Shown piece after piece: positions 1-64,000 of a DNA stretch of 64,000 nucleotides. The notes beneath the pieces are model-generated. The model made no database searches, was not told the DNA's origin, and was given only the letters and a program-made list of their open reading frames with translations. The number at the start of each line of letters is the position of its first letter. Position 1 is the stretch's first letter. A program made the translations under genes and the position numbers. Source of the DNA: Streptomyces sp. NBC_01454 (GTDB lineage: Bacteria > Actinomycetota > Actinomycetes > Streptomycetales > Streptomycetaceae); assembly GCF_036227565.1 (NCBI RefSeq), contig NZ_CP109460.1, positions 2,046,001 through 2,110,000 of the forward strand, in the 5' to 3' direction.

Positions 1-913
1 CCTGCTGGCGGACCCCGCGCAGCTCCACGCCCCTGCGGTGCGCCTCCTCACGGTTCTGGTCGACGGCCTGCGCGGCGACCTCGGCCAGATCGACCGGCTT
101 CTTGTCGACGACCTTGTTCTCGCTGCGGGCGAGCAGCAGCAGGCCCTCCACGAGCTGCTCGCTGCGCTCGTTGGTGGCCAGCAGCGTCTTGCCGAGCTGC
201 GCCAGCTCGGGGGACGCGTCCGGATCGGCGAGCTGGACCTCCAGCAGCGTGCGGTTGATCGCCAGTGGGGTACGCAACTCGTGCGAGGCGTTGGACACGA
301 AGCGCCGCTGCGACTCGAAGGCCCGGTCCAGGCGGTCGAGCATCTCGTCGAAGGTGTCCGCGAGCTCCTTGAGCTCGTCGTCGGGCCCGCCCAGCTCGAT
401 GCGGCGGTGCAGATCCGAGCCCGCCACCCGCTGCGCGGTGCGCGTGATCCGGCCCAGCGGCGCCAGCACCCGGCCGGCCATCGCGTAGCCGAACGCGAAG
501 GCCACCACCGTCAGCCCCAGCAGCGCCAGCAGCGAACGGTTGAGGAGGTCGTTGAGGGCCAGCGCGCGCTGGTGCTGGAGGCACTGGTCGACGGCCGCCT
601 GGAGCAGCGGTCCCGACGTCTTGGTGGGCAGGTCGCACTGGTCACTGGTCGACTGGAACTTGCCGCCGAGGATCTTCAGGGGCAGCGTGCTGCCGTCGTG
701 CAGCGCGTCCGCGGCCAGCATGTAGATGATCGTCAGCAGCACGATCCCGGCCATCAGGAACATGCCGCCGTACAGCAGGGTCAGGCGGATCCGGATCGTG
801 GGGCGCAGCCACGGGAACGGCCGGATGCTGACCGGCCGGGGGTCCCAGGTGGGCTTGGGGGGCAGAGGCGGCGGGGGTGCGGCCGCCTTGGAGAACGAGG
901 GCAGGGAGGGCAT
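1..913 (-). CDS. cutS: Sensor histidine kinase CutS (C-terminal part outside window)
   Basis: Membrane histidine kinase partner of the response regulator immediately upstream; ATG start 6 bases after the cutR stop, so one operon. The visible 304 residues show a Pro-rich cytoplasmic N-terminus, TM1 at about 46-66, a short extracytoplasmic loop, TM2 at about 127-147, a HAMP region (about 148-200) and the H-box with phospho-acceptor H211 (NASHELRTPLA). The ATPase domain runs off the left edge. The external loop holds exactly two cysteines, C93 and C111, which could form a disulfide. I recall that conserved cysteines of this kind have been proposed as the redox/secretion-stress sensor of Streptomyces CutS. 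The identification rests mainly on the CutR neighbour. Confidence 0.9.
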   Translation of the reverse strand, partial: MPSLPSFSKAAAPPPPLPPKPTWDPRPVSIRPFPWLRPTIRIRLTLLYGGMFLMAGIVLLTIIYMLAADALHDGSTLPLKILGGKFQSTSDQCDLPTKTSGPLLQAAVDQCLQHQRALALNDLLNRSLLALLGLTVVAFAFGYAMAGRVLAPLGRITRTAQRVAGSDLHRRIELGGPDDELKELADTFDEMLDRLDRAFESQRRFVSNASHELRTPLAINRTLLEVQLADPDASPELAQLGKTLLATNERSEQLVEGLLLLARSENKVVDKKPVDLAEVAAQAVDQNREEAHRRGVELRGVRQQ

Positions 914-919
914 CGCCGG

Positions 920-1573
920 TCAGATCCGGTATCCCGAGCCGGGGACGGTGACGATCACCGCGGGCTCGCCGAGCTTGCGGCGCAGCGTCATGACCGTGAC
1001 CCGGACGACGTTGGTGAACGGGTCGGTGTTCTCGTCCCAGGCCTTCTCCAGGAGCTGCTCGGCCGAGACGACCGTGCCCTCGCTGCGCATCAGGACCTCC
1101 AGCACCGCGAACTCCTTCGGTGCGAGCTGGACCTCCTTGCCGTCGCGGAAGACCTCGCGGCGATTGGGGTCGAGCTTGATGCCGGCCCGCTCCAGCACGG
1201 GCGGCAGCGCGACGGTCGTACGGCGCCCCAGGGCGCGCACCCGGGCGGTCAGCTCCGTGAAGGCGAACGGCTTGGGGAGGTAGTCGTCCGCGCCGATCTC
1301 CAGGCCCTCGACGCGGTCGCTGACGTCACCGGAGGCGGTGAGCATCAGGACGCGGGTGGGCATCCCCAGCTCGACGATCTTGCGGCAGACGTCGTCACCG
1401 TGGACGACCGGGAGGTCACGGTCGAGCACGACCACGTCATAGTCGTTGACCGCTATCCGCTCCAGGGCGGCAGCGCCGTCGTAGACCACGTCGACGGCCA
1501 TGGCCTCCCGGCGTAGTCCGGTGGCCACCGCATCGGCGAGCAGCTGCTCGTCCTCGACGACGAGAACACGCAC
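920..1573 (-). CDS. cutR: Response regulator CutR (OmpR/PhoB class)
   Basis: DNA-binding response regulator of 217 residues. Receiver domain about 1-115 with acidic pocket E7/D8 and phospho-acceptor D51 (VVVLDRDLP), then a winged-helix OmpR effector domain ending VTVPGSGYRI. The sequence closely matches what I remember of S. lividans CutR. The GTG start is preceded by GGAAGGA at a spacing of 8. It is the first gene of the cutRS operon. Family knowledge links CutRS to copper metabolism (the original name) and, more recently, to extracytoplasmic stress and antibiotic production. Confidence 0.95.
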   Translation of the reverse strand: MRVLVVEDEQLLADAVATGLRREAMAVDVVYDGAAALERIAVNDYDVVVLDRDLPVVHGDDVCRKIVELGMPTRVLMLTASGDVSDRVEGLEIGADDYLPKPFAFTELTARVRALGRRTTVALPPVLERAGIKLDPNRREVFRDGKEVQLAPKEFAVLEVLMRSEGTVVSAEQLLEKAWDENTDPFTNVVRVTVMTLRRKLGEPAVIVTVPGSGYRI

Positions 1574-1902
1574 GTCGCTAGTCCTTCCTCAGGGCCCTCG
1601 CGGGCAGGCACAACTTGTCCGAAAGCTCTTCCATCCTGCCCCGAAGAGCCATAAACCGGCGGTAAGAGGGGTGCGGAGGGGTGGAGAGCGGCCCGGGACG
1701 CCCGACGGGCATGATTCCTGGGTGGGGTGAGGTTTCCCTGAGGTACCGGGTGGGGAGGACGACTGCACACCCGCGATCACACCCTGTTTATCAGGCAACT
1801 TAAAGCACCCTTTGCCACGAACTGATCCATCGCAGGGACCACGCAGTGATCACCCACCCGTCGGCACACCCCGTGCCACCGACCCACGACGAGGGGGCGC
1901 AC
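1574..1902. other. Divergent intergenic region, cutR / small gene
   Basis: No gene that I trust. It must hold the cutRS promoter and that of the small gene at 1903. An AT-rich patch around 1785-1810 contains the short dyad CCTG-TTTAT-CAGG and is the likeliest promoter area for the rightward gene. Confidence 0.5.
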
Positions 1903-2079
1903 ATGGACGCGTTCACCGCAGGCATTTTGCAGCGCATACAGAACACGGAAGCTGATCTGGACCGGGCCCGGGCTGCGGGCGACGACTTCCTCGCCGAGGT
2001 CGAGCAGGCAGAGCTCGAGGACCTGCAGCGACTGGCGACCGAACACGGCGTGCGCTACGGCGCGGTCAGCAACGCCTGA
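1903..2079 (+). CDS. Small conserved hypothetical protein (58 aa)
   Basis: Acidic, all-helical-looking 58-residue protein beginning MDAFTAGILQR, rich in Glu, Ala and Leu, probably a helical hairpin. An ATG with a good ribosome-binding site (GAGGGGG, spacing 5) fixes the start; an in-frame ATG at 1846 has none. No catalytic or metal motif is visible. It is followed by a strong terminator, so it is a single-gene unit. I do not know a function; small proteins of this look are common and conserved among streptomycetes. Confidence 0.75.
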   Translation: MDAFTAGILQRIQNTEADLDRARAAGDDFLAEVEQAELEDLQRLATEHGVRYGAVSNA

Positions 2080-2100
2080 CCGTTTCCCGGCGCACGACGA

Positions 2101-2138
2101 CAGCGCCCCGGCATCCAGGGGATGGTGCCGGGGCGCTG
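2101..2138. terminator. Strong hairpin terminator
   Basis: Long GC-rich inverted repeat CAGCGCCCCGGCATC / GGTGCCGGGGCGCTG with a short loop, between the convergent small gene and the phosphatase gene. It probably ends both transcripts. Confidence 0.8.
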
Positions 2139-2163
2139 TCATGCCCGCGTGGGGGCGGCCGGG

Positions 2164-3009
2164 TCAGTCGTGCCAGGCGCCGAGGTCCTCCAGCAGCGGC
2201 TGGAGCTGCGCGAAGAGGGCCGGGGAGGCGGCGAGGGTCAGCTCGTGGGAGGCCGGAGAGCCGGGGCGGCCGCCGGTGAGCGCGCCGGCCTCACGGGCGA
2301 TCAGCGCGCCCGCCGCCAGGTCCCAGGGGTTCAGCCCGCGCTCGTAGTAGGCATCGAGCCGGCCGCAGGCCACGTCGCACAGGTCGATCGCGGCCGAGCC
2401 GCCGCGCCGGATGTCACGGACCTGCGGCAGCAGTGTGCGCAGCACTTCGGCCTGGGCCGCCCGGCGCTCGGCGAGGTAGGCGAAGCCGGTGCCCAGGAGG
2501 GCCTCGGAGAGCGGCGGGGCGGGCCGGTGGTGGAGGCGCTCGCCGTTGTTGAACGCACCGCGGCCCAGGACGGCCCGGCAGGTCTCGCCGCGCATGGGGG
2601 CGGCCACGACGCCGACGACCGCCTCGCCGTCCTTCTCCGCCGCGATGGACACCGACCAGGACGGCAGCCCGTAGAGATAGTTCACCGTGCCGTCGATGGG
2701 GTCGATGACCCAGCGGATGCCGCTGGTGCCTTCGCTGCTGGCGCCCTCCTCCCCCAGGAAGCCGTCGTCGGGGCGGTGCTCCCCGAGGAAGGCGGTGATC
2801 AGCTTCTCGGAGGCGAGATCCATCTCGGTGACGACGTCGATGGGGCTGGACTTGGTGGCGGCGACGCCGAGGTCGGCGGGGCGGCCGTCGCGCAGCAGGT
2901 CCCCGGCGCGGCGGGCGGCCTCCAGGGCCAGTTCGAGGAGTTCGTCGTAGGGCGCGTCGGCCGGTGTGTCGGCGGTCCGCGGGGCCTTGGGGTACAGCGG
3001 GTCGGGCAC
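2164..3009 (-). CDS. Inositol monophosphatase family phosphatase
   Basis: Mg-dependent phosphatase of the IMPase/FBPase fold, 281 residues. Metal-binding motifs are present: GEEG near residue 87, the DPIDGT-N loop (D103, D106) and NPWDLAAG towards the C-terminus. The GTG start was chosen for AGGAG at spacing 5; the reading frame stays open further upstream into hemH but without a ribosome site. It lies 44 bases downstream of hemH on the same strand and is probably co-transcribed. Substrate is open: inositol-1-phosphate, histidinol phosphate and other sugar phosphates are all used in this family. Confidence 0.9.
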   Translation of the reverse strand: MPDPLYPKAPRTADTPADAPYDELLELALEAARRAGDLLRDGRPADLGVAATKSSPIDVVTEMDLASEKLITAFLGEHRPDDGFLGEEGASSEGTSGIRWVIDPIDGTVNYLYGLPSWSVSIAAEKDGEAVVGVVAAPMRGETCRAVLGRGAFNNGERLHHRPAPPLSEALLGTGFAYLAERRAAQAEVLRTLLPQVRDIRRGGSAAIDLCDVACGRLDAYYERGLNPWDLAAGALIAREAGALTGGRPGSPASHELTLAASPALFAQLQPLLEDLGAWHD

Positions 3010-3053
3010 GATGCTCCTTGCTCGCTCGGGCGGGGGTGGGGCGGGCGTACGGC

Positions 3054-4208
3054 TTACGCGGGGGCCCCGGCGACCGGGCCGCGCCAGTCGGCGCCGGCGG
3101 CGGCCGGGCGCGGGGTGCGCGCCGGGCAGCAGCCGACCGGGCACAGGTCGTGGCCCGCGCCGAGGGCGCCCAGGGCGCAGCGCTGCGGAGCGGCGCCCCG
3201 TTCGGCGGCCGCGCGCTCCAGGAGGAGGTCGCGGACGGCCGCGGCGAACCGCGGGTCGGCGCCCACGGTGGCCGACCTGGTGACCGGCAGTCCCAGCTCG
3301 GCGGCCTTGGCGGTGGCTTCGGTGTCGAGGTCGTACTTGACCTCCATGTGGTCCGAGACGAACCCGAGGGGGGCCATGACGACGGCCGGGACGCCGTCGG
3401 CGTGCGCCGCTTCCAGGTGGTCGCAGATGTCCGGCTCCAGCCAGGGGATGTGCGGGGCGCCACTGCGGGACTGGTAGACGAGCCGCCAGGGGTGGTCCAC
3501 GCCGGTCTCCGCGCGGACGGCGTCCGCGATCACCCGCGCCGCGTCGAGGTGCTGGGCGACATAGGCGCCGCCCCCGCCGTCCCGGGTGTGCTCGGCGGGC
3601 GTGCCGGAGGTGTCGGCGGCGGCGGTGGGGATGGAGTGCGTGGTGAAGGCGAGGTGGGCGCCGTCGCGCACCTCCGCGGGCAGGGCGGCCAGCGACGCCA
3701 GCACACCGTCAATCATCGGGCGGAGGAACCCGGGGTGGTTGAAGTAGTGCCGCAGCTTGTCGACCTGCGGCAGCTCCAGGCCCTCGGCCTGCAGGGTCGC
3801 GAGCGCGTCGGCGAGGTTCTCGCGGTACTGCCGGCAGCCCGAATACGAGGCGTAGGCGCTGGTCGCCAGGACGGCGATCCGGCGGTGTCCGTCGTGGACC
3901 ATGGTGCGCAGGGTGTCGGTCAGGTAGGGCGCCCAGTTGCGGTTGCCCCAGTGGACGGGCAGGTCCAGCCCGTTCCCGGCGAAGTCCTTGCGCAGTGCGT
4001 CCAGCAGCTCACGGTTCTGGGCGTTGATGGGGCTGACGCCGCCGAACAGGAAGTAGTGCTGCCCCACCTCCTTGAGGCGCTCACGGGGGATGCCGCGGCC
4101 GCGGGTGACGTTCTCCAGGAACGGGACGACGTCATCGGGCCCTTCCGGGCCGCCGAAGGACAGCAGCAGCAGGGCGTCATAAGGACGGGGATCGCACTGT
4201 TCGGGCAT
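3054..4208 (-). CDS. hemH: Ferrochelatase (coproporphyrin-type, actinobacterial)
   Basis: Inserts Fe2+ into a porphyrin; in Actinobacteria the substrate is coproporphyrin III (CpfC). 384 residues. Catalytic H191 lies in TTHSIP and the active-site acid in DHMEVKYD (E289). Cysteines at 125 (SGCRQY), 344, 356, 360 and 361 fit the [2Fe-2S] cluster known in actinobacterial ferrochelatases, with one cysteine to spare. The tail after residue 362 is Pro/Ala-rich. ATG start; divergent from the MFS gene across 176 bases. Probably the first gene of a two-gene unit with the phosphatase. Confidence 0.95.
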
Positions 4209-4384
4209 GCCGTCGATCCTGCCACCCTTCCTCCGGGGGCGGCGGGCAGGCCCCGGCGCGGAGAGGGGGAAGCGCCCGCGGCCGGCCCGAAATCCGGAGG
4301 CGGCCGGCAGCGCGGGGCCCGTAAGCTGTATCGGCTGCAGACATTCCTTACCGATCTTCGGTCCTCACCGGCGGAGCGCCCCCG

Positions 4385-5659
4385 TTGCCCAGTCCCTACC
4401 GCGCCATCTTCGGCCGCCCCGGCACCAAGTCGTTCTCCGCCGCCGGACTGCTGGGCCGGATGCCGCTGTCGATGATGAGCATCGGCGTCGTCACGATGGT
4501 CTCCCAGCTGACCGGCCGCTACGGCCTGGCGGGCGCGCTGTCCGCGACCCTCGCGCTGTCCGCCGCGGTGCTCGGCCCGCAGATCTCCCGGCTGGTGGAC
4601 CGGCACGGCCAGAGCCGGGTGCTGCGCCCGGCCACCCTGGTGTCGATCGCCGCGGTCGCCGGTCTGCTGCTGAGCGCACAGCAGCGCTGGCCGGACTGGA
4701 TCCTGTTCGTCTTCGCGGCGGGGGCGGGGTGCGTGCCCAGTATCGGCTCGATGATCCGGGCCCGCTGGGCGGAGATCTACCGGGGCTCCCCGCGCGACCT
4801 GCACACCGCTTACGCGTGGGAGTCGATCGTCGACGAGACGTGCTTCATCTTCGGGCCGATCCTGTCCATCGGCCTGTCCACGGCGTGGTTCCCGGAGGCC
4901 GGCCCGCTGCTGGCCGCCGTCTTCCTGGCCGTCGGCGTCTTCTGGCTGACGGCGCAGCGCACGACGGAGCCGGTGCCGCATCCGCGGGAGCTGCACACCA
5001 AGGGGTCGGCGCTGCGCTCGCGGGGACTGCAGGTGCTGGTGGTGACGTTCGTGGCGACCGGGGCGATCTTCGGGGCGATCGACGTGGTGACGGTGGCCTT
5101 CGCCGAGGAGGCCGGGCACAAGGCAGCGGCCAGCCTGGTGCTGGCGGTCTACGCGCTCGGCTCGTGTGCGGCCGGCGCCGTCTTCGGACTGCTGCACCTG
5201 CCGGGGCATCCGTCCCGGCGCTTCGTGGTGGGGGTCTGCGCGATCGCGGTGAGCATGGTGCCGCTGCAACTGGTGGACTCCCTGCCGCTGCTGGCCGTCG
5301 CGCTGTTCCTCGCGGGGCTGTCCATCGCCCCGACGATGGTGACCACGATGGCGCTGGTGGAAGAGCATGTGCCGCGGTCCAAGCTGACCGAGGGCATGAG
5401 CTGGACCAGCACCGGTCTGGCCGTGGGCGTCGCGCTGGGTTCGTCGGCGGCCGGCTGGGTGGTCGACGCCGCCGGTGCGGCCCGGGGGTATCTGGTGCCG
5501 GGGGCGGCGGGGGTGCTCGGCGCCCTGGTGGCCCTGGCGGGCTACCGCAGGCTCCGCCCCCGGACCGCTTCCTCGGTGACGGACCCGGCGGCCGCCGGGG
5601 CGCCGTCCGCGCACGGCGGCACCCTCCCGCGGCCGCAGGGCGAGGAGAGCGTCGCCTAG
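4385..5659 (+). CDS. MFS transporter
   Basis: About 12 hydrophobic segments over 424 residues, with the MFS inter-helix motif in the form SRLVDRHGQSRVLRP (about 70-85) and a polar central loop near 200. The C-terminus is a soluble tail rich in Ala, Gly and Pro. The start is TTG, just after GGCGGAG; ATG codons inside TM1 would truncate the protein. Substrate unknown; the closest-looking relatives are drug- or sugar-efflux type. Divergent from hemH and followed by a hairpin, so single-gene transcription is likely. Confidence 0.85.
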   Translation: MPSPYRAIFGRPGTKSFSAAGLLGRMPLSMMSIGVVTMVSQLTGRYGLAGALSATLALSAAVLGPQISRLVDRHGQSRVLRPATLVSIAAVAGLLLSAQQRWPDWILFVFAAGAGCVPSIGSMIRARWAEIYRGSPRDLHTAYAWESIVDETCFIFGPILSIGLSTAWFPEAGPLLAAVFLAVGVFWLTAQRTTEPVPHPRELHTKGSALRSRGLQVLVVTFVATGAIFGAIDVVTVAFAEEAGHKAAASLVLAVYALGSCAAGAVFGLLHLPGHPSRRFVVGVCAIAVSMVPLQLVDSLPLLAVALFLAGLSIAPTMVTTMALVEEHVPRSKLTEGMSWTSTGLAVGVALGSSAAGWVVDAAGAARGYLVPGAAGVLGALVALAGYRRLRPRTASSVTDPAAAGAPSAHGGTLPRPQGEESVA

Positions 5660-5681
5660 GGCGGGTCCGGAGGGTGCCGCA

Positions 5682-5726
5682 CGGTCCGGCCCGCTCGCGC
5701 GCCTGCCGGGCGGGCGAGCCGGACCG
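5682..5726 (+). terminator. Hairpin terminator after MFS gene
   Basis: CGGTCCGGC pairs with GCCGGACCG around a GC-rich loop, starting about 20 bases past the transporter stop codon. Confidence 0.6.
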
Positions 5727-5914
5727 ACCGGGGAGCCGTGAAGTGAACACGCGCCGCCCGCCGGAGAGTTACCGTCGGTACGACATGTCCGGGAGCCGGG
5801 CGACCGCGGCCGGTTCCCGCGTGTGTGATGTACGTCATCCGGCCCGGAGAGCGCGTCGGCGACCGGCATCATGTGCCCACGCCACGTGGGCCGGACGCGG
5901 GAGGGGACGTCACC

Positions 5915-7258
5915 ATGGCAGTCAGCAACGCCGTCGGCGGCTCGGGAGGACGTGGCTCGACGGGCCGTCCGTGGCGCAACTGGGCGGGCAACGTCACCGC
6001 CCGCCCCGCCCGGAGCGTGACCCCGGCGAGCACCGAGGAACTGGCCGCCGCGGTCCGCGCGGCCGCCGCGGACGGACTCACGGTCAAGGCGGCCGGCACC
6101 GGCCACTCCTTCACCCCGGCCGCCGCCACCGACGGACTGCTGATCCGCCCCGAGCGGCTGACCGGGATCCGCGGGATCGACCGCGCGGCCGGCACCGTGA
6201 CCGTGGCGGCCGGCACCCCGCTCCGGCACCTCAACGAGACGCTGGCCGCACACGGGCTGTCGCTGACCAACATGGGCGACATCATGGAGCAGTCCGTCTC
6301 CGGGGCGACCGCCACCGGCACCCATGGCACCGGCCGCGACTCGGCGTCACTCGCCGCCCAGGTCACCGCCCTGGAGCTGGTCACCGCCGACGGCTCGCGC
6401 CTGACCTGCTCCGCCCAGGAGCGACCGGATGTCTTCGCCGCGGCGCGGCTGGGCCTGGGCGCGCTGGGCGTGATCAGCGAGCTGACCTTCGCCGTGGAGC
6501 CGGAGTTCCTGCTGACCGCCCGCGAGGAGCCGATGCCCTACGACGAGGTGACGGACCGGTTCGACGAGCTGGTCGCCGAGAACGAACACTTCGAGTTCTA
6601 CTGGTTCCCGCACACCGGCAGCTGCAACACCAAGCGCAACAACCGCAGCCAGGGCCCGGCCGCGCCCCCCGGGAAGGTCAGCGGCTGGGTCGAGGACGAG
6701 CTGCTGTCCAACGGGGTCTTCCAGCTCGCCTGCACCGCGGGGCGGGCGGTGCCGGCCGCCATCCCGGGCATCGCCAAGCTCTCCAGCCGCGCGCTGTCGG
6801 CCCGTACCTACACCGACATCCCCTACCGCGTGTTCACCTCCCCGCGGCGGGTGCGGTTCGTGGAGATGGAGTACGCGCTGCCCCGCGCGGCCGCCGTCGC
6901 GGCGCTCGGCGAGCTGAGGGCCCTGGTGGAGCGCTCGGAATTCAGGATCAGCTTCCCGGTGGAGGTGCGCACCGCTCCGGCCGACGACATCGCGCTGTCC
7001 ACCGCCTCGGGCCGGGACACCGCCTATATCGCCGTGCACATGTTCCGGGGGACGCCGCACCAGGCGTACTTCGCGGCCACCGAGCGGATCATGACGGCGC
7101 ACGGGGGCCGTCCGCACTGGGGCAAGCTGCACACCCGCGATGCCGCCCATCTCGCCGACGCCTATCCGCGGTTCGGCGAGTTCACCGCGGTGCGCGACCG
7201 GCTGGACCCGGACCGCCGGTTCGCCAACGCGTATCTGCGGCGGGTCCTGGGGGACTGA
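5915..7258 (+). CDS. FAD-linked oxidase, alditol/aldonolactone oxidase family
   Basis: Flavoprotein of the VAO fold, 447 residues. The FAD-binding half contains GTGHSFTPAA (about 58-67), where the His fits the covalent FAD attachment site known for alditol oxidases, and GATATGTHGTG. The C-terminal substrate domain ends in the LDPDRRFANAYL signature of the D-arabinono-1,4-lactone oxidase family. The ATG at 5915 was chosen for GGGAGGGG at spacing 9; the frame is open upstream to 5825 without a site. Likely reaction: oxygen-dependent oxidation of a polyol or aldonolactone, giving H2O2. The precise substrate cannot be read from the sequence. Confidence 0.88.
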   Translation: MAVSNAVGGSGGRGSTGRPWRNWAGNVTARPARSVTPASTEELAAAVRAAAADGLTVKAAGTGHSFTPAAATDGLLIRPERLTGIRGIDRAAGTVTVAAGTPLRHLNETLAAHGLSLTNMGDIMEQSVSGATATGTHGTGRDSASLAAQVTALELVTADGSRLTCSAQERPDVFAAARLGLGALGVISELTFAVEPEFLLTAREEPMPYDEVTDRFDELVAENEHFEFYWFPHTGSCNTKRNNRSQGPAAPPGKVSGWVEDELLSNGVFQLACTAGRAVPAAIPGIAKLSSRALSARTYTDIPYRVFTSPRRVRFVEMEYALPRAAAVAALGELRALVERSEFRISFPVEVRTAPADDIALSTASGRDTAYIAVHMFRGTPHQAYFAATERIMTAHGGRPHWGKLHTRDAAHLADAYPRFGEFTAVRDRLDPDRRFANAYLRRVLGD

Positions 7259-7267
7259 CGAACGACG

Positions 7268-7312
7268 ACGGCCGCGGCCCGGCGCCTTCACAGGCAACCG
7301 GGCCGCGGCCGT
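7268..7312. terminator. Perfect 15-bp stem terminator
   Basis: ACGGCCGCGGCCCGG pairs perfectly with CCGGGCCGCGGCCGT across a 15-base loop. It sits between convergent genes and is probably bidirectional. Confidence 0.85.
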
Positions 7313-7358
7313 GTCGGTTCCGCTCACCGGACCGTCGCTCCGGACGGGCCGTCCGGGG

Positions 7359-8546
7359 TCAGGAGGCCCCGGGCGCGGGGTTGCGTCCGTCGGACCCCCG
7401 CTGCTGCTGCGGGCTCCCCGGGGTGTCACCCCCGGTCGAGCCGTCACCCTTTCCGGTGTCACCGTCGCCGGAGGAACCGCTCGAGGACGGGTCCGGTGAC
7501 GAGGGGCTCGGGTCGGGCGAGGTCTTGCCGCCGTCGGACGGACTGGGCTCCGGCGACGGACTGCCGTTGTCCTTGCCCGTGCCGGTACCGTCCGAGGGGC
7601 TCGGGTCCGGGGAGGGCTGATCGCCGTTGCCGTGCTGCTTGCCGTCGTCCGGGGAGTCACCGGATCCCGGCGACTGCGGACTGCTGGGCTGGTGCCGGCC
7701 GGACCCCCCGATCTGGGTGATGTTGCCCAGCGAGGTGCCCTTCTCGCCGTTCGGCGTCTGCCCCGTGATCAGCTCGGTACCGGTGACCGCGCCCATGGCG
7801 AGCACGAAGACCGCGAGCGCACCGAGCGCCGGCCGCTTCCAGCCACGCAGCCGGGAACCGTACGTCGTGGTGCTGAGCGTCTCGGCCGATCCGGCCGGGT
7901 GCCGCACGGGCGGCGCGCCGGGCGCGCGGGCCGCCGCCTGACCGAGCATCGCGGTCCGCTCGTCGAGACGCGGCACCAGCTGTGTACGGTCGGCCGGCCG
8001 CTCCGGACCGGCCTGATCCGACGCGTGTCCCCCGGGGGCGGCGGGATCGACGGGGCGCAGCATCCGCGTCGCGTCGTCGGCCTCCGAGGCGCCTGCCGGA
8101 TCACGGGGTGCGGACGAATCCGCCCGCGGGATCAGCTGTGTACGGGCCGTGTCGGGCCCGGGCATTCTGGCGGCGACGGAGGTGACCTCGTCCTCCGCTC
8201 CCTGCCGGTCGAAGGTCGGCAACACCATCGTGGAGGCGGGGTGCCGCGCTTCGGGTGTGGTGGATCGATTGCGGGTGGCGGAGAAGCGGCGCGGCTTCGG
8301 CCGGGTGATGACCGATGCTTCCTTGATCTGTTCGCCGGTACGCCGGAACAGGTGCTGGAATATCGAGCCCCCGGTGGTGGCCACGACACTGACCACGCCC
8401 GCGCCGATGAAGGTTCCGTAGACGCCGAGCTGGCCTGCGAGATACGCCGCGGCAGCCGCGGCGACCGCGCTGCCGGACACCTGAGCCACGCTCAGGTCTA
8501 TCCGCTTCTCCTTCTTCTTCGTGTCGGTTTCGGTTTCTACGTCCAT
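7359..8546 (-). CDS. Membrane protein with TQLxPR repeats and low-complexity tail
   Basis: 395-residue protein of unknown function. Layout: charged N-terminus; hydrophobic stretch 27-60, long enough for a re-entrant hairpin; a polar linker 61-238 repeating a Thr-centred motif (STMVLP about 106, RTQLIP about 136, ATRMLRP about 160, RTQLVP about 188, RTAML about 198); a single TM at about 240-258; then 135 residues almost entirely Ser, Pro, Gly and Asp, typical of an extracytoplasmic wall-spanning segment. The linker motifs resemble Ser/Thr-kinase acceptor sites; this is inference. ATG start with AAAGG at spacing 6. Divergent from sepH. Confidence 0.75.
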   Translation of the reverse strand: MDVETETDTKKKEKRIDLSVAQVSGSAVAAAAAAYLAGQLGVYGTFIGAGVVSVVATTGGSIFQHLFRRTGEQIKEASVITRPKPRRFSATRNRSTTPEARHPASTMVLPTFDRQGAEDEVTSVAARMPGPDTARTQLIPRADSSAPRDPAGASEADDATRMLRPVDPAAPGGHASDQAGPERPADRTQLVPRLDERTAMLGQAAARAPGAPPVRHPAGSAETLSTTTYGSRLRGWKRPALGALAVFVLAMGAVTGTELITGQTPNGEKGTSLGNITQIGGSGRHQPSSPQSPGSGDSPDDGKQHGNGDQPSPDPSPSDGTGTGKDNGSPSPEPSPSDGGKTSPDPSPSSPDPSSSGSSGDGDTGKGDGSTGGDTPGSPQQQRGSDGRNPAPGAS

Positions 8547-9043
8547 CTCCAACCTTTGATAGCCCCTTCGATCCATCTTGCATGGAGAAGTGACCATTCG
8601 GAGTACCCAAAAGTTCCGATTTTGGGGAATCTGTGAAACTTGCCACCTACGTGCCAGGTAGAGAGATCGACAAGGTGACTCAACTCCGTTGCCCGCCCAG
8701 AAGTTCGGCGGCGCGGCGGTCCACGTCAGTGGTCCGAATGGAGTACTGTGGCGAGCCCTGGCCCCGGTTCCCGTCCGGCTGCCCGGAACCCACGGGAGGG
8801 GCTGTGAAGGCGGCACTCGCCCCGGGGCGCCGCCGACCGGCACGGGTGAACGGCGACAGGGCAAGCGGCACGGTCACTGAGCGTTGCGAACAGGTAACCG
8901 TGTCATAACGGCGTTTCAGGGCCAAGCCTCGACACGCCGGGCAACTCGGCAATGTTGTGGCAGGCTGCACCCGGGCAGGCCACACTCGACTAGCGGAAGC
9001 AGCGACGCACGTGACGTCGGCAGGCACCACCCGGGAGGTCCCC
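8547..9043. other. Divergent intergenic region before sepH
   Basis: About 500 bases without a convincing gene: short frames here have no ribosome site and overlap on both strands. The left 120 bases are unusually AT-rich and suit the membrane-protein promoter. Around 8880-8915, TTGCGAACAGG and CATAACGG are candidate elements for the sepH promoter, but the spacing is not canonical. Confidence 0.5.
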
Positions 9044-10105
9044 ATGCCCGAACTGCGTGTCGTGGCCGTCTCCAACGACGGCACACGGCTGGTGCTCAAA
9101 GCTGCGGACAGCACCGAGTACACGCTTCCGATCGACGAACGGCTGCGCGCCGCTGTCCGCAACGACCGCGCACGGCTGGGCCAGATCGAGATCGAGGTCG
9201 AGAGCCATCTGCGGCCGCGGGACATCCAGGCCCGTATAAGAGCCGGTGCCTCCGCCGAAGAGGTCGCCCAGCTCGCCGGCATCCCCGTCGACCGGGTGCG
9301 CCGCTTCGAGGGCCCGGTGCTCGCCGAGCGTGCCTTCATGGCCGAGCGGGCCCGTAAGACACCGGTGCGGCGCCCCGGCGAGAACACCGGCCCACAGCTC
9401 GGTGAGGCGGTCGCGGAGCGGCTGCTGCTGCGCGGCGCCGACAAGGAGAGCGTCCAGTGGGACTCCTGGCGCCGCGACGACGGCACCTGGGAGGTGCTGC
9501 TGGTCTACCGCGTCGCCACCGAACCGCACTCGGCGAGCTGGACGTACGACCCGCCGAGGCGGCTCGTCCAGGCCGTGGACGACGAAGCACGGGCACTGAT
9601 CGGCGAGAGCGACGACACGCCCGAGCCGAGCTTCCCGTTCGTGCCGCGGATCGCGCGGCTGCCGCGCGACCGGCCGCTGGACCGCACCCTGGACCGGCAG
9701 CCGTCCGAGCGTGCGGGGCAGTCCGGCGGCGAGGACGAGGAGTCGCGGGGCGCCGAGGAGGCCGTCGGTGAGCGCGAGCGCGAGCGGGATTCGCTGACCA
9801 GCCTGCTGGAGGCGGTGCCGAGCTTCCGTGGCGACATGATCGTGCCGGAGAGCGCGAAGGCGCCGCAGAGCGACGAGGAATCCGAGGCCGAGGTCGAGGA
9901 GCCGGCCGCCCCGGCGGCCAGCGCGGGCGCGGGTTCCGCATACGCCGATGTGCTGATGCCGCGTGCGGTGGCCGGCCACCGTGACCGGCTGACCGGGACC
10001 ACGGACCGGCAGGCCGAGGCGGACGGCGTCCGGCCCGGTCGCCGCGCCGCGGTGCCCAGCTGGGACGAGATCGTCTTCGGCACCCGGCGGAAGAAGCCGG
10101 AGTAG
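9044..10105 (+). CDS. sepH: Cell-division regulator SepH
   Basis: Actinobacterial FtsZ-binding protein (formerly DUF3071) that promotes Z-ring assembly during sporulation and vegetative septation. 353 residues. N-terminal conserved region about 1-165, beginning MPELRVVAVSNDGTRLVL, with a helix-turn-helix-like segment near 60-90 (DIQARIRAGASAEEVAQLAG). The following 150 residues are acidic and disordered-looking, and the end is a short conserved tail with PSWDEIVFG. ATG start behind GGGAGG. Single-gene unit closed by a hairpin. Confidence 0.93.
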   Translation: MPELRVVAVSNDGTRLVLKAADSTEYTLPIDERLRAAVRNDRARLGQIEIEVESHLRPRDIQARIRAGASAEEVAQLAGIPVDRVRRFEGPVLAERAFMAERARKTPVRRPGENTGPQLGEAVAERLLLRGADKESVQWDSWRRDDGTWEVLLVYRVATEPHSASWTYDPPRRLVQAVDDEARALIGESDDTPEPSFPFVPRIARLPRDRPLDRTLDRQPSERAGQSGGEDEESRGAEEAVGERERERDSLTSLLEAVPSFRGDMIVPESAKAPQSDEESEAEVEEPAAPAASAGAGSAYADVLMPRAVAGHRDRLTGTTDRQAEADGVRPGRRAAVPSWDEIVFGTRRKKPE

Positions 10106-10131
10106 CGCGGCGGCGCTCCCCCTGCAGTGAT

Positions 10132-10172
10132 GCCGTCCGCCCGTCCCCTGCTTCCAGGGGGCGGGCGGACGG
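10132..10172. terminator. Terminator between sepH and sulfurtransferase
   Basis: GCCGTCCGCCCG plus CCCC pairs with GGGG plus CGGGCGGACGGC with one G-T wobble and an 8-base loop. Convergent genes on either side make it bidirectional. Confidence 0.8.
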
Positions 10173-10186
10173 CGTGTGACGGGGGC

Positions 10187-11026
10187 TCAGCCGGCCTGCG
10201 GGCCGGTGGCGACCGGGCGGGCGGGGTCGGCCGTCCACTCGCTCCAGGAGCCGACGTAGAGGGCGGCGGGAACGCCCGCGAGCGCGAGCGCCAGTACCTG
10301 ATGGGCGGCGGAGACCCCGGAGCCGCAGTAGACGCCGACCTCCGTGTCCGCCGTGGCGCCGAGCGAGGCGAACCGCCGGGCGAGTTCCGCGGCGTCACGG
10401 AATACGGTGCCGCCCTCGGCGACGTTCTCGGTCGTCGGCGCGGACACGGCGCCCGGGATGTGGCCGGCCACCGGGTCGATGGGCTCGACCTCGCCGCGGT
10501 AGCGCTCGGCGGCCCGGGCGTCCAGCAGGACTCCGCGGCGGGCCAGCGCGGCCGCGTCGTCCGCCGTCAGCAGCGGAAGGGCGCCGGGCAGCGGCGTGAA
10601 GTCGCCGGTGGGCGGGGTCGGCTGATCGGTGCTCAGGGCGCCCCCGGAGGCCTGCCAGGCGGCGAGACCGCCGTCCAGGACACGCACGTCGGGGTGGCCG
10701 GTCCAGCGCAGCAGCCACCAGGCGCGGGCGGCCGCCCAGCTCTGGCCGCCGTCGTAGACGACCACGGGGCGGTCCGCGCGGACCCCCGCGGCGCGCATGG
10801 CCGCGGCGAACACATCCAGGTCGGGCAGCGGGTGCCGGCCGGCCGGGCCGGGGGGTGCGGCGAGTTCGCTGTCGAGGTCGACGTAGACCGCGCCGGGCAC
10901 GTGGCCGGCCTCGTACTCGGGGCGGCCGGGCGGCCCGCCGAGCTGGTAACGGATGTCCAGGAGGACGGGGGCGGCGGGCTGTGCCAGCTCGCTCGCGAGT
11001 TCGGTAGCGGTGATGATGACGTTCAT
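10187..11026 (-). CDS. Thiosulfate/3-mercaptopyruvate sulfurtransferase
   Basis: Two tandem rhodanese domains in 279 residues. The first (about 5-125) lacks the active-site cysteine and is structural. The second (about 150-275) carries the catalytic loop CGSGVSA, which forms the persulfide intermediate. The start was moved to the second ATG because AAGGA overlaps the first and sits 9 bases from the second. The loop sequence is closer to the thiosulfate-using branch, but substrate preference is uncertain. Convergent with sepH, divergent from the VOC gene. Confidence 0.9.
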   Translation of the reverse strand: MNVIITATELASELAQPAAPVLLDIRYQLGGPPGRPEYEAGHVPGAVYVDLDSELAAPPGPAGRHPLPDLDVFAAAMRAAGVRADRPVVVYDGGQSWAAARAWWLLRWTGHPDVRVLDGGLAAWQASGGALSTDQPTPPTGDFTPLPGALPLLTADDAAALARRGVLLDARAAERYRGEVEPIDPVAGHIPGAVSAPTTENVAEGGTVFRDAAELARRFASLGATADTEVGVYCGSGVSAAHQVLALALAGVPAALYVGSWSEWTADPARPVATGPQAG

Positions 11027-11277
11027 GGGACTCATCCTTGCGTAGCAACTGCTACGTACAGAAGGCGGTAGCCCACCCTCCGTATGACGCAGTTGCGCCG
11101 TGTTGTCACCTCACGGAAACGGATCGGGGGCCTCAAATCGGGCATTCTCCCCCGCGAACGCGCCGTGGACGGCGCGGCCGGGGCGCACACCAGGTCACCG
11201 GGTGCGAGCATCTGCTCGGGACCCGTGCCCGTACCGCACAGGGTCGGCACCCCCGACACTCCGAGGAGAAAGCGACC

Positions 11278-12054
11278 ATGACGACCGAGGCAGCGACCCG
11301 GCGGATGTCCGGCGCGCCCTGCTGGGTGAGCCTCCTGGCCCACAGCATGTCCGCGACGCAGGAGTTCTACGGCGCGCTGTTCGGCTGGGAGTTCCACCCG
11401 GGGCCGCAGCACTTCGGTCCGTACGCCCGGGCCTTCCTCGACGGCCGGGAAGTCGCCGGGGTCGGTGAGCTGGCACCCGACCGCCACCTCCCGGTCTCCT
11501 GGACCACCTATCTGGCCAGTGACGACGCGGATGTGACGGCTGAGCAGATCCGTTCCTGCGGGGGGACGGTGGGCGTCGGGCCGCTGGACGCGGACGACGA
11601 CACGGGGCGGATGGCGATCGGCTCCGATCCCCAGGGCGCGATCTTCGGCATCTGGCAGGGCAAGTCGCCGATGGGCACCGTCCACACCGGCGAGCCGGGC
11701 ACACCGGTGTGGAACGAGCTGGTCACCCGCGATACCGGCTCGGTCAGTCCGTTCTACGAGCATGTCTTCGGCTTCGAGGCGGAGCCGGTGGCCACGGCCG
11801 GCCTCGACTATCTGACGCTGCGGCTCAAGGGGCGCCCGGTGGCCGGTGTCCACGGGGTGGGCACCGCCCTGCCCCGCGACCGGGGCTCCCACTGGATGAC
11901 GTACTTCGCCGTCCCCAACACGGACGCGGCGGCCCGCCGGGTCACCGAACTGGGCGGACGGGTGCTGCACGCCGCCCGGGATTCCGCGCACGGCCGGCTG
12001 GCGACCGTCGCCGACAGCGAGGGCGCCGTCTTCACGATCATCCAGCAGGGCTGA
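11278..12054 (+). CDS. Two-domain VOC (glyoxalase-fold) protein
   Basis: 258 residues built from two vicinal-oxygen-chelate modules: about 10-125 (starting PCWVSLLAHSMSATQEFYGALFG) and about 140-258 (starting PVWNELVTRDTGSVSPFYEHVFG). The pattern matches the CFP-30B/27 kDa antigen-like group common in actinomycetes rather than true glyoxalase I. ATG start behind GAGGAG at spacing 9. The 240 bases upstream back onto the sulfurtransferase gene and should hold two divergent promoters. No substrate can be inferred. Confidence 0.88.
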   Translation: MTTEAATRRMSGAPCWVSLLAHSMSATQEFYGALFGWEFHPGPQHFGPYARAFLDGREVAGVGELAPDRHLPVSWTTYLASDDADVTAEQIRSCGGTVGVGPLDADDDTGRMAIGSDPQGAIFGIWQGKSPMGTVHTGEPGTPVWNELVTRDTGSVSPFYEHVFGFEAEPVATAGLDYLTLRLKGRPVAGVHGVGTALPRDRGSHWMTYFAVPNTDAAARRVTELGGRVLHAARDSAHGRLATVADSEGAVFTIIQQG

Positions 12055-12083
12055 AACACCCGCCGTACCAGGGACGGTGGGGC

Positions 12084-12632
12084 TCAGGCGGTGGCCGCGT
12101 CCAGGCGCATCCGGACGTAGCACGCGCCCGCCGGTCCCGGTCGCCGGTGTCCGTCCGGCCGCCAGCCGTGCCGCGTGTAGAAGGCCCGTGCACGGTCGTT
12201 GCGCTCCCATGCCTCGACCCGGCCCCCGGGCAGCGCCGCCTCGCGCAGGAACCGTACGAAGGCCGCGTGCAGTTGGCCGCCGATCCCCCGTCCCCACTGC
12301 CCGGGCAGCACATGGATCTGGTACAGCTCGCCGACGGTCATCGCCTCGTTCCCGTGGCCGAGCGGCTGGTTCCCGGGGCCGAGCGGCGGGCCCATGGCCA
12401 CCACGCCCACCACGGTGCCGTTCCGCAGCGCGCACCGCACCGTCCTGGTGGCCGAGAGGATCGAGCGCGCCCACCCCTCCCGTCGCCGCGCCGGCCCGTC
12501 GGGGGTGTCGATCTGTGCCGCGGGGAGCCCGCCCGCCCGGTAGTACGCGGTGCGGGCCCGGGTGTGTAGTTCCACGAGCGAGTCGAGATCGGCGGGGACG
12601 GCGGGGCGCAGCAGGACCGGAGTGTGCGTCAT
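12084..12632 (-). CDS. GNAT-family N-acetyltransferase
   Basis: 182 residues with the full GNAT core: the acetyl-CoA pyrophosphate loop QWGRGIGGQL near 130 (R/Q-x-x-G-x-G) and the C-terminal AxxFYxrhGW element (RARAFYTRHGW). The ATG start has no clear ribosome site; the frame is open far upstream into tdk, but the family N-terminus (LLRPAVPADLDSLVELH) fits the chosen start. It lies 127 bases downstream of tdk on the same strand. Acceptor substrate unknown. Confidence 0.85.
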   Translation of the reverse strand: MTHTPVLLRPAVPADLDSLVELHTRARTAYYRAGGLPAAQIDTPDGPARRREGWARSILSATRTVRCALRNGTVVGVVAMGPPLGPGNQPLGHGNEAMTVGELYQIHVLPGQWGRGIGGQLHAAFVRFLREAALPGGRVEAWERNDRARAFYTRHGWRPDGHRRPGPAGACYVRMRLDAATA

Positions 12633-12759
12633 GCCCGCGAGGACGCGCCGGGCGGAGCGGTGGGTTCCCTCCCCGCGAAGCGGAGAGCGTCCATCGGGCG
12701 CCGGTGCCGGCGCACCGACATTCGTGGGGCGTGCGGGCGCGGGTGCCGGCGGGCGGCCG

Positions 12760-13425
12760 CTACTTCGCGCCGTCGACGGGCAGTACGTCCGGGGAGAGGG
12801 CGGCCGCGCGGGCCGTCGTCGAGGTCTGGCGGCGGCGGTGGTGGCGCCGGCACAGCACCTCGTAACCGACCTCGGCCTGGGGGCTGTCCACGTCTCCCAC
12901 GACGTCGCCGACGACGACCTGCGCGCCCTCGACGACCATCCGGCCGTCGACGGTACGGGCGTTGTGCGTGGCGCGGGCACCGCACCAACACAGCGCCTCG
13001 ACCTGCAACACCTCTATCCGGTCGGCCAGTTCGACCAGGCGCTGGGAGCCGGGGAAGAGCTTGCTGCGGAAGTCGGTGGTGATGCCGAAGGCGAAGACGT
13101 CCAGTTCCAGGTCGTCGACGACGCGGGCGAGCTGGTCGACCTGTTCGGGGGCCAGGAACTGCGCCTCGTCGGCGATGACGTAGTCGACCCGGCCGCCGGA
13201 GGAGAGGTGCCCGATGACATGGGCGTAGAAGTCCATGTCATCCGCCGCCTCGACGGCCTCGGTGACCAGGCCGAGGCGGGAGGAGAGCTTGCCGCGGCCG
13301 GCCCGGTCGTTGCGGCTGTAGATCATGCCTTGCAGGCCGCGGGAGGAGCGGTTGTGCTCGATCTGCAGAGCGAGGGTGCTCTTTCCGCAGTCCATGGTTC
13401 CGGAGAAGAACACCAGCTCGGGCAT
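12760..13425 (-). CDS. tdk: Thymidine kinase (class II)
   Basis: Phosphorylates thymidine in pyrimidine salvage. 221 residues. P-loop SGTMDCGKST (8-17), Walker B-type DEAQF (D86, E87), and zinc-lasso cysteines in CWCG (C146, C148) paired with the CRRHH region near 192, so all expected features of the TK1-like class are present. The C-terminal 25 residues are an Ala/Ser-rich extension. ATG start without a recognisable Shine-Dalgarno. Confidence 0.95.
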   Translation of the reverse strand: MPELVFFSGTMDCGKSTLALQIEHNRSSRGLQGMIYSRNDRAGRGKLSSRLGLVTEAVEAADDMDFYAHVIGHLSSGGRVDYVIADEAQFLAPEQVDQLARVVDDLELDVFAFGITTDFRSKLFPGSQRLVELADRIEVLQVEALCWCGARATHNARTVDGRMVVEGAQVVVGDVVGDVDSPQAEVGYEVLCRRHHRRRQTSTTARAAALSPDVLPVDGAK

Positions 13426-13494
13426 GGGGAGTTGCGGGCCTTTCGGGCTCGTGGGGGGGGCGTGGCGAAGTGCGGGGGGGGCGGGCCGCGTGGA

Positions 13495-14685
13495 TCAGGT
13501 ACGGACTTCCAGGAGGGGCACCAGCTGCTCCACCGGGGTCATCGAACCGTGCATCCCGACCATCTCCGATTCCCGGGGCTCCCGTTCGGTCGCGATGATC
13601 ACCATGTCGGCATGGGCGGCCGCCACGACATCACCGATCCGGGCACGCACCCGGTCATCGACCGACGGACCGAACCACCCGGCGGCGATGGCCTCGTCGC
13701 GGCTCGCGACCCACATCTGCTCACCGACCACCTCGCGCCATACGGCGAGCACATCGGCGGCCGCGCCCGGGTGGGCGTAGACGTGCCGGGCCCGGCCCTC
13801 GCCGCCCAACAGGCGTACGCCGGCGCGCAGTTCCCAGTCCTCGTCGAAGTCGATCCGCGACTCCGGGTCGAAGGGGATGTCGATCATGCCGTGGTCGGCG
13901 GTGATGTACAGGGCGCTGCGCGGCGGGAGCTGCTCGGCCAGCCGCTGGGCGAGCCGGTCGACGTACATCACCTGGCCGCGCCAGGCATCGGAGTTGACGC
14001 CGTAGCGGTGCCCCTTGCCGTCGACCTCGGAGTAGTACGTGTAGACCAGCGAGCGGTCACCGGCGGCGAGCTGCTCGGCGGCGAGGTCCATCCGTTCCTC
14101 GCCGGAGAGCCGGCCGTGGAAGGTGCCGCCGCTGAGCGCGACCTTGGTGAGCGGGGTGTGCTGGAAGTTCGGTGCGGAGACCTGGCAGGTGTGGATGCCG
14201 GCGGCGTCCGCGCGCTGGAACACCGTCGGATACGGCTGCCAGACATGGGGGTCGGTCCACGGGTACCAGCGCAGCTGGTTCATCAGGGCGCCGGTCGCCG
14301 GGTCCTCGCAGGTGTAGCCGGGCAGGCCGTGGGCGCCCGGCGGCAGGCCGGTGCCGACCGAGGCGAGGGAGGTGGCGGTGGTGGAGGGGAAGCCGGCGGT
14401 GAGCGGGCGGCCGGTGCCGTTGCACGACGTGTCCAGGAGCGAGGTCAGGAACGGCGCCTCCTCCGGGTGGTCGCGCAGCAGCTCCCAGCCGAGGCCGTCG
14501 ATCAGGAAGACGCAGGCCCGGTCGGCGGGGGTCAGCTCCAGCGAGGTGTGCACGCCGGGTATCCCCAGTCCCGCGGCGATGCCGGGCAGCAGATCGGCGA
14601 GCGAGCCGGTGCCGTACCGCGGCGCGGGGGCGGCCAGCGGGTCGAGCGGTTCGGGTTCCGGCCAGGCGGGGACGGTGTGGGCCAT
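13495..14685 (-). CDS. Nucleotide pyrophosphatase/phosphodiesterase (alkaline phosphatase superfamily)
   Basis: 396-residue metal-dependent hydrolase. Two-zinc-site signatures are visible: D63 in FLIDGLGWE, the Thr nucleophile in FPSTTATS (102-103), SEVDGKGHRYG, TADHGM, and a final histidine in GMHGS. No signal peptide or TM segment, so it is cytoplasmic, unlike many NPPs. Its ATG overlaps the stop of the DUF5998 gene by one base (TGATG), indicating translational coupling. Likely cleaves phosphodiester or pyrophosphate bonds; the substrate is not known. Confidence 0.88.
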   Translation of the reverse strand: MAHTVPAWPEPEPLDPLAAPAPRYGTGSLADLLPGIAAGLGIPGVHTSLELTPADRACVFLIDGLGWELLRDHPEEAPFLTSLLDTSCNGTGRPLTAGFPSTTATSLASVGTGLPPGAHGLPGYTCEDPATGALMNQLRWYPWTDPHVWQPYPTVFQRADAAGIHTCQVSAPNFQHTPLTKVALSGGTFHGRLSGEERMDLAAEQLAAGDRSLVYTYYSEVDGKGHRYGVNSDAWRGQVMYVDRLAQRLAEQLPPRSALYITADHGMIDIPFDPESRIDFDEDWELRAGVRLLGGEGRARHVYAHPGAAADVLAVWREVVGEQMWVASRDEAIAAGWFGPSVDDRVRARIGDVVAAAHADMVIIATEREPRESEMVGMHGSMTPVEQLVPLLEVRT

Positions 14686-15275
14686 CAGCGGGTGGTGGTG
14701 GCCGCGGTGGCCTCGGAGAGCGCCTGGGCGAAGGTGAGCGTCTCGCGCACCGAGTCCGGTCCGTCACCGGCCTCACTGACCCGCAGCGAGAGGTCGTCGG
14801 CGGTGGAGGAGCCCGTGTAGCCGTGGTCCGCCTCGCAGTTGGGGTCGCCGCAGGCGGCGGGCTCCAGGTCCAGGCGGGCGACCGCGCCCCAGCCGATGGT
14901 CAGCACGACCTCGCGGGGCAGCTGGCCGGGGGTGTACGACTCGGGGTTGGCGACCACGCGGCTGAGCACCACGGACGAGATCCGGCCGAGCTTGACCGAC
15001 TCGGTGGAGGTGGTGGCGTACGGCGACGGGGAGGTGGCGTCGGCGGCCTGCTCGTCGGTGTGGCTGACAATGAAGCGGGTGCCGGTCAGGACCAGGACCG
15101 TGACATGACGGCGGACCTCGTTGGCGTCGAAGGTCGTCTCCTGATGGACGAGGTACGACACGACCGGCTCACCGCCGACCGCGGCCTGCACCGCCTCGGC
15201 CACGAGCGTCGGGTAATAGCCACTGCGCTCGATCGCCGCACGCAGTCCCTGGGTCGTCGTACCGGTCTTAGCCAT
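14685..15275 (-). CDS. DUF5998 family protein
   Basis: 196-residue conserved actinobacterial protein starting MAKTGTTTQGLRAAIERSGYYP. Mixed alpha/beta with a central hydrophobic strand region (VTVLVLTGTRFIVSHTDE) and a small CGDPNCEADHGY motif near 145 that could bind a metal. No membrane segment. An ATG nine bases earlier is possible; the later one matches the family start as I remember it. Conserved coupling to the downstream phosphodiesterase gene suggests the two act together. Function unknown. Confidence 0.8.
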   Translation of the reverse strand: MAKTGTTTQGLRAAIERSGYYPTLVAEAVQAAVGGEPVVSYLVHQETTFDANEVRRHVTVLVLTGTRFIVSHTDEQAADATSPSPYATTSTESVKLGRISSVVLSRVVANPESYTPGQLPREVVLTIGWGAVARLDLEPAACGDPNCEADHGYTGSSTADDLSLRVSEAGDGPDSVRETLTFAQALSEATAATTTR

Positions 15276-15313
15276 GGGGTCCATCTTACGGGGCGTACCG
15301 GGCCGCGAGAGCC

Positions 15314-18300
15314 TCAGTAGACGGGCAGCCGGCGGGGGCCGAGGTCAGTGGTGGCAGGGGGCCTGGCCAGGCGGACGGAGGCACCCAGAACGGAGAGGCC
15401 GTGGGCGGCGACGACCACCGGTTCGAGGTCCACACCGACGACCTCGGGGTGGTCGTCGACGAGCCGGGAGACCCGCAGCAGCAGTTCGGCCAGCGCCGCG
15501 GTGTCCACGGGCTGGGACCCGCGCCAGCCGAAGAGCAGCGGGGCGGCCCGGATCGAGCGGATCTGCTCGGCGACCTCGCGGTCGGTGGCGGGAATGAGGC
15601 GGTGGGCGATGTCGCCGAGCAGCTCGGAGGGCGCACCGGCCAGGCCGAAGGAGAGGACGGCGCCGGCGGCCGGGTCGATGGCGGCCCGGATGACCGTGTC
15701 GACACCGCGCGGCACCATCGACTGGACGACCGGACGCAGCTCCTCCGGGGAGCCGAGGAAATCGGTCAATTCGGCATAGGTGCGGCGGAGTTCCCGCTCG
15801 CCGGCGAGGTCGAGGCGTACGCCGCCGAGGTCGGCGCGGTGCCGCAGATGGGGTGCGGTGGTCTTGAGGGCCACCGGATAGCCGAGGCGGGCGGCGGCGC
15901 GGACGGCGGTGTCCGGGTCGGGGGCGGGGAGGACGGGGCGGGTGTGGATGCCGTAGCGGGCGAGCAGGGCCTCGGCGTCCTCGGCCGGCACGGGGACGGA
16001 GCGGCCGGTGGGGACGTCGCGGGTGAGCCGGTCGAGGAGGCGCTCGATGTCGGCGCCGGCCGCCGCCTCCTGGATGTCGTCGTACTCGGGCACCCGGCCC
16101 GGATCGGCGGCCTCCCGGCGCCACGTGGCATAGCGGACGGCCTCGGCGAGCGCACGGACGGCACGCTCGGCGGCGGGGTAGGCGGGGATGCGCAGGGGTG
16201 CGGCGCGGCGCGGGGGCGGGGCGGTGGCCTCGGCGTCACGGGCCCTGGCCGGCTGCGCTGCGGTGAGAGTGGGCGGCGGTCCCGGGGGGACCGGGGGGCG
16301 TGCGGGATACGACGGGTGGCGCGGGGGCGGCGCGGACTCCGGGGACGACGGGGCAGGTGCCGGAGCCGGGTTCTCGTGGCGGGCCGCCCGGTCACCGGCG
16401 GGGGCGTCGGGCCCCGATGCCTGGGCTCCTCCCGGTGACGGTGCCGGTGCCGGTGCCGGTGCCGCGAGCCTCTCCGCCAGTTCGTCCATGGCGAGATGGA
16501 CAACGGTGACCGGCTTCTCCGGGTGGGCCTCGGCGGCGGTGCGCAGGGCGGCGGCGAGCGCGGCGCCCTCACCCCCGCCCGGGGAGACCGCGGCTCCCTC
16601 CCCCACCCAGGGGATGGCGGTGACGACCACGGCGTCGCAGCCGTCGCCGGCCAGCGCCTCGTCGAGCGCGGCCCGGAAGTCGTCGGGTGTCGCGGCCGAG
16701 GTCAGGACATGGGGCCGTTGCGGGCGCAGCCGTTCGGTCAGGCAGGCGTCGTAGGCCAGCAGCGCCAGCGACTCGGAGTTGCCCAGGATGGCGATGCGCG
16801 AGCCGGCCGGCAGCGGCTGGGAGCCCAGCAGCAGCCCGGCGTCGATCAGCTCGGTGACCGTGTCGACGCGGATCACGCCCGCCTGGCGCATCAGGGCGGC
16901 GACGGTGCTGTCGGGAACCCGGACGGTGGGCACGGCGTGGCCCGGCGGGGCGGTGCCGTTGTGCCGGGCCCCCTTGGCGACCACGACCGGTTTGACGGCG
17001 GCGGTGCGGCGGGCGAGCCGGGCGAACTTGCGGGGGTTTCCGATGGACTCCAGATACAGGATCACGACATCGGTGTCCGGGTCCTCGTACCAGTACTGGA
17101 GCAGGTCGTTCCCGGAGACGTCGGCGCGGTTGCCGGCCGAGACGAAGGCGGAGATGCCGGCGATGCCGCCGTCGCCGGGGCCGCGCGCATGCAGTCCGCT
17201 GAGCAGGGCGATGCCGATGGCGCCGGACTGGGTGAACAGGCCGATGTGGCCGGCACCGGGCATCTGGGGCGCGAGGGAGGCGTTCAGCCGCACACCGGGG
17301 GCGGTGTTGATCAGGCCGAAGGCATTGGGGCCGATGAGCCGCATGCCGTACGAGCGGGCCTGGCCGAGCAGGGCGCGCTGCCGCTCCCTGCCCTCCGGGC
17401 CCGCCTCGGCGTAACCGGAGGACAGGATCAGCACCCCCTGGACGCCGTGTTCACCGCAGTCACGGACGACGTCGGGGACGCGGTCCGCGGGCACGGCGAC
17501 GACGGCGAGATCGACCGGCTCGGAGATCTCGCGCAGCGCGCGGACGGCCGGTACGCCTTCGGGGTCCAGCCGCTGCATCCCGTCGGGGAACGCGTGGTTG
17601 ACGGCGTGCACCCGGCCCGTGAAGCCGGAGTCCAGGAGACTGCGCAGGGCGGTGCGGCCGACACCGCCGGTGGCGCGGCCGGTGCCGATGACGGCGACCG
17701 AGCGCGGGGTGAGCAGCCGCTGGACGGAGCGGGCCTCGGCCCGCTGCTCGCGGCCGCGCATCACAGCCATGGACTGCTCGGTCGGCTCCAGATCGAACTC
17801 CAGCCGGACCACACCGTCTTCGAAGGTGCGCTTCTGGGTGTAGCCCGCATCGGTGAACACCTTGATCATCTTGGAGTTCGCCGGGAGCACCTCGGCGGCG
17901 AACCGGCGGATGCCGCGTTCACGGGCGACGGCCGCGATGTGCTCCAGGAGGGCGGAGGCGACGCCGCGGCCCTGGTGGGCGTCCTGGACGAGGAAGGCGA
18001 CCTCCGCCTGGTCGTCCTCGGGGTCCTTGGCGGGCAGGCCCTGGTCGTTGATCCGGTCGTAGCGGACGGTGGCGATGAACTCGCCGCCGACCATCGCGGC
18101 GAGACCGACCCGGTCGACGTAGTCGTGGTGGGTGAAACGGTGCACATCGCGGTCGGACAGGCGCGGGTAGGGGGCGAAGAAGCGGTAGTACTTCGACTCG
18201 TCCGAGACCTGTTCGTAGAAGGAGACCAGCCGCTCGGCATCGTCGGGGGTGATGGGGCGGATCCGCGCCGTCCCGCCGTCACGCAGCACCACGTCTGCTT

Positions 18301-18340
18301 CCCAGTGGGTCGGGTACGCGTGGTCCTGCGACTTCTGCAT
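15314..18340 (-). CDS. Protein acetyltransferase: GNAT plus NDP-forming acyl-CoA synthetase fusion (PatA-like)
   Basis: 1008 residues. N-terminal GNAT domain (about 20-185) with DAHQGRGVASALLEH as the CoA loop; then CoA-binding and ligase domains of the NDP-forming acyl-CoA synthetase family (about 205-640, with FTQSGAIGIALLSGL and the succinyl-CoA-synthetase-like fold); a roughly 110-residue linker of Pro, Ala and Ser; and an ATP-grasp-like domain to the end. GNAT at the N-terminus is the arrangement I recall for S. lividans PatA, which acetylates an acetoacetyl-CoA synthetase; Salmonella Pat has the reverse order. Single-gene unit; the synthetase part is probably a sensor rather than an active ligase. 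Confidence 0.88.
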   Translation of the reverse strand: MQKSQDHAYPTHWEADVVLRDGGTARIRPITPDDAERLVSFYEQVSDESKYYRFFAPYPRLSDRDVHRFTHHDYVDRVGLAAMVGGEFIATVRYDRINDQGLPAKDPEDDQAEVAFLVQDAHQGRGVASALLEHIAAVARERGIRRFAAEVLPANSKMIKVFTDAGYTQKRTFEDGVVRLEFDLEPTEQSMAVMRGREQRAEARSVQRLLTPRSVAVIGTGRATGGVGRTALRSLLDSGFTGRVHAVNHAFPDGMQRLDPEGVPAVRALREISEPVDLAVVAVPADRVPDVVRDCGEHGVQGVLILSSGYAEAGPEGRERQRALLGQARSYGMRLIGPNAFGLINTAPGVRLNASLAPQMPGAGHIGLFTQSGAIGIALLSGLHARGPGDGGIAGISAFVSAGNRADVSGNDLLQYWYEDPDTDVVILYLESIGNPRKFARLARRTAAVKPVVVAKGARHNGTAPPGHAVPTVRVPDSTVAALMRQAGVIRVDTVTELIDAGLLLGSQPLPAGSRIAILGNSESLALLAYDACLTERLRPQRPHVLTSAATPDDFRAALDEALAGDGCDAVVVTAIPWVGEGAAVSPGGGEGAALAAALRTAAEAHPEKPVTVVHLAMDELAERLAAPAPAPAPSPGGAQASGPDAPAGDRAARHENPAPAPAPSSPESAPPPRHPSYPARPPVPPGPPPTLTAAQPARARDAEATAPPPRRAAPLRIPAYPAAERAVRALAEAVRYATWRREAADPGRVPEYDDIQEAAAGADIERLLDRLTRDVPTGRSVPVPAEDAEALLARYGIHTRPVLPAPDPDTAVRAAARLGYPVALKTTAPHLRHRADLGGVRLDLAGERELRRTYAELTDFLGSPEELRPVVQSMVPRGVDTVIRAAIDPAAGAVLSFGLAGAPSELLGDIAHRLIPATDREVAEQIRSIRAAPLLFGWRGSQPVDTAALAELLLRVSRLVDDHPEVVGVDLEPVVVAAHGLSVLGASVRLARPPATTDLGPRRLPVY
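16441..16464. repeat. Hexamer tandem repeat in acetyltransferase linker
   Basis: Four exact copies of GTGCCG (preceded by one variant, GTGACG) encode an alternating Ala-Pro run in the interdomain linker. The array is prone to slippage in whole codons, so linker length probably varies between strains. Confidence 0.9.
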
Positions 18341-18520
18341 GCGGACAGCGTACGGCCGGGCACCGACAACGGGCCCGGCGCGCGTACGCTCGGGGTGCAG
18401 GCAGGCCGATGATGCCGTGGAGACCGTGCGGCGGGCCCGGCCGGCCGGGCCTCCCTTGGGGACCAGGGGCGGCGAAGGCCAGCAGGCGCGTCCGCTGGAG
18501 CAGGTCCGGCAGCGTGAGAG

Positions 18521-18536
18521 ACTGGTCTAGACAACA
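18521..18536 (+). promoter_or_regulatory. DasR-responsive element (dre) upstream of ptsH
   Basis: ACTGGTCTAGACAACA matches 13 of 16 positions of the dre consensus ACTGGTCTAGACCAGT, with the whole core TGGTCTAGAC intact. It ends 24 bases before the ptsH start. DasR, the GlcNAc-sensing GntR regulator, is known to repress pts genes in S. coelicolor, so repression of ptsH relieved by GlcNAc-derived phosphosugars is expected. Confidence 0.88.
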
Positions 18537-18560
18537 GTCACGACTTTGAAGGGCAACACC

Positions 18561-18842
18561 ATGGCAGAGCGCCGCGTCAATGTCGGTTGGGCCGAAGGCC
18601 TGCACGCCCGCCCCGCGTCGATCTTCGTCCGCGCGGCCACCGCCTCCGGTGTCCCGATAACGATCGCCAAGGCCGAGGGCAACCCCGTGAACGCCGCCTC
18701 CATGCTCGCGGTCCTGGGCCTCGGCGCCCAGGGCGGCGAGGAGATCGTGCTGGCCTCCGACGCCGACGGCGCCGAGGCCGCGCTCGACCGCCTGGCCAAG
18801 CTCGTCGCCGAGGGTCTCGAGGAGCTCCCCGAGACCGTCTGA
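18561..18842 (+). CDS. ptsH: Phosphocarrier protein HPr
   Basis: Phosphate relay of the sugar phosphotransferase system, passing phosphate from enzyme I to the IIA domains. 93 residues, normal HPr length. Catalytic H15 is in GLHARPAS; S47 occupies the regulatory serine position although actinomycetes generally lack HPr kinase control. The ATG start follows GAAGGG at spacing 7. Flanked by a DasR site upstream and a strong hairpin downstream, so it is a separately regulated single gene. Confidence 0.97.
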   Translation: MAERRVNVGWAEGLHARPASIFVRAATASGVPITIAKAEGNPVNAASMLAVLGLGAQGGEEIVLASDADGAEAALDRLAKLVAEGLEELPETV

Positions 18843-18867
18843 GCCCACAGGCTCTCTGCTGTACGCG

Positions 18868-18914
18868 GCGGCCCCGTCGCGGCGACCGGTCACCGGTTGC
18901 CGCGACGGGGCCGC
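18868..18914 (+). terminator. Terminator of ptsH
   Basis: Perfect 16-bp stem GCGGCCCCGTCGCGGC / GCCGCGACGGGGCCGC with a second inner stem ACCGG/CCGGT in the loop. Confidence 0.85.
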
Positions 18915-19241
18915 TTCACTGCGCCCTGAGTCCGAGGCGGGGCCACGGTGTGTGCACGGCCGCCGCGCGCGCCTTTGTCGCGCGGGTGCACCGGATTTTC
19001 CCGACCACCCGGAAATCCGGCGGGCGAGAAATAGCGCGCACGTCAGCTGTGACAACCCATCTCGGTGCCGCAAAACGTGCACCATTCGGCGCGCACCATT
19101 CACCGTTCGCGGCGCCACAGAATAGATCCCCGAATACCGGCCGCATTTGCACCGGAGGGATCTCGCTTCTGCTCACCGAAGCCCGTTCCACACGTCCCGC
19201 ACTTCTTCGCATGCGGGACCTCTTTGTATACGGGACGGTTG
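18915..19241. other. Convergent intergenic region with AT-rich patches
   Basis: Between the ptsH terminator and the gntR stop codon. AT content is clearly above the surrounding genes. There is a 9-bp direct repeat GCACCATTC near 19080 and 19098. No reading frame here has coding character or a ribosome site. The 3' end of the gntR transcript must stop here, but I see no long hairpin. Confidence 0.45.
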
Positions 19242-19931
19242 TTAAGGGCGGACGCGCACCGTGTTGACGGGCGGTTTCGGATCCCTCACCCCGGTCTTGA
19301 GCGGGCGTCGCAGCCGGTACACGGGGAGTGAGCGCTCGACATGAGCCGCCATCAGGGCGCGGGCCCGCTCCGCGTCTCCCCGGGCCACCGCGTCCAGCAC
19401 GGCACCGTACTCGTCCCACGACTCGGCGGAGCGGGTCGGCGGCTCCACGGCGTACATCCACTCGATCTTGCGCCGCAGCTGGGTCAGCAGCGCCGTCAGG
19501 CTGGGGCTGCCGACCGCCTGGGCCAGCGTCTCGTGGAACCAGTCGTCCAGCTGCTGCAGGTCCCCCGGATCGCCGTGCCGGGCCCGCTCGCGGCCGAGCC
19601 GCACCAGGCCGCGGAGCACCTTGAGGTGGGCCGGGCTGCGGCGGGCGGCCGCGCGGGCGGCGCCCAGCGGCTCCAACAGGGCGCGGACGTCCAGGAGATC
19701 GGCCGCCTCCTGCGCGGTGGGCTCGGCGACGCAGGCCCCGGCGTGGTGGCGGGTGGTGACGAAGCCCTCGGACTGCAGGGTGCGCAGCGCCTCACGGACC
19801 GGCACTCTGGAAACGCCGTAACGGGCCGCGAGGATCTCCTCGATCAGCCGGCTCCCCGGCGCCAGCGCACCGGAGACAATGTCGTCGCGAATCGCCGTGC
19901 ACACCGCATGCGCGGAAATATGGCCTCGCAT
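19242..19931 (-). CDS. GntR-family regulator, FadR/FCD subfamily
   Basis: 229 residues. Winged helix-turn-helix at about 8-72 (LIEEILAARYGVSRVPVREALRTL), then an all-helical FCD ligand domain about 90-215 with the expected metal-ligand acids and histidines (DDWFHETL, AHVERSL). ATG start behind GGAGG. Ligand unknown; FCD proteins usually sense small carboxylates and often control an adjacent gene. Here the neighbours are ptsH and the riboswitch-controlled peptidase, neither an obvious target, so autoregulation or a remote target is likelier. Confidence 0.9.
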   Translation of the reverse strand: MRGHISAHAVCTAIRDDIVSGALAPGSRLIEEILAARYGVSRVPVREALRTLQSEGFVTTRHHAGACVAEPTAQEAADLLDVRALLEPLGAARAAARRSPAHLKVLRGLVRLGRERARHGDPGDLQQLDDWFHETLAQAVGSPSLTALLTQLRRKIEWMYAVEPPTRSAESWDEYGAVLDAVARGDAERARALMAAHVERSLPVYRLRRPLKTGVRDPKPPVNTVRVRP

Positions 19932-19963
19932 CTTCCGAGCCTCCGCCGTGATCCCCAGGAAAC

Positions 19964-19999
19964 GCCGCCGGTCGGCGGCTTTTCCGTGACTCTATTAGA
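19964..19999. promoter_or_regulatory. Leader hairpin and short palindrome upstream of gntR
   Basis: GCCGCC-GGTC-GGCGGC followed by TTTT (19964-19983) looks like an intrinsic terminator read left to right; read in the gntR direction it is a stem just before the ribosome site. Next to it, TCTATTAGA (19991-19999) is a 9-bp AT-rich palindrome, a plausible operator half-pair for an FCD regulator. Role inferred only. Confidence 0.4.
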
Positions 20000-20124
20000 C
20001 CGGCACGGCTTTTCCGACGGGCACAGAATATTCATGGATACTTTTGGCCGGAAGTCGTGGGCACGCCGGCTCCGCCTCCGGTGCACGCCCCCCGCACCGC
20101 AAACGCGACGCCGCGCCGGATACG

Positions 20125-20156
20125 CCGAAGCCCCGGTCATGGGACCGGGGCTTCGG
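20125..20156 (-). terminator. Terminator of the M23 peptidase gene
   Basis: Perfect 14-bp stem CCGAAGCCCCGGTC / GACCGGGGCTTCGG with a 4-base loop, about 55 bases beyond the peptidase stop. Confidence 0.85.
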
Positions 20157-20211
20157 GAGGACGCGCGGTGCGGGGCACCCCTCCCGGGCGTGGGGACGGG
20201 CCAGCGGCAGG

Positions 20212-20991
20212 TCAGACGTTGACGCCGTGTGCGCGCAGGTAGGTGATCGGGTCGATGTCCGAGCCGTAGTCGGGGCCGGTGCGGGCCTCGAAGTGCAGGT
20301 GCGGGCCGGTGGCATTGCCGGTGGCACCGGAGAGGGCGATCTGCTGGCCGCGGGTGACCTTCTGGCCGACCGAGACGGCGAACGACGACAGGTGACCGTA
20401 CTGGGTGTACGTGCCGTCGTTCATCTTGATCACGATGTTGTTGCCGTACGAGCCGCCCCAGTCCGCCTCGACGACGGTGCCCGAGCCGACGGCACGGACG
20501 CTGGTGCCGGAGGCGGCGTGGAAGTCGATGCCGGTGTGGCTGCCCGAGGACCACAGGCTGCTGGACGCCTTGTAGCCGGTGGAGACGTAGGAGTCGGCGA
20601 CCGGCGCGACGAAGGTGTTCAGACGCTTGCGCTCGGCATCGCGGGCGGCGCGCACCTTGGCCTTGTGGGCGGCCTCGGCACGCCGCTTGGCCTCGTCGGC
20701 CTGCTTCTTCGCGACGGCTTCGGCCTTCGCCTGTGCGGCGGCGGACTCCGCGGCGGCGCGCTGCGCGTCGGCCTGGGCCGCGACATGGCCGGCGAGCTCG
20801 TCACCCATCACGACGGCCTGCTGCAGACCGGTGTCATGGGTGGGTGCCACGTCCGTCGCGGCCAGTGCCGGCGAGGCCACGGAGGCGACCACACCGCCCG
20901 CCGCGAGGGTGGCTATACCGGCGACGTTGCGGGTCGTCCGGGTAGGACGGTTGGCGCGGCGGTGCTTCCCGGTGGCACGGATGAACGCCAT
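20212..20991 (-). CDS. Secreted M23-family peptidoglycan endopeptidase
   Basis: LytM/M23 metallopeptidase, 259 residues. A Tat- or Sec-like signal region (basic N-terminus with twin arginines, hydrophobic 23-40) ends ASPALA-A near 45. Residues 65-125 are an Ala/Lys/Glu coiled coil. The M23 domain is about 130-255 with zinc ligands H152 and D156 (HTGIDFH), H231 and H233 (HLHFE), and H200. It cuts peptide crosslinks in the wall during growth or germination. Expression should be governed by the c-di-AMP riboswitch immediately upstream. Confidence 0.94.
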   Translation of the reverse strand: MAFIRATGKHRRANRPTRTTRNVAGIATLAAGGVVASVASPALAATDVAPTHDTGLQQAVVMGDELAGHVAAQADAQRAAAESAAAQAKAEAVAKKQADEAKRRAEAAHKAKVRAARDAERKRLNTFVAPVADSYVSTGYKASSSLWSSGSHTGIDFHAASGTSVRAVGSGTVVEADWGGSYGNNIVIKMNDGTYTQYGHLSSFAVSVGQKVTRGQQIALSGATGNATGPHLHFEARTGPDYGSDIDPITYLRAHGVNV

Positions 20992-21015
20992 GTACGGGCT
21001 TGTCCTTTCCCTCCT

Positions 21016-21153
21016 TCTCGCCTACCGGGTTAGCTGACGGGTTCGGAGCAGGAAGGTCTCCTACGGGCTCCTCGGGAGAGGAGTCCGATTCACCCCAAGG
21101 GACGCGTGGGTCCCCGGCTCCCCTGGCTCGCGCCGTACGGGGACTCGGCGATG
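21016..21153 (-). promoter_or_regulatory. ydaO-type (c-di-AMP) riboswitch in the M23 peptidase leader
   Basis: Read on the minus strand, the leader carries the hallmark segments of the ydaO/yuaA class: GCCAGGGGAGCCGGGGACCC, TTGGGGTGAATCGG, and a 3' block running GACCTTCCTGCTCCGAACCC then GTCAGCTAACCCGGTAGGCG. The terminal P1 stem TCGCC/GGCGA closes at 21147-21151 and 21018-21022. This class binds c-di-AMP and usually turns expression off; in Streptomyces it precedes several wall-lytic genes including rpfA. A ribosome site, GAAGGAGGGAAAGGA, follows directly. Confidence 0.92.
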
Positions 21154-21300
21154 ACTGTCCGGTGCCACTGTTGTGGCGGACTTGTGACGAACAGCCGGGA
21201 CGACGCTAAACGGGGCCACTTTCGTGGGGCAAACAGAAGCCGATTTTTGTGCGGGATGCCACAAGAACCTGCGCAACCAGCTGTAAGAAAACGGACATAC

Positions 21301-21338
21301 AGCGGCTCCCGTGGCGAGTGAGTGCCACGGGAGCCGCT
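21301..21338. terminator. Terminator after the M16 peptidase operon
   Basis: Perfect 15-bp stem AGCGGCTCCCGTGGC / GCCACGGGAGCCGCT with an 8-base loop, 36 bases past the M16 stop on the minus strand and before the riboswitch. Confidence 0.85.
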
Positions 21339-21373
21339 TTGTCGATATATGACCTTTCGTCATACGGGCGGGG

Positions 21374-22798
21374 TTAGCCGCCGACGACCGTCACCTCGCC
21401 GATGCCCAGCTCCTTGACCGGCTCGGCGATCTGCGCCGCGTCACCCACGAGGACCGTCACCAGCCGGTCCACGGGGAACGCGCTGACCGCCGCCGCGGTC
21501 GCCTCGACCGTGCCGGTCTCCACGAGGCGGGCGTACAACTGCGCCTGGAAGTCATCCGGGAGGTGCTGCTCCACCTGGTCGGCCAGCGTGCCCGCGACGG
21601 CCGCCGCGGTCTCGTACTTCAGCGGCGCGACCCCGACGAGGTTCTGCACGGCGACATCCCGCTCGTCGTCGGTCAGCCCCCCTGCCGCGAGGGTCCGCAG
21701 CACCTTCCACAGGTCCTCGAGGGCCGGAACGGTGGAGGCGGTGTCCACCGAGCCGCTGATGGCCAGCAGCGCGGCACCCGTGGCCCCCTCGGGGGACGTG
21801 GGGGCGGTGGAGCGGAGCACCTGGCCGAACGCGCGCACCCCGTAGGTGTAGCCCTTCTCCTCACGCAGCACACGGTCCAGACGGGAGGTGAGGGTCCCGC
21901 CCAGGCAGTACGTGCCGAGGACCTGCGCGGGCCACACCCGGTCGTGCCGGTCGGGGCCGATCCGGCCGATGAGCAGCTGCGTCTGGACGGCACCGGGACG
22001 GTCGACGATCACCACGCGGCCGGTGTCGTCGGCGGCGATCGGCGAGGCCTTCAGCGGCTCGGCCGTCGAGCCGCTCCAGGCGCCGAGGGTGTCGGCCAGC
22101 GCCGCGTCCAGGTCGACGCCGGTGAAGTCGCCGACGATGACGGCGGTGGCCGTGGCGGGCCGTACATGGGCGTCGTAGAAGCCGCGGACGGCCGCGGCGT
22201 CGATGCGCGCGACGGTCTCCTCGGTACCCTGGCGCGGGCGCGACATCCGGGCCGTGGCCGGGAACAGCTCCTTGGACAGCGCCATCGCGGCGCGCCGGGC
22301 CGGGTTGGCGAGCTCGTGCGGGATCTCGTCGAGGCGGTTGCGGACCAGCCGCTCGACCTCGCTCTCCGGGAAGGCGGGGGCGCGCAGCGCGTCGGCGAGC
22401 AGGCCGAGCGCGCGGTGCAGCCGGGAGGCCGGCACCTCGAGGGAGACCCGTACACCGGGGTGGTCGGCGTGCGCGTCCAGGGTGGCGCCGCAGCGCTCCA
22501 GCTCGGCGGCGAACTCCTCCGCGTCGTGCTTGTCGGTGCCCTCGGACAGCCCCCGCGCCATGATCGTGGCAACGCCGTCCAGGCCCTCGGGCTCGGCGTC
22601 CAGGGGCGCGACGAGGTTGATCTCGACGGCGACGACCTGCTGGCCGGGGCGGTGGCTGGTCAGGAGGGTGAGACCGTTGGGCAGTTGGCTGCGGTCCGGC
22701 GCCGGGAAGGCCCACGGCTTGGGCGCGCCGCCTTGGGGCTGCGGGTGGAAGTCCATCGTGCTCACAGGGGTGTCGGCGTGGGTGGTGGCGTCGCTCAC
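21374..22798 (-). CDS. M16 peptidase family protein, non-catalytic partner
   Basis: 474 residues with the two-lobed M16 fold but no HxxEH zinc site where it is expected (RPGQQVVAVEINLVAPLD instead). The C-terminal half keeps the substrate-binding segment around EKGYTYGVRAFG. Its GTG start overlaps the stop of the catalytic subunit by four bases (GTGA). M16B enzymes often pair one zinc-bearing and one zinc-free chain, so a heterodimer with the gene upstream is the natural reading. Probably cytoplasmic; no signal peptide. Confidence 0.88.
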   Translation of the reverse strand: MSDATTHADTPVSTMDFHPQPQGGAPKPWAFPAPDRSQLPNGLTLLTSHRPGQQVVAVEINLVAPLDAEPEGLDGVATIMARGLSEGTDKHDAEEFAAELERCGATLDAHADHPGVRVSLEVPASRLHRALGLLADALRAPAFPESEVERLVRNRLDEIPHELANPARRAAMALSKELFPATARMSRPRQGTEETVARIDAAAVRGFYDAHVRPATATAVIVGDFTGVDLDAALADTLGAWSGSTAEPLKASPIAADDTGRVVIVDRPGAVQTQLLIGRIGPDRHDRVWPAQVLGTYCLGGTLTSRLDRVLREEKGYTYGVRAFGQVLRSTAPTSPEGATGAALLAISGSVDTASTVPALEDLWKVLRTLAAGGLTDDERDVAVQNLVGVAPLKYETAAAVAGTLADQVEQHLPDDFQAQLYARLVETGTVEATAAAVSAFPVDRLVTVLVGDAAQIAEPVKELGIGEVTVVGG

Positions 22799-24141
22799 TG
22801 GTCCGCCTGCCCTTCCTCGGTGTCGGCGGCGTCGTTCGGCTCGGTCGGCTCGTAGACCAGCACCGCGCGGTTGTCGGGGCGCAGCCGGGCCTTGGCGACC
22901 GCCTGCACCTCCTCGGGGGTGATGTCCAGGACACGCTGGACGGCGCTCAGCGCGAGCTGCGGGTCGCCGAACAGGACGGCGAAGCGGCACAGTTCGTCGG
23001 CGCGGCCGCTGACCGTGGCGAGCCGGTCCAGCCATTCACGCTCCAGCTGGGCCTGCGCCCGTTCCATCTCCTCCGGGGTCGGCCCCTCGGCGGCGAAGCG
23101 GGCCAGCTCCTCGTCGACCGCGCGCTCGATGCCGGGGACCTCCACCCCGCCGGACGTCTTCACGTCCAGCCAGCCCAGCGAGGGCGCGCCGGCCAGCCGC
23201 AGCAGGCCGAAGCCGGCGGCCACCGCACTGCGGTCACGGCGCACCAGCCGGTTGTACAGACGGGAGGACTCGCCGCCGCCCAGTACGGTCAGCGCGAGAT
23301 CCGCGGCGTCCGCCTCACGGGTGCCGTCGTGCGGCAGCCGGTAGGCCGCCATCAGGGCGCGGGAGGGCACGTCCTCCTCGACGACCTCACGCAGCTGGCC
23401 GCCGATGATGTCGGGCAGCGTGCCGTCGCGCGGCGGCTGCTTGCCGTCGTGCGAGGGGATCGAGCCGAAGTACTTCTCCACCCAGGCCAGCGTCTGCGCG
23501 GGGTCGATGTCACCGACGACCGACAGCACGGCGTTGTTGGGCGCGTAATACGTACGGAAGAACGCCCGCGCGTCCTCCAGGGACGCCGCATCGAGATCGG
23601 CCATCGACCCGATGGGCGTGTGGTGGTACGGGTGCCCCTCCGGGTACGCCATGGCCGTCAGCTTCTCGAAGGCCGTGCCGTAGGGGACGTTGTCGTAACG
23701 CTGGCGGCGTTCGTTCTTGACGACGTCGCGCTGGTTCTCCAGGCACTCGTCGTCGAGCGCGGTCAGCAGCGAGCCCATCCGGTCCGCCTCCAGCCAGAGC
23801 GCGAGCTCCAGCTCATGGGCGGGCATGGTCTCGAAGTAGTTGGTGCGCTCGAAGCTCGTGGTGCCGTTGAGCGAGCCGCCGGCACCCTGCACCAGCTCGA
23901 AGTGGCCGTTGCCCGTCACCTGCGCGGAGCCCTGGAACATCAGGTGCTCGAAGAGGTGAGCCAGGCCCGTACGGCCCTTGACCTCGTGGCGGGAGCCGAC
24001 GTCGTACCACAGGCAGACCGCTGCGACCGGTGTCAGGTGGTCTTCGGAGAGCACCACGCGCAGGCCGTTGGCCAGCCGGTGCTCGGTCGCTGTCAGGCCG
24101 CCGGAGCCGGCTTGTTCTGTGGCCGTGTGACCCATGGGCAT
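22795..24141 (-). CDS. M16 zinc peptidase, catalytic subunit
   Basis: 448 residues. The inverted zinc motif HLFEH (H62, E65, H66) and the third ligand E144 in NQRDVVKNERRQ are intact. The ATG was chosen for AAGGGA at spacing 5 and the family-like start GLTATEHRLANGLRVVLSED; the frame stays open further upstream without support. First gene of a two-gene operon with the zinc-free partner. Expected to degrade peptides or small proteins; divergent from parC across about 280 bases. Confidence 0.92.
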   Translation of the reverse strand: MPMGHTATEQAGSGGLTATEHRLANGLRVVLSEDHLTPVAAVCLWYDVGSRHEVKGRTGLAHLFEHLMFQGSAQVTGNGHFELVQGAGGSLNGTTSFERTNYFETMPAHELELALWLEADRMGSLLTALDDECLENQRDVVKNERRQRYDNVPYGTAFEKLTAMAYPEGHPYHHTPIGSMADLDAASLEDARAFFRTYYAPNNAVLSVVGDIDPAQTLAWVEKYFGSIPSHDGKQPPRDGTLPDIIGGQLREVVEEDVPSRALMAAYRLPHDGTREADAADLALTVLGGGESSRLYNRLVRRDRSAVAAGFGLLRLAGAPSLGWLDVKTSGGVEVPGIERAVDEELARFAAEGPTPEEMERAQAQLEREWLDRLATVSGRADELCRFAVLFGDPQLALSAVQRVLDITPEEVQAVAKARLRPDNRAVLVYEPTEPNDAADTEEGQADQ

Positions 24142-24423
24142 GTACGTCCCTTCGATCCGCTTGCGAGGAAGTTCTGTCACTGTATGCAAGCGCGTCGGCA
24201 TCTGGCGAAGTTCCCGGGCGACCGGCCCTGTACGTGCGCCCCGTGCGGCTTCCTCGGGGGCCGAAGGGGGAGTCGCGGTCAGCGTTGTCGGTGGGGCGGT
24301 CCACAATGGTCGGCGTCAGACTCAGAGATATGCGCGGGCTGAGCCCCCGCCCGGTTGACCCGACGGGTTGACCGACGCTTTCCGATATCGGCAGTAGACG
24401 CAGCAGAAGGAGCCGCAGCCGCG

Positions 24424-26871
24424 ATGGCCCGCCGCAGCACGAAGACCCCGCCGCCGGACGACTTCGAGGAGAGGATCCTCGACATCGACGTCGTCGACGA
24501 GATGCAGGGTTCCTTCCTCGAGTACGCGTATTCGGTCATCTACTCGCGCGCCCTGCCGGACGCCCGCGACGGTCTCAAGCCCGTGCACCGCCGCATCCTG
24601 TACCAGATGAACGAGATGGGCCTGCGGCCCGAGCGCGGCTACGTCAAGTGCGCCCGCGTCGTCGGCGAGGTGATGGGTAAGCTCCACCCGCACGGCGACG
24701 CGTCCATCTACGACGCCCTGGTGCGCATGGCGCAGCCGTTCTCGATGCGGCTGCCGCTGGTGGACGGCCACGGCAACTTCGGCTCGCTGGGCAATGACGA
24801 CCCGCCCGCCGCGATGCGGTACACCGAGTGCAAGATGGCGTCCGCGACATCCCTGATGACGGAGTCCATCGACGAGGACACCGTCGACTTCGCGCCGAAC
24901 TACGACGGCCAGGAGCGGGAGCCCGTCGCCCTCCCCGCCGCGTATCCCAACCTCCTCGTCAACGGCACGTCCGGTATCGCCGTCGGTATGGCGACGAACA
25001 TGCCGCCGCACAACCTGGGCGAGGTCATCGCCGCCGCCCGCCATCTGATCAAGCATCCGAACGCCGACCTCGACACCCTGATGCGGTTCGTGCCGGGCCC
25101 CGACCTGCCGACGGGCGGCCGGATCGTGGGGCTCGACGGCGTACGGGACGCGTACGAGAAGGGCCGCGGCACCTTCAAGATCCGCGCCACGGTCACGGTC
25201 GAGAGCGTCACCGCGCGCCGCAAGGGCCTGGTCGTCACCGAACTCCCGTTCACGGTCGGCCCCGAGAAGGTCATCTCCAAGATCAAGGACCTGGTCGGCT
25301 CGAAGAAGCTGCAGGGCATCGCCGACGTCAAGGACCTCACCGACCGCGCGCACGGCCTGCGGCTGGTGATCGAGGTCAAGAACGGCTTCAACCCCGAGGC
25401 CGTCCTGGAGCAGCTCTACAAGCTCACGCCGATGGAGGAGTCCTTCGGCATCAACAACGTCGCGCTGGTGGACGGCCAGCCGCTGACGCTGGGCCTCAAG
25501 GAGCTGCTGGAGGTCTACGTCGACCACCGCTTCACCGTGGTGCGCCGGCGCAGCGAGTTCCGGCGCACCAAGCGGCGCGACCGTCTTCACCTGGTCGAGG
25601 GCCTGCTGACGGCCCTGGTGGACATCGACGAGGTGATCCGTCTGATCCGCTCCAGCGAGAACAGCGCGCAGGCCAAGGAGCGGCTGATCGAGCGCTTCTC
25701 GCTGAGCGACGTCCAGACCCAGTACATCCTCGACACGCCGCTGCGCCGGCTGACCAAGTTCGACCGGATCGAGCTGGAGTCGGAGCGGGACCGCCTGCAG
25801 GACGAGATCGAGAAGCTGACGCGGATCCTGGACTCGGACACGGAGCTGCGCAAGCTCGTGTCCGGCGAGCTGGCCGCCGTGGCGAAGAAATACGGCACGG
25901 ACCGGCGCACGGTCCTGCTGGAGTCGTCGGGCACCACGGTCGGTGCGGTGCCCTTGGAGGTCTCCGACGACCCGTGCCGGGTGCTGCTGTCCTCGACGGG
26001 CCTGCTGGCCCGTACGGTCACCGGAGAGGTGCCCTTCGACGCCGACGCCCGGCGCGTCAAGCACGACGTGATCGTCTCGTCGGTGCCGGCGACGACCCGC
26101 GGCGAGGTGGGCGCGGTGACGTCCCTGGGCCGGCTGCTGCGGATCTCGGTGATCGATCTGCCGCAGCTCCCGGAGACGGCAGCCGCGCCCAGTCTCTCCG
26201 GCGGTGCACAGCTCTCGGAGTTCCTGACGCTGGAGGACGGCGAGCAGCTGATCTGCCTGACCACGCTGGACGAGTCCTCACCGGGCCTGGCGCTCGGCAC
26301 GGAGCAGGGCGTGGTCAAGCGGGTGGTGCCCGACTACCCCTCTCACAAGGAGGAGTTGGAGGTCATCACCCTCAAGGACGGCGACCGCATCGTGGGCGCG
26401 GCCGAGCTGCGCACCGGTGAGGAGGACCTGGTCTTCCTCACCAACGAGGCGCAGCTGCTGCGTTTCCAGGCCGCGCAGGTACGGCCGCAGGGCCGGCCCG
26501 CGGGCGGCATGACGGGCATCAAGCTGGGCGAGGGCGCGAAGGTGCTCTCGTTCTCCGCGGTCGATCCGGCCGCCGATGCCATGGTGTTCACGGTCGCCGG
26601 CTCGCACGGCACGCTGGACGACTCGGTGGCGACGGCCAAGCTCACCCCGTTCGACCAGTATCCGCGCAAGGGGCGGGCGACCGGTGGTGTGCGCTGCCAG
26701 CGGTTCCTGAAGGGCGAGGACTGTCTCACCCTGGCGTGGGTGGGGCCGGCTCCGGTGCGGGCCGCGGACGCCAAGGGTTCGCCCGTCGAGCTGCCCGAGG
26801 TGGATCCGCGGCGGGACGGCTCGGGAGTGCCGCTGACGAAGCCCGTGGCAGCGCTGGCCGGGCCGGTGTAG
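24424..26871 (+). CDS. parC: DNA topoisomerase IV subunit A (ParC)
   Basis: 815 residues. Catalytic Y133 lies in AAMRYTECKM. The quinolone-determining segment reads HPHGDASIYD, so Ala93 stands where E. coli GyrA has Ser83, as in M. tuberculosis GyrA. The C-terminal beta-pinwheel lacks the GyrA box (QRRGGKG); the nearest match is RKGRATGGVR. This separates it from gyrase and supports a decatenase role in segregating replicated DNA. ATG behind GAAGGAG. Its partner parE lies 13 kb away on the opposite strand. Confidence 0.94.
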   Translation: MARRSTKTPPPDDFEERILDIDVVDEMQGSFLEYAYSVIYSRALPDARDGLKPVHRRILYQMNEMGLRPERGYVKCARVVGEVMGKLHPHGDASIYDALVRMAQPFSMRLPLVDGHGNFGSLGNDDPPAAMRYTECKMASATSLMTESIDEDTVDFAPNYDGQEREPVALPAAYPNLLVNGTSGIAVGMATNMPPHNLGEVIAAARHLIKHPNADLDTLMRFVPGPDLPTGGRIVGLDGVRDAYEKGRGTFKIRATVTVESVTARRKGLVVTELPFTVGPEKVISKIKDLVGSKKLQGIADVKDLTDRAHGLRLVIEVKNGFNPEAVLEQLYKLTPMEESFGINNVALVDGQPLTLGLKELLEVYVDHRFTVVRRRSEFRRTKRRDRLHLVEGLLTALVDIDEVIRLIRSSENSAQAKERLIERFSLSDVQTQYILDTPLRRLTKFDRIELESERDRLQDEIEKLTRILDSDTELRKLVSGELAAVAKKYGTDRRTVLLESSGTTVGAVPLEVSDDPCRVLLSSTGLLARTVTGEVPFDADARRVKHDVIVSSVPATTRGEVGAVTSLGRLLRISVIDLPQLPETAAAPSLSGGAQLSEFLTLEDGEQLICLTTLDESSPGLALGTEQGVVKRVVPDYPSHKEELEVITLKDGDRIVGAAELRTGEEDLVFLTNEAQLLRFQAAQVRPQGRPAGGMTGIKLGEGAKVLSFSAVDPAADAMVFTVAGSHGTLDDSVATAKLTPFDQYPRKGRATGGVRCQRFLKGEDCLTLAWVGPAPVRAADAKGSPVELPEVDPRRDGSGVPLTKPVAALAGPV

Positions 26872-26940
26872 CCGGCGGTCGGCAGTCGGCAGGATGGGGA
26901 GTGGACGCGGTCGGGTCGGTGGCTCACCGGCCCGGCGGCG

Positions 26941-28041
26941 TCACCAGTCCTCCTCGCGCGCGGCCACGTACCGCAGCACACCCCACATGCTGTGGGCGCC
27001 CGCCTCCGACGGTGTGCTGTCCCGGCAGTTCTCCAGCTCCTTGCGCAGGGCCGGCGCGTCGATGCCGCTGCCGATCATGACGAGCTGGGTGCACCGCTCC
27101 TCGCCCTTCGGCCACGGCGAGGGGTAGAAACGCAGGAAGTCACCGACCGCGTGCAGCGTGAACTTCTGGCGGTTCTCCGGCACGTCGAAGTGGACGAACC
27201 CCTTGATGCGGTAGAGACCGGCCGGGCGGCTGTCGAGGAAGTCCATGAGGCGGCGCGGGTGCATCGGCTCGGTGGAGGTGAACTCCACGCTCTGGTAGGC
27301 GGCGTGGAAGTGGCCCTCCGCGTGGGCATGGTCGGGGTGAGCGCAGTGGCCGTCGCAGTCGTGGGCGGCGTCCTCGTTCGCCACGGCCTCGCGCAACAGG
27401 TCCTCGAAGGACAGCTGCCGTACGGCCGGGTCGTCGCCCTCCCCCGGCGCGCGGTCGAAGAACAGCTCCGGGTCGACCCGGCCGTACGCCGTGCAGATCA
27501 CGGGCCGGCCGGGAGCGAGGTCGGCGAGGGTGGCGATGAGTTCCTGTCGTGCCGCGTCGCCGATGCGGTCGGCCTTGTTGAGCACCACGATGTCGGCGAT
27601 GCCCACATGCCGGTCCAGTTCGGGGTGGCGGGCCCTGGTGTCCTCGAATTCGGCGGCGTCGACGACCTCGATCAGGCCGCCGTAGACGATCCGGTCGTTC
27701 TCGCTGGCGAGGATCATCCGGATGAGTTCCTGCGGCTCGGCCAGTCCGCTGGCCTCGATGACGATCACATCGATGCGGGCTGCGGGGCGGGCGAGCCGTT
27801 CCAGGTAGGTGTCCAGTTCGCTGGTGTCCACGGCACAGCACAGACAGCCATTGCCGAGCGAGACCATCGAGTCCACCTGTCCGGCGACGGTCATGGCATC
27901 GATCTCGATGCTGCCGAAGTCATTGACGATCGCGCCGATACGGGTGCCGTCGCCGGTGCCGAGCAGATGGTTGAGGAGGGTGGTCTTGCCCGATCCGAGG
28001 AAGCCCGCGAGCACGACGACCGGGATCTGTTGCGTGGCCAA
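26941..28041 (-). CDS. CobW/COG0523 metal-chaperone GTPase
   Basis: 366 residues. G1 loop GFLGSGKT (13-20), the family's metal-binding GCLCC (65-69), Walker B region DVIVIEASGLAEP and NKAD for guanine specificity. A His/Asp/Cys-rich stretch near 235-260 (DCDGHCAHPDHAHAEGHFH) should bind Zn or another divalent metal; a CobW C-terminal domain follows. TTG start supported by GGAGG at spacing 7; a nearby ATG is out of frame. I looked for a Zur box upstream and did not find one. Likely delivers zinc or cobalt to a client enzyme. Confidence 0.9.
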   Translation of the reverse strand: MATQQIPVVVLAGFLGSGKTTLLNHLLGTGDGTRIGAIVNDFGSIEIDAMTVAGQVDSMVSLGNGCLCCAVDTSELDTYLERLARPAARIDVIVIEASGLAEPQELIRMILASENDRIVYGGLIEVVDAAEFEDTRARHPELDRHVGIADIVVLNKADRIGDAARQELIATLADLAPGRPVICTAYGRVDPELFFDRAPGEGDDPAVRQLSFEDLLREAVANEDAAHDCDGHCAHPDHAHAEGHFHAAYQSVEFTSTEPMHPRRLMDFLDSRPAGLYRIKGFVHFDVPENRQKFTLHAVGDFLRFYPSPWPKGEERCTQLVMIGSGIDAPALRKELENCRDSTPSEAGAHSMWGVLRYVAAREEDW

Positions 28042-28152
28042 GGGGGCGCCTCCATGGTGCGGGTGGCGGGCCGCGCGGACCGGCGGCGGACGAGCTGTCG
28101 ATCGTAACGGACCGCCGGCTGCGGGGGCCCGGCTCGGCCGCCGCACCGCCCG

Positions 28153-29322
28153 CTATCGGAGCGCGGTGGCGGGCAGCGGCTGCGGCGGGGGCGGGCCCAC
28201 GTACCGGGCGGCCGGCCGGATGATCTTCGAGTCCTCGGCCTGCTCCAGGATGTTGGCGCTCCAGCCGACCACGCGGGCCGCGCAGAAGGTGGGCGTGAAC
28301 ATCTCGCGCGGCAGCCCGCACAGCTCCATGACGACGCCCGCGTAGAGCTCCACGTTCGTGTGCAGCTCACGGCCGGGCTTGAGCTCGGCCAGCAGCGCTT
28401 CGACCCTCGCCTCCACCTGGACGGCGAAGTCCACCAGCGGGCCGCCGAACTGTTCGGCGACCCCTCGCAGCATCCTCGAACGCGGGTCCTCGGTGCGGTA
28501 GACGGAGTGGCCGAACCCCATGATCCGGTCCCCGCGGAGGACACTGTCGCGGATCCAGGAGTCGATGCGGTCAGGGGTACCGATGGCGTCGAGCATGTCC
28601 AGTGCGCGACTGGGGGCACCGCCGTGCAGCGGCCCGGAGAGCGCGCCGACGGCGCCTACGAGGCAGGCCGCGAGGTCGGCACCGGTGGAGGCGATGACGC
28701 GTGCGGTGAAGGTCGAGGCGTTGAATCCGTGGTCGATGGTGGAGATCAGATACGCCTCGATCGCCCGGACACGCTCCGGGTCCGGTTCTTCGCCCGTGAG
28801 CATGTAGAGGTAGTTGGCCGCGTGACCGAGGTCCGCACGCGGCTCGACAGGCTGGAGACCCTGACCGAGCCGGTGCAGCGCGGTGATCAGCGTCGGTACT
28901 GCGGCGCATGCGGCGAGGGCGTCGGTACGGCGGCGGTCGGCGTCGATGTCGTACAGCGGCCGGAAGCCGGCCGTTGCGCCGAGCAGCGACAACGCGGTAC
29001 GCAGCCCGGCGAGCGGGCCGGAGAGCACACCGGCACGGGCCAGGGCGGGCAACGCGTCGCGTACGGCCGCGGGCAGGGCGCGCAGTGCGGCGGTCTCGGC
29101 CCTGAAGGCGTCCAGCTGCACCGCATCGGGCAGCTCGCCGTGGAACATCAGGTACCACACGTCCTCGAAGCTGCGGGCCGAAGCCAGCTCGACGGCGGAG
29201 TACTGGCGGTAGTGGTAGAAGCCCTCCGCACCCCGGACGTCGCCCAATTGGGTCTCGGTGACGATGACGCCCGCGAGTCCGCGGGGCGCGTCGACCGGTG
29301 CGTTCACCTCGGCGATCGGCAT
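28153..29322 (-). CDS. Citrate synthase-like protein with Asp-to-Glu catalytic change
   Basis: 389 residues with the citrate synthase fold. The two catalytic histidines are present: H233 in GPLHGGAPS and H272 in GFGHSVY. The third catalytic residue, normally Asp in NVDFY, is Glu here (E325 in NVELYAG). CoA- and oxaloacetate-binding landmarks IDHGFNASTF and the final aromatic region are kept. Divergent from a second, HTH-bearing citrate synthase across 113 bases. It may be a slow citrate or 2-methylcitrate synthase or a subunit of a mixed oligomer. It is not the only citrate synthase expected in this genome. Confidence 0.87.
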   Translation of the reverse strand: MPIAEVNAPVDAPRGLAGVIVTETQLGDVRGAEGFYHYRQYSAVELASARSFEDVWYLMFHGELPDAVQLDAFRAETAALRALPAAVRDALPALARAGVLSGPLAGLRTALSLLGATAGFRPLYDIDADRRRTDALAACAAVPTLITALHRLGQGLQPVEPRADLGHAANYLYMLTGEEPDPERVRAIEAYLISTIDHGFNASTFTARVIASTGADLAACLVGAVGALSGPLHGGAPSRALDMLDAIGTPDRIDSWIRDSVLRGDRIMGFGHSVYRTEDPRSRMLRGVAEQFGGPLVDFAVQVEARVEALLAELKPGRELHTNVELYAGVVMELCGLPREMFTPTFCAARVVGWSANILEQAEDSKIIRPAARYVGPPPPQPLPATALR

Positions 29323-29354
29323 GGCTGATCTCCTTGCTCTCCCTCACCCGAATA

Positions 29355-29409
29355 ATTGATCCGACTGTCCATTCTCGACTCAATACTTGTCAATATTGAT
29401 TCCATCAAT
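29355..29409. promoter_or_regulatory. AT-rich operator candidate between divergent citrate synthase genes
   Basis: In a 72% GC neighbourhood this 55-base stretch is AT-rich and symmetrical: ATTGAT-TCC-ATCAAT (29395-29409) is a perfect dyad, overlapped by the 10-bp palindrome TCAATATTGA (29390-29399), with a further ATTGAT half-site at 29355 and CTCAAT at 29379. It lies where both promoters must be. The HTH domain of the rightward gene is the obvious candidate ligand. Confidence 0.65.
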
Positions 29410-29435
29410 GTGGACGGTCCGGATACGGTGGCCCC

Positions 29436-30686
29436 ATGGCAGACCAGCAGGAAGCGGCATCGGGCCGGGGCGGACAGCGGCTGAGCACCCGGGAGACGGC
29501 CGAACGGCTCGGCGTGAAGTCGGAGACGGTGTACGCCTATGTCAGCCGTGGCCAACTGACCAGCCGCCGCGAGCCGGGCAGTCGCGGCAGCACCTTCGAC
29601 GCGAAAGAGGTCGACGCACTGGCCCGTCGCGCCGGCCGCCGCGAACCCTCGACGCCGGGCAGCGAGTTGGCGATCCGCACCGGCATCACTCTGATCGACC
29701 GCGATCACTGTTACTTCCGCGGCGTCGACACATCAGAACTCGCCGCCCACTACAGCTACGAAGAAGTCGCCGAGTGGCTGTGGTCCGGCGAACTGCGCCC
29801 CGGCATCCGCTTCACCGCACCGCGCGACGCGCTGGCAGCTGCCCACCGCGCCGTTGAAGCGCTGCCGGCACACAGCGGACCGATGGACCGGCTACGGGTC
29901 GGCGTGATCGCCGCTGCGCACACCGACCCGCTCCGATTCGACCTGTCCGAAGACACCGTCGTCGATATCGCGCGCAGCCTCATCCCGACACTCGTCGACG
30001 CCTTGCCGCCGCACGCCCCGAAGCCACCAGCCGACGGCGCTCTCGCTGCACGCCTCTGGTCACGACTGACCGCGGAACCTGCCGATGCCGAGGCCCTCCG
30101 TGTGCTGGACGCCGCATTGGTCCTGCTCATCGACCACGACCTCGCGGCCTCGACGCTCGCGGTCCGGGTCGCCGCCTCCGCCCGCGCCCATCCGTACGCG
30201 ATCGTTTCGGCCGGGTTCGGGGCCTTGGACGGCGTGCTGCACGGCGCGGCAAGCGGATTTGCCCACCGGATGCTGGTGGAGGTACTGGACCGGGGCAGCG
30301 CGGCCGCCGTCGTGGCCGACCACCTGCGGGCCGGCCGACGGGTGCCAGGGCTCGGCCATCGCCTCTATCCCGGCGAGGACCCGCGGGCTCGCACCCTGTT
30401 CCGGCTTCTGGAGGAGGTGCCACGTGCCCATCCCGCCCTGCAGGCCGCCCGTGAAGTGATCACCACCACGGCCCGGCACACGGAGCTGCACGCCAATGTC
30501 GACCTGGCACTGGCCGTACTCACCGCTTCCACAGGCATGCCCGCCGAGGCCGGCGAAACGATCTTCGCTATTGCCCGCACAGCCGGCTGGATCGCGCACG
30601 CCCTGGAGGAATACACCGAACACCCCCTCCGCATGCGCCCCAGCGGCCAGTACCACGGCCGCCGTCCACCACAGCCATTGCCGTGA
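29436..30686 (+). CDS. Citrate synthase-like protein with N-terminal helix-turn-helix
   Basis: 416 residues. Residues 14-66 form an excisionase/MerR-like helix-turn-helix (LSTRETAERLGVKSETVYAYVSRGQL...DAKEVDALARR), followed by a citrate synthase domain with the complete catalytic triad: H269 (VLHGAAS), H308 (GLGHRLYP) and D356 (ANVDLA). The domain is somewhat shortened at its small-domain insert. An enzyme fused to a DNA-binding module suggests a metabolite-sensing repressor, with the palindromes just upstream as target. ATG start without an evident ribosome site. Confidence 0.88.
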   Translation: MADQQEAASGRGGQRLSTRETAERLGVKSETVYAYVSRGQLTSRREPGSRGSTFDAKEVDALARRAGRREPSTPGSELAIRTGITLIDRDHCYFRGVDTSELAAHYSYEEVAEWLWSGELRPGIRFTAPRDALAAAHRAVEALPAHSGPMDRLRVGVIAAAHTDPLRFDLSEDTVVDIARSLIPTLVDALPPHAPKPPADGALAARLWSRLTAEPADAEALRVLDAALVLLIDHDLAASTLAVRVAASARAHPYAIVSAGFGALDGVLHGAASGFAHRMLVEVLDRGSAAAVVADHLRAGRRVPGLGHRLYPGEDPRARTLFRLLEEVPRAHPALQAAREVITTTARHTELHANVDLALAVLTASTGMPAEAGETIFAIARTAGWIAHALEEYTEHPLRMRPSGQYHGRRPPQPLP

Positions 30687-30862
30687 GTGATGAGTTCGCG
30701 GGGCGCGGACGCTTCTCCATACGGAGCCGACGCCGAGACACCGACCCCGCCCACCACGACCGGCCTCGGCACTGCTGAGCTGCCCGCGAAGACTCCCAGG
30801 CAAGGCAACGCGACTTCGCCGTCACCCGCTGGGGGACCACCCGGCGTCGGGCACTCAGCGGA

Positions 30863-30881
30863 TGAGGTTAGGCTCACCTAT
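30863..30881 (+). promoter_or_regulatory. Iron box (DmdR/IdeR-type operator)
   Basis: TGAGGTTAGGCTCACCTAT matches the Streptomyces iron-box consensus TTAGGTTAGGCTCACCTAA at 17 of 19 positions. It abuts the GTG start codon of the next gene, so bound repressor would block both promoter and start. Predicts derepression under iron limitation. Confidence 0.88.
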
Positions 30882-31880
30882 GTGAGTACCTGTGCCACCG
30901 CTTCCCGTGAATCGGCCGAATCTCTCACCGCGACGGCGGCCACCGCCCGGACCTGGCTGCTCATCGAGCAGACGGGACCCTGGGGAGCCCAAGCGTTGAC
31001 GGACAGTCACCTCGATCCTGATGTCGGCCGGGCCCTGGAGGCCGCGACCGCGGGGACGGGCGTACGTGTCGCCCTGATCCGCCGACCCGGGCGTCATGCC
31101 GACTGCCACGGCACGTCCCGGCGCCGGATGTTCCTGGCGCACACCGCCCCCGGACGCACCTGGATCCGCACCACCACCGCCACCGACCCGCGAGCGGCTC
31201 TCGGTCTGGATTTCAAGGCTTTGGGGGCAGGCGAGCACCACAACCTCTGGGAGCCGTACATCGGTGAACCGCTGGTCCTCGTGTGCACCAACGGCAAGCG
31301 GGACCGCTGCTGCGCCCTGCTCGGGCGCCCGCTGGCCGCCGAGCTCGCCGCCGACGGGGCCGAGGCCTGGGAAGTCACCCACATCGGAGGGCATCGCTTC
31401 TCCCCCACGCTGTTCGTCCTCCCCTACGGCTACGCCTACGGACGCGCCTCGGCCCCCCTCGTCAAGGAGGCTGTGGAAGCGGCGCGCGACGGACGGATCA
31501 CGATCGACCACTGTCGTGGCCGCTCGGCGTGGGACCGGCCGGGCCAGGCCGCCGACCTGGCGGTCCGCGAGCTGCTCGGGGAGGACCGGGCGGACGCACT
31601 CGACGTCGTACGGACCGACACGGTGCGGCCCGAACCGAGGCCGGCCGACAGTTCGATGCCCGGTAGCTCTGCGCTCACGGGAGCCTCCTCCGCGTGGGCT
31701 GTCACCGTGGCGCACTCCGACGGCCGCAGCTGGCAGGTCACCGTCGAACAGCGGGCCGATGGTGCTGCGGCGCCCGCCAGCTGTGGTGCGCCGCTCGGTC
31801 CACCGGCGCGTATGGCCGTTGTCTCCATCGCCGCGGTGAACCGTATGCCGGGGAGGACGGCGCAGGCTGTCGGCAGCTGA
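30882..31880 (+). CDS. Sucrase/ferredoxin-like family protein (iron-regulated)
   Basis: 332 residues of the thioredoxin-fold sucrase/ferredoxin-like family. The N-terminus STCATASRESAESLTATAATARTWLL fits the family only from this GTG, although the frame is open to an ATG at 30687. Conserved cysteines occur in HADCHGTSRR, CTNGKRDRCCALLGRP and IDHCRGRS; the CTNG...RCC region is the likely [2Fe-2S] site. The iron box ends at the base before the GTG and no Shine-Dalgarno is present, so the transcript is probably leaderless. A role in iron or siderophore-linked electron transfer is inferred from regulation. Confidence 0.85.
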   Translation: MSTCATASRESAESLTATAATARTWLLIEQTGPWGAQALTDSHLDPDVGRALEAATAGTGVRVALIRRPGRHADCHGTSRRRMFLAHTAPGRTWIRTTTATDPRAALGLDFKALGAGEHHNLWEPYIGEPLVLVCTNGKRDRCCALLGRPLAAELAADGAEAWEVTHIGGHRFSPTLFVLPYGYAYGRASAPLVKEAVEAARDGRITIDHCRGRSAWDRPGQAADLAVRELLGEDRADALDVVRTDTVRPEPRPADSSMPGSSALTGASSAWAVTVAHSDGRSWQVTVEQRADGAAAPASCGAPLGPPARMAVVSIAAVNRMPGRTAQAVGS

Positions 31881-32491
31881 CCGCAAGGGTTCCGCCGCGC
31901 ACCCGCCTGGCGCTTCATCGCCGTCGTCCCTCACCCGAGGCACATCGGGGACTTCGACTCTGCCGAGTCGACGACCCCGAGGCCGGTGACCACCGCAGCT
32001 CGACGGTGCTGTCCCTGCGGGCGGGCGAGGCTCCTCCTGCGGCATACGCCTCCGCCAGGACCACGTGAGACTGCAGGCGAATCGCACTGACCAGCCGCGC
32101 CGGGACAGCGCGCCCCCGGCGCGGAGGCGACCGGGCGGGGCCCCACCAGCCACCCTCCACGACTTACGCCAGGCCCCGCAGCCCTCCCCCGTCCACCGCA
32201 TGACCACTCCCTTCCGCGCGCCCCATCGCGCACCTCGCCCTGCAACCGGTGGTCCTCAAACCGCCGCCCGCAGAGCCCAGTCGGCTTCACCGTTCGAGGC
32301 TAAGTGCGCACTTTCCGCAACCGACAGGCCTGTGGATAACTCCGCGCAGCAGCCGAAGGCGCCTTCCGCGGCGGCCCGTGATCGGACGCGGTCGGGCGAC
32401 GTCACGTATGCGTCGCCACCCGGCCACGCTCCGAATTCGCCCCCGTGAGGGATTACCGGCCCGACCATCACCGCACTTACTGTTCGTTCGT
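31881..32491. other. Gene-free 600-base stretch before the CitA-type kinase
   Basis: Several overlapping open frames exist on both strands, all Arg/Pro/Ala-rich in the way of chance high-GC frames, none with a ribosome site. The right third is less GC-rich. The only recognisable element is a DnaA box at 32331. It probably contains the promoter of the kinase gene; TTACTGTTCGTTCGT directly before the kinase ATG hints at a short or absent leader. Confidence 0.5.
32331..32339 (-). promoter_or_regulatory. Isolated DnaA box
   Basis: TGTGGATAA, i.e. TTATCCACA on the minus strand, a perfect match to the classical 9-mer. It lies inside the 14-base string CCTGTGGATAACTC, which recurs exactly at 52275 in the paired-box palindrome. 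Confidence 0.55.
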
Positions 32492-34372
32492 ATGGGCGAA
32501 AAGGAAGAGTCCGTTCCGCGCCCGAGCGCCACGGAGCCCTCGGGTTCCGCGCCGCTTCCCGCCGCCGCAATTGTCTCCCGGGGCACCAGCGGCAAGCCGC
32601 GCGATGCCACGCATGCGCCCGGCGGTCGGCCGGCCCAGCCCGACCGCGAACCGGTCGTCTCCAGGTTGCGTCGACCGCACCTGGGCTGGCCCCGGAAGGT
32701 GTTCTCCCAGGTCCTGATGGTGCAGTTGGCCATCGCCGCGGGAGTCACGGCACTGGCCACCGGTCTGTTCCTCGCCCCGCTCAGTGCGCAACTCGATGAT
32801 CAAGCGATGCGTCGTGCCCTGTCCATCGCGCAGACCACCGCCGCCGAATCACGTCTCGACGACGCCCTGGAGTCCTCCCGCCCGACACGCCACGGCCCCG
32901 TGCAGAACGAGGCGGAGCGGATTCGCGCCGCCACCGGAGCCGAGTACGTGGTGATCATGGACAAGCGGGGAGTGCGTTGGTCCCACACCGACCCGGCCGA
33001 GATCGGGCGCCATGTCTCGACCGACCCCAGCGTCGTGCTCTCCGGCCGGCAAGTCATGCAGATTGACGAAGGCACTCTCGGCCGGTCCGCACGCGGCAAG
33101 GTCCCGCTCCGTGACGAGCAAGGCAAGATCGTCGGAGCGGTGTCCGTCGGCATCGCGTACAAGAGCGTGCAGGAACGGCTGCTCTCCACCGTCCCCCAGC
33201 TGCTTGCGTACGCCGGCGGGGCGCTCGCCGTGGGCGCTCTCGCCGCTTACCTCGTCTCCCGCCGCCTCCAGCGCCGTACGCACGATTTGGCGTTCTCCGA
33301 CATCTCCGCGCTGCTCGCCGAGCGGGAAGCAATGCTGCACGGCATCCGTGAGGGGTTCCTCGCGCTCGACAGGCAGGGCCGTATCCGCCTCATGAACGAC
33401 GAGGCGCAGCGCCTCCTGGAGCTCCGTGCCGAGGACATCGGCCGTCCCCTGGAAGCGGCTCTGCCTCCCGGTCGTACGACCGATGTGCTGGCCGGCCGTG
33501 TGTCAGGGGCGGACCTGCTGGCCGTCAGCGGGCACCGGGTCCTGGTGGCGAACCGCATGCCGACCGAGGACGGAGGTGCCGTCGTCACCTTGCGCGACCG
33601 CACGGAGCTGGAACGGCTCGGCCGCGAACTGGACGGCACCCGGGGCCTCATCGATGCCCTACGCGCCCAGGACCACGAGCACGCCAACCGGCTGCACACG
33701 CTCCTCGGACTGCTCGAACTCGGGCTGCACGAAGAGGCAGTGGAGTTCGTGACACAGGCCGTGGGCGTGCACCGTGCGACCGCCGAGCAGGTCACCGAGC
33801 GTATCCACGATCCGCTGCTGGCCGCCCTCCTGGTGGGCAAGGCCACCGTCGCCACCGAGCGCGGCGTCTCCCTCAGCATCTCGCCCGATGCGTACCTGCC
33901 CGACCGTCTGGTCGATCCGCACAGCCTCGTCACCGTGCTCGGCAACCTCGTGGACAACGCCTTGGACGCCGCGTCAGGTGAACGGGACGCCCTCGTGGAA
34001 GTGGAGGTTCGCACCATCGGCCGAACCGCCGTCCTGCGGGTCAGCGACAACGGGCCGGGCGTGCCCGAAGCACGTCGCGCCGAGATCTTCACCGAGGGCT
34101 GGACGACCAAGGATCCGCCCTCCCACGGGCAGCGCGGCATCGGTCTGGCGCTCGTGCGGCGTCTCGCCGAGCGCTATGGAGGCAGCGCCGAGGTCGGCGA
34201 GCGCCCCCGTGGTGGTGCGGTATTCACGGTGACGGTCCCTGACGCACTGTCCGATGAGCTGCCGGCGGGGCGTGAAGCGCCCCTCCAGGAGGCAGTCGCA
34301 GAATCCGCCAGCACCAGACGGGCCACGGCGAGCACGCGCCTTCCCGGAGGCGCAACGGGGGGCGGCCGATGA
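32492..34372 (+). CDS. CitA/DcuS-type sensor histidine kinase
   Basis: 626 residues. Disordered N-terminus about 1-65, TM1 about 70-92, a periplasmic-type Cache sensor about 100-225 (with VVIMDKRGVRWSHTDPAEIGR typical of carboxylate sensors), TM2 about 232-252, a PAS domain, then the family H-box DHEHANRLHTLLGLLELG and an ATPase domain (NLVDNALDA, DNGPGVP, RGIGLALVRRL). The tail is low-complexity. Overlaps the next gene by four bases (ATGA). Family members sense citrate, C4-dicarboxylates or similar acids. The start is uncertain because no Shine-Dalgarno is visible. Confidence 0.9.
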   Translation: MGEKEESVPRPSATEPSGSAPLPAAAIVSRGTSGKPRDATHAPGGRPAQPDREPVVSRLRRPHLGWPRKVFSQVLMVQLAIAAGVTALATGLFLAPLSAQLDDQAMRRALSIAQTTAAESRLDDALESSRPTRHGPVQNEAERIRAATGAEYVVIMDKRGVRWSHTDPAEIGRHVSTDPSVVLSGRQVMQIDEGTLGRSARGKVPLRDEQGKIVGAVSVGIAYKSVQERLLSTVPQLLAYAGGALAVGALAAYLVSRRLQRRTHDLAFSDISALLAEREAMLHGIREGFLALDRQGRIRLMNDEAQRLLELRAEDIGRPLEAALPPGRTTDVLAGRVSGADLLAVSGHRVLVANRMPTEDGGAVVTLRDRTELERLGRELDGTRGLIDALRAQDHEHANRLHTLLGLLELGLHEEAVEFVTQAVGVHRATAEQVTERIHDPLLAALLVGKATVATERGVSLSISPDAYLPDRLVDPHSLVTVLGNLVDNALDAASGERDALVEVEVRTIGRTAVLRVSDNGPGVPEARRAEIFTEGWTTKDPPSHGQRGIGLALVRRLAERYGGSAEVGERPRGGAVFTVTVPDALSDELPAGREAPLQEAVAESASTRRATASTRLPGGATGGGR

Positions 34373-35043
34373 TCAACGTACTGGTCGTGGACGACGACGT
34401 GCGCGTGGCAAAGATCAACGCAGCGTATGTCGCCAAGACTGACGGGTTCCGGGTCAGCTGCCTCGCGCACACCGCCGCGGAAGCCCTCGCGGCCCTGGAG
34501 AGCCACCCCGTCGACTTGATCCTCCTGGACCACTATCTTCCCGACAGGACAGGGCTCCAGCTGGTCGGCGACCTGCGACGCCGCGGTGTGCTCACCGACG
34601 TGATCATGGTGACGGCCGCGCGCGACATCGCCACCGTGCACGCTGCCATGCGTCACGGCGCACTGCAGTATCTGGTCAAGCCGTTCACCTTCGCCGGCCT
34701 GCGCTCCAAGTTGGAAGGCTATGCCGCACTGCACCGCACCTTTGCGGGCGGCGGACAGGCGGAGCAGTCCGAAGTGGACCGGATCTTCGGCACGTTGGCA
34801 TCCGCCAACGCGGGTCCCGCCGAGTTGCCGAAGGGACACTCCACCGCCACCGCGGACCGCGTGCGCTCGGTACTGCGCTCCGCGGAAGCCTCGCTGTCCG
34901 CGCAGGACGTCGCTGTTCAGGCGGGGCTGAGCCGGCAGACGGCGCAGCGCTACCTCAAGCTCCTGGAGCGCGCAGGGCGGGTGCGCCTGACCCTCAAGTA
35001 CGGCGAGACCGGCCGCCCCGAGCACCGCTACGAGTGGGTCTAG
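34369..35043 (+). CDS. CitB-type response regulator
   Basis: 224 residues. Receiver domain 1-120 with D8-D10 pocket, phospho-acceptor D54 (LILLDHYLPD) and K104 (LVKPF). The C-terminal helix-turn-helix (LSAQDVAVQAGLSRQTAQRYLKLLERAG) is of the CitB/DpiA class. Translationally coupled to the kinase. Ends 167 bases from, and convergent with, a sodium:solute symporter gene, which is a reasonable regulatory target though not proven by position. Confidence 0.92.
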   Translation: MINVLVVDDDVRVAKINAAYVAKTDGFRVSCLAHTAAEALAALESHPVDLILLDHYLPDRTGLQLVGDLRRRGVLTDVIMVTAARDIATVHAAMRHGALQYLVKPFTFAGLRSKLEGYAALHRTFAGGGQAEQSEVDRIFGTLASANAGPAELPKGHSTATADRVRSVLRSAEASLSAQDVAVQAGLSRQTAQRYLKLLERAGRVRLTLKYGETGRPEHRYEWV

Positions 35044-35069
35044 GCCGGCCCATCGCCACCCCGGGAGCG

Positions 35070-35089
35070 ACGGGCATAGACGGGCATAG
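35070..35089. repeat. Two tandem 10-mers between convergent genes
   Basis: ACGGGCATAG is repeated exactly twice head to tail in the 167-base gap between the CitB-type regulator and the symporter. No stable terminator hairpin is seen around it. Confidence 0.7.
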
Positions 35090-35210
35090 GGGTGACGACG
35101 TGTACGGGGCCGAGGGCCGGACCGCCGCACAGCCGTCCCGGTCCCGCCCGTCCTGCCCCGTCCCCTCCGAGTCCAGGGCCTGCCCGCCCCGGGACTCATC
35201 GGTCATGCTC

Positions 35211-36815
35211 TTAAGCCGCACCCGCACCCGTGAGCGCCCGTACCTCCGTCTCTGCATGACGTGCTTCGTCGGCAGCCTCCGGGGAGAGCAGTGTTCCCAG
35301 CCAGCCCATCAGGAAGCCCAAGGGAATCGATACGACACCAGGGTTCTCGAGCGGGAAGACGGCGAAATCCAGCCCGGGGAAGATCGACTCCGTGCCACCC
35401 GAGACCACCGGCGAGAGCACGACCAGGGTGATCGCCGGGATCAGTCCGCCGTACACGGACCAGACCGCCCCCCGGGTCGTGAAGCGGCGCCAGAAGAGGG
35501 TGTACAGCAGGACGGGCAGGTTGGCCGAAGCCGCGACCGCAAATGCCAGCCCCACCAGGAAGGCAACGTTCAAGTCCTGGGCGAGGAGGCTGAGGCCGAT
35601 GGCCACCGCGCCGACCGCCACCGCTGCGATCCGCGCCACAGCCACCTCGGCACGCTGGGCGTCCTGCACGGTGCCACGCGGGCGTCGCAGCGACGCATAC
35701 AGATCGTGCGCAACCGAGGCCGACGAGGCGAGCGTGATGCCGGCGACCACGGCCAGGATGGTGGCGAACGCGACCGCGGCCACCACGGCGAAGAGAACCG
35801 TCCCTCCGGTCGAACCGGCGCCGCCTCCCAGGTTGAGGGCGAGCAGCGGGACCGCGGTGTTGCCGGCCGTATTGGACGCATGGACCGCGGAGCTGCCCAG
35901 CACCGCTGCGGCGCCGAAGCCGAGCACGATGGTCATCAGGTAGAAGCCGCCGATCAGGCCGATGGACCAGACGACGGAGCGACGGGCGGAGCGCGCTGTG
36001 GGGACGGTGTAGAAGCGGGAGAGGATGTGCGGCAGTCCGGCGGTCCCCAGGACCAGAGCGATGCCGAGGCTGATGAAATCGAGCCGCGCGGTCCAGCCGC
36101 CGCCGTACTTAAGGCCGGGAGTGAGGAACTCGCGGCCGTGGCCGCTGCGTTCGGCGGCGGTGTTCAGCAGAGTATTGAAGTCGCCGTGGAACCGGATCAG
36201 TACCAGGACGGTCAGGGCGATGGCACCGCCCATGAGGAGTACGGCCTTGACGATCTGGATCCAGGTTGTGGCCCGCATCCCGCCGAAGGCGACGTAGACC
36301 ACCATCAGGGCGCCGACCCCGATCACCATCCAGGTGCGGGCCTGCTGACTCGCGCCGCCCAGGAGCAGGGCGACCAGGCTGCCGGCGCCGACCATCTGCG
36401 CGACCAGGTAGAGCACGGATACCGTGACGGAGGCCGTGCCGGCCGCGATGCGTACGGGGCGCTCTCGCATCCGGGCGGCGACGACATCGGCGAGGGTGAA
36501 CCGGCCGCAGTTGCGGACGAGTTCGGCGACGAGGAAGAGGACGACGAGCCAGGCGACGAGGAAGCCGACCGAGTACAGCAGGCCGTCGTAGCCGAAGAGG
36601 GCAATCAGCCCGGAGATGCCGAGGAAGGACGCGGCCGACATGTAGTCACCCGCGATGGCGAACCCATTCTCCATGGGGGAGAACAGTCTCCCGCCCGCGT
36701 AGAACTCCTCGGCGGAGCCGTGCCGGCGGCGGCTCACCCAGGTCGTGATCGCCAGGGTGACGGCGATGAACACACTGAACAGGACCAGTGCGAGGGTCTG
36801 GTGGTCGCCGCTCAA
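35211..36815 (-). CDS. Sodium:solute symporter (acetate/pyruvate permease-like)
   Basis: 534 residues with about 13 transmembrane helices, SSS family. Typical landmarks are present: EEFYAGGRLFSPMENGFAIAGD near the N-terminus, GYDGLLYSVGFLVAW and GTAGLPHILSRFYTV. These resemble ActP/MctC-type monocarboxylate transporters. The TTG start overlaps the stop of the DUF485 gene by four bases (TTGA) and follows GGGGGGAA, so the pair is translationally coupled. Likely imports acetate, propionate or pyruvate with Na+ or H+. Confidence 0.9.
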   Translation of the reverse strand: MSGDHQTLALVLFSVFIAVTLAITTWVSRRRHGSAEEFYAGGRLFSPMENGFAIAGDYMSAASFLGISGLIALFGYDGLLYSVGFLVAWLVVLFLVAELVRNCGRFTLADVVAARMRERPVRIAAGTASVTVSVLYLVAQMVGAGSLVALLLGGASQQARTWMVIGVGALMVVYVAFGGMRATTWIQIVKAVLLMGGAIALTVLVLIRFHGDFNTLLNTAAERSGHGREFLTPGLKYGGGWTARLDFISLGIALVLGTAGLPHILSRFYTVPTARSARRSVVWSIGLIGGFYLMTIVLGFGAAAVLGSSAVHASNTAGNTAVPLLALNLGGGAGSTGGTVLFAVVAAVAFATILAVVAGITLASSASVAHDLYASLRRPRGTVQDAQRAEVAVARIAAVAVGAVAIGLSLLAQDLNVAFLVGLAFAVAASANLPVLLYTLFWRRFTTRGAVWSVYGGLIPAITLVVLSPVVSGGTESIFPGLDFAVFPLENPGVVSIPLGFLMGWLGTLLSPEAADEARHAETEVRALTGAGAA

Positions 36816-37333
36816 CGGATGTTCCCCCCGGTGAGTTCCTGTGTTTCCCAGCGGATGTCGAGTGCCGCGCGGTCCCTGCGCAGCCGTGCGTGGCGCGCGT
36901 AGGCCCAGGTGAGCAGGAACGTGGTGGCGAACTGGCCGAGCCCGGCGAGCATCGCGACGTTCAGCGCGCCGACGACGCGATGGGCCATGAGTCCCGGCGC
37001 GGCGGTCGCGGCAACCACATAGGCGAGGTACCAGGTCAGGAAGATCGTCGTGCCGGGAAGGACGAACCGCCGGTAGCGGCGACGCACCTCCTGGAAGGCC
37101 GCGCTTCGCTGCACTGCCAGATAGATCTCGTCGTGCGGTGCGGACCGTGGTTCCGCTACCGGTACGGGCGCGGGTACCGGGACCGGTTCGGGTTTCTCCG
37201 TGCGGTCCCACTCCCCCGCTGGTTGCGCCGCGTCATCCAGCTCGCCCCACCCGGAGGCGAGAGCGTCGTACCAGGGGTCGTCGAGCCGTAGGGCCCCTGA
37301 CTCACCGGCCGAACGGCCGTCCTGCTTGTCCAC
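36812..37333 (-). CDS. DUF485 membrane protein
   Basis: 173 residues. The first 65 are polar and Pro/Val-rich (a PVPVPAPVPV run), followed by the DUF485 core with two TM helices (about 90-115 and 125-150) and a basic end. GTG start behind AAGGAGAG. DUF485 proteins (YjcH in E. coli) are encoded with ActP-type symporters and are thought to assist them; this gene directly precedes and overlaps such a symporter. Confidence 0.9.
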   Translation of the reverse strand: MDKQDGRSAGESGALRLDDPWYDALASGWGELDDAAQPAGEWDRTEKPEPVPVPAPVPVAEPRSAPHDEIYLAVQRSAAFQEVRRRYRRFVLPGTTIFLTWYLAYVVAATAAPGLMAHRVVGALNVAMLAGLGQFATTFLLTWAYARHARLRRDRAALDIRWETQELTGGNIR

Positions 37334-37440
37334 CGAACTCTCCTTGGTGCACGGGTTTGTTGTCCGTGTGGCCCAAGAGTGGACAGAAAGGAAGATCCTG
37401 GACTCTTCATTGCGAACCCTTCACCCCATCAGGTGACGGG

Positions 37441-38115
37441 CTATTGGGGCGGCTGTGCAAGGCCGTGACGGTACGCGTAGTGGATGGCCTGCGCGCGGTC
37501 CCGCAGTCCCGCTTTGGCGAAGAGATTGTTGATGTGGGTCTTCACGGTCGCGGTGGAGACATGCAGGGTGCGGGCGATCTCCGGGTTGGACTGGCCCTCG
37601 GCGACCAGCCGCAGCACCTCCACCTCGCGGGCGGTCAGCCCGTCCGGGGGCTCGTCGGGCAGATGCGGCACCGTTCGCACGGGCTCCGTAAAGCGCTCCA
37701 GCAGCCGGCGCTGGATCTTGGGGGACAGTCCGGCCTCTCCCGAGAGCACGTCGGCGATGGCGCGGACGATTTCGTCGCCGTCGGCGTCCTTGGTCAGATA
37801 GCCGCGGGCACCGGCCTGCAGAGCAGGAAAGAGCGAGTCGTCGTCCGCATAGGTGGTGAGCACCACCACCTGGGTACCGGGGTGCTCGGCACGGATACGG
37901 CGGGTGGCCTCGACACCGTCGCAGCGCGGCATCCGCAGGTCCATCAGGACGACGTCGGGGGCGAGTCCGGCAACCAGGCGGACCGCTTCCTCGCCGTCCG
38001 CGGCCGATCCGACGACCTCGATCCCCGGCAGCAGCCCCAGCAGCATCACGATCCCCTCGCGCACCACCGTCTGGTCGTCGGCGACCACGACCCGCGTTCT
38101 CGCGTCCGCCGTCAT
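37441..38115 (-). CDS. NarL/LuxR-type response regulator
   Basis: 224 residues. Receiver with D13/D14 and phospho-acceptor D59 (VVLMDLRMP), K109-type lysine in GYLTKDA, and a LuxR helix-turn-helix (LTAREVEVLRLVAEGQSNPEIARTL...). Overlaps the kinase stop by four bases. It is the last gene of the DUF1453-kinase-regulator unit, and the DUF485-symporter pair starts 107 bases further in the same direction, so read-through or direct control of the transporter is possible. Confidence 0.93.
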   Translation of the reverse strand: MTADARTRVVVADDQTVVREGIVMLLGLLPGIEVVGSAADGEEAVRLVAGLAPDVVLMDLRMPRCDGVEATRRIRAEHPGTQVVVLTTYADDDSLFPALQAGARGYLTKDADGDEIVRAIADVLSGEAGLSPKIQRRLLERFTEPVRTVPHLPDEPPDGLTAREVEVLRLVAEGQSNPEIARTLHVSTATVKTHINNLFAKAGLRDRAQAIHYAYRHGLAQPPQ

Positions 38116-39293
38116 GCGGGCACCCGCAACCGCACCACGAAACCCTCCTCGCCGGGGCCGGACTCCAGCGTTCCGCCGAGGAGTTCGGCGCGCTCCCGCA
38201 TCCCGAGCAGACCGTACCCGGAGCCGCTTCCCGCGAGTTCGCCGGGCGCGCCGCGGCCGCCGGAGTCGCGCACCTCCAGCCCGATGCCGTCCGCCGCGTA
38301 CTCCAGCCGCACACTCACCCGGGCACCCGGGGCGTGCTTGCGTACGTTCGTGAAGGCCTCTTGGGCGACCCGGCGGACCGCGAGGCCCGCCTCGGCAGGC
38401 ACGGCGCGTGCCTGGCCCGTCACCTCCAGCCGAGCGCCCTCAGCGGCGGCCAGACGGCGCAGGAAGTCCTCGACCGGGATCATCTCCCCGCGCAGCGCCG
38501 AAAGCGCCTCACGGGTGCCGTCCAGCCCTTCACGGGCCATTCCCCGGCACGCCGTCACCCGCTCCAGCAGTTGCACACGGTCGGCCTCCAGGTCGGTGCT
38601 GCGCTGGATCAGCAACCGCGCGGCCTCCAGGTGCACCAGTTGGGCACTCAGGCTGTGGGCGAGGACGTCGTGGATCTCGCGCGCGATCCGCCCGCGTTCG
38701 GTGAGCGCCGCCGATTCGGCCTCGGCCTTGCGGGCGGCACGCTCCTGAGCCAGCAGCCGCTGGGCGTGGCCGCGCGCCTCGGCGTCCAGCCGTACGACGT
38801 AGCCCGCCAGTCCCAGGCCTGCGGCGGTCGCGGCGGTCGCCCACCAGTTGTCGGTGTTCAGTGCGGCGTACCCGCCCAGTGCGCCGACGGAGCACGGTAC
38901 GGCGACGCCCAGCGGCAGCCGCTCCATGGCGACGACGGCGCAGGCGCACCACAGGACGATGGCGGGCACCCGCGCCCCCGCGCCTGCGAGGCCGAGGGCC
39001 GCGCCCAGCAGTACGGCGAACAGTCCGATGGACGGCCACAGGCGTTGGGCCAGCGTCGTACGGAAGAAGCCGCGGAACGTCAGCAGCGTGGCTGCCATAC
39101 CCGCGCACAACGCCACCAGGCGCCAGCCGGTGAAGGCCGACCCCACCAGGGTGGTCCACACCAGCCCCGCCACCACCGCGATGCGCACCGCCCGGCCGAT
39201 CCACAACCGGGCGCCGTTTACGCCCTCACGGGCCAGCGATTCCCGCAAGGGCCAGCTCGTCCAGGAGTTCGGCGGCACTACGGTCCCTTCCAT
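38112..39293 (-). CDS. NarL-type sensor histidine kinase
   Basis: 393 residues. Five or six hydrophobic segments from about 32 to 170 with very short loops, so it is likely to sense something within the membrane rather than outside it. HisKA_3 dimerisation domain with H208 in REIHDVLAHSLSAQLVH, then an ATPase domain ending GYGLLGMRERAELLGG. Coupled to its regulator. The gene upstream encodes a small membrane protein 15 bases away, which may be an accessory sensor. Confidence 0.92.
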   Translation of the reverse strand: MEGTVVPPNSWTSWPLRESLAREGVNGARLWIGRAVRIAVVAGLVWTTLVGSAFTGWRLVALCAGMAATLLTFRGFFRTTLAQRLWPSIGLFAVLLGAALGLAGAGARVPAIVLWCACAVVAMERLPLGVAVPCSVGALGGYAALNTDNWWATAATAAGLGLAGYVVRLDAEARGHAQRLLAQERAARKAEAESAALTERGRIAREIHDVLAHSLSAQLVHLEAARLLIQRSTDLEADRVQLLERVTACRGMAREGLDGTREALSALRGEMIPVEDFLRRLAAAEGARLEVTGQARAVPAEAGLAVRRVAQEAFTNVRKHAPGARVSVRLEYAADGIGLEVRDSGGRGAPGELAGSGSGYGLLGMRERAELLGGTLESGPGEEGFVVRLRVPA

Positions 39294-39308
39294 GGCGCTC
39301 GCAGGGTC

Positions 39309-39797
39309 TCAGCCCGCGACAGGGACACGGTACGTCCGCTGCATGCCCTGGGTCCGCCAGATGGTGACTCCGGCGCGGGCCAGCAGCATCGCCGCGACGG
39401 AGAGCATCGTGGCCGCGCTGCCCTGGTGGATGCCCATGACCGCGGCGATACCCATGAGACCGACCCGCAGCGCCATGCCGCAGGCCCACACGCCGGCCGC
39501 CGCCCAGCTCCCCCTGGTCCACACCACGCTGTCGTCGTCGGTCCAGATGCGTGTCGTCCAGGCCCAGCCGGCGCCGCAGGCCAGGCCGATCAGTACCTCC
39601 AGGCCCAGGAGGACGGCGGACGCCGTGTGGTGCGCCGGGTCGACGAGGCCGGGCTGCCGCACTGCCATGAACGTCAGGACGACCGGAATCAGCCACCAGG
39701 CCTTGCCCTCCGACGAGATGCGCTGCGCCGCGAACTGCCGGATGAACACCAGCGCGATGACGCCGACGATCACAACGATGTTGAGCGAGCCGCTCAT
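39309..39797 (-). CDS. DUF1453-like membrane protein
   Basis: 162 residues and four or five TM helices with few loops (SLNIVVIVGVIALVFIRQFAAQRI first). The later of two ATGs was chosen because GGAGGG, which itself overlaps the first ATG, sits 7 bases ahead of it. First gene of a three-gene unit with a NarL-type kinase and regulator. Resembles the DUF1453/CcdC-like group, function unknown; position suggests a partner or target of the kinase. Confidence 0.75.
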   Translation of the reverse strand: MSGSLNIVVIVGVIALVFIRQFAAQRISSEGKAWWLIPVVLTFMAVRQPGLVDPAHHTASAVLLGLEVLIGLACGAGWAWTTRIWTDDDSVVWTRGSWAAAGVWACGMALRVGLMGIAAVMGIHQGSAATMLSVAAMLLARAGVTIWRTQGMQRTYRVPVAG

Positions 39798-39894
39798 GAT
39801 CTGGCCCTCCATGGGACGGGAATTCGACGTCTCCGACGCTATGGAGCGGCGTCACCGTGCGGATCGGCGCCAGGGTGGGGCCCGGGTGGAAAGG

Positions 39895-39936
39895 CGACGG
39901 GCGTTTCTCCACCCTGGGGTGGAGAAACGCCCGTCG
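39895..39936 (-). terminator. Terminator of parE
   Basis: Perfect 19-bp stem CGACGGGCGTTTCTCCACC / GGTGGAGAAACGCCCGTCG with a 4-base loop, 15 bases past the parE stop. It is among the strongest hairpins in the window. Confidence 0.9.
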
Positions 39937-39951
39937 GCGGCCGCGAACGGC

Positions 39952-42072
39952 TCAGGTGTCGATGCGTGAACGGTCCAGAGTGGACGCGGAGTTGGTGATG
40001 AACTCCTTACGGGGGGCGACTTCGTTGCCCATCAGGAGGTCGAAGGCCTTCTCCGCCGCTTCGAGATCGCTGATGTTGATGCGACGCAGGGTGCGGTGGC
40101 GCGGGTCCATGGTCGTCTCGGCGAGCTGGTCGGCGTCCATTTCACCCAGGCCCTTGTAGCGCTGGATGCTGTCCTTGTAGCGGACCTTCGTGCGCTGAAG
40201 TTCGAGCAGGGTCTGGCGCAGCTCGTTGTCCGAGTAGGTGTAGATGTACTTGTCCTGGCCCTTCTTGGGGTTGATCAGTTCGACGCGGTGCAGCGGCGGG
40301 ACGGCGGAGAAGACACGGCCCTGCTCGACCATGGGCCGCATGTAGCGCTGGAAGAGGGTCAGCAGCAGACAGCGGATGTGGGCACCGTCGACGTCCGCGT
40401 CGGCCAGGAAGATGACCTTGCCGTAGCGGGCGGTGTCGATGTCGAAGGTGCGGCCGGACCCGGCCCCTATGACCTGGATGATGGCGCCGCACTCTGCGTT
40501 CTTGAGCATGTCCGAAACCGATGACTTCTGGACATTGAGAATCTTGCCGCGGATCGGCAGCAGCGCCTGGAACTCGGAATTCCGCGCCAGCTTCGCGGTG
40601 CCCAGCGCCGAGTCACCCTCGACGATGAAGAGCTCGCTGCGGTCGACGTCGTCGCTGCGGCAGTCCGCGAGCTTGGCCGGCAGTGAGGACGACTCCAGCG
40701 CGGTCTTCCGCCGCTGGGCCTCCTTGTGCTGCCGGGCGGCGATGCGCGTACGGGCCGCGGCGACGATCTTCTCCAGGACGGCACGGGCCTGCTGCTTGGC
40801 GTCCCGCTTCGTGGAGGTCAGGTGCGCCTTGAGTTCCCGGCTCACCACCTGGGCGACGATCCGGGAGGCCGCGGAGGTGCCGAGCACCTCCTTGGTCTGC
40901 CCCTCGAACTGCGGCTCCGCGAGCCGTACGGTCACGACGGCGGTGAGGCCCTCCATGGCGTCGTCCTTGACGACGTCGTCCTCGGCCACGCGCAGCAGCT
41001 TGCTCGACCGCAGCACCTCATTGACGGTCTTGGTGACCGACCGCTCGAACCCGGAGACGTGGGTGCCGCCCTTGGGCGTCGCGATGATGTTGACGAACGA
41101 CTTGAGCGTCGAGTCATAGCCGGTGCCCCAGCGCAGCGCGATGTCGACGCCGAGCTCCCGGGTGACCTCGGTCGGGGTCATGTGGCCGCGGTCGTCGAGG
41201 ACCGGGACGGTCTCCTTGAAGGTGCCCTGGCCACTCAGGCGCAGTACATCGCACACGGCCTTGTCCTGCGCGAGGTACTCGCAGAATTCGCTGATGCCGC
41301 CGTCGTAGCGGAAGATCTCTTCCGTCTTGCCGGCGCCGTCGATGCCCCGCTCGTCACGGACGACGAGGGTCAGGCCCGGCACGAGGAAGGCCGTCTGCCG
41401 CGCGCGGGCGTACAGCGTCTCCAGGGAGAGCTTGGCGTCCTTGAGGAAGATCTGCCGGTCGGCCCAGTAACGCACCCGGGTGCCGGTCTTCGTCTTGGCG
41501 ATCCGCTTGCCCTTGAGCAGGCCGTTGCCCGGGTCGAAGGGGGCGTCGGGACCCGATTCGGTGAAGATGCCGGGTACGCCGCGACGGAAGCTGATCGAGT
41601 GCGTCTTGCTGCTGCGGTCCACCTCGACGTCGAGCCGCGCGGACAGGGCGTTGACGACCGAGGCGCCGACGCCGTGCAGGCCGCCGGAGGCCGCGTACGA
41701 GCCGCCGCCGAACTTTCCGCCGGCGTGCAGCTTGGTCAGCACGACCTCGACGCCGCTGAGGCCGGTCTTCGGCTCGACATCGACGGGGATGCCTCGGCCG
41801 TTGTCCCTGACCTCCACGGACCCGTCGTCGTGGAGGATCACCTCGATGTGGTCGCAGTAGCCGCCCAGCGCCTCGTCGACGGAGTTGTCGATGATCTCCC
41901 ACAGGCAGTGCATCAGGCCACGGCTGTCCGTCGAGCCGATGTACATGCCCGGGCGCTTGCGGACGGCTTCGAGCCCCTCGAGGACGAGCAGATGCCGCGC
42001 GGTGTAGTTGGATCCGTCCCGGTCTGCCCCGGTCAGCACTGCGGTGGACGGCACGGACATCTCGGCGGTCAC
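39952..42072 (-). CDS. parE: DNA topoisomerase IV subunit B (ParE)
   Basis: 706 residues. GHKL ATPase domain with EIIDNSVDEALGG, DNGRGIPVD and GGLHGVGASVVNALS; transducer domain; Toprim domain with EGDSALGTAKLARNSEFQ and the Mg site DADVDGAHIR. The Toprim motif reads EGDSALG where most homologues have EGDSAGG. The GTG start follows AGGAG at spacing 8. No gyrB-type insert or neighbouring recF, so it is the topoisomerase IV partner of parC. Confidence 0.94.
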   Translation of the reverse strand: MTAEMSVPSTAVLTGADRDGSNYTARHLLVLEGLEAVRKRPGMYIGSTDSRGLMHCLWEIIDNSVDEALGGYCDHIEVILHDDGSVEVRDNGRGIPVDVEPKTGLSGVEVVLTKLHAGGKFGGGSYAASGGLHGVGASVVNALSARLDVEVDRSSKTHSISFRRGVPGIFTESGPDAPFDPGNGLLKGKRIAKTKTGTRVRYWADRQIFLKDAKLSLETLYARARQTAFLVPGLTLVVRDERGIDGAGKTEEIFRYDGGISEFCEYLAQDKAVCDVLRLSGQGTFKETVPVLDDRGHMTPTEVTRELGVDIALRWGTGYDSTLKSFVNIIATPKGGTHVSGFERSVTKTVNEVLRSSKLLRVAEDDVVKDDAMEGLTAVVTVRLAEPQFEGQTKEVLGTSAASRIVAQVVSRELKAHLTSTKRDAKQQARAVLEKIVAAARTRIAARQHKEAQRRKTALESSSLPAKLADCRSDDVDRSELFIVEGDSALGTAKLARNSEFQALLPIRGKILNVQKSSVSDMLKNAECGAIIQVIGAGSGRTFDIDTARYGKVIFLADADVDGAHIRCLLLTLFQRYMRPMVEQGRVFSAVPPLHRVELINPKKGQDKYIYTYSDNELRQTLLELQRTKVRYKDSIQRYKGLGEMDADQLAETTMDPRHRTLRRINISDLEAAEKAFDLLMGNEVAPRKEFITNSASTLDRSRIDT

Positions 42073-42517
42073 GCGGTTCGCTCCTCGCTGAATTTCTGGC
42101 AGTCCGCATTCCACGGACTCGGTTGTGGCGGTGTCGCCGGTCAGAGGGTACCGAGGCCTGGTAGAGCCGATGTGACGCCACCCGTAAGCATGCTCATGCT
42201 AGTAGAATTTCGCTCGCGTGTTCGATCCCTCGTTGGGGTGACGTCGCAGTGACGTGCACATCACGTTCCCTTCGAGGCATGAACCATTTAGGCTCCGGGC
42301 ACGTCCTCATCAACAACCGGCAAGCCAGCCGGTGAGGACACAGACCAACAACCAACGTGAATCAGACCACCACGCAACACGGCTCATTCGCCGCCACCCG
42401 GCAGCACCCGGCCCCCTCGGAGAATTTTTTCGAGGAAAAGGCACGAGCGGGAACGTTTTCGGCCTGGTTGGATGTTGACCCTGGTACGACAGCTCGTCGA
42501 GCTAGAGAAGAGGCGAC
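42073..42517. other. Divergent region between parE and the zinc-ribbon gene
   Basis: No gene. It contains a repeat cluster at 42238-42266 (listed separately), AGCATGCT near 42188, and the palindrome AGCTCGTCGAGCT (42491-42503) in the leader of the rightward gene. It should hold the promoters of parE and of the zinc-ribbon gene. Confidence 0.5.
42238..42266. promoter_or_regulatory. Phased GTGACGT repeats, operator candidate
   Basis: GTGACGT occurs at 42238 and 42249, exactly 11 bases apart (one helical turn), and an inverted copy ATCACGT follows at 42260. The last two form GTGA-N8-TCAC symmetry. This arrangement suggests cooperative binding of a dimeric regulator. It is loosely BldD-like (AGTGA...TCAC) but not a clean match. 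Confidence 0.45.
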
Positions 42518-42748
42518 GTGACTACTGTTCTGACACCCGCGAGCCCGCTGACGGCCGCTGACCGCTGCGACCGCTGCGGCGCCCAGGCATACCTGCGCGT
42601 CGTTCTGATGTCCGGCGGAGAACTGCTCTTCTGCGCCCATCACGGTCGCAAGTTCGAGCCAGAACTCAAGAAGATCGCCGCGGAAATACAGGACGAGACG
42701 GAGCGGCTCACCGCTTCTCCGGCGTCCGCGTCCGAAGAGGAACGCTGA
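42518..42748 (+). CDS. Small zinc-ribbon-like protein
   Basis: 76 residues. CDRCGAQA near 17-24 and CAHHGRKF near 39-46 give a probable Cys/His zinc site; the C-terminal half is a charged helix (ELKKIAAEIQDETERL). GTG start with AAGAGG upstream. Widely conserved in streptomycetes as far as I recall (DUF7455-like). Function unknown; the size and ribbon suggest an RNA polymerase- or ribosome-associated accessory protein, but that is speculation. Confidence 0.85.
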   Translation: MTTVLTPASPLTAADRCDRCGAQAYLRVVLMSGGELLFCAHHGRKFEPELKKIAAEIQDETERLTASPASASEEER

Positions 42749-42871
42749 CACTTCGCATCCACGACGAGCGAACAGCGGCACAGCGCCGTACCGCGGGCGG
42801 CCACCCGGCACCACCGGGAGGCTGCCCGCAGTCGTGCGTCCGCAGGTGGGCCTGAGAGCCCCTCGCACGGT

Positions 42872-43681
42872 TCAACCGGCCCCGTGTGCGGATACCGCCG
42901 GGAGCAGCGCCGAGGCGCGCGTATAGACCCCTGGACTGCCCGCCTGGCCGCAGCCCGTCCCCCATGACACCAGCCCGACCAGCCGCCCCCGGACGACCAG
43001 CGGTCCGCCGCTGTCCCCCTGGCAGGCATCCCGGCCGCCGGTCGGCTCCCCTGCGCACATCATCGACTGCGCACGGTATTTTCCGTCGGCGTTGCCAGGA
43101 TAGGCGCGGGCACAGACCGCATCGCGCAGCACATTGACGTGCGCCGCCCGCAGCCGTGACGCATAACTGCCGCCCCCCGTCGTGTCCCCCCAGCCGTAGA
43201 CCGTCGCCGCGTTGCCCGGGCGGTAGGCGCTGTCATTCCGCCCCGCCACAGGGATGGGCCGGTTCGGGACCGGCCCATCCAGCGTGAGGACGGCCATGTC
43301 GCCGTCGTTCGTCCAGGTGTTGTAGCGGGGATTGACCCAGACCCTCGCGGGCTTGAGTTCCTGGCCGCCGCCCCCGGTGAGGTTGTCGCGTCCGACGACG
43401 ACCCTCAGGTCCCGTACCTGCCGCCAGGGGACGCCCAGCACCTCCGTGCTCAGACAGTGCGCCGCCGTCACCACCGTCGAGTGCCCGACGAGCACACCGC
43501 CGCAGAACTGCCCGGAGCGCTGTGCCCCGAAGCGCTGGTGCGAGGCCAGCGCGACCGCCCAGGGGCTGTGCGACAACGGTGCAGGTCTTCCACCGATCAC
43601 CGACCCGTCCGCGGTCGCCGACGCCGGCAGGGCGAGGACCAGCGCGAGTGCCGCAAAGGCAGCGTGGGCGGTCGGACGCAT
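42872..43681 (-). CDS. Secreted trypsin-like serine protease
   Basis: 269 residues, S1 family. Signal peptide 1-24 ending SATA-D and a very short propeptide before VIGG (28-31). Catalytic triad H75 (TAAHC), D128 (DGDMAVL) and S224 (GDSGGP). D218, six residues before the serine, marks trypsin specificity for Arg/Lys. Cysteines fit three disulfides. ATG behind AGGAG at spacing 5. Downstream of hrdB on the same strand but separated by a hairpin, so an independent unit. Confidence 0.94.
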   Translation of the reverse strand: MRPTAHAAFAALALVLALPASATADGSVIGGRPAPLSHSPWAVALASHQRFGAQRSGQFCGGVLVGHSTVVTAAHCLSTEVLGVPWRQVRDLRVVVGRDNLTGGGGQELKPARVWVNPRYNTWTNDGDMAVLTLDGPVPNRPIPVAGRNDSAYRPGNAATVYGWGDTTGGGSYASRLRAAHVNVLRDAVCARAYPGNADGKYRAQSMMCAGEPTGGRDACQGDSGGPLVVRGRLVGLVSWGTGCGQAGSPGVYTRASALLPAVSAHGAG

Positions 43682-43758
43682 ACGGACTCCTGACTCCGGG
43701 ACGGTGCATGCACACCCAGAGTGACGCCAACGATCGCCCTACGCACCCGGACATGCGC

Positions 43759-43792
43759 GAGCCCGGCCCCTCCACTGGGAGAGACCGGGCTC
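43759..43792 (-). terminator. Terminator of hrdB
   Basis: GAGCCCGG / CCGGGCTC stem with a partly paired interior, starting 27 bases beyond the hrdB stop. Confidence 0.7.
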
Positions 43793-43818
43793 CATGGCGC
43801 TGTCCGGGCGGGCCGGGA

Positions 43819-45372
43819 CTAGTCGAGGTAGTCGCGCAGCACCTGGGAGCGCGACGGGTGACGCAGCTTCGACATGGTCTTCGACTCGATCTGACGGATC
43901 CGCTCACGCGTGACGCCGTAGACCTTGCCGATCTCGTCCAGGGTCTTGGGCTGACCGTCAGTGAGACCGAAGCGCATCGAGACGACGCCGGCCTCGCGCT
44001 CCGAGAGCGTGTCGAGAACCGAGTGCAGCTGCTCCTGCAGAAGCGTGAAGCTGACCGCGTCGGCCGGGACGACGGCCTCGGAGTCCTCGATGAGGTCACC
44101 GAATTCGCTGTCGCCGTCCTCACCCAGCGGGGTGTGCAGCGAGATCGGCTCGCGGCCGTACTTCTGGACCTCGATGACCTTTTCGGGGGTCATGTCGAGT
44201 TCCTTGGCCAGCTCCTCCGGGGTGGGCTCGCGGCCCAGGTCCTGGAGCATCTGGCGCTGGACGCGCGCGAGCTTGTTGATGACCTCGACCATGTGGACGG
44301 GGATACGGATCGTGCGGGCCTGGTCGGCCATGGCGCGGGTGATGGCCTGACGGATCCACCACGTGGCGTAGGTCGAGAACTTGTAGCCCTTGGTGTAGTC
44401 GAACTTCTCGACCGCACGGATCAGACCGAGGTTGCCCTCCTGGATCAGGTCCAGGAAGAGCATGCCGCGGCCGGTGTACCGCTTGGCCAGGGAGACGACC
44501 AGACGGAGGTTGGCCTCCAGGAGGTGGTTCTTCGCCCGGCGGCCGTCCTCGGCGATGATCTCCAGCTCACGCTTGAGCTTCGGTGCGAGCTTGTCGGCGT
44601 TCGCCAGCTTGTCCTCGGCGAACAGGCCCGCCTCGATGCGCTTGGCGAGCTCGACCTCCTGCTCGGCGTTGAGGAGCGGGACCTTGCCGATCTGCTTGAG
44701 GTAGTCCTTGACCGGGTCGGCGGTGGCGCCGGCCGCGGCGACCTGCTGCGCGGGGGCGTCGTCCTCGTCGTCGTCGGACAGGACGAAGCCGGCGTTCTCC
44801 GCGCCCTCGGCGGCCTCGGGAGCGTCGCCCTTGCCGGGCGCCGGGGTCTCCTCGGTCGCGTCCTCGTCGAGGAGCTCGTCGGCGTCCTTCTTGGAGGCGG
44901 TCTTCTTGGCGGTGGCCTTCTTGGCCGTCGTCTTCTTCGCGACGGTCTTCTTGGCGGCCGTCTTCTTCGCCGCTGCCTTCTTCGCGGGCGCGGACTCGGA
45001 CTCACCGGCCGGCGGGTCCGCCACAGGGGCGGAGGACGCGGCGGCGGTGGTCTTCTTGACCGTGGCGGTCTTCGCCGCGACGGTCTTGGTGGCGGTGCGC
45101 TTCGCCGGACTCTTCGCTGCGACGCTCTTGCGGGTGCGCTTGGGCGCCTCTGCGGCACTGACCATCAGCGTCACACCCTCCTCGTCGAGGATTTGGTTGA
45201 GGCTGCGCAGAACGTTCTTCCACTGGGTTGGCGGAATCTGGTCAGCCTCGAAGGCCCGACGCACGTCATCGCCGGCGATCTGCCCATCTGCCTTTCCCCG
45301 CTCGATGAGCGCCATCACAGACTCGGACTCGGCGATCTCCGGCGGGAGCGTACGGGATGTGCTGGCCGACAC
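43819..45372 (-). CDS. hrdB: Principal sigma factor HrdB
   Basis: Essential housekeeping sigma-70 of RNA polymerase, 517 residues. Region 1.1 at the N-terminus; an Ala/Lys repeat segment about 75-175 (AAKK units, typical of Streptomyces HrdB) followed by an acidic stretch; region 1.2 ([16 protein letters not shown]); region 2 with [20 protein letters not shown] and [15 protein letters not shown]; region 3; region 4 with [18 protein letters not shown]. The GTG start follows AGAGG at spacing 6 and gives the known N-terminus [15 protein letters not shown]. Confidence 0.97.
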
Positions 45373-45773
45373 GAACAACCTCTCGGAACGATGGAAACGG
45401 CTTCCGACCCCGTCCACTGTGGATCGGAGCCGACGACCGCCGGTGGGGATGGACCGACGGCGCAGGGGCAACCGGGGAGTTGAACAGCGTCTCTCACGCC
45501 GCTCTTATTCCCTCCTCGGCTATCACCTCTTAAGTCATCGCGCTTCCCTGAAGAGTGTTACGCCCAATCTGCGTGGCCCGAGTCACACCCCATAACGACC
45601 CATTCCCAGTCATATGACATGCAACCCTCCCGAGACCTCTCGCCGGATCCGGTCGACGATCCGGATCCGGCGATCTTCTGCGCCTTCTCCCGTACGACGT
45701 GCCCTGCCCGGAGGGCGTGCAAGCACGGCAGCCGCATGACACCCACGGTCCGTACGCGGTCGGGTACGGGCCT
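45373..45773 (-). promoter_or_regulatory. hrdB leader and promoter region
   Basis: 400 bases between whiH and hrdB. It contains a hairpin TCGCCGGATCC / GGATCCGGCGA at 45640-45673, likely the whiH terminator, and the 10-bp palindrome GTCATATGAC at 45609-45618. AT-richer sequence at 45530-45620 is the probable promoter zone. Streptomyces hrdB is known to have several promoters, one using the ECF factor ShbA in S. griseus; I could not fit a consensus with confidence. Confidence 0.6.
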
Positions 45774-46721
45774 TCAGTGCTCGCGGGGCGCGGGGACGAC
45801 GTGGTCGGCGGGCGTCCCGGAGCCCTGCCCGGCGGCCTCGCTATGGGCGGCGAGGAGCTGGCGCATCGCGGACTCGGCCGCCGTGGCGTCACCGGAGCCG
45901 ATGGCGTCGACGACCCGCATGTGCTGACCCACGGACGTCTCGACCGGTCGTTCGCAGCCACCGGCGGCGGCGCCCGAGACGTGGAGGGCGGCGGAGACGA
46001 TGCCCGAGAGGTGCTCGAGCATGCGGTTGCCGGCGAGCTGCAGCAGCAGCGAGTGGAACTCGGCGTCGGCGCGGGAGAACGTCATGGTGTCGCCCTGGGC
46101 CGCGGAGTGGCCCATGATCTCGACCATGTCGGCGAGCCGCTGCTGGATGTCCTCACGGGCGTGGCATGCGGCGAGCCGGGCTGCGAGGGGCTCGATCGTC
46201 CAGCGCAGCTCACACAGCTCACGGCGCTGGTCGTCGCGTTGCGGCCCGTAGGCCCGCCACTCGATGATGTCGGGGTCGAGGAGGTTCCAGTCGCTCACGG
46301 GGCGCACCCGGGTGCCGACGTTCGGGCGGGCGCTGACGAGGCCCTTGGCCTCGAGGACTCGAAGCGACTCACGGACGACGGTGCGGGAGACCTCGAAGCG
46401 CTGGCCGATCTCCTCGGGGACGAGCGGGCGGTCGGCGCCGAGATCGCCGGAGACGATCATCTGGCCGAGCTGCTGGACGAGTTGGCCGTGCAGGCCACGC
46501 CCGCGACTTCCGGCGGCGCGTCGGCCGACCCGGCCGATGTCTGCCTCGGAGCCGTCCCAGACCTGCGAAACGCGCTCTGCACGGTCCTGGCCGGCCGCGC
46601 TGGCGGCGTTCGCGGCGTTGCCGGCGTTGGCGTAGGGGTAGCGGTCAAGCTCGCCCGGGCCTGCGAGGCCGGTGTCGCCGGGGCGAGCCGCGGTCATCAT
46701 GGTGTGCGCAAGGGTACTCAC
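45774..46721 (-). CDS. whiH: Sporulation regulator WhiH (GntR family)
   Basis: 315 residues. A 65-residue N-terminal extension, a GntR winged helix about 75-145 (LGADRPLVPEEIGQRFEVSRTVVRESLRVLEAKGL), and an FCD-type ligand domain about 160-300. Identified as WhiH by sequence character and its conserved place beside hrdB. WhiH is needed for septation of aerial hyphae and is known to depend on sigma WhiG. The GTG giving MSTLAHTMMTAARPGD was chosen; ATGs at 46700 and 46697 are alternatives and none has a good ribosome site. Confidence 0.92.
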   Translation of the reverse strand: MSTLAHTMMTAARPGDTGLAGPGELDRYPYANAGNAANAASAAGQDRAERVSQVWDGSEADIGRVGRRAAGSRGRGLHGQLVQQLGQMIVSGDLGADRPLVPEEIGQRFEVSRTVVRESLRVLEAKGLVSARPNVGTRVRPVSDWNLLDPDIIEWRAYGPQRDDQRRELCELRWTIEPLAARLAACHAREDIQQRLADMVEIMGHSAAQGDTMTFSRADAEFHSLLLQLAGNRMLEHLSGIVSAALHVSGAAAGGCERPVETSVGQHMRVVDAIGSGDATAAESAMRQLLAAHSEAAGQGSGTPADHVVPAPREH

Positions 46722-47593
46722 GCATCTGTTGTCGGCGACACTCTGAACACCCTTGAGGTCTTTGGTGAAAAGCACACGAAAGGGTGATCGCCCCCCATCC
46801 CTGAATTGACGCTTTATCGGAAAGAAATGCGCTCTCTACGGCGAGTTGCGGGCAGCAGCCATAACAACACGGCACCAAAACATATGCCTTACTCGATCAG
46901 CAGAAGCAGCCACATCGCACCGGGAGCACATCACTGCAGGCCAGAGGTGGTACGACAACACCCGCGCCCTGCCTGCCGGTTGGCTCGTGAACCGCATCAC
47001 GAACCAGCGCCCTTTGGTCAATTCCGAACGGACCCTTGACGCGGACACCGGACGTCAGGCGGCTACCCCGCCTCACCTGAAATGACGGGAATTCTCCGGC
47101 AATCCGGCTGCGGCGGAACGGAATACCTCACCGGCCCCTCTTTTCACTCGGGCACGACGGGTCAGTTGCTCCGCCCAACTTGCCACGAGGACAGGCCATT
47201 CCACACCGCGGCAAGCACGGGCACGCAGAAGGCCGCCGGACCAGGGACCTCACAGTGCAGAGGCGGCCGGGACAGGGCCCGGAACTCCGACCACGGCCCG
47301 ACTGGATCGGTCACCGCCAGGAGGAGGTAGCGGCCGCGCGGAGCCGCACTCCAGGCGCGTCGACAACGGCCGGGCGCGGGCCGCGAGGTTCGCCGGACGG
47401 GCGCGGCGGTGGTGGACCGGGCACCCCTCGCGGGGTGTGAGGCCGGCCGGGAACTCTGGTGGCGACGTAAGGACTCACCCGGCCAAGATACCTGAATATG
47501 TCCTATTTTCCCGTAATGGTTCAATCTTGACGGCTCGTCGTGTCACCGTGGGTGAACCCCGGCCCTCCGGTGTCGACCGGTGTGCGCGACGTC
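46722..47593. other. Gene-free AT-richer region upstream of whiH
   Basis: 870 bases without a supportable gene, clearly less GC-rich than the rest of the window, especially 46790-47100 and 47480-47530. Small frames on both strands lack ribosome sites and coding bias. The left end should be the whiH promoter and leader. The AT-rich patch at 47480-47530 looks promoter-like (TTGAAC and TAGGAC on the minus strand, spacing too short) with nothing obvious to transcribe except a possible small RNA. Confidence 0.5.
46814..46821 (-). promoter_or_regulatory. Candidate sigma-WhiG -10 element for whiH
   Basis: On the minus strand TCCGATAA matches seven of eight positions of the WhiG-class -10 sequence GCCGATAA, 93 bases before the whiH start. 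No good TAAA -35 sits at the expected 15-16-base spacing; TAGA at spacing 13 is nearest. whiH dependence on WhiG is established in S. coelicolor. Confidence 0.5.
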
Positions 47594-48358
47594 TCAGACC
47601 TCGGGGCGAAGCATCGGCGGGTTGAGCAGCGTCGCTCCACCGGCCCTGAACAGCTGTGCGGGGCGGCCGCCCTGACGCGTCGTCGTGCCACCGGTGGGCA
47701 CCAGGAAGCCGGGGGTGCCGGTCACCTTGCGGTGGAAGTTACGGGGGTCCAGCGCCACTCCCCAGACCGCCTCGTACACCCGGCGCAGCTCCCCCACGGT
47801 GAACTCCGGCGGGCAGAAGGCCGTGGCGAGCGAGGAGTACTCGATCTTCGAGCGGGCCCGCTCCACGCCGTCGGCCAGGATCCGGGCGTGGTCGAACGCG
47901 AGCGGAGCCGCCAGCTCACCCTCGCGGGTGAGGGTGTCGTCCTGCTCCAGGAGGTTGTCCACCGGCGCCCAGCGCGCGCTGTGGGCGTCGCCGCCGGCCC
48001 GGGGAGCGGGAAGGTCGGGGGCGAGTACCAGATGCGCGACGCTGACGACCCGCATCCGCGGGTCGCGCTTGGGGTCGCCGTAGGTAGCGAGCTGTTCGAG
48101 GTGCGCGCCGTACACGGGGGACGGCCCGGCCGGGGAATGGGCGTGCAGCCCGGTCTCCTCGGCGAGCTCCCGCGCGGCCGCGCCCTCGAGGTCCTCGTCG
48201 GCCCGGACGAACCCACCGGGCAGGGCCCAGCGGCCCTGGAACGGCGGCTCACCGCGCCGCACGGCCAGCGCACACAGGGCGTGACGGCGCACGGTGAGCA
48301 CGACCAGGTCGACAGTGACGGCGAAGGGCGGGAAGGCCGACGGGTCGTAGGGAGGCAT
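47594..48358 (-). CDS. Nudix hydrolase with C-terminal winged-helix domain (NrtR-like layout)
   Basis: 254 residues. Nudix domain about 10-150 with an intact catalytic box from GGF (48) to REL.EETG (64-70), then a winged-helix-like segment about 155-245 (FTVGELRRVYEAVWGVALDPRNFHRKVTGTPGFL). This layout belongs to the NrtR group, ADP-ribose-sensing regulators of NAD metabolism, but the intact box means hydrolysis of ADP-ribose or a similar nucleotide is possible too. ATG start with no strong ribosome site; the last gene of a minus-strand run after the debranching-like gene. Confidence 0.87.
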   Translation of the reverse strand: MPPYDPSAFPPFAVTVDLVVLTVRRHALCALAVRRGEPPFQGRWALPGGFVRADEDLEGAAARELAEETGLHAHSPAGPSPVYGAHLEQLATYGDPKRDPRMRVVSVAHLVLAPDLPAPRAGGDAHSARWAPVDNLLEQDDTLTREGELAAPLAFDHARILADGVERARSKIEYSSLATAFCPPEFTVGELRRVYEAVWGVALDPRNFHRKVTGTPGFLVPTGGTTTRQGGRPAQLFRAGGATLLNPPMLRPEV

Positions 48359-48406
48359 GGCGTGATCATAGTCGTCCGCCTGACGATAAACAGGTCCTGC
48401 CGCACC

Positions 48407-50617
48407 TCACGAGCCCAGCTGCAGACCTTCCGCGGCCGTCTCCACCATCCCCATGCCGAGTCTGCTGACCCGTACGGCGAACGGCTGCTCGGCCACGCTC
48501 AGGCCGGTGAGCTGTAGCGCACCGAGCGGGGCGGTGCGCAGGGGCCGCAGGGACACCGTCCCGCCGGGGACATCGGGGCGCAGACCGGCGAGGGCGATCA
48601 GTATGTGCACCGCGCCGGCCGCCGCCACGGCCGCGGGGCGGCAGGCCGCCGGATGCGGTACGGGAATGCCGCCGGCGGTGCGCTGCTCCCCCGCGTACAT
48701 CTCGGGGAGGCGGTGCGCAAAGCTGTCCGCCGCGTCGAGGATGCCCCTGGTCAGGGCGCCGGCTGCCTGCTCATGACCCGCCGCGGCCAGTCCGGCGGCG
48801 GCGATCGCCGTGTCGTGGACGCGCACCGCGCCGCTGCGGTGGCCGAACGGGTTGTAGCCGCTCTCCCTGGTGCCCATTGCGCGCAGGCCCCACCCGGAGT
48901 CCATGGCGGGGGTCTCCAACGCCCTGGCCAGCCGGTCGGTCTGGGTGACGTCCAGCAGGCCGGGAGCCGGATTCCCGCCGCCGAGCAGCCCGGTGTCGAG
49001 GAGGTGGACGGTGGTGGAGCCGAGGTGCGGGACGGGCCGCCCGTCGGCGGTGAGCAGGGCGGCGGGGCGGCCGCCGGCACCGTCCTCCCACCAGAAGTCC
49101 GTGCGGAACCGGGCGCGCAGGTCGGCGGCCCAGTCGCGCAGTGCCGCCGCCTCGGACGATCCAGAGGCTTCGAGGAGGTCGGCGCCCAGCAGGGCCGCGC
49201 GATGGGCATGGGCCTGGGTCTCGCAGCGGTACGGTCCGCCGGGCGCGGGGTCGGGAACGTAGCCACCGCGCTTGCCGGCCGGTGAGTCGGTGACCGTCCT
49301 CAGCCACCTCAGGCAGCGCTCCGCAACGGGCAGCAGCCGCTCCGTCTCGTGGTCGGGAAGCCCCCAGCGGCGGGCCTCCGCGAGGACGGTGGGGAACAGA
49401 AGGGTTGCTTCGATGCCGGTGCAACTCGGCGGGGCATGCGGTCCGGCGTCCCGGAGCGGTCCGGGAATTCGGCCGAAATCCGCCCCTGGTGCGGCTTGTT
49501 GAGTTCGCGCGAGCACCCGCAGCGTGCCCGCCGCCAGCCGGGTGCCCAGGGGCAGCAGCATCCGGGCGGCCCACAGCGCCTCGACCGGTGCAAGGCCGCA
49601 GCGCCAGGGGAATCCGCCGGCCACGAAGGTGTCTGCAGGGGCTGCCGGGTCACGCATCACCAGGCCGTGGAGATCGTCGAGGGCAGCTGCCATGAGCGCG
49701 TCGGCCCGGTGGTCGTCGCATTCGAGGCGGGCCGTCGTCCAGGGCCTCGGTGGCCGGGCGCTGCGGGTGCGTGCGACGCCCGGTCCGGTGCGCGGGCCCG
49801 GGATGAAGGCTGTGCCGGAGCGCCGCTGACCTGCTGGTCCGGCGCTGTCGTGCTCGAGTCCGGTGTGCAGCTCGATGGTGCTGCGGCCGCCGGGTGGCAG
49901 TTCCAGTTCCCAGCGCAGCAGGCCCGCTGAGGCGAGCGCGTCCTGGGGCGCGGGGGACGCGGACACCACCGCATGCACATCGGACCCGGACCAGCGCAAC
50001 CCGGAGCCATGGACCGCGGCTCTCAGCTCCGGACCGGGCAGACCCACGGCGATGGTTCCGAGCTCTGCGAGGTCCGTACCCAGGCGGATCTCGACCGGCA
50101 GCCGGACGGGTTGCGACATGCTGCTGTGGAAGGTGATCCGTTCGGTGCCGTCGGCGGAGCGCAGTCGTTCCACGCGGATGTCCGGGTCGGGTCCGCGCGC
50201 TCCCGCCCTGTGGATCACCCCGAGGAACCGGGCCCGGTCCGCGCCGTTCAACCGCCCCTGGACGACGAGTGGTTCGTCGCCCGCGACCCGGAGTTCGCAG
50301 CGGGAGAGGACCCGCCGTCCGTCGCGATAGAAGCCGTCCATGCCCTGGCCGGTCAACTGCCCCGAGGCCGGCGACACCGCCAGGGCGGGGAGGGCCACAC
50401 AGACGAGTGAGGAGTGGACGGGCTGCGGTTGCGGGGGCCGGGGCGGTGCCGGGCGTCGCTCGCCGGGCGGCCGATGAGGCTGATGAGTGAGGGGGACGAT
50501 GCCTGGCACGCTCTGCGCTCCCTGGTGAGGTCGGGGCTTCGTACGGCCTACGCCACTCAGGTGAACGGCCCGGCCGGCGCCCAGGTCACGCCAGCCGCGC
50601 AGCCATGTCGTGTTCAC
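48407..50617 (-). CDS. Glycogen-debranching-like (amylo-alpha-1,6-glucosidase family) protein
   Basis: 736 residues if the GTG overlapping the DUF4192 stop by four bases (GTGA, with GGAG ahead) is the start. The first 70 residues look unconserved, and GTG at 50398 (ALPALAVSP...) is an alternative. N-terminal beta-rich GDE_N-like domain about 75-270 (GMDGFYRDGRRVLSRCELRV), then an alpha/alpha six-barrel with GGFPWRCGLAPVEALWAARML, TGIEATLLFPTVL, SGWGLRAMGTRESGYNPFGHRSGAVRVHD. Probably acts on an alpha-glucan or glycoside; the family includes many of unknown substrate. No secretion signal. Confidence 0.82.
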   Translation of the reverse strand: MNTTWLRGWRDLGAGRAVHLSGVGRTKPRPHQGAQSVPGIVPLTHQPHRPPGERRPAPPRPPQPQPVHSSLVCVALPALAVSPASGQLTGQGMDGFYRDGRRVLSRCELRVAGDEPLVVQGRLNGADRARFLGVIHRAGARGPDPDIRVERLRSADGTERITFHSSMSQPVRLPVEIRLGTDLAELGTIAVGLPGPELRAAVHGSGLRWSGSDVHAVVSASPAPQDALASAGLLRWELELPPGGRSTIELHTGLEHDSAGPAGQRRSGTAFIPGPRTGPGVARTRSARPPRPWTTARLECDDHRADALMAAALDDLHGLVMRDPAAPADTFVAGGFPWRCGLAPVEALWAARMLLPLGTRLAAGTLRVLARTQQAAPGADFGRIPGPLRDAGPHAPPSCTGIEATLLFPTVLAEARRWGLPDHETERLLPVAERCLRWLRTVTDSPAGKRGGYVPDPAPGGPYRCETQAHAHRAALLGADLLEASGSSEAAALRDWAADLRARFRTDFWWEDGAGGRPAALLTADGRPVPHLGSTTVHLLDTGLLGGGNPAPGLLDVTQTDRLARALETPAMDSGWGLRAMGTRESGYNPFGHRSGAVRVHDTAIAAAGLAAAGHEQAAGALTRGILDAADSFAHRLPEMYAGEQRTAGGIPVPHPAACRPAAVAAAGAVHILIALAGLRPDVPGGTVSLRPLRTAPLGALQLTGLSVAEQPFAVRVSRLGMGMVETAAEGLQLGS

Positions 50618-52236
50618 CGCCGGCTCCGGTCGCCGTCCCGGCCGGTCCGGCGCCTGCCGCGCCCGTCCGTCGAACGGGTGCCCGGGCCCGTGCTGCCGCG
50701 TGGTCCGCGGGGGCGGCGGGCCGGTCCGGGACGTGCCTGCCCGGGGCGCCTGGCCGGCCGTCGTGTCTCCTCGGTGGTGGACGCGGAGCCGGCGTCGGGC
50801 GCGGGCTCGCCCTGGGCGGTGCTCACGCCCTCTTGGTGCTGCTCGCGCAGGCAGCGGCGCAGCGGCTCCGGATCGAGGCCTTCGTTGATGGCGCGGTGCA
50901 GCAACTGGGCGAAGGTGTACTCGGGGTCGAGCGACAGGGCGCAGCTGAGGGCGACGCGTGCCGACGGTCCGTCCTCGGTGGACCAACAGACCCAGCCGGC
51001 GAGGGTGAGCGGCGCCACCGCGTGCTCCGCATAGCCGCCGGCGCAGCGGCGGGCGAGCGCGCGCCACAGGCGCAGGGCCGGCGCGGCCGCTGAGCCGTCC
51101 ATCCACTCCGCCGCCCGGTCGCGGGTGACGCGGTCCTGGAGGCCCAGGATGAGGTCGGCGGCCTCGGCATCGGTGATCAGCGCATCGTCACAGGCGTCCC
51201 GGGCACGGTTGCTGCCAGAGGGGGTGTCCTGACGGAACCGGTGGATCATGGCTCCGGCCAGTTCGAGGGTGCTGTGCCGCACGGCCGCCGCACCGTCCCG
51301 CTCGAGCATGCGCGGCACCAGCGCGCCGGCCGCCGCGTCCAGCGTCTTCTCCTGTTCCGCGGCCCGCCTGCCGGTCCGGGGCGTCAGCCGGGCCTCCATC
51401 GCCTTGAGCGAGCCGCGCACCTGCATGCCCGCGTAGGCGGCGGCCGCGGCCATCACCGATGTGCCGGGCATGACCATGGGAGTGCCCTCGGCGGGACAGC
51501 ACCGGAAGTCGGGGCAGCAGTAGGACCAGAAGCGGCCGTTGGACAGGCACAGGGCTTCCAGGACCGGTACGTCGAGCGCGCCGCAGGCCGTACGCAGCCG
51601 CTGGGCGAGCGGGCGGAGCCGGTCCTTGACGTCCTTGCCGCTCTCGCCCTCCGCGGGCTCCTGGCAGAGGTAGACGAGGATCGCCTCGGGCCGGGCGTCA
51701 CGCTTCTTGCCCGCGGAGACCAGACAGTCGGCGAGCTGGTCGGCGACATCCGGCCACTGTGCGGTGTCGGCGGGGATGCCGAGCCGGACCCGGCCGCCGA
51801 AGCGCCCGCGGTCGCCGTGCAGCGCGATCAGAACCACGCTGTCATCCGGATAGAAGCCCATGAGGTACGGCAAAGCGTCGGCGAGTTCGGCCGGGCTGCG
51901 CAGCGTGACCTGGGCTTCGGCGGGCGGTGGCGGGACCGCGTCGGCGGGCGCGGAGGAGGGCGAGGGGCTGGAGGGAGTGGGCGAAGTGGACGGGCTCGAG
52001 GTCTCGGCGGGGTGGGTGGGGAGGGAAGGCGTGGCAGGGGTGGTGGTGTTCGCGGAGTCGATGGGGCGGGAATTGTCTGCGGAGCGGGCGGGCGGGGTGG
52101 GGTCGGATGCGCGGTGCGGGTCGGCAGGGGCCGGCGGTTCGGGCGGGCGGGGAGTGTTCGAAGGGGTCGGGGCGGCGGGCTGAGCGGCGGAATCGCTGTC
52201 GGTGGTGCGCTTGCTCGGTTCGCTGTGCGGATTCAT
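50614..52236 (-). CDS. DUF4192 family protein
   Basis: 540 residues. The first 105 are low-complexity Pro, Ser, Thr and Ala. The DUF4192 core about 108-440 begins [42 protein letters not shown] and contains a CCPDFRCCP cysteine cluster near 245 that may bind metal. The end is Arg/Gly/Pro-rich and strongly basic. ATG start. Function unknown; common in actinomycetes. Divergent from the RecQ fusion with a DnaA-box palindrome between them, and translationally coupled to the debranching-like gene. Confidence 0.85.
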
Positions 52237-52274
52237 GGCTCGAAGATCTCGCGGCGGGCCGCCGCGCCGCGACC

Positions 52275-52312
52275 CCTGTGGATAACTCGCGGGCGAGCGA
52301 GTTATCCACAGG
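52275..52312. promoter_or_regulatory. Palindrome of two inverted DnaA boxes
   Basis: CCTGTGGATAACTCGC and its exact reverse complement are separated by GGGCGA. Each arm contains a perfect TTATCCACA 9-mer in opposite orientation (52277-52285 and 52302-52310). It sits 38 bases before the DUF4192 start and 49 before the RecQ start. It could act as a DnaA-responsive operator on both genes, or simply as a 16-bp RNA hairpin. Confidence 0.75.
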
Positions 52313-52361
52313 TTCGGGCGGGGGTTCGCGCATTGTCAGTGGCATCGGGTTGCATGGAGGC

Positions 52362-54527
52362 ATGAGCAACGATGATCTGCGTGCCGCCGCCGATGCCGTC
52401 CTGACCCGACTCGTCGGGGATCCCAGCGGCGAGGCCAGGCTGCGTGAGGATCAGTGGCGGGCGATCGAGGCGCTGGTTGCCGACCACCGCCGCGCGCTGG
52501 TGGTGCAGCGGACGGGCTGGGGCAAGTCCGCGGTCTATTTCGTCGCGACGGCGCTGCTGCGCGAGCGCGGCAGCGGGCCGACCGTGATCGTCTCCCCGCT
52601 GCTCGCGCTGATGCGCAATCAGGTCGAGGCCGCCGCGCGGGCCGGGATCCGTGCGCGCACGATCAACTCCGCCAACACCGAGGAGTGGGACACCGTCCAG
52701 GCCGAGGTGGCGGCCGGTGAGGTGGATGTCCTGCTGGTGAGCCCCGAGCGCCTCAACAACCCCGACTTCCGTGATCAGGTACTGCCCAAGCTCGCGTCGG
52801 CGACCGGTCTGCTGGTGGTCGACGAGGCGCACTGCATCTCCGACTGGGGCCATGATTTCCGGCCGGACTACCGGCGGCTGCGCACGATGCTCGCCGACCT
52901 CCCGCCCGGTGTGCCGGTGCTCGCCACGACCGCCACGGCCAATGCGCGCGTGACCGCCGATGTCGCCGAGCAGCTCGGCACGGGCGAGGGCTCCACCGAG
53001 GCGCTGGTGCTGCGCGGGCCGCTGGACCGGGAGAGCCTGAGCCTGGGCGTGCTGCCGCTGCCGGACGCCGCACACCGGCTCGCCTGGCTCGCGGACCATC
53101 TGCACGAGCTGCCGGGCTCGGGAATCATCTACACCCTCACGGTTGCCGCCGCCGAGGAGGTGACGGCCTTCCTGCGCCATCGGGGGCACACGGTCTCGTC
53201 GTACACCGGTAAGACGGAGAACGCCGACCGTCAGCAGGCCGAGGACGATCTGCTCGCCAACCGGGTCAAGGCGCTGGTGGCGACCTCCGCGCTGGGTATG
53301 GGCTTCGACAAGCCCGATCTGGGGTTCGTGGTGCATCTCGGGTCGCCGTCGTCCCCCATCGCGTACTACCAGCAGGTGGGCCGGGCCGGCCGTGGGGTGA
53401 AGCACGCCGAGGTGCTGCTGCTGCCGGGCCGCGAGGACGAGGCGATCTGGAAGTACTTCGCGTCGCTGGCCTTCCCGCCCGAGGAGCAGGTGCGCCGGAC
53501 CCTGGACGTGCTGGCCGCCGCCGGCCGGCCGGTGTCGCTGCCCGCCCTGGAGCCGCAGGTCGAACTGCGCCGCTCGCGCCTGGAGATCATGCTCAAGGTG
53601 CTCGATGTGGACGGCGCCGTGCACCGCGTCAAGGGCGGCTGGACGTCCACCGGCCGGCCATGGTCGTACGACACCGAGCGCTATGCGTGGGTGTCGCGTC
53701 AGCGCGAGGCCGAACAGCAGGCCATGCGGGAGTACGCCACCACGGCGGGCTGTCGGATGGAGTTCCTGCGGCGGCAGCTGGACGACGAGGCCGCGGTGGC
53801 CTGTGGCCGCTGCGACAACTGCGCCGGGGCACGGTTCAGTACCGAGGTGTCCGCCGCTGCGCTGGACGCGGCGCGCGGTGAGCTGGGGCGCCCGGGGGTG
53901 GAGGTGGAGCCGCGGCGGATGTGGCCGACGGGGCTGCCGGCCGTCGGTGTCGACCTCAAGGGGCGTATCCCCGCGGGCGAACTGTCCTCGACGGGCCGGG
54001 CCCTGGGCCGGCTCTCCGACATCGGGTGGGGCAACCGCCTGCGGCCGATGCTCGCACCGCAGGCACCCGACGGCCCGGTGCCCGACGATGTGGCCGCCGC
54101 GGTGGTCACCGTGCTCGCCGACTGGGCCAAGGGACCGGGTGGTTGGGCCTCGGGCGCGGCCGAGGCACCGGCCCGCCCGGTGGGCGTCGTCGCGCTCTCC
54201 TCGCGCAGCCGCCCGCAGCTGATCCGGTCGCTGGCCGAGCGGATCGCCGGGGTCGGCCGGATGCCGTTCCTGGGCACGGTGGCCTCGGCGGACGACGGTG
54301 CCGAGGGCAGGATTCCGCGCAGCAACAGCGCACAGCGGCTGCGGGCGCTGCACGGTTCGCTGAGCGTGCCGCCGGAGTTGACGCAGGCCCTGGCGTCGGC
54401 GGGTGGCCCGGTGTTGGTGGTGGACGACTACGCCGACACCGGCTGGACATTGGCCGTGGCCGCCCGGCTGCTGCGCCGGGCGGGCGCGGAGGGGGTGTTT
54501 CCGCTGGTCCTCGCCGTTCAGGGCTAG
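52362..54527 (+). CDS. RecQ-family helicase fused to a phosphoribosyltransferase-like domain
   Basis: 721 residues. Superfamily 2 helicase core: motif I TGWGKSA (51-57), DEAHCISDW (154-162), TATA, and motif [12 protein letters not shown] zinc-binding CGRCDNC follows the core. There is no HRDC domain; instead residues about 530-721 end in [11 protein letters not shown] (686-696), the PRPP-loop signature of phosphoribosyltransferases, preceded by [25 protein letters not shown]. 3'-5' DNA unwinding in repair is expected; the PRTase part may bind a nucleotide as a sensor. The ATG has GGAGG only one base ahead, so the start is not certain. Confidence 0.9.
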
Positions 54528-54586
54528 GAGCGGTACGGCACGGGCGACGCCGCGACGGGGCAAGTACATCGGTGACTTTCCGAGGC

Positions 54587-54607
54587 ATTCCCGGCACCGG
54601 CGGGAAT
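54587..54607 (+). terminator. Weak hairpin after the RecQ fusion
   Basis: ATTCCCG / CGGGAAT stem of 7 bp with a 7-base loop, 60 bases past the helicase stop and before the next same-strand gene. Confidence 0.45.
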
Positions 54608-54750
54608 TGCTCGTTGCCGCATGCGTGTACGACGGGAAGAATTGGAATGCTTCCCCGTACCGGCCGTCCGTGGGCAGGCCGCGCCGTGCCGTGGTGCGCC
54701 TCCGTACCCGGTCACCGCCCGACACGTGGACGCCTGACGAAGGGAGGAAC

Positions 54751-55461
54751 ATGACCTTCGGCTTCGCTCCGCCCCCGCATGTGTCCTTGCCCGTGTCCGC
54801 CGATTCCGCCGCGCGCCTGGGGCGGATGCTCGTGCCTGCCGAATGGGCCTCGGCCGGGATCCCGCTGCTGCGCAATCCCCGTGAGGTCGTCGCCGATCTG
54901 CACGAGCGTCATCGCCCGGGGTCGTCGACGGCCATCGTCGCGGTGCTGGACACGCAGGACCGGGTGACGGCCAGCGCCTCGTTCACCGAGCTCGCGGCCG
55001 TGCCCGACGGCTGGGAGTTCCGCAATGTGCTGCTGGCGCATCTGCGCCGGGTGATCCCGCACGATCTGCGGTTGCGGGCCCCGGTCCGGACCGCGGTGCT
55101 GCTCTACTGCCGTGAGGGCGAGCCCCGTTGGACGGAGACGGACGGGGCGTGGATGTGGGGGCTGCGCGATGCCTGCACCCTGCACGGGCTCCGCTGCGGG
55201 GCGTACATCACGCTGACCCCGGAGCGCTGGCAGGTCCTGGGAGAGGTCCGGGGCGGGCGCCGTCCGCGGCCGCCCTCCGCGGGTCTGCCGGTCCCCGAAC
55301 CGCGCCGTCCGGAGACCGGGCGTACGGAGGCGCGCCGTCTGACGGCAGCGCGGCCGGAGGCGCCGCGCACCGGCACGAACGCTGCCGTCCTGCAGAACCG
55401 GCCGTTTCCGCGGCGCGCGGGCGGCACCCCGGAAGCGCACCGGCACACGGCGGCGCGCTGA
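54751..55461 (+). CDS. Conserved hypothetical protein
   Basis: 236 residues beginning MTFGFAPPPHVSLP. A compact alpha/beta domain about 1-165 (AIVAVLDTQDRVTASASFTEL, RTAVLLYCREGEPRWTETDGAWMWGLRDACTLHG split by loops) precedes a basic, Pro/Arg-rich tail. The core faintly resembles the RadC/JAB fold in strand order, but I see no JAMM metal motif, so I do not assign it. ATG behind AGGGAGGAAC. It follows the RecQ fusion on the same strand by 223 bases. Confidence 0.75.
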   Translation: MTFGFAPPPHVSLPVSADSAARLGRMLVPAEWASAGIPLLRNPREVVADLHERHRPGSSTAIVAVLDTQDRVTASASFTELAAVPDGWEFRNVLLAHLRRVIPHDLRLRAPVRTAVLLYCREGEPRWTETDGAWMWGLRDACTLHGLRCGAYITLTPERWQVLGEVRGGRRPRPPSAGLPVPEPRRPETGRTEARRLTAARPEAPRTGTNAAVLQNRPFPRRAGGTPEAHRHTAAR

Positions 55462-55637
55462 GGCGGCCCGAGCGGGCACACCCTTGGTTCTCGCACACGA
55501 GGCCAAGGGCGGGCACCGTCACGGGGAACAGGCCGTACCGCCTGCGGCCATGCATGGCACCCGCGCACCACGGGCGCGCGCACGCAAACGAGCCCGACGG
55601 CCTTGAGGGACCGACGGGCCGTTGCGAGCCGGCAGGG

Positions 55638-56288
55638 TCAGGCGGGGACGCCGAGAACAGCCGTGATCCGCTCCGGGTCGCCGCAGACGATCAGCAGCGC
55701 TCCGGCACGGGCCATCGCGGCCGGCAGCGCCGTCCCGGTGGCCTCGTCCGAACCGCCGTTGACGGCGACGACCACGACGGGCCGGCCGGTGGCGCGCTCG
55801 GCAGCCGCGTCCGCGTAGAACACATCGTCCGCGGCATCGTGTTGGGCCCAGTACGAAGCCTCGCCGAAGGAGAGTTCATGCGCGGCCCACGGGTGGGTTT
55901 CGCCGGTGGTCAGCACCAGGATTTCGCCCGGCGTACGCCCGGAGTCCAGCAGCAGGTCGACGGCCTCGTCGGCGGCGTCGACGGCGCCGTCGGCGGGTGC
56001 CGGGATCAGCTGGAGCTGCGCTCCCGCGGCGGTACCGGTCGTGCCGGCCGGCGGCTGCGGGGAGCTGGTGCGCTGTGCCGGCGGAGCGGCGACAGGCCCA
56101 CGCGGCGGGGCAGCAGGTCCGGGCTTGCCCGGACGGACGCTGGCCACCGGAGCGCCACGCGGAGGCGCGGGGCGGGGACCGGGGCCAGGAACAGGACGGG
56201 GGGTCGGCGCGGTGCGGCCGGCGGCCGCAGTTGCGCGGGGACCCGGGACACTCTCGTGAATCTGAGGCTCCTCGGGGATGAGAGGCAT
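55638..56288 (-). CDS. Small protein resembling a detached SF1 helicase C-terminal domain
   Basis: 216 residues. Residues 1-90 are Pro/Ala/Arg-rich and disordered. Residues about 100-216 (LLLDSGRTPGEILVLTTGETHPW ... VFYADAAAERATGRPVVVVAVNGG ... ALLIVCGDPERI) read like the last motor segment of UvrD-type ATPases, where a typical text is VFYGDVLGFKGLERPVVVLAVNG followed by LYVGLSRARDLLVVCGDP. The arginine-finger motif is lost and no Walker A domain is encoded nearby. Downstream of rnhB by 66 bases. The ATG has no ribosome site. Assignment is from pattern memory only. Confidence 0.6.
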   Translation of the reverse strand: MPLIPEEPQIHESVPGPRATAAAGRTAPTPRPVPGPGPRPAPPRGAPVASVRPGKPGPAAPPRGPVAAPPAQRTSSPQPPAGTTGTAAGAQLQLIPAPADGAVDAADEAVDLLLDSGRTPGEILVLTTGETHPWAAHELSFGEASYWAQHDAADDVFYADAAAERATGRPVVVVAVNGGSDEATGTALPAAMARAGALLIVCGDPERITAVLGVPA

Positions 56289-56354
56289 AAAGGGATGTCT
56301 ATCAAACGTAAGTGCGGAACACGTCATCGGGTACCGAATTGATGTCCGCACCGC

Positions 56355-57056
56355 TCAGAAATCGAAGCCGAGTTGGCCACCGGCTTCCAGAGCGGCTGCT
56401 TCGGGGGTGATGCGCACCTTCTTCAGATGCCGCCACCGGGGCAGGGCGTCCATGTAGGACCACGACACTCGGTGGTGCGGCGTGGGACCGTACTCCTCCA
56501 GGGCAATGCGATGGGTCGGCGAGGGGTAGCCTGCGTTGGCCGCGAAGTCGAAGTCGGTGTAGGCCAGCCCCAGTTCGGCCATCATCGCGTCGCGCCGCAC
56601 CTTGGCGATCACGGACGCGGCGGAGACCGCGATGCAGGACTGGTCACCCTTGATGACCGTGCGGACCCGCCACGGCGCGCCCAGGTAGTCGTGCTTGCCG
56701 TCGAGAATGACCGCGTCCGGCCGGACCGGCAGCGCCGCCAGGGCGCGGACGGCCGCGAGCCGCAGTGCCGCGGTCATGCCCAGCTCGTCGATCTCCTCGG
56801 GCGAGGAGTGCCCGAGGGCGTATGACGTGACCCATTCGCCGAGCACTTCGCACAGTTCGGTGCGGCGCTTGGGAGTCAGCAGCTTGGAATCGGTGAGTCC
56901 GTCGGGCGGCCGGCGCAGACCGGTGATCGCTGCGCAGACGCTGACCGGACCGGCCCACGCTCCGCGTCCGACCTCGTCGATACCTGCAACGATCTTGGCG
57001 CCCGTCGTGGCGCGCAATGATCGCTCGACGGTATGGGTGGGGGGCTCGTACGGCAT
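56355..57056 (-). CDS. rnhB: Ribonuclease HII
   Basis: Removes ribonucleotides and RNA primers from DNA. 233 residues. Active-site acids D27 and E28 in [14 protein letters not shown]119 in VILDGKHD, and the KGD...IAKVRRD element (D139, D156). The ATG giving [14 protein letters not shown] was chosen as the family start; the frame is open to 57224 without a site. A single copy near lexA/nrd genes is usual in Streptomyces. Confidence 0.95.
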
Positions 57057-57377
57057 GGCGCCAGCAAGGTTACGCCTATTCGGCTCAGCCGTCCGCACCG
57101 GATCCCGACCCGGCGGAAAACGATATCCGTGCAGGTGCGGGCGGGGACGGGCCGGTACTGCCGGTACGGGGTGTCCGGAGGCCCGCGCAGGGTGCGTCAC
57201 ACGCCGCGCTCCCGTGGGCCGCACACCACCGCCGGCGCCGAATTCACGGCCCGCAGCCGCCCGTTGGAAGGGGACCGGGCAGACGGAACCTGCCGCGGAC
57301 GGCCGGGGCGCGGCGGGTGCGAAGAGTTGCGGACGGCCGGCTCGCGGCGTGCGAGCGGAGCCACGGTGTGGCGGTGA
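57057..57377. other. Gap between ADP-ribosylglycohydrolase and rnhB
   Basis: 320 GC-rich bases with only chance-type frames on both strands. I see no clear hairpin or operator. It presumably carries the rnhB promoter. Confidence 0.4.
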
Positions 57378-58286
57378 TCAGTCGGTGAGGGCGGGGGCCC
57401 AGGAGGGGAGGGATTCGGTGCCGGCCAGCCATGCCTCGGGCGGGGCGCCGGCGCGACCGGCGGCGACGATGCCGCCGACGATGGCGCAGGTGGTGTCGAC
57501 GTCGCCGCCGGCATGGGCGGTGGCCCAAAATGCGCGCTCATAGTTGCCGAGATGCCGGGCGGCGGCCCAGAGGGCGAAGGGCACGGTGTCGTGGGCGCTG
57601 GTGCGTCGGCCGCAGCCCAGCACGGCGGCGACGGTGCCGGAGTCGGCGTAGTCGAGCATGTCGCGTGCCCGGCGCAGACCGGCCTGTACGGCGCTGCGCG
57701 GGATCAGCGCCAGCACGTCGTCCAGCAGCTGCTCGGGGCCGAGGTCGCGGGCCGGGTCGGCCACCAGGGCCGCCGCGGCGGCAACGGCCATGGCGCCGAC
57801 GACGGCCTCGCGGTGCTGGTGGGTGGTGTAGGCGGAGATCTCGGCCTGGTGGGTGGCCTGCTCGGGGTCGTCGGCGTACCAGGCGCCGAGGGGAGCGATG
57901 CGCATGGCGGCTCCGTTGCCCCATGAGCCCTGGCCGTTGAAGAGCCCGGACGCCAGCTCCCGCCAGTCGCCGCCCTCGCGGATCAGCCGCAGCATGCGGT
58001 TGACCGCCGGACCGTAGCCACGGTCGAAGTCGTGGTGGTCGGCGAAGGAGCGGGCGAGCGAGTCCTGGTCGATCCGTCCATGGGTCGTGAGCACGGCCAG
58101 GACGGAGCAGGCCATCTCCGTGTCGTCGGTCCACTGCCAGGGGCCGGGAGGCAGCTCGCGGCGCTTGAGGGAGGGGTAGTGGGCGGGGACGAAGAACTGC
58201 GAGCCGAGGGCATCACCCACGGCCAGTCCGCGCAGGCTGGCCAGGGCCCGCGCACGGCGGTCTGCGTCACGGTGGTCGAGGGTCAT
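57378..58286 (-). CDS. ADP-ribosylglycohydrolase family protein (DraG-like)
   Basis: 302 residues. All dinuclear-Mg motifs are present: GLAVGDALGS (21-29), WTDDTEM (52-58; T53, D54, D55), GSWGNGAAMR near 120, and HAGGDVDTTCAI near 260. Removes ADP-ribose from proteins or small molecules, or hydrolyses O-acetyl-ADP-ribose. It follows the histidine phosphatase gene by 11 bases on the same strand, so the two are probably co-transcribed. Confidence 0.92.
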   Translation of the reverse strand: MTLDHRDADRRARALASLRGLAVGDALGSQFFVPAHYPSLKRRELPPGPWQWTDDTEMACSVLAVLTTHGRIDQDSLARSFADHHDFDRGYGPAVNRMLRLIREGGDWRELASGLFNGQGSWGNGAAMRIAPLGAWYADDPEQATHQAEISAYTTHQHREAVVGAMAVAAAAALVADPARDLGPEQLLDDVLALIPRSAVQAGLRRARDMLDYADSGTVAAVLGCGRRTSAHDTVPFALWAAARHLGNYERAFWATAHAGGDVDTTCAIVGGIVAAGRAGAPPEAWLAGTESLPSWAPALTD

Positions 58287-58297
58287 CGGTGTGCACT

Positions 58298-58957
58298 CTA
58301 ACCGGTGACCCCGTAAGGCTCCGGTTTACACCAGCGATCGAAGGGCCGGTCGAGGGTGTAGCGGCCGTTCTCGCCGAGCAGCAGGGTGCGCCGTTCCGCA
58401 TTGCCCGGATTGGACAGCGACTCGAAGTCGGCCACGGTCCAGTGGAACCAGCGCATGCAGAACAGTCGCATGGTGAGCCCGTGCGTGACGATCAGGACGT
58501 TCGGCGGGTGGTCCGGGTCCTCGAAGCTGCGCCACAGACTCTCCAGGAACGCGCCGACGCGGTCGTAGACGTCCGCTCCGGACTCGCCCTGGGCGAAGCG
58601 GTAGAAGAAGTGCCCGTAGGCGTCCCGGTAAGCCTTCTGCTGCCGCACGTCGTCGCGGTCCTGCCAGTTCCCCCAGTCCTGCTCGCGCAGCCGGGGCTCC
58701 TCGCGGACCCGCACCCTGCCGGGATCGAGGCCGAGCGCCCGGAAGGTCTGGTGGGTGCGGCGGTAGGGCGAGACATAGGCGGAGACCCGCTGGTCACCGA
58801 ACATCTCCCGCAGGGGGCCGCCGGCCTCCTCCGCCTGTCGCAGCCCGGCCGGGGTGAGCGAGAGCGCATGGTCGGGCTCCCGCTCGTAGACGGTGTCATC
58901 GACATTCCCCTCCGACTCTCCGTGGCGGATGAGAACGATGCGTCGGGGCCGAGCCAT
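58298..58957 (-). CDS. Histidine phosphatase (phosphoglycerate mutase-like) protein
   Basis: 219 residues. Phospho-histidine motif LIRHGESEGN (8-17), second catalytic region PYRRTHQT, and THGLTMRLF with the distal histidine. The ATG giving MARPRRIVLIRHGE was chosen; the frame extends 18 codons upstream without support. Broad-specificity phosphatase fold with an unusually long insert (EQDWGNWQDRDDVRQQKAYRD) seen in fungal- and actinobacterial-type members. First gene of a unit with the ADP-ribosylglycohydrolase. Confidence 0.92.
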   Translation of the reverse strand: MARPRRIVLIRHGESEGNVDDTVYEREPDHALSLTPAGLRQAEEAGGPLREMFGDQRVSAYVSPYRRTHQTFRALGLDPGRVRVREEPRLREQDWGNWQDRDDVRQQKAYRDAYGHFFYRFAQGESGADVYDRVGAFLESLWRSFEDPDHPPNVLIVTHGLTMRLFCMRWFHWTVADFESLSNPGNAERRTLLLGENGRYTLDRPFDRWCKPEPYGVTG

Positions 58958-59028
58958 GCCGCCAGCGTAAATCGCCTGCTGTGGGCATGCCGCACCCCGG
59001 CTCCGCCACACGCCGAGTTCGCCGCGGC

Positions 59029-59060
59029 CCGATTTCGCCTCGGTCCGATTTCACCCCGGT
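59029..59060. repeat. 16-bp tandem repeat
   Basis: CCGATTTCGCCTCGGT is followed directly by CCGATTTCACCCCGGT (14 of 16 identical), then a third degenerate start CCGGCTCCG. Lies in the divergent gap between the histidine phosphatase and tetR genes. Confidence 0.8.
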
Positions 59061-59144
59061 CCGGCTCCGCGATGATGCGTGCGCCAAGATCCGGACACCC
59101 GACCCGGACACCGCTCCCCCCAAATCTGATGACGCACCCAATCA

Positions 59145-59200
59145 AACGCAACCCCCGTTGCGTTACGATGAGCATGGCACGGCCCGCCCACTAACGCAAC
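59145..59200. promoter_or_regulatory. TetR operator: AACGCAAC palindrome plus extra half-site
   Basis: AACGCAAC-CCCC-GTTGCGTT (59145-59164) is a perfect 20-base dyad, and a third copy AACGCAAC lies at 59193-59200, 12 bases before the tetR start. TTGCGT and TACGAT within and after the dyad could be promoter elements, so binding would shut down tetR itself. Classic autoregulation layout. Confidence 0.8.
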
Positions 59201-59211
59201 AGGAATAGCTT

Positions 59212-59982
59212 TTGACTGACGACGCAGCGAACGACGACCGGCACCCGGCCGGCGACTCCGCGCCCGCCCCCGGCACCCGGCGCCCCGGCGGCCGCACGGC
59301 CCGTACCCGCGCCGCCGTCCGCGACGCCGTACTGGCCGGTCTCACCGAGTACGGCTATCCGGGCCTGACCGTCGAATACGTCGCCGAACACTCCGGTGTG
59401 CACAAGACGACGCTCTATCGCCGCTGGAAGGACGTCGAGGGCCTGGTGGTGGATGCCCTGGATCTCGCGGGCGAGGACACCTGGACGCCTCCGGACACCG
59501 GGTCCCTGGAGGGTGATCTGCGCGCCCTGGCCCACGAGGTCGTCGCGTCCTTCGCCGACCCCGCAGTGGCCGCGTCGGGCTCCGCGATGATCGCCGCCGG
59601 CTTCCAGTCGGAGCGGGCGGCCGCGGCACTGCGCGGCTACTACGCCGAGCGGTTCACGCGCTGCGAGGCCATCGTCGAACGTGCCGTTGGGCGTGGGGAG
59701 CTGCCCGCCCCCCCGGACGCCGCGCCGGGATCACCGGCGGACACCCCGGCACGCGCCGCCTCCCGTGCCGGCGCCGCGAGCGTCATGATCGACGCCGGTG
59801 CACTGGTCCGCTCGGTCTCCGCGCCGCTCTTCTTCCGCCTGTTCATCACCCGGGAACCGGTCGGGGCCGCGCAGGCCGACCAGGCCGCGGCGGCCGCCCT
59901 GGCCGCAGCCCGCGCCGGGGCGTTCACCACCGACGGCGCTGCCGACAGCGCCACCGGCTCCACGCACGGCACGGACCCCTGA
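59212..59982 (+). CDS. TetR-family regulator
   Basis: 256 residues. A 25-residue disordered lead, then a TetR helix-turn-helix about 28-75 (VRDAVLAGLTEYGYPGLTVEYVAEHSGVHKTTLYRRW), and an unusually Ala-rich ligand/dimer domain with a long low-complexity insertion (PPDAAPGSPADTPARAAS). The TTG start has AGGAA at spacing 7. A palindromic operator lies immediately upstream. No adjacent transporter or enzyme on the same strand; the target may be itself and remote genes. Confidence 0.9.
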   Translation: MTDDAANDDRHPAGDSAPAPGTRRPGGRTARTRAAVRDAVLAGLTEYGYPGLTVEYVAEHSGVHKTTLYRRWKDVEGLVVDALDLAGEDTWTPPDTGSLEGDLRALAHEVVASFADPAVAASGSAMIAAGFQSERAAAALRGYYAERFTRCEAIVERAVGRGELPAPPDAAPGSPADTPARAASRAGAASVMIDAGALVRSVSAPLFFRLFITREPVGAAQADQAAAAALAAARAGAFTTDGAADSATGSTHGTDP

Positions 59983-59994
59983 AGACGCCGTCCC

Positions 59995-60600
59995 TCATAC
60001 CGTCCATGACGGCTCGAGCTCGACCACGTCCCCCGCGATGGCCCGGACGTCCGCGGCTATCTGGGCCCGCAGCGCCAGCCGCTCCACCCGCTCGGGCCGG
60101 TACTTCCCCCGCTCGGCCGCCGACTGCCACATCGACAGCACCAGGAACTCCTCGCCCGGAGCCCGCCCCAGCATTCCCCGCTGCATTCCCGGTGAGCCCG
60201 CCATGGCCGGGTTCCAGACCTTCTCCTGCATCAGCATGAAGTGGTCCACCCGGTCCTGATACACCTGGCAGTGCGCCAGCCGCAGCACGTCCACCTCGCC
60301 GAACGACGGACGGAAGCCCACCTTCACGTCGAACTCGTGCTCAAACAGGCGTACCTGGGCGTCCTTGTAGGTGCCGACCTGGGCGGCCGCCAGCCGGTCA
60401 TGCGAACGCGCCATGAAGGAGTCGTAGAACGCCCGGCTCTCCCAGAAGGCGACCAGATGCGCGACCCCCGGCCGTCCCCGGCTCCACCCTCCGCCCTGCC
60501 CTCGGAACCCCGGCTCACCCAGCAGCCCCGCCCATTTCCGCTGCCCCCGCTCGAACCCACGACGGTCCACGACGGTGAGGCGAATCCACTTGACAAGCAC
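59995..60600 (-). CDS. Dimeric alpha/beta-barrel-like protein (DUF4937/YdbC-like)
   Basis: 201 residues containing two ferredoxin-like halves: MLVKWIRLTVVDRRGFERGQRKW... and VDVLRLAHCQVYQDRVDHFMLMQEKVWNPAM... with FLVLSMWQSAAERGKY. This is the look of antibiotic-monooxygenase-fold or YdbC-type proteins. GTG start. Convergent with tetR (12 bases between stops). No cofactor motif; catalytic activity uncertain. Confidence 0.8.
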   Translation of the reverse strand: MLVKWIRLTVVDRRGFERGQRKWAGLLGEPGFRGQGGGWSRGRPGVAHLVAFWESRAFYDSFMARSHDRLAAAQVGTYKDAQVRLFEHEFDVKVGFRPSFGEVDVLRLAHCQVYQDRVDHFMLMQEKVWNPAMAGSPGMQRGMLGRAPGEEFLVLSMWQSAAERGKYRPERVERLALRAQIAADVRAIAGDVVELEPSWTV

Positions 60601-61014
60601 CGCGCCATCGTACGGCCCGTGGGCGAACCGGAATCACTGCGCGTCACATTCCGACCACCCCGAACTTCCATGCGGACACCGGCCCGTGGACGTGTGCCGG
60701 CGCTCGCCGCCGCGTCGTCCCGGCCGCTCGCGGCCCCGATCCTCCGGTGGACGCGACGGTCAACCGAACGCCCCACGGGAGCCCCTCCGGTTCCGCCGGG
60801 CAAGGACGTCATCCGGCGGCCGAGCCGGGACCCGGAGGGCGCTTTTCAGCCACCCGCGACTGCTTCATCTCACCTGCCACCAGGGAAAGTTGCTTCCGCC
60901 CAGGAACCGGCGAGCGTGGCACGATGGTCCACCAACGGGAAGTCCTGGAAAGTGGTCCGCGTCCTCCTCGCGTGGCCGGGCCGCGTCTCCGGGAGATGAA
61001 GGAGGGGAAGCCCG
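60601..61014. other. Divergent gap before the TerD gene
   Basis: 414 bases. Open frames on both strands have chance-type composition. The TerD ribosome site AAGGAGGGGAA is at the right end. I see no inverted repeat or recognisable promoter. Confidence 0.4.
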
Positions 61015-61536
61015 GTGAGCACGCTCAACAAAGGCATCGAAAAGGTTGAAGTCACACTGAAGTGGGACCCCAGTCCCATCGGAACACCGGACAACGACCT
61101 CGACATCGTCGCGGCCACGTACACGGCCGACGCGCCGCACGGCGACCCGGCCTATCTGGTGGCCTTCGACAGCCGGTCGCCCGACGGAACCATCACCCTC
61201 AACCGGGACAGCAGGACCGGCCAGGGGTTCGGCGCCGACGAGATCATGACGCTGGAACTGGACCGGCTGTCCGACGCCTACGGCCGGGTCCTCGTCGGAG
61301 TGGCCATCCAGCAGGGCGAGGGCCGCAAGGTCTTCGGAGACGTCCCGCACACCCACGTACGGATCCGCGAGGGCTACACCGCTCTGGCGGAGGACGATTT
61401 CGCCTCGGTGGCGGAGGCGACCGCCGCGACGGTGGCCGAATTCACCCGGGACGAGACGGGCAAATGGCGTTTCCGCCCCGGCCTTCGGGGCTTCGACGCC
61501 GACCCGGATACGTTCGTCTCGGTGATGGGGCACTGA
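61015..61536 (+). CDS. TerD-family stress protein
   Basis: 173 residues, a single TerD domain. Calcium-binding acidic residues occur in PDNDLDIVAATYTAD near 25-39, with the typical VAFDSRSPDGTITLNRDSRTGQGFGADEIMTLEL core. GTG start behind AAGGAGGGG. TerD proteins are linked to tellurite, colicin and phage resistance in enterobacteria and to calcium signalling and development in Streptomyces; this one is a solitary gene, not part of a ter cluster. Confidence 0.92.
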   Translation: MSTLNKGIEKVEVTLKWDPSPIGTPDNDLDIVAATYTADAPHGDPAYLVAFDSRSPDGTITLNRDSRTGQGFGADEIMTLELDRLSDAYGRVLVGVAIQQGEGRKVFGDVPHTHVRIREGYTALAEDDFASVAEATAATVAEFTRDETGKWRFRPGLRGFDADPDTFVSVMGH

Positions 61537-61645
61537 ACGGGGCGGCGTTGACGCTCCCCCGCACAGCGACGGCGTGAGCCGGCCCGCTCCCCCAAGGGCG
61601 CGCCGGACGCGCGGCACGCCGGCTGAGCGTTCCCCGGCACGCACG

Positions 61646-61680
61646 ACGGAGGGGACCGGCGCCCGGCCGGTCCCCTCCGT
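61646..61680. terminator. Terminator between TerD and nrdJ
   Basis: Perfect 15-bp stem ACGGAGGGGACCGGC / GCCGGTCCCCTCCGT with a 5-base loop, between convergent genes. Confidence 0.85.
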
Positions 61681-61713
61681 GCTTCCCCGGGCCGTCCCGG
61701 CCCGGGCGGGAGG

Positions 61714-61740
61714 CCGCGCGGGAGGAGTCCTCCCGCGCGG
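61714..61740 (-). terminator. Second hairpin, end of nrdJ
   Basis: CCGCGCGGGAGGA / TCCTCCCGCGCGG, 13 bp around a single base (effectively 12 bp with a 3-base loop), 12 bases beyond the nrdJ stop. Confidence 0.75.
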
Positions 61741-61752
61741 CCGCCCTCCTGC

Positions 61753-64000
61753 TCAGCTGCAGCCGCTGGTCGATCCGCAGCCCTCGCACAGGTAGCAGCT
61801 GCCGGCCCGCTGCATCTTCGTCCCGCAGGAGAAGCACAGCGGGGCGTCGGCGTTGATGCCCAGCTGCATCTCGACGAGTTCGGCGTTGGTGTGCGCCTGC
61901 TGGGGAGCCGGCGCGGCGGCATCCTCGACGATCTTCACCGCCGGGGCGGACTCCTGGGCCGACTCGATCTGGCGCGGCGCCGACTGGGCCAGGCCCTCGA
62001 CGTCGACCTCGTCGCCGGACGGCTCGTACGAGCCGGTCTCCAGGTGGCGCTGGCGCTCCTCGACGGAGTGGATGCCGAGCGCCGAGCGGGTCTCGAACGG
62101 CAGGAAGTCCAGCGCCAGGCGGCGGAAGATGTAGTCGACGATCGACTGCGCCATCCGCACGTCCGGGTCGTCCGTCATGCCGGCCGGCTCGAAGCGCATG
62201 TTGGTGAACTTCGAGACGTAGGTCTCCAGCGGCACGCCGTACTGGAGGCCCACCGACACCGCGATGGAGAAGGCGTCCATCATGCCCGCGAGGGTCGAGC
62301 CCTGCTTGGACATCTTCAGGAAGACCTCACCGAGACCGTCGTCCGGGTAGGAGTTGGCGGTCATGTAGCCCTCGGCGCCGCCGACGGTGAAGGAGGTGGT
62401 GATGCCGGGACGGCCCTTGGGCAGGCGCCTGCGCACCGGGCGGTACTCGACGACCTTCTTCTCGGCGACCGGCTCGGCCTTCTTCTCCGCTTCCTTCTTC
62501 TTGGCGGAGAGCGGCTGGCCGACCTTGCAGTTGTCGCGGTAGATCGCCAGCGCCTTCAGGCCGAGCTTCCAGCCCTGGAAGTAGACGTCCTCGATCTCCT
62601 CGACGGTGGCCGACTCGGGGACGTTGACCGTCTTGGAGATCGCGCCGGAGAGGAAGGGCTGGGCCGCGGCCATCATGCGGACGTGGCCCATCGGGGAGAT
62701 GCAGCGCTCGCCCATGGCGCAGTCGAAGACCTCGTAGTGCGCCGGCTTGAGGCCGGGGGCGTCGATGACATTGCCGTGGTCGGCGATGTGGGCGACGATC
62801 GCCTCGACCTGCTCGGGCTGGTAGCCGAGCCGCTTGAGCGCCTTGGGGACCGTGTTGTTCACGATCTGCATGGAGCCGCCGCCGACCAGCTTCTTGAACT
62901 TGACCAGGGCCAGGTCCGGCTCGACGCCCGTGGTGTCGCAGTCCATCATCAGGCCGATGGTGCCGGTCGGCGCGAGCACGGAGGCCTGCGCGTTGCGGAA
63001 GCCGTTCTTCTCGCCCAGGCGCAGCACGTCCTGCCAGGCCTCGGTGGCCGCCGCCCAGACCGGGGAGTCCAGGTCGTCCATGCGCGTGGCGACACCGTTG
63101 GCGTCGGAGTGCTGCTTCATGACGCGCTGGTGGGCGTCGGCGTTGCGGGCGTAGCCGTCGTACGGGCCGACGACCGCGGCGAGCTCGGCGGAGCGCTTGT
63201 AGGAGGTGCCGGTCATCAGGGAGGTGATGGCACCGGCCAGCGCGCGACCGCCGTCGGAGTCGTAGGCGTGGCCGGTGGCCATCAGCAGGGCGCCGAGGTT
63301 GGCGTAGCCGATGCCCAGCTGGCGGTAGGCGCGGGTGGTCTCGCCGATCTTCTGGGTGGGGAAGTCGGCGAAGCAGATGGAGATGTCCATCGCCGTGATG
63401 ACCAGCTCGACGACCTTGGCGAAGCGCTCGGCGTCGAAGGACTGGTTGCCCAGGTCGTCGTCGCGCAGGAACTTCAGCAGGTTGAGCGAGGCGAGGTTGC
63501 ACGAGGAGTTGTCCAGGTGCATGTACTCGCTGCACGGGTTGGACGCGGTGATCCGGCCCGTCTCCGGCGAGGTGTGCCAGTGGTTGATGGTGTCGTCGTA
63601 CTGGATGCCGGGGTCGGCGCACGCCCAGGCGGCCTCCGCCATCTTGCGGAAGAGCCCCTTGGCGTCGACCTCCTCGATGACCTCACCGGTCATCCGGCCG
63701 CGCAGCCCGAACTTCGAGCCGGCCTCGACGGCCTTCATGAACTCGTCGTTGACCCGGACCGAGTTGTTGGCGTTCTGGTACTGGACGGACGTGATGTCGT
63801 CGCCGCCCAGGTCCATGTCGAAGCCCGCGTCGCGCAGCGCGCGGACCTTCTCCTCCTCCTTCACCTTGGTCTCGATGAAGGCCTCGACGTCCGGGTGGTC
63901 CACATCCAGGACGACCATCTTGGCCGCGCGGCGGGTGGCGCCGCCCGACTTGATCGTTCCGGCGGACGCATCGGCGCCGCGCATGAAGGAGACCGGGCCG
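61753..64000 (-). CDS. nrdJ: Vitamin B12-dependent (class II) ribonucleotide reductase, 5' end outside window
   Basis: Makes deoxyribonucleotides using adenosylcobalamin. The visible 749 C-terminal residues include the finger-loop region NPCSEYMHLDNSSCNLASLNL, a fingerprint of class II reductases, and a Lys/Glu-rich insertion (KKKEAEKKAEPVAEKK) before a C-terminal extension. The end CFSCGTKM...CYLCEGCGSTSGC holds six or more cysteines for a zinc site and the redox-active pair that re-reduces the active site. The start, and any B12 riboswitch and nrdR upstream, lie beyond the right edge. Confidence 0.96.
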   Translation of the reverse strand, partial: GPVSFMRGADASAGTIKSGGATRRAAKMVVLDVDHPDVEAFIETKVKEEEKVRALRDAGFDMDLGGDDITSVQYQNANNSVRVNDEFMKAVEAGSKFGLRGRMTGEVIEEVDAKGLFRKMAEAAWACADPGIQYDDTINHWHTSPETGRITASNPCSEYMHLDNSSCNLASLNLLKFLRDDDLGNQSFDAERFAKVVELVITAMDISICFADFPTQKIGETTRAYRQLGIGYANLGALLMATGHAYDSDGGRALAGAITSLMTGTSYKRSAELAAVVGPYDGYARNADAHQRVMKQHSDANGVATRMDDLDSPVWAAATEAWQDVLRLGEKNGFRNAQASVLAPTGTIGLMMDCDTTGVEPDLALVKFKKLVGGGSMQIVNNTVPKALKRLGYQPEQVEAIVAHIADHGNVIDAPGLKPAHYEVFDCAMGERCISPMGHVRMMAAAQPFLSGAISKTVNVPESATVEEIEDVYFQGWKLGLKALAIYRDNCKVGQPLSAKKKEAEKKAEPVAEKKVVEYRPVRRRLPKGRPGITTSFTVGGAEGYMTANSYPDDGLGEVFLKMSKQGSTLAGMMDAFSIAVSVGLQYGVPLETYVSKFTNMRFEPAGMTDDPDVRMAQSIVDYIFRRLALDFLPFETRSALGIHSVEERQRHLETGSYEPSGDEVDVEGLAQSAPRQIESAQESAPAVKIVEDAAAPAPQQAHTNAELVEMQLGINADAPLCFSCGTKMQRAGSCYLCEGCGSTSGCS

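Follow-up and report, generated by a model that had tools for sequence, protein, structure and literature searches.

In the 64,000-nucleotide window analysed here (Streptomyces sp. NBC_01454, contig NZ_CP109460.1, positions 2,046,001 to 2,110,000), the protein HTH-CS, in which a winged helix-turn-helix is joined to a citrate-synthase domain, is very probably a local one-component transcription regulator that controls its partner gene via a conserved motif. Comparison across genomes gives high confidence in each of the two parts of this reading, that HTH-CS binds DNA and that it controls the partner gene, and the findings suggest a metabolite-sensing gene switch of a type not yet described. In the proposed mechanism, a HTH-CS dimer would bind the divergent promoter region at TCAAnnTTGAT-N3..7-ATCAAnnT and would control the partner gene, as well as its own gene where the motif is shared. 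The target in this genome would be the citrate synthase L-CS; the citrate-synthase domain of HTH-CS would act as the sensor, and its ligand, perhaps a compound that the partner enzyme makes or consumes, would modulate repression.

The gene pair and its intergenic region

The features of the locus, in window coordinates, are as follows.

28153..29322, minus strand: L-CS, citrate synthase of the CitA type with Glu325 at the catalytic Asp position, 389 aa (ORF and Pfam); predicted target of HTH-CS
29323..29435, no strand: divergent regulatory region of 113 bp between L-CS and HTH-CS (sequence)
29356..29371, plus strand: by-eye counterpart of the MtrA site published for S. coelicolor (TTGACTTAACTGTCCA), with the sequence TTGATCCGACTGTCCA in this genome; adjoins the operator and is distinct from it
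29364..29369, minus strand: candidate -10 of the L-CS promoter, GACAGT on the L-CS strand
29388..29393, minus strand: candidate -35 of the L-CS promoter, TTGACA on the L-CS strand, placed by its spacing to GACAGT; overlaps the operator
29390..29411, plus strand: predicted operator TCAATATTGATTCCATCAATGT, an instance of TCAAnnTTGAT-N3-ATCAAnnT; upstream of both genes, at 25 bp from the HTH-CS ATG and 68 bp from the L-CS ATG
29436..30686, plus strand: HTH-CS, winged-HTH and citrate-synthase domains, 416 aa (ORF, Pfam and AlphaFold2); predicted one-component regulator
29481..29630, plus strand: HTH_17 winged helix-turn-helix, residues 16-65 (PF12728, 27.5 bits, cut-off 27)
29670..30641, plus strand: citrate-synthase domain of HTH-CS, residues 79-402 (PF00285, 223 bits, cut-off 27)

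The original prediction described two divergent citrate-synthase-fold proteins separated by 113 bp, with an HTH and an intact His/His/Asp triad in the rightward protein and a glutamate for the catalytic aspartate in the leftward one. The ORFs, the PF00285 matches of both proteins, the HTH_17 match and the triads (H269/H308/D356 in HTH-CS, H233/H272/E325 in L-CS) bear this out. The arrangement in close relatives had been set beforehand as a refuting test, and the genes are divergent neighbours by coordinates in 33 of the 35 genus genomes that have both. They are in tandem in G032 and far apart in G012, where the L-CS match covers residues 91-386 only. Of 61 genus genomes, 35 have both genes, 24 have neither and 2 have one alone, a co-occurrence that exceeds chance by Fisher tests that ignore kinship between genomes.

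In the AlphaFold2 model of HTH-CS (mean pLDDT 87, pTM 0.77), the winged HTH comprises helices at residues 18-25, 29-37 and 56-67 and strands at 43-45 and 52-55, and a low-confidence linker (69-77) leads into a citrate-synthase fold. HTH-CS thus belongs to the citrate synthase family (PF00285) by profile match and by fold, and a Foldseek search with the model has 1iom as its top match, with citrate or methylcitrate synthases making up all 50 matches listed; in the profile search the protein falls below every NCBIfam citrate-synthase cut-off. The segment TVYAYVSRG (residues 31-39) of the HTH is among the best-conserved parts of the HTH-CS family and is near-invariant between phyla. HTH-CS shares with the MerR/HTH_17 regulators a winged HTH at the N-terminus that matches the HTH_17 profile. 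Unlike these, HTH-CS scores under the cut-offs of the MerR models (17.3 against 28.2 for PF00376, 15.9 against 21.6 for PF13411). One or other of these two models appears as a precomputed domain in many relatives among those listed.

An HTH_17 domain joined to a citrate-synthase domain is the architecture of a one-component regulator, and the specific operator at the target that also marks such regulators is predicted here from the motif. The spacing from the candidate -35 of L-CS to GACAGT is 18 or 17 bp in 62 of 81 upstream regions; a promoter/terminator scan of 29250-29500 returned neither a promoter nor a terminator. MerR-type operators sit in the spacer between -35 and -10, a placement that the candidate L-CS promoter does not match. 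Since the probable -35 of L-CS lies partly within the motif, ligand-modulated repression is the likeliest sign, and repression is considered probable. Activation of the partner by HTH-CS is rather unlikely: the motif edge touches the predicted -35 and could position the protein for activation, but the overlap and the 25 bp to the HTH-CS start suit occlusion better.

L-CS matches PF00285 at 372 bits and PRK12350.1 at 356 bits (cut-off 332), and these matches, the CoA loop and the glutamate at the aspartate position identify it as a CitA-type citrate synthase. The glutamate is found in all 23 partners with the alignment column filled and in L003, the organism's own paralogue, and the printed alignments of 2c6x and 8gi7 have Asn-Val-Glu at this point. 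The same kind of citrate synthase includes 2c6x, CitA of Bacillus subtilis, and the mycobacterial CitA structures 8gi7 and 6wgy, the latter a citrate complex going by its title. The residue is therefore a property of a citrate-synthase subgroup, the idea that it is peculiar to L-CS was rejected, and the earlier description of L-CS as catalytically altered overstates it. The Asp-to-Glu change in E. coli citrate synthase reportedly converts the enzyme to a citryl-CoA lyase. In B. subtilis, citA adjoins citR, a gene for a LysR-type regulator.

Conservation and specificity of the predicted operator

The general motif, TCAAnnTTGAT-N3..7-ATCAAnnT, lies at the promoter region beside HTH-CS; it was first noticed by eye in loci later included in the counts that follow. 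From 44 listed representatives, 40 were scored upstream of HTH-CS and the remaining four (L147, L159, L160 and L161) were scanned in other motif counts instead. With at most one mismatch, the motif is present in 36 of the 40, and in each of these 36 the real upstream region outdid all 40 of its shuffles. TCAA-N2-TTGA is the commonest 4+4 gapped word, occurring in 35 of 40 upstream regions against a best of 7-9 in 10 shuffled sets, a count that took in all scored representatives, motif misses included. The corresponding figure is 22/23 in a hand-picked set that had no motif-less locus.

A scan of genome contigs gave at least 80 loci, all of the Streptomyces type among the matches listed, and the Proteobacteria and Deinococcus were therefore sampled from a plasmid collection, the Proteobacterial HTH-CS sequences being hand-picked. 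Outside the genus, 42 of 45 loci have the motif with one mismatch or fewer (294,536 bases scanned), with every match in a promoter region, and the same holds for 75 of the 80 Streptomyces-type loci listed. The full motif is absent from L040, and L147 has it with two mismatches only.

The 9.46 Mb genome contains exactly one exact match, the predicted operator itself. A wide regulon of strong sites was rejected on this ground, and weak extra sites may exist, since a search with three mismatches returned 19 further matches against 1 in all for a reversed control pattern. Within the genus (61 genomes), the motif is found at the locus in 34 of 36 genomes with HTH-CS and elsewhere in 1 of 25 without it. 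G060 lacks the motif at one mismatch although both genes are present, and G013 has HTH-CS with neither partner nor motif. Across 296 genomes of the phylum, 12 exact matches occur where no HTH-CS was recognised in the genome.

These distributions bear on a rival reading, in which HTH-CS is a bystander and the motif is the site of a global regulator, for instance MtrA. MtrA bound a probe from the S. coelicolor region between SCO5831 and SCO5832, two genes that the available text of the report names as the putative citrate synthases citA3 and citA4 (PMC12323332). Like L-CS and HTH-CS, these are a putative citrate synthase pair with a common intergenic region, and the pairing and the matching MtrA site suggest that this is probably the same locus; that text mentions no HTH, operator of its own or regulatory role for the pair. 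However, the motif has a single exact site in the genome, accompanies HTH-CS and is nearly absent without it in the genus, and recurs beside HTH-CS in Proteobacteria and Deinococcus, and by eye the predicted MtrA site aligns to the adjoining block at 29356-29371 and not to the operator. MtrA was rejected as the owner of a motif that tracks HTH-CS, and the bystander explanation is extremely improbable. The original prediction had also known of no described function for such a pair; it stands insofar as no regulatory role was found described, but the citA3/citA4 naming and the MtrA binding qualify it.

Exchange of the partner gene

The motif follows the partner gene. Where HTH-CS is the last gene of an operon, the motif is at the operon promoter (4/4), the tandem pair has one copy ahead of each gene, and in L057 it lies beside a distant partner. 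Among the 80 Streptomyces-type loci listed, it is present in 74 of 75 with an intact partner as opposed to 1 of 5 with the partner lost, and that sole exception retains a partner remnant; the partner-less Streptomyces keep an intact HTH and have no intact operator. The regulatory module of the original prediction, with the partner under control of the HTH protein, is thus strongly supported by comparison, as a motif that is conserved across phyla moves and decays with the partner gene.

Of 25 named records from other genera, 17 have a neighbouring gene for something other than a citrate synthase, and all 17 keep HTH-CS and the motif with at most one mismatch. Judged from these sequences, the neighbour is exchanged among lineages while the putative regulator and its motif stay constant, which makes an obligate hetero-oligomer unlikely, and that form was rejected. 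The alternative that HTH-CS tethers L-CS to DNA in a hetero-oligomer had been part of the original prediction. Both chains have citrate-synthase folds, citrate synthases are dimers with shared active sites, and the pair shows deep co-occurrence; but given the 17 exchanged neighbours, and a HTH-CS with its own full set of oxaloacetate-contact positions, tethering is unsupported as a general function and is very improbable.

The citrate-synthase domain as a putative sensor

The 46 HTH-CS sequences sampled across Actinomycetota, Deinococcota and Proteobacteria all group on the same side of a single branch with 100/100 support, in a tree that is midpoint-rooted only and that drew a program warning about long branches joining at the base of the HTH group. 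The fusion of winged HTH and citrate-synthase domain thus probably has a single origin. In the numbering of pig citrate synthase, the positions of the catalytic His/His/Asp and the oxaloacetate-binding arginines (H274, H320, D375, R329, R401 and R421') are kept in 46 of 46 HTH-CS in the alignment, and H238 is His in 42 of 46. Presumed CoA contacts are mostly lost: the R324 position is basic in 4 of 46 HTH-CS as opposed to 24/24 partners and 5/5 other citrate synthases, and the position of L-CS R318 in 2 of 46 as opposed to 23/23 and 5/5, partners being counted where the alignment column is filled. The lysine of the KPGR loop is absent from all 46 but is also a gap in three of five ordinary citrate synthases and so says little, and the argument for CoA loss therefore rests on the R324 and R318 positions.

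With its citrate/oxaloacetate pocket kept and most of its CoA-contact residues gone, HTH-CS most likely responds to an acid resembling citrate or oxaloacetate, a ligand class suggested here with modest confidence. Of the metabolite gating first proposed, sensing of oxaloacetate is favoured by the strictly conserved oxaloacetate/citrate-contact residues, and sensing of acyl-CoA has become less likely.

The conserved catalytic positions (46/46) would also fit retained catalysis, in which case HTH-CS would be a trigger enzyme like PutA or BirA, acting as a regulator while it continues to form or cleave citrate or a related acid. Enzymes with regulatory roles have precedent, and trigger enzymes are discussed in the available text of PMC7083601. 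This is nevertheless improbable given the loss of basic residues at R324 and R318. As a lead only, the same text reports that E. coli GltA can be replaced by Caulobacter CitB but not by the adjacent CitC (PMC7083601). CitB and CitC (CCNA_03757/03758) are consecutively numbered citrate-synthase paralogues that may parallel the L-CS/HTH-CS pair.

HTH-CS as a one-component regulator has parallels in BirA, PutA and NadR, enzyme-derived regulators in which a DNA-binding domain is joined to an enzyme domain able to sense a metabolite, the plan also seen in HTH-CS. HTH-CS differs from these in that its neighbour is exchanged among lineages as regulator and motif persist. We know of no enzyme-derived one-component regulator built on citrate synthase, and the available text of the open-licence PMC literature yielded no description of a transcription regulator with a citrate-synthase domain.

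If the regulator reading is correct, a group of genes at present annotated as citrate synthase or as citrate synthase family protein would become a regulator family with a predicted operator, whose targets could be deduced from sequence, and many annotations could be amended. This would provide a clean case of a central enzyme turned sensor with its substrate pocket kept, and a testable answer to why many bacteria have extra citrate-synthase-like genes. More broadly, it is fairly probable that the family is a portable cassette of regulator and operator placed before varied carboxylic-acid and acyl-CoA enzymes, with a citrate-synthase domain that has lost its CoA site and senses citrate-like acids. 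The targets in that broader reading would include an unrelated Claisen synthase of the HMGL type that replaces the citrate synthase.

The divergent pair and its surroundings

The original prediction described two citrate-synthase-fold proteins encoded back to back, and both this observation and the exact placing of the genes hold:

28153-29322, - strand: L-CS, the leftward citrate synthase and predicted target ("partner"), 389 aa
29436-30686, + strand: HTH-CS, an HTH_17 plus citrate-synthase-domain protein and predicted one-component regulator, 416 aa

The genes are separated by 113 bp, in a genome containing four PF00285 genes. Pfam scores L-CS as a full-length citrate synthase (372 bits); the citrate-synthase domain of HTH-CS is weaker (223 bits), and its HTH_17 domain is barely above the cut-off (27.5 versus 27). 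Against NCBIfam, L-CS exceeds a single cut-off, PRK12350.1 (356 versus 332), and HTH-CS exceeds none, its top score being 171 against a cut-off of 421. An AlphaFold2 model of HTH-CS, built from an 18-sequence alignment (mean pLDDT 87, pTM 0.77), places a winged HTH at residues 15-67 and a low-confidence linker at 69-77 before the citrate-synthase fold.

The glutamate noted previously at the catalytic Asp position of L-CS is indeed present (Glu325), but it is not an oddity. The same residue is found in 2c6x (B. subtilis CitA, named citrate synthase 1), in mycobacterial CitA (8gi7), in the third citrate-synthase paralogue of this genome (L003) and in all 23 partner genes with that alignment column filled, and it marks a citrate-synthase subgroup. 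In E. coli citrate synthase, the Asp-to-Glu change reportedly favours citryl-CoA cleavage.

A survey of 61 genus genomes detected HTH-CS (at least 67% identity) in 36, as two pieces in G019, and L-CS (at least 74% identity) also in 36, with only residues 91-386 matched in G012. Both genes are present in 35 genomes and neither in 24; L-CS is alone in G027 and HTH-CS in G013. The suggested comparison with close relatives shows the arrangement to be kept, as the genes are divergent neighbours by coordinates in 33 of these 35 genomes, the exceptions being G032 (tandem) and G012 (far apart). Among the matches listed for 80 Streptomyces-type loci (Streptomyces or near kin), 74 are divergent, one is tandem (L080) and five are missing L-CS (L078, L081, L125, L129 and L140). 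Spacing in the divergent loci is 55-213 bp in 72 cases, and 565 and 4082 bp in the other two.

L-CS is followed immediately on its own strand by a CobW-type GTPase (26941-28146, -), and the listed ORF of a sucrase/ferredoxin-like protein (PF06999; 30687-31880, +) begins immediately past the HTH-CS stop, although its real start may be further in. Beyond this, an sCache/PAS/SPOB histidine kinase, a response regulator and a sodium:solute symporter (32249-35043, + and 35211-37211, -) constitute an organic-acid-type two-component system with a transporter. In the DNA around the 80 Streptomyces-type loci, among the matches listed, relatives of the GTPase occur close to the pair in 68, of the kinase in 65 and of the response regulator in 55. 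G003 encodes a second, more distant HTH-CS-like protein (contig C22, 25824-29453; 35% identity to residues 12-397), with another citrate-synthase-like match on that strand.

A predicted operator that follows the partner gene

A motif first became apparent when the intergenic sequences of the window and of 22 further loci were read by eye, and was formalised as TCAAnnTTGAT-N3..7-ATCAAnnT; the window copy is at 29390-29411. With at most one mismatch, it precedes the HTH segment in 36 of the 40 representatives that were scored, and for each of these 36 it outscored all 40 shuffles; no such copy was found for L040, L057, L162 and L165. In a gapped-word count over all 40 upstream regions, misses included, TCAA-N2-TTGA ranks first (35/40; the top word of each of ten shuffled sets reached 7-9). 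Outside the genus, whole-locus scans at the same threshold detected the motif in 42 of 45 loci, always in promoter regions and with no further match in the 294,536 bases covered; the exceptions are L040, L042 (a contig end lacking the HTH portion) and L147 (two mismatches). In L152, L156, L161 and L164, the motif overlaps or lies downstream of the annotated HTH-CS start. Spacer length tends to track lineage, with N3-4 in Streptomyces, Embleya, Nonomuraea and f29; most Rubrobacteraceae-type loci and Deinococcus have N6, and Proteobacteria N7. L040 contains TCAATATTGATCAATAT upstream of HTH-CS, as if both half-sites had merged. The betaproteobacterial loci L158 and L166 have a second, overlapping copy (N6, one mismatch) on the other strand, 15 bp away, which suggests multi-site binding.

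The window contains two matches (0.01 expected). Across this genome, the N3 pattern has a single exact match, plus its opposite-strand reading at one mismatch, and exact matches remain at one with N3-7. The remaining 19 N3 matches have three mismatches; given one match in total for a reversed control pattern, weak extra sites are possible. In the genus, 34 of the 36 genomes with HTH-CS carry the motif (at most one mismatch) at the locus (all but G060 and G013), and one of the 25 without HTH-CS carries it elsewhere (G028); the control pattern gave none. Among 296 Actinomycetota genomes, 29 have exact matches: 17 of 27 with a recognised HTH-CS, at its locus (excluding G137, a weaker match starting at residue 14), and 12 of 269 others, all smaller than 3 Mb; the control pattern gave one match in each of two genomes. 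Fisher tests on such counts ignore relatedness, and their values are not readable as probabilities.

The position of the motif changes with that of the partner. Where HTH-CS is last in an operon, two copies are found at the operon's divergent promoter and none before HTH-CS (4/4 loci). Tandem pairs (G032, L080) have one copy before L-CS and another before HTH-CS, and in L057 the motif is about 140 bp before the partner and 1.1 kb from HTH-CS. Among the Streptomyces-type loci listed, 74 of the 75 that have a partner carry an intact motif (in L083 it is rearranged), as does one of the five that have none; this locus, L078, retains roughly the first 40 partner codons. Such movement and decay are what a target-bound operator should display, and the earlier proposal of a regulatory module appears right in kind. 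Two observations fit less well: the motif is missing at one mismatch from G060, which has both genes, and partner-less HTH-CS proteins retain a perfect HTH segment. The latter is seen in L081, L125, L129, L140, L038 and L039, where the partner is absent in the DNA examined; in the first four the predicted operator is decayed or missing. In G012, an exact motif is located just upstream of HTH-CS (C1:3427052-3427073), though the sole L-CS match is partial and far off.

Distribution and exchange of neighbours

In the 296 Actinomycetota genomes, HTH-CS was found at 35-49% identity in 20 genomes from other families, with a divergent citrate synthase within 4 kb in 16 of the 20 loci. One of these proteins, L047, has the same sequence as a Rubrobacter tropicus record. 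Plasmid-collection records add Embleya, Nonomuraea, Tsukamurella, two Deinococcus and various Alpha- and Betaproteobacteria. HTH-CS is divergent from its neighbour in 21 of the 25 such records selected for examination:

Neighbours of HTH-CS in 25 plasmid-collection records
Citrate synthase: 8 (L143, L147, L149, L152, L154, L155, L164, L167)
CoA transferase: 3 (L144, L148, L153)
HMGL-like protein: 3 (L146, L150, L163)
2-hydroxyacid dehydrogenase: 3 (L145, L158, L166)
MFS transporter: 3 (L151, L157, L161)
DUF2332: 1 (L156)
Operon-terminal, downstream of co-directional SDR, MFS and VOC genes: 4 (L159, L160, L162, L165)

The four operons share their promoter region with a divergent D-glycerate dehydrogenase. 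An HMGL-like neighbour also occurs in L041 (Actinomycetota); HMGL-type enzymes are unrelated to citrate synthase, and some form similar 2-hydroxy acids via acyl-CoA condensation. The find extends beyond the window: HTH-CS is a predicted regulator family with its own predicted operator and exchangeable neighbours, of a known kind, the enzyme-derived one-component regulators.

In a tree of 75 citrate-synthase domains, all 46 HTH-CS sequences fall on the same side of a single branch (ultrafast bootstrap/SH-aLRT 100/100), and 24 partners group together with L003. A single origin of HTH-CS is likely but not proved, because the root is placed at the midpoint only and the program warned of long branches (including L147, L057, L001 and L003) and of long branches joining where the HTH group arises.

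Candidate ligand and mode of regulation

In pig citrate synthase numbering, the H274, H320, D375, R329, R401 and R421' positions are kept in 46/46 HTH-CS proteins and H238 in 42/46. Positions presumed to handle CoA are mostly lost: that of R324 is Pro in 37/46 and basic in 4/46, and that of L-CS R318 is basic in 2/46, whereas partners are basic at 24/24 and 23/23, respectively, and five other citrate synthases at both. Loop Met268 is retained in 0/46, versus 24/24 partners and 4/5 other citrate synthases. The KPGR-loop Lys, missing in 46/46, is not counted as a CoA-site loss, since 3/5 ordinary enzymes also lack it. The main rival explanation is that HTH-CS retains catalysis; the kept catalytic positions also fit it, and the mostly lost CoA-handling positions speak against it. 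Because the kept residues are those contacted by citrate in citrate-synthase crystals, the simplest reading of the sequences is that HTH-CS senses citrate or a similar acid, with CoA not needed.

HTH-CS dimers would bind the predicted operator at 29390-29411. In the L-CS orientation, the edge of the motif is TTGACA, and 62 of 81 upstream regions have GACAGT 18 or 17 bp further along, which together are plausibly the L-CS promoter; a generic promoter scan called none at this position of the intergenic region. With TTGACA as candidate -35, bound HTH-CS would cover it, and ligand-modulated repression is a first guess from this predicted overlap. Activation by HTH-CS is possible instead.

In the portions seen of the open-licence PMC literature, no description of a citrate-synthase-domain transcription regulator was found. 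SCO5831 appears in a transcriptome table as a citrate synthase-like gene (PMC7324645). In Caulobacter, CitB is described as acting as a citrate synthase in E. coli and CitC as not doing so (PMC7083601); a possible link between CitC and HTH-CS is a lead only. SCO5831/SCO5832 are named citA3/citA4, and MtrA binds between them (PMC12323332). The published S. coelicolor MtrA site aligns by eye with 29356-29371, a block neighbouring the predicted operator, and MtrA may therefore add a second regulatory layer.
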